This document shows, one piece after another, positions 1 to 23,950 of a stretch of 23,950 bases of DNA. The notes beneath the pieces were generated by a model. The model ran no database searches and was not told the origin of the DNA. It worked only from the letters and a program-made list of their open reading frames with translations. The stretch spans positions 1 to 23,950 of the forward strand of contig JAFQDR010000094.1 of the NCBI GenBank assembly GCA_017415945.1. Reading direction: 5' to 3'. Source of the stretch: Oscillospiraceae bacterium. GTDB lineage: Bacteria; Bacillota_A; Clostridia; Oscillospirales; Oscillospiraceae. Made by a program: the position numbers and the translations under genes. The first letter of the stretch is position 1; the number at the start of each line of letters is the position of its first letter.

Positions 1-861
1 AACGGACAGAACACGTTCGATCAGGGGACGACCTTCGTAGCAGGCTCTGTAAACAGAGTAAGCGGTGAAGGTGGAAACCACGTTGCAGCCAACGCCGGAG
101 GGAATGCCGCCGGGCTTGACTTCACGGTTGGTGTTTGCCTTGACCTGCATCTTTTCAGCGCCCTGAGGATACTTGACCTTTTCGGGTACGATAACAATAC
201 CGTACTGTTCGGGGTTCAGGGAGTTCAGCAGATCGATAGCATCCTGCTTGTTTTCTTCGATGCCGTAGTAAGCGGTATCGACACCCTGTGCGATACGAAC
301 CAGCTCAATACCCTTGAGCAGTTCAACGGGGTGTTCCAGCATGGTGCGATGGTCACCGTTCAGATAGGGTTCGCATTCGGCACCGTTGATGATCAGGGTA
401 TCGACCTTGCCGCGGCCGCCCTGAATCTTGAAGTGGGTGGGGAACATTGCGCCACCCATACCGACAACGCCTGCTTCGCGGATACGCTGAATGATCGCTT
501 CGGGATCCTTCAGTTCATCCTCGGTCAGAGGAGCAAGGTCGGTGCAGGGGGTGTCCAGACCATCGTTTTCAATAACAATGGTGGGGACCAGGTCACCAAC
601 AACGCAGTGACGTCTGGGCTCGATGGCCACGACCTTACCGGAAACGGTAGCGTGGATAGGAGCGCAGAGCGGTGCGGGGTTGTCACCGATCTTCTGGCCC
701 ATGGTGACCACGTCGCCAACCTTTACCAGGGGCTGGCAGGGTGCACCGATGTGCATCTGAAGAGGAATGGCAACCTGAGACGGCTGGGGAATGTAGGAAA
801 CAGCCAGGTGGGGCTGCTTCATTTCGTCCGGATGGACGCCGCCGTAGTACTTAAATGGCAT
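1..861 (-). CDS. rnfC: RnfC, ion-translocating electron transport complex subunit C (partial, N-terminal 287 residues)
   Basis: The frame stays open to the left edge, so the C-terminal part is missing. RnfC is the peripheral, NADH-side subunit of the membrane Rnf complex, which moves electrons between ferredoxin and NAD while pumping Na+ or H+. The protein starts MPFKYYGGVHPDEMK, has a lipoyl/biotinyl-like N-terminal region (residues about 25-85, with PICATVSGKV-like GAPIHATVSGKV features), then the family motifs GMGGAMFPTHFK (about 140-151) and INGAECEPYL (about 162-171) of the FMN/NADH-binding Nqo1-like fold. The 4Fe-4S cysteine motifs expected near residues 370-420 lie outside the window. 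I chose the ATG at 861 because GAGAGG lies 8 nt upstream; an in-frame ATG at 867 is too close to it. Other rnf genes would be expected further left (inference). Confidence 0.93.
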   Translation of the reverse strand, partial: MPFKYYGGVHPDEMKQPHLAVSYIPQPSQVAIPLQMHIGAPCQPLVKVGDVVTMGQKIGDNPAPLCAPIHATVSGKVVAIEPRRHCVVGDLVPTIVIENDGLDTPCTDLAPLTEDELKDPEAIIQRIREAGVVGMGGAMFPTHFKIQGGRGKVDTLIINGAECEPYLNGDHRTMLEHPVELLKGIELVRIAQGVDTAYYGIEENKQDAIDLLNSLNPEQYGIVIVPEKVKYPQGAEKMQVKANTNREVKPGGIPSGVGCNVVSTFTAYSVYRACYEGRPLIERVLSV

Positions 862-951
862 GAGCATCACCTCTCTAAAATTTAACTCTTTCAGTTTATC
901 ATAATCCCCAAAATATGTCCATACGAAAAGACTGAAAAAACATCACATTCT

Positions 952-969
952 TCAATAATAATTTAACAA
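952..969. promoter_or_regulatory. Possible Rex (NADH/NAD redox) operator upstream of rnfC
   Basis: On the minus strand the sequence reads TTGTTAA-N4-TTATTGA. The first half-site matches the clostridial Rex consensus TTGTTAA-N4-TTAACAA exactly; the second matches only 4 of 7. A second half-site TTCACAA (plus strand) is at 1013-1019. Rex control of energy-conserving redox genes is known in clostridia; its role here is inference. Confidence 0.3.
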
Positions 970-1034
970 TGCCCTGTTTTTTCCATCAATGTGTACAGAT
1001 TTTGGCAAATTATTCACAATTTTGTTCTTTCAAA

Positions 1035-1083
1035 GCGGACATTGCATACTTTTGTCCGATATGCACGGACAAGTTTAGTCCGC
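1035..1083. promoter_or_regulatory. Nested inverted repeat (operator-like dyad)
   Basis: An inner perfect dyad TTGTCCG-N7-CGGACAA covers 1052-1072. It is flanked by a second inverted pair, GCGGAC at 1035-1040 and GTCCGC at 1078-1083. All four arms share the core GTCCG/CGGAC. The inner 21-bp dyad has the size and symmetry of a dimeric repressor site. It lies about 190-220 bp upstream of the rnfC start. No T-run follows it, so it does not look like a terminator. The binding protein is unknown. Confidence 0.45.
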
Positions 1084-1193
1084 ATAAAATTTTATGAGGC
1101 TCCAAGGAAAAACATGGCAATCACCTCACAGGAAAAAAGAGGAGCTCCCGCTCCAATGTCATTCAGATAAGGAACGATGGAAAAAAGGAGTAT

Positions 1194-1241
1194 CTTCCCC
1201 TTTTAGGGGAAGGGGGACCGCGAAGCGGTGGAAGAGGTCGA
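1194..1241 (+). repeat. Family A palindromic repeat, copy 1
   Basis: A diverged copy: hairpin CTTCCCC-TTTT-AGGGGAAG, a second hairpin around CCGCGAAGCGG, and a GAAGAGGTCGA tail. Other copies are at 6358, 9093, 9676, 11549/11677 and 19019/19206. Confidence 0.6.
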
Positions 1242-1322
1242 ATAAAATCCGCGAAGCGCACAATTTGAAAACAGTACGGATTCGACCCAATTGCAAAAAA
1301 ACAATGTAATTCGTACCGCATC

Positions 1323-1348
1323 ACGGAGCGTCATCTCTGACGCTCCGT
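1323..1348. repeat. Perfect 11-bp stem hairpin with 4-nt loop
   Basis: ACGGAGCGTCA / TGACGCTCCGT around the loop TCTC. It is just downstream of the gntR terminator. No T-run follows on either strand, so it is more likely a small repeat element of the family B type than a terminator. Confidence 0.5.
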
Positions 1349-1358
1349 ACAAAATAAA

Positions 1359-1391
1359 TTCCCCAAAGGACGCAGAACGCCCTTTGGGGAA
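1359..1391 (-). terminator. Terminator of the gntR-type gene
   Basis: Perfect 11-bp stem TTCCCCAAAGG / CCTTTGGGGAA with an 11-nt loop, followed on the minus strand by TTTATTTTG. It starts 5 bp after the stop codon. Confidence 0.8.
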
Positions 1392-1396
1392 GATTA

Positions 1397-2182
1397 TTAT
1401 TCGTGGTTTCTCTTGTTTCTGGAGAAGCCGATGCCTTCCTTCTTCAGCTTCACATCCAGCTTCACACGGTCGCCGCGGATCAAGCTCTGGGTAAATTCGC
1501 AGGGCTTGCCGTCGGCCATACGGGTCACGCGCTGCACAGCAAAGGCAGAGCTGCCGGGGCGGCAGCCCAGAATTTCCGCTTCGCGGCGGTTGAGCACCAC
1601 AGCCTCATAGGAGTCCACAGCCTCCGTGGGAATAATGCCCCGCTGCACCAGCAGTGCATAGAAGCTGTTCTTTTCCACCATGGGGCGGGTCAGCTCGGGG
1701 TACAGGTACTGGGGATAGAAGGATGTCTCCAAAATCAAAGCCTCATCATCCATATAACGGATGCGGGAGAACTTATAAACGGGGGTAGTGGGGTCGTCCA
1801 GCTCCAGCATCTTCACGATGTCGGGGGTGGGCTCCATGACCTCATATTCCACCAGACGAGAGGAGGGTCTCTGACCCAGAGAGGAGATCTCGGAGGTAAA
1901 GGAATACAGGTTCTGTGTTTTTCTATGTACCTTGGGCTGAGCAACATAGGTGCCTCTGCCCTGCTTACGCACAACAAGGCCCTCATCCTCCAGCATGCTG
2001 ACCGCCTGACGGACAGTGCTGCGGCTGATATCGAAGCTCTTGCACATTTCGGATTCGCTGGGCAGCACATCACCGGGCTTCAGTGTACCCGCAGTGATAT
2101 TGCGCTTAATAATATTGACCAGCTGGTAATACAATGGAATATCGGTTTCAAGGGATAACTTGCTCATCAATACGGGATTCAT
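1397..2182 (-). CDS. GntR-family (HutC/UTRA) transcriptional regulator
   Basis: A 261-residue protein. Residues about 13-82 form a GntR winged helix (PLYYQLVNIIKRNI, GDVLPSESEMC, SRSTVRQAVSMLEDEG, RGTYV). Residues about 95-240 form a UTRA effector domain of the HutC subfamily, which usually binds a small metabolite such as an amino acid, sugar phosphate or histidine derivative. Its length is typical. The ATG at 2182 is chosen because AAAGGAG lies 9-11 nt upstream; the earlier in-frame ATG at 2209 has no such site. The gene is divergent from an AGCS amino-acid symporter, with a palindrome in the shared region, so control of that transporter and autoregulation are likely (inference). The effector is unknown; alanine or glycine, or a derivative, would fit the neighbour. 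Confidence 0.9.
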   Translation of the reverse strand: MNPVLMSKLSLETDIPLYYQLVNIIKRNITAGTLKPGDVLPSESEMCKSFDISRSTVRQAVSMLEDEGLVVRKQGRGTYVAQPKVHRKTQNLYSFTSEISSLGQRPSSRLVEYEVMEPTPDIVKMLELDDPTTPVYKFSRIRYMDDEALILETSFYPQYLYPELTRPMVEKNSFYALLVQRGIIPTEAVDSYEAVVLNRREAEILGCRPGSSAFAVQRVTRMADGKPCEFTQSLIRGDRVKLDVKLKKEGIGFSRNKRNHE

Positions 2183-2253
2183 GCTCACACTCTCTCCTTT
2201 ATCACACATAAACGCATCATAAAAAACATATTGCTGATTTTTTTATTTCAATT

Positions 2254-2271
2254 TTGGTAAATTAGTACCAA
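2254..2271. promoter_or_regulatory. Probable GntR operator
   Basis: Perfect inverted repeat TTGGTA-N6-TACCAA, with a further TACCAA half-site at 2282-2287, 16 bp away. It covers about the +1 to +20 region of the gntR promoter. GntR-family sites typically have a GT...AC core, as here. Confidence 0.6.
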
Positions 2272-2274
2272 TAC

Positions 2275-2303
2275 ATTATAATACCAAATTATCCCTGACG
2301 CAA
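2275..2303 (-). promoter_or_regulatory. Sigma-A-type promoter of the gntR-type gene
   Basis: -35 TTGCGT at 2298-2303, 17-bp spacer, perfect -10 TATAAT at 2275-2280. The operator-like palindrome lies directly downstream and a TACCAA half-site overlaps the spacer. Confidence 0.7.
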
Positions 2304-2418
2304 GCATATATTTTCAGTTATGCAAAAAACTTTTAAGGTTTTCTTCACGAGAACAAAATATTTTTTCGCAAGCCCCGAATATAAGCCGTTCCTCTTAAAA
2401 CTTTTTTGTTTTACCCTC

Positions 2419-2447
2419 TTGAAACAGAAAATATTTCGTGCTATAGT
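2419..2447 (+). promoter_or_regulatory. Sigma-A-type promoter of the AGCS symporter gene
   Basis: -35 TTGAAA (2419-2424), 17-bp spacer, -10 TATAGT (2442-2447). This predicts a leader of about 30 nt before the ATG at 2484. Confidence 0.65.
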
Positions 2448-2483
2448 GTCTCCATTCCCCGCAAGAAAGGTTGTCAGCAAGCA

Positions 2484-3893
2484 ATGGAAATGATCGCAAA
2501 CATCAACAACACCATTAACGGCATCGTATGGGGCATCCCCATGCTGGTTCTGCTGCTGGGCGCAGGTCTGTTTTTGACCATTCGCACCGGCGGTCTGCAG
2601 TTCAGACGCTTTGGCTACGCCATGAAAAACACCATCGGCAAGGTCTTCCACAAGACCGAAAAGCAGGAGGGTGCCGTGTCCCCCTTCCAGGCAGTGACCA
2701 CCGCACTGGCGGCCACCGTGGGCACCGGCAACATCGCGGGCATCACCTGGGCAGTGACCTTGGGCGGTGCTGGCTCCATCTTCTGGCTGTGGGTGTCCGC
2801 GCTGATCGGCATGTGCACCAAGTACGCCGAGGTCGTGTTGGCGGTCAAATACCGTGAGCGCAATGCTCAGGGCGACTGGGTAGGCGGCCCCATGTACTAC
2901 ATCACCAACGGTCTGGGACAAAACTGGAAGTGGCTGGCTGTGATCTTCTCCGTATTCGGGGCACTGGCTGCTTTCGGCATCGGCAACGCCGTGCAGGTGG
3001 GCAACATCACCGACTCCATCAACACCGCCGTCACCACCTTCAATCCCGCATTCAGCGGTACGGGAACCCTGAACCTGATCGTAGGCATCATCGTGGCTGC
3101 TATCGTAGCCTTCACCCTGCTGGGGGGCATCCAGCGTCTGGGCAGCGTCACGGAAAAGTTGATTCCTTTCATGTCCATCATCTATATTGTATCCAGCCTC
3201 ATCGTTCTGGTCTGCCACGCACAGGCACTGCCCGGTGTGTTCGCTCTGATTTTCAAGGGTGCCTTCAACCCCACCGCAGCGGTGGGCGGCATCAGCGGCT
3301 TCACCCTGAAGCTGTGCATTGAATGGGGCGTCAAGCGCGGTGTGTTCTCCAACGAAGCAGGTCTGGGCTCCGCTCCCATGGCCCACGCCGCCACCTCCGA
3401 AACCAACCCCGTAAAGCAGGGCCTGTACGGGATTTTCGAAGTATTTATGGACACAATCGTCATCTGCACCATGAGCGGTCTGACCCTGCTGGTCAGCGGC
3501 ATCGACCTGAACTACGGCACCAAGGGCACCACCGCACTGAACGCACAGGCACTGGGCACCGTATTCGGCGACGAGATCGGCGCACTGATCATCGCCGTGG
3601 GCATTTCCCTGTTCGCACTGTCTACGGTTCTCAGCTGGGGTCTGTACGGCACCCGCTGCTGCGAATATCTGTTCGGCACCAAGTTCAATAAGGTCTATCA
3701 GGCCATCTTCGTGGTGGTCTGCGTTGTGGGCGCAACCATGGATCTGGGTCTGGCATGGGACATCGCCGACACTCTGAACGGGCTCATGGCCATCCCCAAT
3801 CTGATTGCACTGCTGGGTCTCAGCGGCGTAGTCGTCTCCCTGACCAAGGAATACTTCGCAGGTGTAGACACGGAAAAGAAAGCCACCAAATAA
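2484..3893 (+). CDS. AGCS-family sodium:alanine/glycine symporter
   Basis: A 469-residue polytopic membrane protein. It has the family features: an N-terminal helix followed by RTGGLQFRRFGYAM, the GNIAGI motif in ATVGTGNIAGITWAV, GGPMYYI, and the C-terminal-half motifs SNEAGLGSAPMAHAA and LLVSGI. AGCS (AlsT-like) proteins take up small neutral amino acids, mostly alanine or glycine, with Na+ or H+. The length is normal for the family (450-500). I place the start at ATG 2484 (MEMIANINNTING) because the longer reading would begin upstream of the likely transcription start; GAAAGG is about 13 nt upstream and a second ATG at 2490 is also possible. The gene is divergent from the GntR regulator and ends in its own terminator, so it is probably monocistronic. 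The exact substrate cannot be read from the sequence. Confidence 0.93.
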   Translation: MEMIANINNTINGIVWGIPMLVLLLGAGLFLTIRTGGLQFRRFGYAMKNTIGKVFHKTEKQEGAVSPFQAVTTALAATVGTGNIAGITWAVTLGGAGSIFWLWVSALIGMCTKYAEVVLAVKYRERNAQGDWVGGPMYYITNGLGQNWKWLAVIFSVFGALAAFGIGNAVQVGNITDSINTAVTTFNPAFSGTGTLNLIVGIIVAAIVAFTLLGGIQRLGSVTEKLIPFMSIIYIVSSLIVLVCHAQALPGVFALIFKGAFNPTAAVGGISGFTLKLCIEWGVKRGVFSNEAGLGSAPMAHAATSETNPVKQGLYGIFEVFMDTIVICTMSGLTLLVSGIDLNYGTKGTTALNAQALGTVFGDEIGALIIAVGISLFALSTVLSWGLYGTRCCEYLFGTKFNKVYQAIFVVVCVVGATMDLGLAWDIADTLNGLMAIPNLIALLGLSGVVVSLTKEYFAGVDTEKKATK

Positions 3894-3910
3894 ACCCCTC
3901 CTATATGTTT

Positions 3911-3944
3911 GGAAAGCCACTCCCTCAGGGGTGGCTTTCTTTCA
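3911..3944 (+). terminator. Terminator of the symporter gene
   Basis: 9-bp stem GAAAGCCAC / GTGGCTTTC (3912-3920 and 3931-3939), extendable inside the loop, followed by TTTC. Confidence 0.75.
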
Positions 3945-3971
3945 GTTCAAAACCATGCCTCCCCTTCCCAC

Positions 3972-4000
3972 TTGATTTCAGCCCCAAAATCGGGTATCCT
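3972..4000 (+). promoter_or_regulatory. Candidate promoter of the esterase gene
   Basis: -35 TTGATT, 17-bp spacer, -10 TATCCT. It is 36 bp before the start codon and directly follows the symporter terminator. Confidence 0.45.
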
Positions 4001-4035
4001 ATCTCTGTAAATCTGATACACAACGGAGGCTCACC

Positions 4036-4812
4036 ATGATCGTCAAGAAATCCTGCATCTATCCCCCCAAGGGTACCGACCGCCCCCTGCACATTTGGCT
4101 CCCCGACAATTACGAGGAAACCGATGAACGCTACCCCGTCATGTACTTTTTTGACGGACACAATTTGTTCAGCAATGAGGATGCCACCTACGGCAAAAGC
4201 TGGGGTATGAAGGAATTTCTGGAGGGCTGGAGCAAGGACATGATCATCGTGGGCATCGAATGCAGCCACGACGGCATCGAGCGTCTCTACGAGTACGTTC
4301 CCTATGCCGCCGACTGGATCCAAAACTCCGACACCCTCCGTCTGGGGGAGGAGACCTTCCAATGGATCATCCACCACATCAAGCCCATGATCGACAAGGA
4401 ATACCGCACCTACCCCTTCCGTGAATGTACCGCCATCGGCGGCAGCAGCATGGGGGGCATCATGGCGCTGTACGGCATTATCAAGCATAATATCTGGTTC
4501 TCCAAGGGCGCCTGCATTTCCAGTGCCATCCACGCCTGCATGGGGGATCTGATGCAGGATCTGTGGACCCTGCCCATAGACCCCGACACCCGTGCGTATC
4601 TCAGCTGGGGCACCCGTGAAGCAGGCTGCGAGGATCATACCGTGGAAGACCGCAGCAGCCACAGCTACCACTGCAACCGCACCGTAGCGGAGGCCTTCCG
4701 TGAGCGCGGAGCCAGAGCCCGTCTCCGCTGCCAGATCGACGGCGGTCACTGTGAGGCCGACTGGGAAAAGCTGGTGCCCGAATTTATGGGATTTTTGTGG
4801 CTGGATCAATAA
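4036..4812 (+). CDS. Alpha/beta hydrolase of the esterase D / putative esterase family
   Basis: A 258-residue cytoplasmic protein without a signal peptide. The nucleophile elbow is G136-S-S138-M-G140 within the sequence IGGSSMGGIMALYG. The early family motif RYPVMYFFDGHNLF (32-45) matches the 'vlYllDGqnlf' strand of Esterase_phd proteins. His238 in GGHCEADW is the likely catalytic His. The acid residue is not certain. Members hydrolyse small acyl esters such as acetylated sugars, formylglutathione or siderophore esters; the substrate here is unknown. The start is supported by ACGGAGG 7 nt upstream. It is flanked by a terminator upstream and a family B repeat downstream, so it is probably transcribed alone. 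Confidence 0.85.
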   Translation: MIVKKSCIYPPKGTDRPLHIWLPDNYEETDERYPVMYFFDGHNLFSNEDATYGKSWGMKEFLEGWSKDMIIVGIECSHDGIERLYEYVPYAADWIQNSDTLRLGEETFQWIIHHIKPMIDKEYRTYPFRECTAIGGSSMGGIMALYGIIKHNIWFSKGACISSAIHACMGDLMQDLWTLPIDPDTRAYLSWGTREAGCEDHTVEDRSSHSYHCNRTVAEAFRERGARARLRCQIDGGHCEADWEKLVPEFMGFLWLDQ

Positions 4813-4827
4813 CAAACCGCACCACCT

Positions 4828-4851
4828 CGTAGGGGCGGATAGTATCCGCCC
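4828..4851 (+). repeat. Family B palindromic repeat, single copy
   Basis: CGTAGGGGCGGATAGTATCC followed by GCCC; the core GGCGGATA/TATCCGCC is a palindrome. It matches both ends of the 23144-23253 unit. Confidence 0.7.
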
Positions 4852-4977
4852 GCCGTTATTCCGCAAAAACGATACCGTGCGGCATTGTAACGAACAGATA
4901 TGCCTCCATCCGAGCCGGAACATTTCCCATCCCCCGCCGTCTAATCCACATCCCATCCGAAAGGAAACCAAACATTG

Positions 4978-5481
4978 ATGAAACGAATCATTTCCCTGCT
5001 GCTGGCGGTCATCCTGCTGTGCACCCCCGCGGCGGCACTGGATCTCACCGAATACGAGCAGATCTTCAGCGACTTGAAGAACAGCGAATTTTTCTCGGAG
5101 CTATTTGACAGCGAGGAGCTGAAGGCCAAGACCCAAGAGCTCATCGAAAGCTTCCGCAACACCCACGAGGACATTAAGAATATGTCCGACGATGAGCTGC
5201 GGCAGTTCATTTTGGATACCGCAGAGCAGTACCACATCCCGCCCATGAACGAGGAGCAGATCACATTCCTCATGGATGTGTGCCGCAGTCTGGAAAGCGC
5301 GGAAAAGCTCGGCGAGACCGTACAGGAATACGAGCAGAAGCTGAACGACACCGCCGAAACCGCCAAGTCCCTGTTCAACACGCTGGGCAAGCTCATGGAT
5401 AAGCTGAATCAGGTCATGGAAGCCCTCAACAGCATCTTGAGCAAGTTCGGCGCAAGCGAAGAACCCGCTGTGGAAACGTAA
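4978..5481 (+). CDS. Secreted alpha-helical protein of unknown function
   Basis: A 167-residue protein. Residues 1-20 (MKRIISLLLAVILLCTPAAA) are a clear signal peptide. The mature part is acidic and almost all helical, with heptad-like stretches around residues 35-65 and 105-160 that could form a coiled coil or helical bundle. There is a motif-like stretch, MNEEQITFLMDVC, near residue 91. It loosely recalls the helical repeats of DUF1002-type secreted proteins of Firmicutes, but I cannot confirm this. There is no anchor, so it is probably released or held at the envelope. Start: AAGGAA at 4961-4966 lies 11 nt before the ATG at 4978; a TTG at 4975 is an alternative. The promoter is unclear. 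Confidence 0.8.
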   Translation: MKRIISLLLAVILLCTPAAALDLTEYEQIFSDLKNSEFFSELFDSEELKAKTQELIESFRNTHEDIKNMSDDELRQFILDTAEQYHIPPMNEEQITFLMDVCRSLESAEKLGETVQEYEQKLNDTAETAKSLFNTLGKLMDKLNQVMEALNSILSKFGASEEPAVET

Positions 5482-5516
5482 GCCCCCAAGCCTCTCCTTT
5501 TAAGGAGAGCCTATAC

Positions 5517-5550
5517 AAAAGCACCCCGATGAATCCATCGAGGTGCTTTT
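5517..5550 (+). terminator. Terminator of the secreted protein gene
   Basis: Stem AAAAGCACC / GGTGCTTTT with an inner stem CGATG / CATCG, then TTTT and C. The A-run on the left arm would let it work on the minus strand too. Just before it, at 5492-5509, is a perfect CTCTCCTT/AAGGAGAG hairpin that looks like a family A remnant. Confidence 0.8.
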
Positions 5551-5625
5551 CACTTATCCAAATCCAATTTTTAAAATTGGATTTGACCATCACTTTTCAC
5601 TATTCACTTTTACTTATTCACTGTC

Positions 5626-5652
5626 AAAAAATCACCGTATGGGTGATTTTTT
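5626..5652 (-). terminator. rsmG terminator overlapping the stop codon
   Basis: Perfect 11-bp stem AAAAAATCACC / GGTGATTTTTT with a 5-nt loop. On the minus strand the descending arm contains the TGA stop of rsmG (5632-5634) and ends in the T-run. Confidence 0.75.
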
Positions 5653-6336
5653 GATTTTCCCCCAGCTTCTGGGATACTGCTTGGGGGTGGTACCCACCTT
5701 GCGGATGACCACGGCAGTGTGGGTCACGTCCGTACCCGGGATGGTGTATTCCTGGATCTTCTCCACCTTACCCCCCAAGACCTTGATGGCCTTTTCCGCT
5801 TCCTTCAATTCTTCCGCCGCCGCAGGGCCCTTCATGGCAACGAAGGCGCCGCCCTTCTTTACCATGGGCAGGCACAGCTCGCACAGGGCGTCCAGTCGGG
5901 TGACGGCGCGGGCAGTGGCAATGTCGAAGGCCTCGCGGTACTCTGCGGGAGGCTCCTCCGCTCTGGCGTGAATGGTAGTGACCCCCTCCAAGCCAACCAG
6001 CGCAACAGCCTCATCCAGGAAATTGATGCGCTTGGCCAGAGAATCCAGCAGGGTGATGTCCATGGAGGGCTCCGCAATTTTCAGGGGTACCCCGGGAAAT
6101 CCCGCCCCTGTGCCAACGTCAATGACCTTTTTGTTTTTAAAGTCCTCCGCCGCCAAAAGGGCGCAGCAGTCCAGATAGTGCAGCCGTGCGGCCTCCCCAT
6201 CCTCTGTGATCCCTGTCAGATTCATAACCTTATTCTTTTCTACCATGAAATCATGGAACTTGCGGAACTTACCCAATGCCTCGGGATGCAGCTCCACCCC
6301 CAGCATAGGCAAACCTTTTGCAATGATTTCTTCCAT
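5632..6336 (-). CDS. rsmG: 16S rRNA (guanine-527 N7)-methyltransferase RsmG
   Basis: A 234-residue cytoplasmic enzyme that methylates N7 of G527 (E. coli numbering) in 16S rRNA, using S-adenosylmethionine. Loss of it gives low-level streptomycin resistance in known bacteria. Visible motifs: NLTGI (39-43), the SAM-binding glycine loop VIDVGTGAGFPGVPLKIA (71-88), the acidic strand end TLLDSLAKRINFL, RAEE, and ATARAV with VAMKGP in the C-terminal half. The length is normal. The ATG at 6336 has AAGGAG 6 nt upstream. Upstream codons that stay open would run through a family A repeat and are not used. rsmG usually lies next to mnmG/parA; here it stands alone between a cell wall hydrolase and a secreted protein, so the usual order is broken. 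Confidence 0.95.
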   Translation of the reverse strand: MEEIIAKGLPMLGVELHPEALGKFRKFHDFMVEKNKVMNLTGITEDGEAARLHYLDCCALLAAEDFKNKKVIDVGTGAGFPGVPLKIAEPSMDITLLDSLAKRINFLDEAVALVGLEGVTTIHARAEEPPAEYREAFDIATARAVTRLDALCELCLPMVKKGGAFVAMKGPAAAEELKEAEKAIKVLGGKVEKIQEYTIPGTDVTHTAVVIRKVGTTPKQYPRSWGKIKKSPIR

Positions 6337-6357
6337 TATAAACTCCTTACCAATAAA

Positions 6358-6407
6358 GGCTCCCCTTCGATAAGGGGAGCTGTCAGCGAAGCTGACTGAG
6401 AGGTCGA
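6358..6407 (+). repeat. Family A palindromic repeat, copy 2
   Basis: GGCTCCCC-TTCGATA-GGGGAGC hairpin, then the second hairpin GTCAGCGAAGCTGAC and the tail TGAGAGGTCGA. It is one of the best copies. It lies in the rsmG leader, only about 20 bp before the rsmG start codon. Confidence 0.75.
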
Positions 6408-6411
6408 TCAA

Positions 6412-6442
6412 AAAATGACTTTGTCAAAGACAAAGCCATTTT
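6412..6442 (-). terminator. Terminator of the cell wall hydrolase gene
   Basis: 14-bp stem AAAATGGCTTTGTC / GACAAAGTCATTTT (one G-T pair) with a 3-nt loop, followed on the minus strand by further T residues. It starts 27 bp after the hydrolase stop and overlaps the -10 of the candidate rsmG promoter. Confidence 0.65.
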
Positions 6443-6466
6443 ACCATATTTCACCTTTTTCGTAAA
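6438..6466 (-). promoter_or_regulatory. Candidate rsmG promoter
   Basis: -35 TTTACG (6461-6466), 17-bp spacer, -10 TAAAAT (6438-6443). The start site would fall inside the terminator hairpin of the upstream gene, so the rsmG transcript would begin with part of that stem and then the family A repeat. Confidence 0.4.
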
Positions 6467-6468
6467 CA

Positions 6469-7311
6469 TCAATAGTAGAAATCGTGGTCTCCCACGGTCA
6501 TGGCATAGGTGAGATTTTCACGGAACCAGCGGGTGCTGCCTGTGGCGGGGTTTACAAAATAGGTGCTCTCCCCCGCAAAGCTCACCCCTTCCAGACACAG
6601 CTTCGCTGCCATCACCGCTTCCTCGTCGGGGCTGCTCCAAATGGTGCCGCTGCGCACGGGGCAAAACTGATTGGGACTGAAGATCACATCCTCCACCGTA
6701 TCGGGGAAGCGGCTGTCCCGCACACGGTTGAGCACCACATTCCCCACGCAAATCTGACCAACCATATCCTGATTGCCCGCCTCCGCATGGATGATATGGC
6801 TGAGCCACTTCAAGTCCTCGGGGTCATAGCCGCCATCGGCACACACCGCCATATGCTCGGTGTTCAGATTCCATCCGTCCTCGGTGGCTGTGGGGATGAT
6901 GCCGAAGGCACCGCAGATCCCATCCAGCGGCACCAGCACATTGCCGTCCACATACAAAATGTTACCGCCCAAATAGACCGCACGGTCATTGAGGGTCAGA
7001 TAAAACGCCCCCACCTGTGCCCGCATACGGACAGCAGGCTCACGGAACACCACCTGCATGACCCGTCCCGCCCTGCTGTGGGTCACTGCCGCCCCCATAT
7101 GCAAAGCCTTGCAAAAGCTGCGGAGGGGCACATAGTCCGTCCCCTCCACTGTATAGCCCGTGTATTCGGGCACGCCGTCTACGCAGACAGTCTGCTTTTC
7201 CCCGACGGAAGCACCCGCATCCTCCTCAACAGCCGCATAGCCGCTGGTAAACAGGCATACCGTCAGCACACCCGCAAGAAACATCGCTTTGATTTGTAAC
7301 AGTTTTGTCAT
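6469..7311 (-). CDS. Secreted cell wall hydrolase, SleB-type, with copper-amine-oxidase-like N-terminal domain
   Basis: A 280-residue exported protein. Residues 1-26 are a signal peptide (AGVLTVCLFTSGYAA). Residues about 40-150 form a stalk-like copper-amine-oxidase N-terminal-type domain (VDGVPEYTGYTVEGTDYVPL, NILYVDGNVLVPLDGI), a common non-catalytic module in Clostridia. Residues about 163-280 form a hydrolase_2 (SleB/CwlJ) domain with WLSHIIHAEAGNQ, where Glu177 is the likely catalytic residue. It continues VGNVVLNRV, FSPNQF and TYFVNPATGS. SleB-type enzymes are lytic transglycosylases that cut cortex or peptidoglycan. With no obvious spore targeting, this one may act in spore germination or in vegetative wall turnover. 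The start has GGTGAT 6 nt upstream and a good promoter just before it. Confidence 0.9.
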   Translation of the reverse strand: MTKLLQIKAMFLAGVLTVCLFTSGYAAVEEDAGASVGEKQTVCVDGVPEYTGYTVEGTDYVPLRSFCKALHMGAAVTHSRAGRVMQVVFREPAVRMRAQVGAFYLTLNDRAVYLGGNILYVDGNVLVPLDGICGAFGIIPTATEDGWNLNTEHMAVCADGGYDPEDLKWLSHIIHAEAGNQDMVGQICVGNVVLNRVRDSRFPDTVEDVIFSPNQFCPVRSGTIWSSPDEEAVMAAKLCLEGVSFAGESTYFVNPATGSTRWFRENLTYAMTVGDHDFYY

Positions 7312-7345
7312 TTTTAATCACCCGTGTTTTCTGTATGGTGATTCT

Positions 7346-7374
7346 ATTATAAAAAATCCAAAACCGCCCTTCAA
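7346..7374 (-). promoter_or_regulatory. Sigma-A-type promoter of the cell wall hydrolase gene
   Basis: -35 TTGAAG (7369-7374), 17-bp spacer, perfect -10 TATAAT (7346-7351); leader of about 28 nt. A vegetative-type promoter argues against strictly sporulation-specific expression. Confidence 0.65.
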
Positions 7375-7463
7375 TGTGGATTTTGAACAATGCAAGCTTG
7401 TCGAATCTGTCATTTCCGCCAAATTCACAGGATGTTGGGCTTTCGACACAGGCAAAAAGAAAC

Positions 7464-7489
7464 GCACAACACAAGATGTAGTGTTGTGC
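7464..7489 (-). terminator. Terminator downstream of the TSCPD-domain gene
   Basis: Perfect 9-bp stem GCACAACAC / GTGTTGTGC with an 8-nt loop, T-rich on both sides. It lies 120 bp after the TSCPD stop codon. The AT-rich stretch 7375-7608 holds no gene but has several TTCGAC/GTCGAA words (7396-7401, 7442-7447, 7510-7515, 7529-7534) of unknown meaning. Confidence 0.55.
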
Positions 7490-7608
7490 ATTTTCTACAA
7501 AAATTCATTTTCGACATCGAATTTTAACCTTCGACCGTATTTTTACACCTATTTTGTAACCCTTATCGGTGTTATGTCAACTTGTCACCGAAAAAAGTTA
7601 CAGAAATT

Positions 7609-7860
7609 TCACTGTTCTTCCACGCACTTCGACAGAGCGATGGCCAGCTGATCGGGGCAGGAGGTACGTCTGGGACCGCAGCGGATCCCGCTGAGACGAT
7701 CGATGACTTCCTTGGCGGGCATGCCCTGCACCAGCTTCATAATGCCCTGCAGATTGCCGCTGCAGCCGCCGGTGACCTTTACATAATTGATGATGCCATC
7801 CACCACTTCCACTTCCATCATGGTGGAGCAGGTGCCCTTGGGCTTATATTTCAATACCAT
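7609..7860 (-). CDS. TSCPD domain-containing protein (TIGR03905-like)
   Basis: An 83-residue cytoplasmic protein that is one TSCPD domain. Conserved features are GTCSTMMEVEVVDGIINYV, GGCSGNLQGI, and RCGPRRTSCPDQLAIAL. The four conserved cysteines are C11, C33, C61 and C68, with C68 in the signature T-S-C-P-D. Such domains also occur at the C terminus of B12-dependent ribonucleotide reductases, and stand-alone copies are common in Clostridia. The function is unknown; metal binding by the cysteines is plausible (inference). ATG 7860 is chosen for CGGAGG 9 nt upstream, rather than the ATG at 7917, which would lie upstream of the promoter. Confidence 0.9.
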   Translation of the reverse strand: MVLKYKPKGTCSTMMEVEVVDGIINYVKVTGGCSGNLQGIMKLVQGMPAKEVIDRLSGIRCGPRRTSCPDQLAIALSKCVEEQ

Positions 7861-7889
7861 AGTGATTCCTCCGTTTTTTGAATATCGAC

Positions 7890-7917
7890 ATTTTACCACA
7901 AAGAAAAAAGATTGCAA
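7890..7917 (-). promoter_or_regulatory. Promoter of the TSCPD-domain gene
   Basis: -35 TTGCAA (7912-7917), 16-bp spacer, -10 TAAAAT (7890-7895), leader of about 25 nt. It lies in the divergent region shared with spoIIP. Confidence 0.55.
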
Positions 7918-7983
7918 CTGCTTTCATGCAGATTCTTTTCCCCGCATATAGTATCTGCATAGGACATGAAAGGGGGGACGGTC

Positions 7984-8979
7984 ATGGGGCTGCGGAAACA
8001 GGCAGCACGCTTGGGTGCTGTATTGGTAGCGGGACATATTGCTCTGAACGCTATGGGCTATGCTTCTCCCCGCGAAGCCATGGGGGAGCTGTTTTCTCCG
8101 GAGCGTCTGGTGCGCATGGCAGTGACCATGGAGCTGGGCAAGCCTCTGACGGATACCACAATACCGCCCATGCCCACGGTAACGGTGGTGACCCATACGC
8201 CGCCCCCCTCGCCCACCCCCACGCCACGGATCCTCGATGCCCTCATCGGCGGGGGTATCCGCATTGACAACAGCACGGACTACACCATCGACACAGCCCA
8301 GCTGCTGACAGAGGGCCCCACCCAAAGCCTCGTAAAGGGACAGCCCCAGATCCTCATTATCCATACCCACTCCAGCGAGGCCTACACCATGGATGACTTT
8401 GACCGATATACCCCCACGGACACCACCCGCACCCAGGATACCAAGTACAACGTCATCCGTGTGGGGGATGCGCTGACGGATGCACTGCGGGAGCATGGCT
8501 TGGAGGTCATCCACGACCGCAGCATTTACGATTACCCCAGCTATACGGGCTCCTACACCCGCACGGGAGAGGCTATCCAACAGTATCTGGAAAAATACCC
8601 CTCCATTGCCATGGTCATCGACCTGCATCGGGATGCCATCGGTAGCGGTGACGTGGTGTACAAAACCTTGGCAGAGGACGAAGCCAGCCCCTGCGCCCAG
8701 ACCATGTTTGTGGTAGGCACCGACGACAGCGGCTTGGAGCACCCCAACTGGCAGGAGAACCTAAAGCTGGCACTGTATTTGCAGGCAGCGGTATACACTG
8801 CTCACCCTACCCTGCAGCGGCCCATCAAGTTAGTGCAGGAACGATACAACCAGCAGCTGACCACAGGCTCATTGATTTTGGAGGTGGGCAGCAACGGCAA
8901 CACCCTTGCGGAGGCCCTAAACGCCATCGAATTCTTCGCAGATGCCGCAGGCCCCGCGTTGGCTTCGTTAGTGAAATAG
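7984..8979 (+). CDS. spoIIP: Stage II sporulation protein P, peptidoglycan hydrolase
   Basis: A 331-residue protein. SpoIIP works with SpoIID and SpoIIM as the engulfment peptidoglycan degradation machine, as amidase and endopeptidase on the septal wall. Visible features: a weak N-terminal membrane segment (about 10-27), a Pro-rich linker (PPPSPTPTP, 73-81), then the SpoIIP domain from about 120 with ILIIHTHSSEAY (H127, H129, E132), VIDLHRDAI (H215) and LILEVGSNGNTLAEA (E300). These match the zinc and catalytic residues of the family. The start ATG 7984 has AAAGGGGGG 6 nt upstream; the ATG at 7966 overlaps this site. In Bacillus, gpr precedes spoIIP; here the gene is divergent from the TSCPD gene and has no gpr. 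A CATATAGTA box near 7945 could be part of a sigma-E-type -10, but the -35 is unclear. Confidence 0.93.
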   Translation: MGLRKQAARLGAVLVAGHIALNAMGYASPREAMGELFSPERLVRMAVTMELGKPLTDTTIPPMPTVTVVTHTPPPSPTPTPRILDALIGGGIRIDNSTDYTIDTAQLLTEGPTQSLVKGQPQILIIHTHSSEAYTMDDFDRYTPTDTTRTQDTKYNVIRVGDALTDALREHGLEVIHDRSIYDYPSYTGSYTRTGEAIQQYLEKYPSIAMVIDLHRDAIGSGDVVYKTLAEDEASPCAQTMFVVGTDDSGLEHPNWQENLKLALYLQAAVYTAHPTLQRPIKLVQERYNQQLTTGSLILEVGSNGNTLAEALNAIEFFADAAGPALASLVK

Positions 8980-8991
8980 TCCACCGCACCT

Positions 8992-9017
8992 TGTAGGGCG
9001 GGGGCTTGCTCCCGCCG
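8992..9017 (+). repeat. Family B palindromic repeat
   Basis: TGTAGGGCGGGGGCTTGCTC then CCGCCG: same GTAGGG start and a GGCGGGGGC/GCTCCCGCC hairpin. It begins 12 bp after the spoIIP stop and is preceded by CCACCGCACC, much as the copy at 4828 is. Confidence 0.6.
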
Positions 9018-9092
9018 CTCCCCATCTCAAACAACTGTCAATGTATATTCATAAATGGCAGGACCAAGGCCCTGCCCTGATCAATTAAATAA

Positions 9093-9146
9093 GCCTCCCC
9101 TGTGTAAGGGGAGGTGAGTCGCCGAATGGCGACTCGGAAGGGTTGT
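9093..9146 (+). repeat. Family A palindromic repeat, copy 3
   Basis: GCCTCCCCTGTGTAAGGGGA with GGT, second hairpin GAGTCGCCGAATGGCGACTC, then GGAAGGGTTGT. The second stem is longer than in copy 2 and its sequence differs, with compensating changes. Confidence 0.7.
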
Positions 9147-9189
9147 TATTTCGTTTTTTGGGCATACTCCTCCAAAAGGAGGAGATTCC

Positions 9190-9624
9190 ATGAACATTCA
9201 ATCCATTATGACGGAAAACGTCCGTTCCATCCACCCCGATGAGCCCATTACCGCCGCCGCACGGCTGCTGAAGCGGGACAACATCGGATGCCTCCCCGTA
9301 TGCGACGACAGCGGTCATGTTGCGGGCATGGTCACCGATCGGGACATTGCCCTGCGGTGTGTGGCTGCGGGGCTGGATCCGAGCCAAACCACCGTCAGCC
9401 AAATCATGACCGCAGGGGTCTATACCCTGTCCCCTACGGACTCCGTGGACGCTGCCGCGGAAACCATGCGGAAGGCACAGGTGCGGCGCATCCCCGTAAC
9501 GGACAAGGGCAGACTTTGCGGCATTGTCAGTCTGGGGGATCTGACCGCACGATGTAAATGCGGCAGAGAAACCATGCAGACCATCACGGATCTTTCAAGC
9601 TGCGTCTGCAATCGAAGCAAATAA
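9190..9624 (+). CDS. Two-CBS-domain protein with a cysteine-rich tail
   Basis: A 144-residue cytoplasmic protein. Two CBS domains lie at about 1-62 (IMTENVRSIHPDEPITAAA, GCLPVCDDSGHVAGMVTDRD) and 67-122 (IMTAGVYTLSPTDSVDAAA, VRRIPVTDKGRLCGIVSLGD). CBS pairs bind adenine nucleotides and often sense energy state. There is no catalytic domain. The C-terminal tail has two CxC pairs, C122-K-C124 and C138-V-C140, which could bind a metal or form disulfides. The start is supported by AAAGGAGG 8 nt upstream. It stands alone between repeats, so its target cannot be guessed from neighbours. Confidence 0.9.
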   Translation: MNIQSIMTENVRSIHPDEPITAAARLLKRDNIGCLPVCDDSGHVAGMVTDRDIALRCVAAGLDPSQTTVSQIMTAGVYTLSPTDSVDAAAETMRKAQVRRIPVTDKGRLCGIVSLGDLTARCKCGRETMQTITDLSSCVCNRSK

Positions 9625-9626
9625 AA

Positions 9627-9650
9627 AGTCTCCCTCTGTTGAGGGAGACT
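9627..9650 (-). terminator. Hairpin terminator between convergent genes
   Basis: Perfect 10-bp stem AGTCTCCCTC / GAGGGAGACT with a TGTT loop. The T-run (TTTTTATT) is on the minus-strand side, so it best serves the NAGPA gene that ends at 9780, after two repeats. Confidence 0.6.
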
Positions 9651-9675
9651 GAAAGTGTAAACAATGCTCATATAA

Positions 9676-9723
9676 GGCTCCCCTATGTAGGGGAGCTGTC
9701 GAGCGAATGCGAGACTGAGAGGT
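9676..9723 (+). repeat. Family A palindromic repeat, copy 4
   Basis: GGCTCCCC-TATGT-AGGGGAGC hairpin, second small hairpin CGAGCGAATGCGAG region, tail ACTGAGAGGT. Confidence 0.75.
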
Positions 9724-9734
9724 AGAAAATGTTT

Positions 9735-9760
9735 AGCAGGGCGGCCGCTTGCTGCCGCCG
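9735..9760 (+). repeat. Family B-like palindromic repeat
   Basis: AGCAGGGCGGCCGCTTGCTG then CCGCCG. A diverged copy with the GGCGGC/GCCGCC hairpin, placed 12 bp after the family A copy. Confidence 0.45.
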
Positions 9761-9779
9761 TTTATAGGCGCGAGCCCAA

Positions 9780-11480
9780 TCACCGTTCACTTTCGGGAAC
9801 CGCGCTGGCGAAATAGAACATATCGCTCATAGTGCGCTCCCCGGCATATGCGGGATCTGCAGTCAGCACGCCGTTAAAGGTCATATTGGCGGTCTTGCCC
9901 CCGTCCAGATTGTAGGCCTTGTGGACACCCTTTTCCAAAATAAACTGTGTGGACTCACTGAGAGTAATGGTGCGATCGGGCTCGCCCTCATTCCCCGCGG
10001 TCATCACAATGAAATGCAGGGGATCCACCTCCCCGATGGCCGCACGGGGATAGTTATCCAAGAACTCCCCGAGGATATAGGGGGGATGGGGCAGCACCTC
10101 ATAGTTTTCAATAATAACAGGCCCGAAGCCCAGAGAGAAGCTCACATTGTTGTCCGCTACATACTGCACAGCCTTCCCTTGACTGACCTCGTGTCCCTTG
10201 GTCAGAATCATATCCCCGTCATAGGTGAAGAAGGCATGTGCCAGAGAGGAGGGGTCTGTGCGGTACACCTGCCCCTGATAGGCCATGATGCCCACCTGAC
10301 GGAACATATAGAAATCCCCCGTCATGCCCAGCACCGCATTGGTACGCTGTGCCATCTGTGTGGGTGTCTCCCAGTTAAAGCTGCGGTAGGTATTGTCCGC
10401 CAGTACACGGCGAATCTGACTGCCGTCGCTGATAATGACCTCACCGAAGGTCACACAGCAGCCCTCACGGTCTTCCTTCCATGTGATAGCCAGAATGGTT
10501 TCATCATAATAATACTGCATTTGGGTACCGGGCTTGATGACAATATCACGGTTCCAGCTGATTTTGCGATCCCCTACCAGAGGTGCAGACTTTTCGATGA
10601 CCGCCTCGATCACTGCGGGGTCATCGGTGATGCCGAAGCGGTCGGGGTCGGGCTTAGGCGCCACCAAGTCCTCCACGGGAATTTTATAGGTCTTATAAAT
10701 CAAAGGCAGTCCTGCCACAATGTCGGTGTGTGCGGTGGTCATGCGGGCGGAAAGTCTCTCTGCCATTGCCCCATCCTTCAATGTCACAGACTTATCCCCA
10801 AGGGCATAGCCCTCCAAAGCGTTTTGCAAAGTCTCATCCAAAATAATCTGCCAGCCAAAGGGCGTCCAATACAAGGTGACCTCCACGGGAACAGTGTGCA
10901 GGTATTCCCCGCCGCGGTTCCACATAGTCTGCAGAGCCTCGGCGTAGGCAGTCTCGGTGATGCCGTCCAAATAGGCATCCCGTTCCTCGTTGTACAGCAC
11001 CTTGGCAGAGCTGCTTTCCACCGTGGCAGCCAGTACCGCTTCCGCTTCCGCCTCCAAGCCCTCCAGCCACGCATGGGTATTGAGAACCGTCAGTTCCACA
11101 GGCAGCACAGCAACGAAATCCTCCACCCGCGCTTTTCCGCAGTCAGCGGAAAGACTTTCGCAGACCAAGGGAATCAATGTCAGGTCGCCGCTTATTTTTT
11201 CCTCACCATACAGCCCCAAACTGCCATATACATACTTGTCCGCGGCCTCGTACTCCCCCGCAGCCAGTGCGGCGGTCATGCCTTTCACCGCAGCGGCGGG
11301 GTCGCCGGGGTAACAGATCACATCCCCCGCACCGAAAACAATAAGACCAAGCAGCAGAGTGGGCAGCAGGGCGATCACCGTCAGCAGCGCAAAGAGCCCG
11401 CGGGCCTTCCCGCACTTCACAGCAAGGAGCAACAGCAGCACGCAAACCGCAGCCGCTCCCAAAAACATTTTTATAAACAT
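9780..11480 (-). CDS. Membrane-anchored phosphodiester glycosidase (NAGPA-type) paralogue 1
   Basis: A 566-residue protein. Two membrane helices (about 5-22 and 30-52) are joined by a short basic loop, which places the rest outside. Residues about 57-225 form an alpha/beta domain (GDPAAAVKGMTAALAAGEYE, WTPFGWQI), collinear with the C-terminal part of the serine hydrolase at 16289-17971. Residues about 285-566 form the NAGPA-type domain: TGDFYMFR (387-394), GFGPVIIENY (451-460), NLDGGKTANM (524-533) and a C-terminal GERTMSDMFYFASAVPE. This is the most diverged of three paralogues; the usual Asn before GDF is Thr here. Family members cleave sugar-1-phosphodiesters; the target is likely a surface glycopolymer (inference). 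Start at ATG 11480: GGGAGG is 7 nt upstream, and a good promoter precedes it. Confidence 0.85.
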   Translation of the reverse strand: MFIKMFLGAAAVCVLLLLLAVKCGKARGLFALLTVIALLPTLLLGLIVFGAGDVICYPGDPAAAVKGMTAALAAGEYEAADKYVYGSLGLYGEEKISGDLTLIPLVCESLSADCGKARVEDFVAVLPVELTVLNTHAWLEGLEAEAEAVLAATVESSSAKVLYNEERDAYLDGITETAYAEALQTMWNRGGEYLHTVPVEVTLYWTPFGWQIILDETLQNALEGYALGDKSVTLKDGAMAERLSARMTTAHTDIVAGLPLIYKTYKIPVEDLVAPKPDPDRFGITDDPAVIEAVIEKSAPLVGDRKISWNRDIVIKPGTQMQYYYDETILAITWKEDREGCCVTFGEVIISDGSQIRRVLADNTYRSFNWETPTQMAQRTNAVLGMTGDFYMFRQVGIMAYQGQVYRTDPSSLAHAFFTYDGDMILTKGHEVSQGKAVQYVADNNVSFSLGFGPVIIENYEVLPHPPYILGEFLDNYPRAAIGEVDPLHFIVMTAGNEGEPDRTITLSESTQFILEKGVHKAYNLDGGKTANMTFNGVLTADPAYAGERTMSDMFYFASAVPESER

Positions 11481-11511
11481 GGAGAAGCCTCCCGAAACAG
11501 CAATTTTGAAT

Positions 11512-11540
11512 ATTGTAGCATTAGAGAGCGGAAATTGCAA
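11512..11540 (-). promoter_or_regulatory. Promoter of NAGPA paralogue 1
   Basis: -35 TTGCAA (11535-11540), 17-bp spacer, -10 TACAAT (11512-11517). The 29-bp core differs at one base from the promoter of paralogue 2 (13423-13451). Confidence 0.75.
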
Positions 11541-11548
11541 TTGCACCA

Positions 11549-11677
11549 GCCCCTCCTTCGATAAGGAGGGGTGCCCCGCAAGGGGCGGGGTGGTCGAAAA
11601 AACATTTATGAATAACTCTTGATAATTTCGACCACCCAGTCAGCTTCGCTGACAGCCCTCCTTATCGAAGGAGGGCC
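11549..11677. repeat. MITE-like inverted pair of family A repeats
   Basis: A 129-bp unit. The left end reads GCCCCTCCTTCGATAAGGAG and the right end is its near inverted copy, ending CTTATCGAAGGAGGGC. Inside are GGTGGTCGAAA (11590-11600) and its inverted copy TTTCGACCACC (11626-11636), plus the typical GTCAGCTTCGCTGAC hairpin. It lies between NAGPA paralogues 1 and 2, just upstream of the promoter of paralogue 1. Confidence 0.7.
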
Positions 11678-11684
11678 TTCATGC

Positions 11685-11712
11685 AAAAACCGAGACTCGA
11701 AAGAGTCTCGGT
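11685..11712 (-). terminator. Terminator of NAGPA paralogue 2
   Basis: Stem ACCGAGACTC / GAGTCTCGGT, loop GAAA (TTTC on the minus strand), then TTTTTG on the minus strand. Almost identical to the terminator at 13579-13604. Confidence 0.85.
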
Positions 11713-11720
11713 TTGATGAT

Positions 11721-13391
11721 TTATTCTTCCGGTATTGCACTTGCGAAATAAATAATATCGCTCATGGTGCGTTCCTCGCCCCAGTCGGGTCGATTCACCA
11801 AATGCCCGCCCAACACAACGGAAGCGGTCTGGCCGCCATCCAAGGTATATGCCTGCTGCACATTCTTATCGGCAATGTACTGCACTGCCTGCTCCAGTGT
11901 GCAGGTCTTGCGGCAGGGGCCATCAAAGTTGACGGTCATAACCATGTAGTGGAGCTCGTCCTTCTGGGCAATGGCCGCACGGGAATAGCGGTCGTTCACT
12001 TCCCCGATGGCATACTCCGAGGTATGCACAGGCTCCCCGTTTTCCACCATGACAGGGCCGAAGGCCACAGCGAACAGCACATCATTGTCCTTGATAAACT
12101 GCTCCGCTTCCGCACGGTTCATCAGCTCCCCGCGCTTGGAGAAGATCATGTTGCCATCAGCGGTAAAGTAGGCGGTATCCACGGAAGCGGGATTGTGGCG
12201 GTACAGCTTGCGCTGATAGACCGTAATGCCCAGATCACGGAAGCCGTAGAAGTCCCCTGCGGAGGCAAGGACCGCGTTGACATTCTGTGCCATCTTGGTG
12301 GGGTACTCGTCAATGCCGTAGTCATAGCGGTTGCCCGTGACGGCACGGCGCAGCTGGCTGGGGTGGGCAAACTTCACTTCCCCGAAGGTGACCATGTTGC
12401 CGTTGATAATTTCCTTCCATGTCAGCGCCAAAATGGTTTCATCATAGTAATAGCGGATAGGCTCCTCGGACCAGAAGTTCAAATCGGGATTCCACGCCAA
12501 TTCCTGACCGTCCAGCAGCAGCGCAGCCTCGTCAATGATGGCCTGCACCTCTGCCATGTCAAAGGTCTCCCCGAACACCCCTTGGGGCTTGGGCGCCTTC
12601 ACCGCATCCTCGGGAATCTCATAGGCCTTGTGGAGCAGGGGCAGTCCCTCCACGATTTCACCGTAAGCGGTGGTCATGCGTGCAGACAGCCGCCGGGCCA
12701 TAGCCCCATCCTGCAAGGAAACAGACGCATCCCCAAGGGCATAGCCTTCCAGAGCGGAAACCAAGGCCTCATTCAGCTGTACCTTCCAGCCGAAGGGGGT
12801 CAGCTTCAGGGTCACATCCACGGAGACGGTGTGCAGGTATTCCCCGCCCTTGGTCAGCATAGCTGCAAGTGCCTCATCACAAGCAGCCTCGGTTACACCA
12901 TCCAAATAGCCATCCCCCGCAGCATTGAACAGCAGCTCCGCGGGCTTGGCCTTCACCGTATCCGACAGCACCGCCAGAGCTTCCTCGGACCAGGCCTCCA
13001 GCCATGCCTCGGTGTCCAACACAGTCAGCTCCACAGGCACCACGGCGGCGAAGTCATCCACTTGGGCTTCCCCGCACTGCGGGTACAGGGTGCCATGCAC
13101 CAAATTGGCCAAGCTGCGGTCAAAGCCCGCCTCCGCGCCCATTCCCAAGGTGCCGTCCACGAAATCATTGGCTGCCTCATATTCCCCCGCGGCCATAGCA
13201 TTGACCATAGCCGTGACGGATGCGGCGGGATCGTTGGAGGAATTGACGGTCATCATCCCCAGCACCACCATAGGCACGAGAGCAGCCGCCGCCAGCGCCG
13301 CAAACCACATACGACCCTTTTCCTTTTTGATTGCGAGGCCGATCAGCAGCACACAAAGCGCCGCGGCCCCGATAAACATAGCCATCAGCAT
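11721..13391 (-). CDS. Membrane-anchored phosphodiester glycosidase (NAGPA-type) paralogue 2
   Basis: A 556-residue protein with the same plan as paralogue 1: two membrane helices (about 4-21 and 29-49), an extracellular alpha/beta domain (about 53-218, starting NDPAASVTAMVNAMAAGEYE and ending LTPFGWKVQLNEALVSALEG), a linker ending APKPQG, and the NAGPA domain (about 275-556). Key motifs are SAGDFYGFR (377-385), AFGPVMVENG (443-452), YTLDGGQTASV (515-525) and EERTMSDIIYFASAIPEE. Its NAGPA part is closest to paralogue 3 at 14654-16270 (both have DGQELAWNPDLNFW and ALTWKEIINGNMVTFGEV), while its N-terminal half matches paralogue 1. Start at ATG 13391: GGGAGG 7 nt upstream. It has its own promoter and terminator, so it is probably a single-gene unit. 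Confidence 0.86.
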   Translation of the reverse strand: MLMAMFIGAAALCVLLIGLAIKKEKGRMWFAALAAAALVPMVVLGMMTVNSSNDPAASVTAMVNAMAAGEYEAANDFVDGTLGMGAEAGFDRSLANLVHGTLYPQCGEAQVDDFAAVVPVELTVLDTEAWLEAWSEEALAVLSDTVKAKPAELLFNAAGDGYLDGVTEAACDEALAAMLTKGGEYLHTVSVDVTLKLTPFGWKVQLNEALVSALEGYALGDASVSLQDGAMARRLSARMTTAYGEIVEGLPLLHKAYEIPEDAVKAPKPQGVFGETFDMAEVQAIIDEAALLLDGQELAWNPDLNFWSEEPIRYYYDETILALTWKEIINGNMVTFGEVKFAHPSQLRRAVTGNRYDYGIDEYPTKMAQNVNAVLASAGDFYGFRDLGITVYQRKLYRHNPASVDTAYFTADGNMIFSKRGELMNRAEAEQFIKDNDVLFAVAFGPVMVENGEPVHTSEYAIGEVNDRYSRAAIAQKDELHYMVMTVNFDGPCRKTCTLEQAVQYIADKNVQQAYTLDGGQTASVVLGGHLVNRPDWGEERTMSDIIYFASAIPEE

Positions 13392-13422
13392 GGAGAATCC
13401 TCCCAAAAGACGTATTTTTGAT

Positions 13423-13451
13423 ATTGTAGCATTAGACAGCGGAAATTGCAA
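13423..13451 (-). promoter_or_regulatory. Promoter of NAGPA paralogue 2
   Basis: -35 TTGCAA (13446-13451), 17-bp spacer, -10 TACAAT (13423-13428). The leader from here to the start codon is also alike in both genes (CAATAT, GGGAGG, TTCTCCATG). Confidence 0.75.
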
Positions 13452-13464
13452 TTCTACTATTTCA

Positions 13465-13556
13465 TGTAGGGACCGTCCTCCCGGACGGTCCGTGCCGCAC
13501 TTATGCAATCACCAATGTAAATAACAAGCGGACCGTCGAGGACGACGGTCCCTACA
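13465..13556. repeat. Inverted pair of family B repeats
   Basis: A 92-bp unit bounded by TGTAGGGACCGTC (13465-13477) and its exact inverse GACGGTCCCTACA (13544-13556). Each end also has an internal hairpin (GGACCGTCC...GGACGGTCC; GACCGTC...GACGGTC). Confidence 0.75.
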
Positions 13557-13578
13557 ATTCCATTCGTATTCATTAAAA

Positions 13579-13604
13579 AACCGAGGCTCGAAAGAGCCTC
13601 GGTT
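13579..13604 (-). terminator. Terminator of the three-gene envelope operon
   Basis: Perfect 11-bp stem AACCGAGGCTC / GAGCCTCGGTT with a 4-nt loop, then TTTTTT on the minus strand, 7 bp after the Lgt-like stop codon. Confidence 0.88.
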
Positions 13605-13610
13605 GGGATA

Positions 13611-14657
13611 TTATACTCCTACGGTTTCCTTCAGGCCTGCGTTCAGTTCCAGACGTTCCTTTTCTTCCTTGGACAAGCAAACGGTGTGGTACATAATAAC
13701 CACCAGAACAGACATGATCAGCAGCAGGGCAGCCATGCCGGAATATACAGGCAGGTACATATTGCCGTAGCGCTGCACCAGATATTCCATATAGCCCGCA
13801 CCGCCCGCGGCACCAAGGAACAGCACCCACATAACCGCCTGCTTGACCATGAAGCCGTTGGCACGGAGGGACATCACGGTGTAATAGATCATCACCCCTG
13901 CCAGAGACACCGCACCGAGGATCATCACCAGAGAGATGAAGCCGTTGATGGGCAGGAAGCTGGAGTCATAACGGGTGGAGTCCAGAATCACCTGTGTGGC
14001 ACCGTAAAATGCCAGATACAGCAGAGCCACATTGCCGTGAACGGGAGTGTCCCCCTTCATGGGCCAGCTGCGGCGCTTATTGAAGTAGTGCATGACGATG
14101 ACGAACAGCACCAGCATCACAATAAACTCAATGCAGAAGGTAGCCAGACGGTATTCCACCGCACCGTTTGCGGTGGTAACGGGAGATGCCAGAGGCAGCA
14201 TCTGCAGATCGGGGTTATTGATCTGGATCTTGCCGCGGCAGGATACGTTGAACAGTGCGCTCATACGCAGCACCGCAACACCCAATGTGGCAGCGGGTGC
14301 GATGGCATCGAACATCTTGCCCGCGCTGTCGGTCAGGCGCAGTGCCTTCACGATCAGCACCGCAACGACAACGCCGAAAAAGGCACCGGGCAGGCAGTAA
14401 TCCCCTGCGCCGAATTCCGTCAGAGCACCCACCAGACCGCTGTACTGCTCCGCATGGCAGTACCAGTGGATCAGTCGGCTGAACACAGCACCCAGCACAA
14501 TGGAGATGGGCAGCATGGCCCACATGGCGCTCTTCTTGCCGCCGTTTGCCACATACAGACCGTAAGCGAAGTTAAAGCAAACCGCCACAGCCAAGAAAAT
14601 CACGATGGCACTCCAGTAAATGACAATGCCGCCGATACAAATTGCTACTTGATTCAT
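13611..14657 (-). CDS. Divergent Lgt-like (prolipoprotein diacylglyceryl transferase family) membrane protein
   Basis: A 348-residue polytopic membrane protein, longer than typical Lgt (about 260-290) by extra C-terminal helices (about 272-326). The Lgt-like layout is visible: N-terminal helix with YWSAIVIFLAVAV, a GAVFSRLIHW segment, LPGAFFGVVVAVLIV where Lgt has its FHGG motif, RMSALFNVSCRGKI in place of the R-x-G-N-F-x-N-G-E signature, and HGNVALLYLAFYGATQVILDSTRYDS in place of the C-terminal R/E region. Lgt moves diacylglyceryl from phosphatidylglycerol to a lipobox Cys. Here the essential His appears to be Phe94 and the signature Asn appears to be Ala134, so ordinary Lgt activity is doubtful. 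Its start overlaps the stop of NAGPA paralogue 3 (ATGA), a sign of translational coupling. Confidence 0.75.
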   Translation of the reverse strand: MNQVAICIGGIVIYWSAIVIFLAVAVCFNFAYGLYVANGGKKSAMWAMLPISIVLGAVFSRLIHWYCHAEQYSGLVGALTEFGAGDYCLPGAFFGVVVAVLIVKALRLTDSAGKMFDAIAPAATLGVAVLRMSALFNVSCRGKIQINNPDLQMLPLASPVTTANGAVEYRLATFCIEFIVMLVLFVIVMHYFNKRRSWPMKGDTPVHGNVALLYLAFYGATQVILDSTRYDSSFLPINGFISLVMILGAVSLAGVMIYYTVMSLRANGFMVKQAVMWVLFLGAAGGAGYMEYLVQRYGNMYLPVYSGMAALLLIMSVLVVIMYHTVCLSKEEKERLELNAGLKETVGV

Positions 14658-16270
14658 TCCTCGCTGCCTCCTTCCGGAACTGCGGATGCAAAGTAAATAA
14701 TGTCGCTCATGGTACGTTCGTTGCCCCAGTCAACACGGTTGACCAGCTCGCCGTTAAATACCATAGAGGAGGTCTGACCACCGTCCAGAGTGTATGCCAT
14801 GCGTACATCCTTGTCGTAGATGTACCGGGCTGCCTGTGCCAGGGTACAGGTGGTCTGGCAGGGGCCTTCAAAGTTGATGGTCATGGTAATGTAGTGCAGG
14901 TCATCCTTCTGTGCGATGGCTGCACGGGAATAGCGGTTGTTGATCTCGCCGATGGGATACTTTTCGGGGATCTCCAGCAGCTGACCGTTTTCCACCAGAA
15001 TGGGGCCGAAGGCCACAGCGAACACCACGTCGTTGTCCGCTACGAACTGCTCAGCGGCTGCCTTATCGGCAAGCTCCCCGCGCTTGGAGAAGATCATGTC
15101 CCCATCAGCGGTGAAATAAGCGGTATCCACCGTCTTGGGGTTGTGGCGGTACATCTGCCGCTGATAGACGGTAATGCCCAGATCGCGGAAGTTGTAGAAG
15201 TCACCGTTGATGGCAAGGACAGCGTTGACGTTGGATGCCATATTGGTGGGGTATTCCTCCACGGAGGAGCCGTATTCATTGCCCGCCAGTGCGCGGCGCA
15301 GCTGGCTGCCGTGGGCGACCTTCACCTCACCGAAGGTGACCATGTTGCCGTTGATGATTTCCTTCCAGGTCAGTGCGAAGATGGTTTCGTCATAGTAATA
15401 CTGGAAGGGCTCTTCCTCCCAGAAATTCAAGTCGGGGTTCCATGCCAGCTCCTGACCGTCCAGCAGCTCGGCGGCTTCCTCGATCACCGCCTGCACCTCT
15501 GCCACATCAAAGGTGGAGCCGAACTTGCCCTGTGCCTTGGGGGCCACAAGGTCGGATTCGGGAATGGTGAATACCTTCTTGATATAGGTCATGTTTGCCA
15601 GTGCGTCCGCAGCGGCATTGTTCATGGAGTTGCTGAGATTCTGGGAGAGATCCAGCTTCTTTGCGGTATTGGCAGCGGTAGCGGTGCCGGTACCGGGATG
15701 GATGGTCAGACCCACCCACAGCATACACACCATGCTCACAAGAATCAGCAGAGCAGTCAGAGTCTTGGGCACATTGCGCACAGGCTTGGGTTCCTTCTTG
15801 GGCTTGGGAGCCTTGGGAGTTTTTTCCGCCTTGGGCTGCTTGGGTGCCTTGGGAGCCTTTTCCTTCTTTTCGATTTTGGGAAGCTTGGGCTTGGAGAGCT
15901 TGGGGGCTTGCGCCTGCTTGGCCTCTGCCTTGGGTGCTTCCTCGATCTCTGCAGCGGGTGCTTCTGCCTTGGGCTGCTCGGTCTGCTCCAAAGCTGCCTT
16001 CTGGGCTTCGATGGCCTGCTGTTCTTCCATAGCCTGCTTCACTTCCGCCTTTTTTTCCGCATTGGCCTTCATGTTGGCCAGAATGCGCTTTTCAATAGGA
16101 ACTCCGCGGTCGGGACGGGCAGGCGCAGTCTTGGGCGTGGTCGCTCTGGTTTCCTGAGCGGCCTTGCGGGCAGCGGCTCTGCGCTTTGCTTCCGCTGCTT
16201 CGTCAAAGGAGGCTGCTTCCCTGAGAATGCGGTCCAGTTCAGTTTCCTGCTGCTTATTCACATCATTCAT
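14654..16270 (-). CDS. NAGPA-type phosphodiester glycosidase paralogue 3 with Lys/Ala/Pro-rich cytoplasmic tail
   Basis: A 538-residue protein with a single membrane helix (about 169-190). Residues 1-168 are cytoplasmic and charged: a helical Ala/Glu/Arg-rich part (1-100), then a Lys-Ala-Pro-rich low-complexity part (100-166) like a histone H1 tail. Residues about 250-538 form the NAGPA domain, close to that of paralogue 2, with the fullest motif set: INGDFYNFR (354-362), AFGPILVENG (420-429), YTLDGGQTSSM (493-503), VNRVDWGNERTMSD. It lacks the two-helix plus alpha/beta half of paralogues 1 and 2; that half is found at the C terminus of the gene just upstream (18-bp gap). Start supported by AAAGGAGG 8 nt upstream. 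It is the middle gene of a three-gene operon. Confidence 0.85.
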   Translation of the reverse strand: MNDVNKQQETELDRILREAASFDEAAEAKRRAAARKAAQETRATTPKTAPARPDRGVPIEKRILANMKANAEKKAEVKQAMEEQQAIEAQKAALEQTEQPKAEAPAAEIEEAPKAEAKQAQAPKLSKPKLPKIEKKEKAPKAPKQPKAEKTPKAPKPKKEPKPVRNVPKTLTALLILVSMVCMLWVGLTIHPGTGTATAANTAKKLDLSQNLSNSMNNAAADALANMTYIKKVFTIPESDLVAPKAQGKFGSTFDVAEVQAVIEEAAELLDGQELAWNPDLNFWEEEPFQYYYDETIFALTWKEIINGNMVTFGEVKVAHGSQLRRALAGNEYGSSVEEYPTNMASNVNAVLAINGDFYNFRDLGITVYQRQMYRHNPKTVDTAYFTADGDMIFSKRGELADKAAAEQFVADNDVVFAVAFGPILVENGQLLEIPEKYPIGEINNRYSRAAIAQKDDLHYITMTINFEGPCQTTCTLAQAARYIYDKDVRMAYTLDGGQTSSMVFNGELVNRVDWGNERTMSDIIYFASAVPEGGSEE

Positions 16271-16288
16271 GGATGTTTCCTCCTTTCA

Positions 16289-17971
16289 TCAGTATGCGCC
16301 GCCGCACAGTGCGCGCAGCAGTGCTTCGTCGGCTTGGATCTTCCAGCCGTCGTCGGTGTAGATCAGGGTCAGTTCCATACCGCTGGTGGTACGGTAATAT
16401 TCGGGCTTTTCCAGCAGCTCGCCCACAGCCTGGGTATAGGCCTGCTGAGTGACCTCGGGCTTAAAGCTGTTGTCCTCGTTGTAAACAGCGCTTGCAGGGG
16501 CATTGCGCACCATTTCCTCCAGCACATCGTGGGTCTTGTCCCCCAGCTTGCTCTGGAGACGCACAACGTCCAGATGCTCCATGAGCACCTGCTGCTTTGC
16601 GGTCAGACCTTCCTCCAGACAGTCTCCGTAGAGGCGGTAGGAATATGTACTGTGCAGCTGGGCGCTGATGAGCTTGCTTGCTTCATCGGCAGGCTCGTTT
16701 TCCAGACCCAGAGAGCTGTAGTAATCCAGATGCTTGTAGGCTTCCTCGTAGTTGCCTGCCATCACCGCATCGAAGAATGCGGTCACGGTTTTCTGAGGAT
16801 CTCCTGCGGGAGCGGTTATGACGGTACCCAGCTTGGGCCCCATGATGCACACCAGCATGGCAGCACCGAAGCATACCACAGATACCACACCGGGCAGGAA
16901 GCGGATCTTCTTGCGGATGGCAGCCACCATCACCACAAGCAGCATCAGCACGGATACGCCCAGCACCACAACGCACAGAACCAAAGCGCCCCGCATTTCC
17001 GCATCCCCCAGGATCTGGGAGATGTTCAGCTTATTGGCGTTCTCGCCCCGCTCCGCGGTCAGTCGATCCAGCTCCGCAATGGCATTTTCCTCTGCCAGAC
17101 GGGCAGCTTCCTCCGCAGCCATCTGCTCCTCCTGCTCAATACGGATGGCGGTGTGGTACTGGGTGTACTCTGCCATCAAAGTCGCATAGTTGGACAGACA
17201 GGTGTAGGGACGCTTGATGCCGTTGGTGAACATGACAATGGCAATGGGATCATCGGTGTAGACAATGCCGCTGTCGTTGATCTGCAGGGTGTTGCCTGTT
17301 TCCAGATAGCCGTACTTGTGGGCGATCACATAGTCCTGGTCAAAGGCATTGAAGTAGTTGTTGGGCTCCGCATCCTTCATATAGCCGATCACGGAGGGGA
17401 AACGATCCTCGCCCCCCTGATACAGGGTGTTCAGGCAGGTGATGATCTGGCGGGCGGTGAAGAAGTTGTTCTCGTAGAACTTGGCATCCACGGTGTCCGC
17501 ATCCTCACCCATGTAGGGGCAGAAGTAGCGGCGATAATCGGGATAGCCCCCCAGACCGCTGCGCAGGTAATCGGAGAATTCGTTGTTGGATTCCACGATA
17601 GAGCCCTGAATCAGCTTGGAATACACCACGCCCTTGACCTTATCATCAAAGGTCATCTCCCCCTTGGAGATGCGCTCGGTGTATACCATGTTCAAAGGCA
17701 CCTTGTACAGGCTCGCCGCCACATTGTACTTATCGGCGTTGATGTAATGCTCCTCGCCGGTCACCAGATTGCGGTAGCCCAGAGCAATGTCCTCCGCATC
17801 CAGATCGTGCTCGATCATGTACTGCTCGACCACTTCCTCCCAGGTCTTATTCTCGAAGCGGGAGTCGTCGATTTTAATTTTCGTTGTTGTTTCCGCATGA
17901 GCCGTCACTGCCAGAGATGCGGCGGTGCATACTGCCAGAGCAAGGCTCAGGAATCTTTTCATAAGTTTCAT
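16289..17971 (-). CDS. Exported serine hydrolase (class A beta-lactamase-like) with coiled coil, two membrane helices and C-terminal extracellular domain
   Basis: A 560-residue protein. Residues 1-26 are a signal peptide (ending VTAHA). Residues about 40-265 form a penicillin-recognising serine hydrolase domain with S87-L-Y-K90 (SxxK), S128-N-N130 (SxN) and K219-Y-G221 (KxG). All three motifs needed for catalysis are present. Residues 270-312 are an Ala/Glu-rich coiled coil. Two membrane helices (about 328-351 and 357-378) are joined by IRKK, so both ends face outward. Residues about 389-555 (GDPQKTVTAFFDAVMAGNYE, LIYTDDGWKIQ) match the extracellular domain of NAGPA paralogues 1 and 2. True beta-lactamase activity is unlikely; a DD-peptidase or sensory role is possible. 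It is the first gene of the operon; the start at 17971 follows AGGACGG, and an ATG at 17962 is an alternative. Confidence 0.83.
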   Translation of the reverse strand: MKLMKRFLSLALAVCTAASLAVTAHAETTTKIKIDDSRFENKTWEEVVEQYMIEHDLDAEDIALGYRNLVTGEEHYINADKYNVAASLYKVPLNMVYTERISKGEMTFDDKVKGVVYSKLIQGSIVESNNEFSDYLRSGLGGYPDYRRYFCPYMGEDADTVDAKFYENNFFTARQIITCLNTLYQGGEDRFPSVIGYMKDAEPNNYFNAFDQDYVIAHKYGYLETGNTLQINDSGIVYTDDPIAIVMFTNGIKRPYTCLSNYATLMAEYTQYHTAIRIEQEEQMAAEEAARLAEENAIAELDRLTAERGENANKLNISQILGDAEMRGALVLCVVVLGVSVLMLLVVMVAAIRKKIRFLPGVVSVVCFGAAMLVCIMGPKLGTVITAPAGDPQKTVTAFFDAVMAGNYEEAYKHLDYYSSLGLENEPADEASKLISAQLHSTYSYRLYGDCLEEGLTAKQQVLMEHLDVVRLQSKLGDKTHDVLEEMVRNAPASAVYNEDNSFKPEVTQQAYTQAVGELLEKPEYYRTTSGMELTLIYTDDGWKIQADEALLRALCGGAY

Positions 17972-18005
17972 AGTTCATCCGTCCTATAAAAAAGATAACA
18001 TTTTT

Positions 18006-18033
18006 ATTCTACCACAATATGACGTGATTTCAA
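18006..18033 (-). promoter_or_regulatory. Promoter of the three-gene envelope operon
   Basis: -35 TTGAAA (18028-18033), 16-bp spacer, -10 TAGAAT (18006-18011), leader of about 30 nt. Confidence 0.65.
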
Positions 18034-18034
18034 G

Positions 18035-18072
18035 AAAAACCGTTCCCAATTTCCCCAATTTTCTCGGTTTTT
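18035..18072 (-). terminator. Possible terminator of the EamA gene
   Basis: 8-bp stem AAAAACCG / CGGTTTTT with a long 22-nt loop; on the minus strand it ends in TTTTT, right before the operon -35. The long loop makes it weak, so some read-through into the operon is possible. Confidence 0.4.
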
Positions 18073-18085
18073 CCCCACATTTTCC

Positions 18086-18997
18086 TCATTCCGAGGGCTT
18101 TTCCGGCTTTGCCAGCAGAAATACCGTGGTGAGAATGCACCCGAACCCCACAATATCCATGGCCGCGAACTCGCTTTTCAGCCACACCGCACTGATGACC
18201 GCCGCACTGACAGGCTCCACACTGGCAAGCATGCTGGCCTTCACGGGGCCCACATCGTTGACCCCCTGCACATACAGAGGGTAAGCAATGACGGTGCCTA
18301 TCATAATCATCCCCGCCACCGCCAGCCAGCCGCTCAAGGGCAGGTCAACCGTTAGAGGCCAAGGATGCACGATGATAAAAAAGGCGATGCCGCCGATGAG
18401 GGTGCCCACCCCCGTGGTCATAAAGGCACCGTATTTGGGGGCGATGGACTTGGGAAGCATGGTATACAGCACTAAGGTACAGGCGGCAAACAAGCCCCAG
18501 AACAGCCCCGCGGGATTGATGACCATGGTGCGGGGATTGCCGTGGGTAGCCAGCAGGAAGGTGCCGATGATCACCAGCACAATGCTCAATGCCTCGTGGG
18601 ACTTGGGCAGCCGCCGTCCGCTGAAGCATACCAGCACCATCACCAGCACAGGGCCGATGTATTGCAGAACCGTAGCGGTACCTGCGTTGGTGGCATTGAT
18701 GGCCTCCAAATAGGTGTACTGGCTCAGAAGCAGACCGAACACCCCGTACAGCAGCATCATGATACGGTCGTGCTTCTCCTTGGCGCAGTCAATGAGCTTC
18801 TGCCTGTCCCGGGCCGCCACAATGCCCACAGTAATGAGCCCCGCGGTGATCATGCGGATGACCGTCAGCCATTGGGGATCTACCCCGTGTACATTAAATA
18901 AGTATTGTCCGCAGTTGCCGCTGAAGCCCCAGCAGCAGCCCCCAATGAGGGTGCACAAAACACCTCTTATGGGATTGGGTTTATAGTCGGTGGTCAT
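18086..18997 (-). CDS. EamA-family (DMT superfamily) permease
   Basis: A 303-residue protein with about ten membrane helices in two homologous halves. The first half starts RGVLCTLIGGCCWGFSGNCGQYLF and has SQYTYLEAINATNAGTATVLQYIGPVLVML-like helices; the second starts NPAGLFWGLFAACTLVLYTMLP and ends GVNDVGPVKASMLASVEPVSAAVISAVWL. Both halves contain the EamA signature of an aromatic/Ala-rich helix followed by the 'EPV' helix. Members export amino acids, nucleobases or other metabolites; the substrate cannot be told. Start: AAAGGA 8 nt before ATG 18997. Upstream lies a long repeat unit, with no clear promoter; transcription runs toward the envelope operon. Confidence 0.9.
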   Translation of the reverse strand: MTTDYKPNPIRGVLCTLIGGCCWGFSGNCGQYLFNVHGVDPQWLTVIRMITAGLITVGIVAARDRQKLIDCAKEKHDRIMMLLYGVFGLLLSQYTYLEAINATNAGTATVLQYIGPVLVMVLVCFSGRRLPKSHEALSIVLVIIGTFLLATHGNPRTMVINPAGLFWGLFAACTLVLYTMLPKSIAPKYGAFMTTGVGTLIGGIAFFIIVHPWPLTVDLPLSGWLAVAGMIMIGTVIAYPLYVQGVNDVGPVKASMLASVEPVSAAVISAVWLKSEFAAMDIVGFGCILTTVFLLAKPEKPSE

Positions 18998-19018
18998 AGG
19001 TCAATTCCTTTCTTATAT

Positions 19019-19206
19019 GGCTCCCCTGTGTAAGGGGAGCTGTCGAGCGCAGCGAGACTGAGGGGTTGTCACTCACAGCGATATGCAACAATTAAAATAA
19101 CAACCCCTCCGAGCCTCGTTCCTCGGCCTGCCGAAGCTAAGCGGTAAAATCTTCGGCATACCCCACGCTTTGCATGTGGGGCAACCTCTCCTTACACAGG
19201 GGAGGC
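19019..19206. repeat. MITE-like inverted pair of family A repeats
   Basis: A 188-bp unit. The left end reads GGCTCCCCTGTGTAAGGGGA, then GCTGTCGAG and the GACTGAGGGGTTGT tail. The right end reads, on the minus strand, GCCTCCCCTGTGTAAGGAGA then GGTTG. Between them are two more hairpins, GCCGAAG/CTTCGGC and CCCCAC/GTGGGG. The ends of about 22 bp match at all but a few bases. Confidence 0.75.
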
Positions 19207-19278
19207 TTTTTGTTTTTGCCATTCTATCACCATCCCCCGTCCTCGTCAAAATTTTTTCAATTTCATAAAAAATCCCTC

Positions 19279-19307
19279 TTTACAAATCGCCTCTCCTATG
19301 CTATATT
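19279..19307 (+). promoter_or_regulatory. perR promoter
   Basis: -35 TTTACA (19279-19284), 17-bp spacer, -10 TATATT (19302-19307). Confidence 0.7.
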
Positions 19308-19318
19308 TATCTTGCAAA

Positions 19319-19333
19319 CGATAATCGTTATCA
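19319..19333. promoter_or_regulatory. Fur/PerR-type operator
   Basis: CGATAAT-C-GTTATCA, a 7-1-7 palindrome matching the Fur-family consensus TGATAAT-N-ATTATCA at 12 of 14 arm positions. It lies about +6 to +20 from the expected start site, so a bound repressor would block transcription. Autoregulation by the adjacent PerR is likely. Confidence 0.75.
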
Positions 19334-19350
19334 CTAAAGGAGGTTCACGT

Positions 19351-19743
19351 ATGGCGATTCAACGACGCTACAGTAAAAAAAGAGAAGCCATCTACAATGC
19401 ACTGGCCGCCACGCGGGAGCATCCCAGTGCGGAATGGCTGTACCAACAGCTGAAGCCGGAGTACCCGGATCTGAGCTTGGCTACGGTTTACCGCAATCTG
19501 AAGGAAATGGTCGCAAATGGCGACGCGGTCATCGTTGGGGTACTGGAGGGCAAGGAACGCTTTGATGCCTGCCACCATCCCCATGCCCACCTGCTGTGCC
19601 GAGGCTGCGGCAGCGTGGTGGATATTGAGCTGGACCACGGCTTAGAGCATCAGTGTCGGGACACGGAAAGCGAGTACGCAGTGTCCATCGACCCCTACGG
19701 GGTGCAGTTCACAGGCCTGTGCAAGGCTTGCGCAGCTCATTAA
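19351..19743 (+). CDS. perR: Fur-family peroxide-responsive repressor, PerR-like
   Basis: A 130-residue protein. The winged helix is at about 1-65 (HPSAEWLYQQL, LSLATVYRNLKEM). The regulatory metal ligands known from Bacillus PerR can all be matched: H24, D72 (in ERFDA), H78 and H80 (in CHHPHAHLLC) and D91. The structural zinc site is C83-x-x-C86 and C124-x-x-C127. Asp at position 91, where Fur proteins usually have Glu, favours PerR, which senses peroxide by iron-catalysed His oxidation. The genes behind it, reverse rubrerythrin and rubredoxin, fit a peroxide regulon. Start ATG 19351 has AAAGGAGG 7 nt upstream. The spacing of 49 bp to the next gene, without a terminator, supports an operon. 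Confidence 0.9.
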   Translation: MAIQRRYSKKREAIYNALAATREHPSAEWLYQQLKPEYPDLSLATVYRNLKEMVANGDAVIVGVLEGKERFDACHHPHAHLLCRGCGSVVDIELDHGLEHQCRDTESEYAVSIDPYGVQFTGLCKACAAH

Positions 19744-19792
19744 ACAGAGAGAAAATAATTTTTGATACAAAACATTTAGGAGGAAATTTACA

Positions 19793-20380
19793 ATGCAGAA
19801 ATGGAAATGCACCGTCTGCGGTTACATCCACGAAGGCCCCGAAGCACCCGAAAAGTGCCCCACCTGCAAGGTACCAGCCAAGCTGTTTGAGGAAGTTGTG
19901 GGCCCCATGACTCTGGCTGCAGAGCACGAATACGGCGTTTACGCACAGACCGTCAAGAACAACCCCAACATTTCCGAGGAAGACAAGGCATATATTCGTG
20001 AACAGCTGTTCGCAAACTTCAACGGCGAATGCTCCGAAGTTGGTATGTACCTGTGCATGGCACGCATCGCACACCGCGAAGGCTACCCCGAAATCGGCCT
20101 GTACTGGGAAAAGGCAGCATGGGAAGAAGCAGAACACGCAGCAAAGTTCGCAGAGCTGCTGGGCGAAGAGCTGGAACCCATGATGAAGAACGACACCAAG
20201 GCAAATCTGGCATGGCGCGTTGACTGCGAATACGGCGCAACCGACGGCAAGGTAGCACTGGCAACCTGCGCAAAGAAGAACGGTCTGGACGCCATCCACG
20301 ACACCGTCCACGAAATGGCCCGCGACGAGGCCCGCCACGGCCGCGCTCTGGAAGGTCTGCTGAAGAGATACTTCAAGTAA
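19793..20380 (+). CDS. Reverse rubrerythrin (N-terminal rubredoxin, C-terminal ferritin-like di-iron domain)
   Basis: A 195-residue cytoplasmic protein. The rubredoxin-like iron site comes first (C6-x-x-C9 and C22-x-x-C25 in KWKCTVCGYIHEG and KCPTCK), followed by the four-helix di-iron domain with ExxH motifs E112-A-E-H115 and E179-A-R-H182. This order is the reverse of classical rubrerythrin. In Clostridium such proteins are strongly peroxide-induced NADH-linked H2O2 reductases and are known PerR targets. Start: AGGAGG 8 nt before ATG 19793. The gene uses GCA, AAG and CTG heavily, as do the rubrerythrin at 22486 and other presumably highly expressed genes. Confidence 0.95.
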   Translation: MQKWKCTVCGYIHEGPEAPEKCPTCKVPAKLFEEVVGPMTLAAEHEYGVYAQTVKNNPNISEEDKAYIREQLFANFNGECSEVGMYLCMARIAHREGYPEIGLYWEKAAWEEAEHAAKFAELLGEELEPMMKNDTKANLAWRVDCEYGATDGKVALATCAKKNGLDAIHDTVHEMARDEARHGRALEGLLKRYFK

Positions 20381-20414
20381 GGACCAAAACACGAAAATAT
20401 ACCACCCCACATTT

Positions 20415-20452
20415 TCTCCCGACAAAGCCCAACGAAGTGGGTTTGGCGGGAA
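20415..20452. other. Bulged hairpin in the gap before the rubredoxin gene
   Basis: CTCCCG(A)CAAAGCCCA pairs with TGGGTTTGGCGGGA with a few bulges. It is in the 124-bp gap between reverse rubrerythrin and rubredoxin, with no T-run after it. It could stabilise the upstream message or attenuate read-through. Confidence 0.4.
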
Positions 20453-20504
20453 GATGACAAGCAGCGAATGATCCGCAGCTTGCGAGAACGAAAGGACTGT
20501 TAAT

Positions 20505-20660
20505 ATGAAGAAATATGTCTGCGTATGCGGTTACGAATATGACCCCGCTGTGGGTGTCCCCGAACAGAACGTCGCTCCCGATACCCCTTGGGAGCAGGTA
20601 CACGATGACTTCACCTGTCCTTGGTGCGGTCTGGGCAAGGACGCATTCAGCGAAGCATAA
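20505..20660 (+). CDS. Rubredoxin with shortened first metal-binding motif
   Basis: A 51-residue protein. It matches rubredoxin: MKKYVCVCGYEYDPAVGVP, the central APDTPWEQV stretch, then FTCPWCGLGKDAF. The second half-site C38-P-W-C41 is normal. The first is C6-V-C8-G rather than the usual C-x-x-C-G, so one residue is missing between the two cysteines. Rubredoxins hold one Fe in four Cys and pass electrons to rubrerythrins and other peroxide or oxygen reductases. Its place behind perR and reverse rubrerythrin fits that role. AAAGGA lies 8 nt before ATG 20505. A strong terminator follows. Confidence 0.9.
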   Translation: MKKYVCVCGYEYDPAVGVPEQNVAPDTPWEQVHDDFTCPWCGLGKDAFSEA

Positions 20661-20676
20661 AATACGATAAAAGCAC

Positions 20677-20704
20677 AAACAGGCGGGAGTTGTCCCGCCT
20701 GTTT
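20677..20704 (+). terminator. Terminator of the perR-rubrerythrin-rubredoxin unit
   Basis: Perfect 12-bp stem AAACAGGCGGGA / TCCCGCCTGTTT with a 4-nt loop, then TTC. Confidence 0.88.
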
Positions 20705-20719
20705 TTCATTTTCTCTTAT

Positions 20720-20748
20720 TGTAGGGGGCGGCGCCCTCGACGCCCCTC
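20720..20748 (+). repeat. Family B palindromic repeat
   Basis: TGTAGGGGGCGGCGCCCTCG then ACGCCCCTC; the core GGGCG-GCGCCC hairpin has a second CGCCCC arm. It lies between two convergent terminators. Confidence 0.6.
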
Positions 20749-20751
20749 AAA

Positions 20752-20779
20752 AAATCCTCCTGTTTTTGCAGGAGGATTT
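20752..20779 (-). terminator. Terminator of the GT-C-like gene
   Basis: Perfect 11-bp stem AAATCCTCCTG / CAGGAGGATTT with a 6-nt loop, then TTTTTTGAG on the minus strand, directly after the stop codon. Confidence 0.85.
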
Positions 20780-20781
20780 CC

Positions 20782-22302
20782 TTATTCCATCAAATTCACA
20801 TCAGCCACGCAGATGTACCAGCCGTCGTCTATGTATTCCGTCAGCAGCACAAGCTCCGCCCCTCGATTGGCCGCCTCTGCCATAGCAAGGTCGGCGTGGT
20901 GGGCATCCAAGAACACATAGGCACAGCTTTCCGCATCCGCATCGAATACGGTGGGGTCACAGAGATACTCCATAGACTTGAAAGGCTCCGAGGGCTGATC
21001 CCAGAAGCCCCCGGTGATTTCACCATCGGAAGCCAGCGCAAGCTGCTCGGCGCAGTTCCAAGGGGAATACACCGTGGTAATGCCCCGCTCGATCAAAGAA
21101 GCCGCCACATCCCCATAACGCTCGCTGTTCCGATTTTCGGGCACGGTCATCAGCCCCGTGAGACAGTTGAGCCCGAACAGGCCCACAGTGCCCAACAGTA
21201 CCAAGCCGCGGAAGTATTTTACTCCGTGGGTATACAGCAGCACCGCAGCCACCGCAGCCATGGGAAGCAGCATAAAATAGTAAATATCCCGCACCGCCAT
21301 GGTAGTGAGAATGTCGATTGCCAAAATCACAAGAGGACTCAGGGTAAACAGCAGCAGCCACGCAGCACCCTCGCTGTCTTTTGCCTTCACCGTCACATAC
21401 AGCACCAGACACCACAAAGGCACACCCACCAAGGCCACGGCCCACAGCAGCAATCGATACTGCCCCGGCACCAGCATAGACAGTGCCGTTTCCACAGCGG
21501 GAACCATGCCGCGAAGCATCTCACCAATGCTGTTGAGCCCGATGCCTCCGAAAATCTCCACTTGTTCAATGGGCAGCAGCTTTGCCGCCACCAAGCCTGC
21601 AAAATTTGCAAGAGTCAGACAGCAAACTGCCAACAAAGAAACATTCCACAGTTTTTCCTTTTTCCAAAGCCGATACAGAGCGCAGCAGCCCTCCACCGCC
21701 AGCAGAGGACAAATCATCACAGCAGTCTGCCGCAGACTCTGGACGCCCATAGCAAAGGCAAGGATGCAGGCAAGCACCAAGCCGCGGGGCTTTCCCTCTC
21801 GGCTGCGGACATAGCACCCAAAGGCCAAAAACGCCGCAATGAGATAGCAGCTGTAATAGGAGCACATGGTAAAAAACAGCTGCCAGCCCTTCATGGAGTA
21901 CACGGGATCCCCCACCAGGAAGCTCAAGGACAGCAGCAGCACACAGCCGAGCAGTGCCTTTTTGCCGTCACGCAGCATCCAAGCGAAGCTCAGCAGCACA
22001 AGGACGGTCATCACGCAGGAGGCGATCCCCATGGCAAGCATCATGTCATGGGTCAGCCCGTAAAACACCGCCGCCAACACGGGGGTAGCCAGCGCATACA
22101 GCTGATTGCCGAAGACCCAGCCTTCGGGAAAGAGGCTTTTCGTCTCCCACATACGGGCCGCCACCATCATATCCGTATACATATCCGTTTGATAGAGAAT
22201 GGGATCCCCCGCCAAATTGATGCGGAACACGCCAAACAGGCACACTGCCAGCATCAAGCACAGAAGCATCTCCACCCAAAACGATTTGATTTTATCCTTC
22301 AA
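20782..22302 (-). CDS. Polytopic membrane protein, GT-C glycosyltransferase-like, with TTG start
   Basis: A 506-residue protein with about ten to eleven membrane helices (residues 10-425) and a soluble C-terminal domain (about 425-506). The first outside loop after helix 1 has GDPILYQTDMYTDMMVAARM; acidic residues at this place are typical of GT-C enzymes (PMT, ArnT, PglB types), which use lipid-phosphate-linked sugars on the outer membrane face. Family assignment is tentative because no signature is decisive. The C-terminal part (RYGDVAASLIERGITTVYSPWNCAEQLALASDG) resembles periplasmic-type domains of other GT-C-like proteins. The start is TTG 22302, with AAGGAGG 10 nt upstream and no ATG until codon 12; a rare start may lower expression. 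It has its own promoter and terminator. Confidence 0.75.
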   Translation of the reverse strand: MKDKIKSFWVEMLLCLMLAVCLFGVFRINLAGDPILYQTDMYTDMMVAARMWETKSLFPEGWVFGNQLYALATPVLAAVFYGLTHDMMLAMGIASCVMTVLVLLSFAWMLRDGKKALLGCVLLLSLSFLVGDPVYSMKGWQLFFTMCSYYSCYLIAAFLAFGCYVRSREGKPRGLVLACILAFAMGVQSLRQTAVMICPLLAVEGCCALYRLWKKEKLWNVSLLAVCCLTLANFAGLVAAKLLPIEQVEIFGGIGLNSIGEMLRGMVPAVETALSMLVPGQYRLLLWAVALVGVPLWCLVLYVTVKAKDSEGAAWLLLFTLSPLVILAIDILTTMAVRDIYYFMLLPMAAVAAVLLYTHGVKYFRGLVLLGTVGLFGLNCLTGLMTVPENRNSERYGDVAASLIERGITTVYSPWNCAEQLALASDGEITGGFWDQPSEPFKSMEYLCDPTVFDADAESCAYVFLDAHHADLAMAEAANRGAELVLLTEYIDDGWYICVADVNLME

Positions 22303-22334
22303 GGCCCCACGACCTCCTTATTTCGATTAGCTTC

Positions 22335-22363
22335 ATTATAGTGTCTGTCCCCCATGAAGTCAA
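22335..22363 (-). promoter_or_regulatory. Promoter of the GT-C-like gene
   Basis: -35 TTGACT (22358-22363), 17-bp spacer, perfect -10 TATAAT (22335-22340). Confidence 0.75.
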
Positions 22364-22402
22364 TGCGACTGATTTCTCTCGGGAACAACAGCATGTCAAG
22401 AC

Positions 22403-22430
22403 TTGATTCTCTATTGTTTTGTGGTATAAT
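22403..22430 (+). promoter_or_regulatory. Rubrerythrin promoter
   Basis: -35 TTGATT (22403-22408), 16-bp spacer, perfect -10 TATAAT (22425-22430). No Fur-type box is visible near it. Confidence 0.65.
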
Positions 22431-22485
22431 ACCTTCAGAAACAAATGGCGGCAGCAGCCGTACAACTTCACAAAGGAGAATTACT

Positions 22486-23022
22486 ATGTCTAAGTACGCA
22501 GGCACCAAGACCGAAAAGAACCTGATGGAAGCTTTCGCAGGGGAATCCATGGCACGCAACAAGTACACCTACTTCGCATCCGTAGCAAAGAAGGCAGGCT
22601 ATGAACAGCTGGCAGCCATCTTCCTGGAAACCGCCGATCAGGAAAAGGAACACGCAAAGATGTGGTTCAAGGAATTCCACGGTCTGGGCGACACCGCACA
22701 GAACCTGAAGTGGGCAGCAGAAGGCGAAAACGAAGAATGGACCGATATGTACCGGCGCATGGCTGAGGAAGCTGAAGAAGAAGGCTTCACCGCTCTGGCA
22801 GCAAAGTTCCGTCTGGTAGCAGCAGTGGAAAAGACCCACGAAGAACGCTACCTGAAGATGCTGAAGAATCTGGAGGACGGCAACACCTTCAAGGGCGAAG
22901 CTCCTCTGGGCTGGAAGTGCCGCAACTGCGGTTACATCCACAACGGTGAAAATGCTCCCGCAGTATGCCCCGTATGCGCACATCCCCAGGCATACTTCGA
23001 AAGAAAGGCCGAAAACTACTAA
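22486..23022 (+). CDS. rbr: Classical rubrerythrin
   Basis: A 178-residue cytoplasmic peroxidase. The ferritin-like domain (1-135) has E20 (in [11 protein letters not shown]), E53-K-E-H56 and E115-K-T-H118 as di-iron ligands; helix 3 carries further Glu residues (94-99). The C-terminal rubredoxin-like domain has C145-x-x-C148 and C161-x-x-C164 ([24 protein letters not shown]). It reduces H2O2 with electrons from NADH through rubredoxin-type carriers. The start ATG 22486 has AAAGGAG 8 nt upstream. It is divergent from the GT-C-like gene and is a single-gene unit ending in a strong terminator. Unlike the perR unit, its promoter shows no PerR box, so it may be expressed constitutively. Confidence 0.96.
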
Positions 23023-23038
23023 TATCCCCCAAACGCAC

Positions 23039-23066
23039 AAAGCGGACGTCTCCCGACGTCCGCTTT
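23039..23066 (+). terminator. Rubrerythrin terminator
   Basis: Perfect 11-bp stem AAAGCGGACGT / ACGTCCGCTTT with a 6-nt loop, then TTCTTTTC. Confidence 0.88.
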
Positions 23067-23143
23067 TTCTTTTCAGCTTGTACAAACGTTTTCGTTTGAT
23101 TTCCGCACACATCTTCCTTGCTCCATTGTCCAACATCCTCCCT

Positions 23144-23253
23144 CGTAGGGGCGGATATCATCCGCCTAAAAACGTCAGTCCTTCTCCGCAGTTTCGGTTT
23201 TCTGCCGCTCTTTCCTACTGCGCAAGTGCAGGCGGATACTATCCGCCCCTACG
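23144..23253. repeat. MITE-like inverted pair of family B repeats
   Basis: A 110-bp unit with 24-bp terminal inverted repeats differing at two positions. The left end (23144-23167) reads CGTAGGGGCGGATATCATCC then GCCT. The right end (23230-23253) is its inverse with GATACTATC in the middle. The interior has no coding capacity. Confidence 0.8.
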
Positions 23254-23273
23254 GGATGAAGCCCCTGACGATT

Positions 23274-23950
23274 CTACTTCAAAATATGTGCAGGGATCTC
23301 CGCTGCCATGCGCTCGTAGCCCGCAGGACTGGGATGGAGGTGATCCCCCGAATCATACACAGGCAGGAAATAATCGGGTCTTTCGGGATCCCGCAGAGCC
23401 TTATCGAAATCAATGCACCCGTCGATCAAATCCGTGGTGCGGATAAACTCGTTATACGCGTGGCGCATTTCCTGACGGAAGGGGGCGTCCGTACGCCAGC
23501 CGCCCATGGGCAGCAGTGTACCCACATACACCTTATACCCGAAGCTTCTCGCCTGGGCAATATACATTTTCAGTCCCTCGATAAGCTCCTCCACCGTGGG
23601 GAGATCACTCATGGGGCGGAACACGTTTTTCTCCTCCCCAACAGGATGAATAATGTCGTTGATGCCCTGCTGAATGATGACCGTATCCGCCCCGTCCGTG
23701 GGAACCTCATGGGTAAAGCGGTTGCTGCCCGACAGCCCGTAGGACTCATAGGTCAGACACTCATACTGCCGCAGAATACGGGAGCCGCTGGTGGCACGGC
23801 GGATGACAGCGGTCTTATTGTAGCCCTCCCCGTAACAGCGCATGGCCAGACAGTCGGGCCAGTCCTGTGCGGTAATGGAGTCCCCATAGCACACCACCGC
23901 GCGGTTGTCCTCTGCTGTCAGTACGGAAACATTGCTGAGGAAGTAGAACA
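23274..23950 (-). CDS. SGNH/GDSL-family hydrolase (partial, N-terminus beyond the right edge)
   Basis: The frame is open through the right edge (reading FYFLSNVSVLTAEDNRAVVC before the first motif), so the protein starts outside the window. 225 residues are visible. Block I is CYGDSITAQDWPD with the catalytic Ser in GDS; block III is the GINDI motif, giving the oxyanion-hole Asn; block V is SGDHLHPSPAGYERMA with the Asp-x-x-His pair. This is the set of an SGNH hydrolase of the GDSL_2 type, seen in carbohydrate esterases and acyl-hydrolases. The upstream 20 residues suggest a preceding beta-rich domain, as in two-domain carbohydrate esterases (inference). An internal GTG at 23897 is not likely to be the start because it immediately precedes block I and would remove the first strand. 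Confidence 0.88.
   Translation of the reverse strand, partial: FYFLSNVSVLTAEDNRAVVCYGDSITAQDWPDCLAMRCYGEGYNKTAVIRRATSGSRILRQYECLTYESYGLSGSNRFTHEVPTDGADTVIIQQGINDIIHPVGEEKNVFRPMSDLPTVEELIEGLKMYIAQARSFGYKVYVGTLLPMGGWRTDAPFRQEMRHAYNEFIRTTDLIDGCIDFDKALRDPERPDYFLPVYDSGDHLHPSPAGYERMAAEIPAHILK

Follow-up and report, generated by a model that had tools for sequence, protein, structure and literature searches.

A conserved membrane module of serine hydrolase, NAGPA-type glycosidase and Lgt-like protein genes in gut Oscillospirales

The locus described here is one instance of a membrane module conserved among gut Oscillospirales and made up of a serine hydrolase (SH) with an additional domain, SHC, a NAGPA-type phosphodiester glycosidase, and an Lgt-like protein. 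It lies in a window (the whole stretch of DNA analysed) of 23,950 nucleotides from an Oscillospiraceae bacterium. Given the co-occurrence, adjacency and fusions of its genes, the module is real and narrowly distributed, and it is apparently undescribed; a literature search covering few subscription papers returned no paper combining 'diacylglyceryl transferase' and 'phosphodiester glycosidase', and bacterial NAGPA proteins were mentioned by few papers in the literature searched. Its most likely function is to assemble or trim, on the extracytoplasmic side, a surface molecule that has a lipid anchor and contains sugar-phosphate. We give a probability of roughly one in three to the main reading, that this is a conserved module whose three enzymes act together on one such lipid-anchored molecule, by a mechanism that we infer below.

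An earlier note on this DNA described five adjacent minus-strand genes, all membrane-bound: the serine hydrolase, NAGPA1 and Lgt-like genes in one operon, and two single NAGPA genes. All five open reading frames were recovered where it had placed them and its operon layout agrees with the promoter- and terminator-like sites, but the starts of NAGPA2 and NAGPA3 are revised here and the SHC domain had been missed. The features are as follows.

18006..18033, minus strand: promoter-like site of the three-gene operon, TTGAAA-16-TAGAAT, with TG before the -10 (consensus match only)
16289..17971, minus strand: serine hydrolase (SH), with signal sequence, PBP/beta-lactamase-fold domain, two transmembrane segments (TM) and SHC (PF13354, 54.7 bits; curated cut-off 22)
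16292..16819 (approximate limits), minus strand: SHC-coding part of SH (purpose-built HMM)
14654..16270, minus strand: NAGPA1, with K/P/A-rich N-terminal part, one TM and phosphodiester glycosidase domain (PF09992, 77.9 bits; curated cut-off 25)
16217..16243, minus strand: ELDRILREA in the N-terminal part of NAGPA1, a weaker variant of a DLDDILAEF-type motif (by-eye comparison with relatives)
13611..14657, minus strand: Lgt-like protein, with seven TM (hydropathy) and a C-terminal extension (PF01790, 69.6 bits; curated cut-off 24.9)
13579..13604, minus strand: terminator-like hairpin 3' of the Lgt-like gene
13423..13451, minus strand: promoter-like site of NAGPA2, TTGCAA-17-TACAAT, the same as in NAGPA3 (consensus match)
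11721..13391, minus strand (start previously 13508): NAGPA2, with two TM, SHC and NAGPA domain (PF09992, 69.9 bits; SHC HMM; upstream alignment)
11687..11714, listed on the plus strand, with the T run following on the minus strand: hairpin between NAGPA2 and NAGPA3
11512..11540, minus strand: promoter-like site of NAGPA3, TTGCAA-17-TACAAT (consensus match)
9780..11480, minus strand (start previously 11546): NAGPA3, with two TM, SHC and NAGPA domain (PF09992, 56.8 bits; SHC HMM; upstream alignment)
9627..9650, minus strand: terminator-like hairpin 3' of NAGPA3

Third-position G+C of the five reading frames is 0.66-0.73, and the NAGPA1 and Lgt-like genes overlap by 4 bp. The promoter- and terminator-like sites that agree with three transcription units are consensus matches only; 12 of the former were found against 5.3 +/- 2.4 in shuffles, and 12 of the latter against 7.2 +/- 3.4. 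Translation of NAGPA2 and of NAGPA3 very probably begins at the ATG at 13391 and at 11480, respectively; both ATGs lie behind a GGGAGG, and the DNA upstream of the two is near-identical. Counted from 13391, NAGPA2 has 556 residues, the length of most of its close homologues.

The PBP/beta-lactamase fold of SH spans residues ∼36-275 and the extracytoplasmic SHC domain residues ∼385-560; by simple hydropathy a signal sequence comes first, and two TM follow the catalytic domain. The motif residues S87/K90 (SxxK), S128/N130 (SxN) and K219/G221 (KxG) are invariant in all 90 sequences, and a profile search found 3cjm as the best PDB relative (7e-14). In class A beta-lactamases the general base is Glu166 of the omega loop. 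No invariant Glu was found in the corresponding stretch of the SH alignments (residues 150-171), and SH is thus not a classical class A beta-lactamase; against the NCBIfam model for that class (bla_class_A, NF033103) it scores 17.2 bits, under the cut-off of 200. SHC, recognised with our own HMM, is common to the C-terminus of SH and the N-terminal halves of NAGPA2 and NAGPA3, and occurs elsewhere as a standalone small gene or fused to NAGPA. It has no Pfam family: when 33 relatives were scanned against Pfam, only PF13354 matched more than five. The three NAGPA proteins differ in layout by hydropathy, NAGPA1 having a 170-residue basic and Pro-rich part followed by one TM, and the other two having two TM each. 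NAGPA1 aligns to the solved NAGPA structures 6pku and 6u11, and its R449 (in an R-x-A-I-G stretch) and D496-G497-G498, which are presumably catalytic, are invariant in 16/16 aligned sequences.

The Lgt-like protein is not Lgt, because a canonical Lgt is also present and Arg239, Tyr26 and Asn146 of Lgt are absent from its relatives. Its score against the TIGR00544 equivalog is 57.7 bits, below the cut-off of 118.9, and the accompanying canonical Lgt is over the cut-off in 18 of 20 cases (the remaining two score 114 and 108 bits). Among 84 Lgt-like relatives, Arg73, Gly98, Gly108, Asp129, Arg143, Arg246 and Asp249 are kept in 83-84 (the Arg143 column holds R 83 times and K once) and Tyr235 is retained in 68, while Glu243 is always Asp. 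Asn146, a residue with a role in Lgt, is never found, its column holding A or S in 82/84. The Tyr26 column has S in 82/84 and no Y, and the Arg239 column has E (65), Q (15), I (3) or D (1) and no R. One study of Lgt describes Arg143 as essential, Arg239 as the most conserved residue and intolerant to mutation, and Tyr26 as having a role (PMC4728403). With Arg239 replaced in 84/84 relatives, the Lgt-like protein may therefore not transfer diacylglyceryl at all. The family has strongly conserved polar residues of its own (R61, H64, D117, D226, R229 and D231), and a PDB profile search with its alignment found nothing at E 1.

Linkage of the three genes recurs well beyond the source genome. The earlier note had proposed a linked system, naming co-occurrence as the check and linkage confined to this genome as the counter-case; the recurrence in many genomes, together with gene fusions, bears it out. 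Of 200 genomes sampled from one family, 15 carry the Lgt-like gene, and exactly those 15 also carry the matching NAGPA subfamily, a co-occurrence with a probability of 7e-23 if genomes were independent, which they are not. All 17 Lgt-like copies in these 15 genomes adjoin the matching NAGPA (profile coordinates; 13 regions mapped). The SH profile matches 15/15 module genomes and at least 25 of the 185 others, with up to six SH and up to seven NAGPA candidates scored per genome, so that the counts may lack some genes of either kind; the sole SH-profile match in one module genome (G242) covers the SHC part only, and the NAGPA match of G014 crosses one stop, but the reading frame at L062 of that genome is open. 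The class and phylum samples gave 19 and 3 matches besides the centre genome, of at most 79 and 46 bits, which were left uncounted because such scores are expected of canonical Lgt. Where the SH gene lies away from NAGPA, the Lgt-like gene is still present in 29 of 34 genomes, against the family-sample baseline of 15/200.

Across 54 rows with an Lgt-like gene (including the window; L090, L091 and L095 repeat L006, L045 and L070, leaving 51 distinct), the 4-bp overlap with NAGPA is seen in 38, or 36 of the 51. Adjacency to NAGPA was scored automatically in 52 of the 54, L067 and L078 being missed through an over-long ORF start; in the genome of L078 (G016) the two genes are 14 bases apart by profile coordinates, and in L067 a NAGPA reading frame stands directly before the Lgt-like part. 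A further 20 copies comprise 19 of the 34 Lgt-like matches from the set with SH away from NAGPA and one of G018; NAGPA is the immediate neighbour in 19, and an SHC gene lies between in L129. Divergence of SH, NAGPA and Lgt-like is correlated (r 0.80-0.92; permutation maximum 0.24) over 45 rows, two of them repeats (L090, L091). The hydrolase and NAGPA are also found fused in a single protein, and homologous LRR domains occur on SH or on the Lgt-like protein in some genomes. Each of the domain families is common on its own, which would favour a chance neighbourhood of ordinary envelope genes; co-occurrence, adjacency, fusions and correlated divergence contradict such a coincidence and make it exceedingly improbable. 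The flanking genes (TPR, DUF4037, DsbH-type thioredoxin, metallo-beta-lactamase fold, MATE, sigma factor and others) were rejected as module parts, the commonest cluster being found at 19 of 81 loci (window included; judged through representatives). PADLOC anti-phage models gave 0 matches for the five proteins at E 0.01.

Many NAGPA1 tails share a short cytosolic motif, DLDDILAEF, with the C-terminus of the lipoprotein signal peptidase LspA; the NAGPA1 of the window carries the variant ELDRILREA only. Of the 11 module genomes in which the LspA tail was readable, 10 have the motif there, as do 14 of 41 genomes with neither SH nor module (Fisher p 0.001), the latter having been partly picked for long LspA tails, which raises their motif rate. 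The 11 are the module genomes other than G170, G242, G329 and G228, the last of which is truncated at the end of a contig; the LspA core was recognised in none of 29 further entries. We had considered the motif a tag exclusive to LspA and the module, and withdrew this after a wider search: it is found on LspA of module-free genomes and on other long N-terminal tails of other proteins, and may therefore be general.

In the reading that we prefer, SH, NAGPA and the Lgt-like protein would act at the outer face of the cytoplasmic membrane upon one lipid-anchored surface molecule. The Lgt-like protein, with part of the Lgt active site, may take the diacylglyceryl group from phosphatidylglycerol and attach it not to a lipobox cysteine but to a different acceptor, for which a sugar or sugar-phosphate carrier is the likeliest candidate. 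NAGPA would cleave, or transfer at, a sugar-1-phosphodiester of this molecule, and the PBP-like hydrolase would take off or exchange a D-Ala-type ester or peptide, with SHC, plus LRR domains in some lineages, holding the substrate. As many NAGPA1 carry the motif of the LspA end, the module may be located alongside the machinery that processes lipoproteins. The substrates proposed earlier (sugar-phosphodiesters, D-Ala-type compounds and phosphatidylglycerol) are suggested by family membership, and the last is weakened by the loss of several residues that Lgt needs. It is rather unlikely that the module goes as far as a new surface lipidation route, in which an Lgt-derived enzyme transfers diacylglycerol from phosphatidylglycerol to a glycan or sugar-phosphate, coupled to the glycosidase and the PBP-like hydrolase and co-localised with LspA by a docking motif.

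Other divisions of labour are each less probable than the main reading. The Lgt-like protein could serve a second lipoprotein pathway, modifying special proteins at a non-cysteine residue or a divergent lipobox; NAGPA and SH would be its partners in processing or in glycan removal, and the LspA motif would mark a joint complex. Retention of Arg143 and further Lgt residues fits this, as do the enrichment of the LspA tail motif in module genomes and the canonical Lgt alongside, which would leave the paralogue free to specialise; yet no part for NAGPA in protein lipidation is apparent, the motif is on unrelated tails too, and a dedicated lipoprotein substrate was not seen beside the module, whose flanks vary among lineages. 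We consider this improbable, and to the same degree a sensor or quality-control module in which the Lgt-like protein is a dead lipid-binding scaffold, SH a penicillin-binding-like sensor, and SHC and LRR ligand binders. The substitutions of Arg239, Tyr26 and Asn146 would suit a scaffold, as would the LRR domains on SH and the Lgt-like protein a sensor; so would the 9 of 37 SH loci without the operon in which the gene after SH, overlapping it by 4 bp, encodes a short protein with one TM and an extended N-terminal tail. A mere scaffold, however, would not need the conserved polar residues particular to the Lgt-like family, the NAGPA and SH motifs are kept, and no regulator, kinase or sigma factor is consistently linked among 80 loci. 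Somewhat less likely still, the set degrades or remodels phosphodiester polymers that resemble teichoic acid or are linked to peptidoglycan, and the Lgt-like protein re-lipidates released fragments for recycling. NAGPA releases phosphodiester-linked sugars, as reported in PMC12419801, and a PBP-like hydrolase would fit D-Ala trimming, but teichoic acid genes were not noticed among conserved neighbours or scanned window genes.

Lgt is usually viewed as a single-job enzyme. A conserved paralogue family that lacks its most conserved arginine and stands beside a sugar-phosphodiester glycosidase in every copy examined would mean that gut bacteria have turned the Lgt fold to a different envelope reaction. 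The module is a compact group of genes open to experiment; a second lead, the LspA tail motif, concerns the way in which membrane enzymes of this family come together.

Among known systems, the TelC-NAGPA surface proteins of spore-forming Bacillota likewise place NAGPA at the cell surface with a second envelope-acting enzyme, but there NAGPA and TelC domains are combined within large proteins, and the part of the source available describes no Lgt-like/serine hydrolase operon (PMC12419801). The window proteins share with NAGPA/DUF2233 phosphodiester glycosidases (PF09992) the Arg of the R-x-A-I-G stretch and the LDGG motif, and differ in being membrane-anchored with a long tail or SHC domain. 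SH has the SxxK, SxN and K-x-G motifs of PF13354 beta-lactamase-like serine hydrolases (PDB 3cjm, 6v4w), to which it adds the C-terminal part with two TM and SHC. The Lgt-like protein resembles Lgt (PF01790, TIGR00544) in its seven TM, the number given for the E. coli enzyme in PMC4728403; unlike Lgt, it bears a C-terminal extension with a conserved EYLVQR stretch, and its gene adjoins NAGPA and comes in addition to canonical Lgt.

The five genes studied all lie on the minus strand of the window, and the first three form an operon, listed here in order of transcription:

16289-17971, minus strand: SH, a PBP/beta-lactamase-fold serine hydrolase, first gene of the operon
14654-16270, minus strand: NAGPA1, a phosphodiester glycosidase, second gene
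13611-14657, minus strand: Lgt-like protein, a relative of the prolipoprotein diacylglyceryl transferase Lgt with seven transmembrane segments by hydropathy, third gene
11721-13391, minus strand: NAGPA2, a phosphodiester glycosidase, separate unit
9780-11480, minus strand: NAGPA3, a phosphodiester glycosidase, separate unit

Consensus matches indicate promoter-like sites upstream of SH, NAGPA2 and NAGPA3, and hairpins downstream of the Lgt-like gene, NAGPA2 and NAGPA3. The DNA upstream of NAGPA2 and NAGPA3 is near-identical, including a promoter-like site and a ribosome-binding site, and the two therefore look like duplicates that have retained their control region. The positions given for the five genes in the earlier note were confirmed, except that the upstream sequence moved the starts of NAGPA2 and NAGPA3 to 13391 and 11480. 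Ordinary envelope or sporulation genes nearby encode a SpoIIP-type sporulation protein (7966-8979, plus strand) and a cell-wall hydrolase (PF07486; 6469-7311, minus strand), and a hydrophobic 506-residue protein (20782-22302, minus strand) has no match in Pfam or NCBIfam.

Pfam assigns SH to PF13354, all three NAGPA proteins to PF09992, and the Lgt-like protein to PF01790. The catalytic domain of SH is followed by two hydrophobic segments and an extracytoplasmic C-terminal domain, here named SHC, which belongs to no Pfam family. Our own profiles also located SHC in NAGPA2 and NAGPA3, between the transmembrane segment and the glycosidase domain; in other genomes it is a small separate gene directly 5' of NAGPA, or is fused to NAGPA. 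Four other loci carry a second NAGPA with SHC downstream of the Lgt-like gene, like NAGPA2 in the window (L004, L005, L006, and L010, where the two domains were called on overlapping ORFs). Across 90 SH sequences, S87/K90, S128/N130 and K219/G221 are invariant and no omega-loop Glu is, so that SH is closer in appearance to a DD-peptidase or esterase than to a beta-lactamase. In NAGPA, an Arg and the LDGG motif are retained and align with their counterparts in solved structures of this fold; both enzymes look active.

SH, NAGPA and the Lgt-like protein form a real, conserved and narrowly distributed module. A search starting from the Lgt-like protein, which presupposes neither SH nor NAGPA, found it in 15 of the 200 genomes sampled from a single family, where the module is thus patchy. 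The NAGPA subfamily selected by a strict threshold (profile A3, E 1e-40), which does not cover all NAGPA, occurs in the identical 15 genomes; the chance of such agreement would be 7e-23 under independence, a value that kinship makes less extreme. NAGPA of this subfamily adjoins all 17 Lgt-like copies by profile coordinates, and maps of 13 regions concur. The linked gene set proposed in the earlier note thus recurs across genomes. The SH profile (E 1e-30) matched 40 of the 200 genomes, comprising 15/15 with the Lgt-like protein (counting G242, whose match lies at a contig end and is confined to SHC) versus 25/185 others.

The search from SH yielded 80 loci, 40 of which also contain NAGPA and the Lgt-like gene; some of the loci without the operon end at a contig end. 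SH is upstream in 39 of these 40; at L070 it lies 7.4 kb downstream of the pair. Operon-free SH loci are present in 34 genomes, of which 29 carry the Lgt-like gene elsewhere and 5 lack it. NAGPA directly adjoins the Lgt-like gene at 19 of 20 fetched Lgt-like places (19 of the 34 matches from genomes with operon-free SH, plus one from G018), and the order NAGPA-SHC-Lgt-like is seen at one. At 9 of 37 operon-free SH loci, a gene that overlaps SH by 4 bp comes next and encodes a short single-transmembrane protein of 149-262 residues with a long N-terminal tail (L008, L011, L013, L015, L019, L020, L059, L060 and L072); this partner has a DILAEF-type motif at its N-terminus and lacks a NAGPA domain.

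An overlap of exactly 4 bp joins NAGPA to the Lgt-like gene in 38 of 54 rows, corresponding to 36 of the 51 distinct loci. Pairwise divergences over 45 rows correlate at 0.80 (SH/NAGPA), 0.84 (SH/Lgt-like) and 0.92 (NAGPA/Lgt-like), values to which common descent alone adds, against a permutation maximum of 0.24 (n=500). SH and NAGPA are fused into a single 714-residue protein at L078. An LRR domain ends the Lgt-like protein of L131 (identified by our own Lgt-like profile, 444 bits, with no PF01790 match at E 0.001) and is attached to SH at L098, L101 and L066, the last from a genome (G305) with no Lgt-like match; BLASTP shows the LRR domain of L131 to be homologous to that of L101 (3e-13). 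Flanking genes vary by lineage. A literature search covering few subscription papers found neither both enzyme names together in one paper nor such an enzyme set in a title or abstract start.

The module was found in 2 of 147 genomes of the order sample, including the centre genome (that of the window), and scored high in the centre genome only in the class (n=291) and phylum (n=299) samples. Within the sampled genomes it is therefore restricted to one family or nearly so. The 80 SH loci are labelled mainly as Oscillospiraceae, Ruminococcaceae, Clostridia(les), Eubacteriales or Limivicinus bins, and many come from ruminant gut, judging by sample names.

The NAGPA1 N-terminus bears a DLDAILAEF- or DIDAILREF-like motif in 22 of 45 rows (L091 duplicating L045), among them weaker forms, ELDRILREA in the window and ELDSILKEI in L001; the remaining rows, mostly short-tailed, are without it. 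In 12 genomes bearing the Lgt-like protein, a DNA pattern of the motif hit 18 places (reversed control, 0): ten NAGPA1 N-termini, two SH partners, five extreme C-termini of the lipoprotein signal peptidase LspA (PF01252 confirmed two of the five and two further; the others were assigned by eye and core pattern), and one PP-loop tRNA-modifying enzyme, judged by eye. The 200 family genomes gave 42 places in 38 genomes (control, 3), in part LspA tails in module-free genomes, in part N-terminal tails of other proteins, and in part chance-like. LspA tails carry the motif in 10 of 11 readable module genomes (a twelfth being cut by a contig end and three more left out), 10 of 16 SH-only genomes, and 14 of 41 with neither, a group partly chosen for long tails. 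LspA proteins ending in a DLDDILAEF-type tail (L136, L146-L149, L151, L152, L159, L162, L163, L166, L167, L169, L177 and L178; Pfam-confirmed in L136, L149, L151 and L159) have tails of 128-287 residues in measured cases, module-free genomes included. DLEDILAEF-type motifs also occur in long N-terminal tails of other proteins (L157, L161, L170-L174, L176 and L179); six of these nine were scanned with Pfam, giving a HAD hydrolase domain in L179 and no match in the available part of the other five. Its presence on LspA of module-free genomes and on other tails indicates that the motif is not module-specific, and it is best regarded as serving docking or sorting generally in the family, being common to LspA and the module.

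The transmembrane layout would place the module on the outer face of the cytoplasmic membrane. There, NAGPA may hydrolyse a sugar-1-phosphodiester, SH may perform D-Ala-type chemistry, and the Lgt-like protein may carry out a lipid reaction whose acceptor is not the lipobox cysteine; we hold this combined reading tentatively, at a probability of roughly 0.35. That the genes serve a special lipoprotein pathway seems unlikely, and we are equally doubtful of a sensor or scaffold. Remodelling of a polymer is rather improbable.

NCBIfam does not accept the Lgt-like protein as Lgt (57.7 bits against a cut-off of 118.9). Canonical Lgt is present alongside it, exceeding the cut-off in 18 of 20 genomes and scoring 114 and 108 bits in the other two. 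Intermediate TIGR00544 matches (G003:C11:49581-50354, 96 bits; G003:C17:37210-37944, 93 bits; G001:C81:24684-25478, 64 bits) point to further Lgt paralogues in these genomes. Its residues, too, set the Lgt-like protein apart as something other than Lgt. In an alignment that included E. coli Lgt and three canonical homologues from module genomes, the family retains Arg143 (83/84), Asp129, Arg246 and Asp249 (each 84/84) and Tyr235 (68/84). Arg143 and Arg239 are described as essential in Lgt, Arg239 being the most conserved (Mao et al. 2016, PMC4728403). Arg239, however, is absent from the family (Glu in 65, Gln in 15, Ile in 3 and Asp in 1 of 84), Tyr26 and Asn146 are never present in the 84 sequences, and Glu243 is replaced by Asp in all 84. 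The family has invariant residues of its own, among them R61, W65, D117, D226, S227, R229, D231, E291, Y292, Q295 and R296, which argue against decay.
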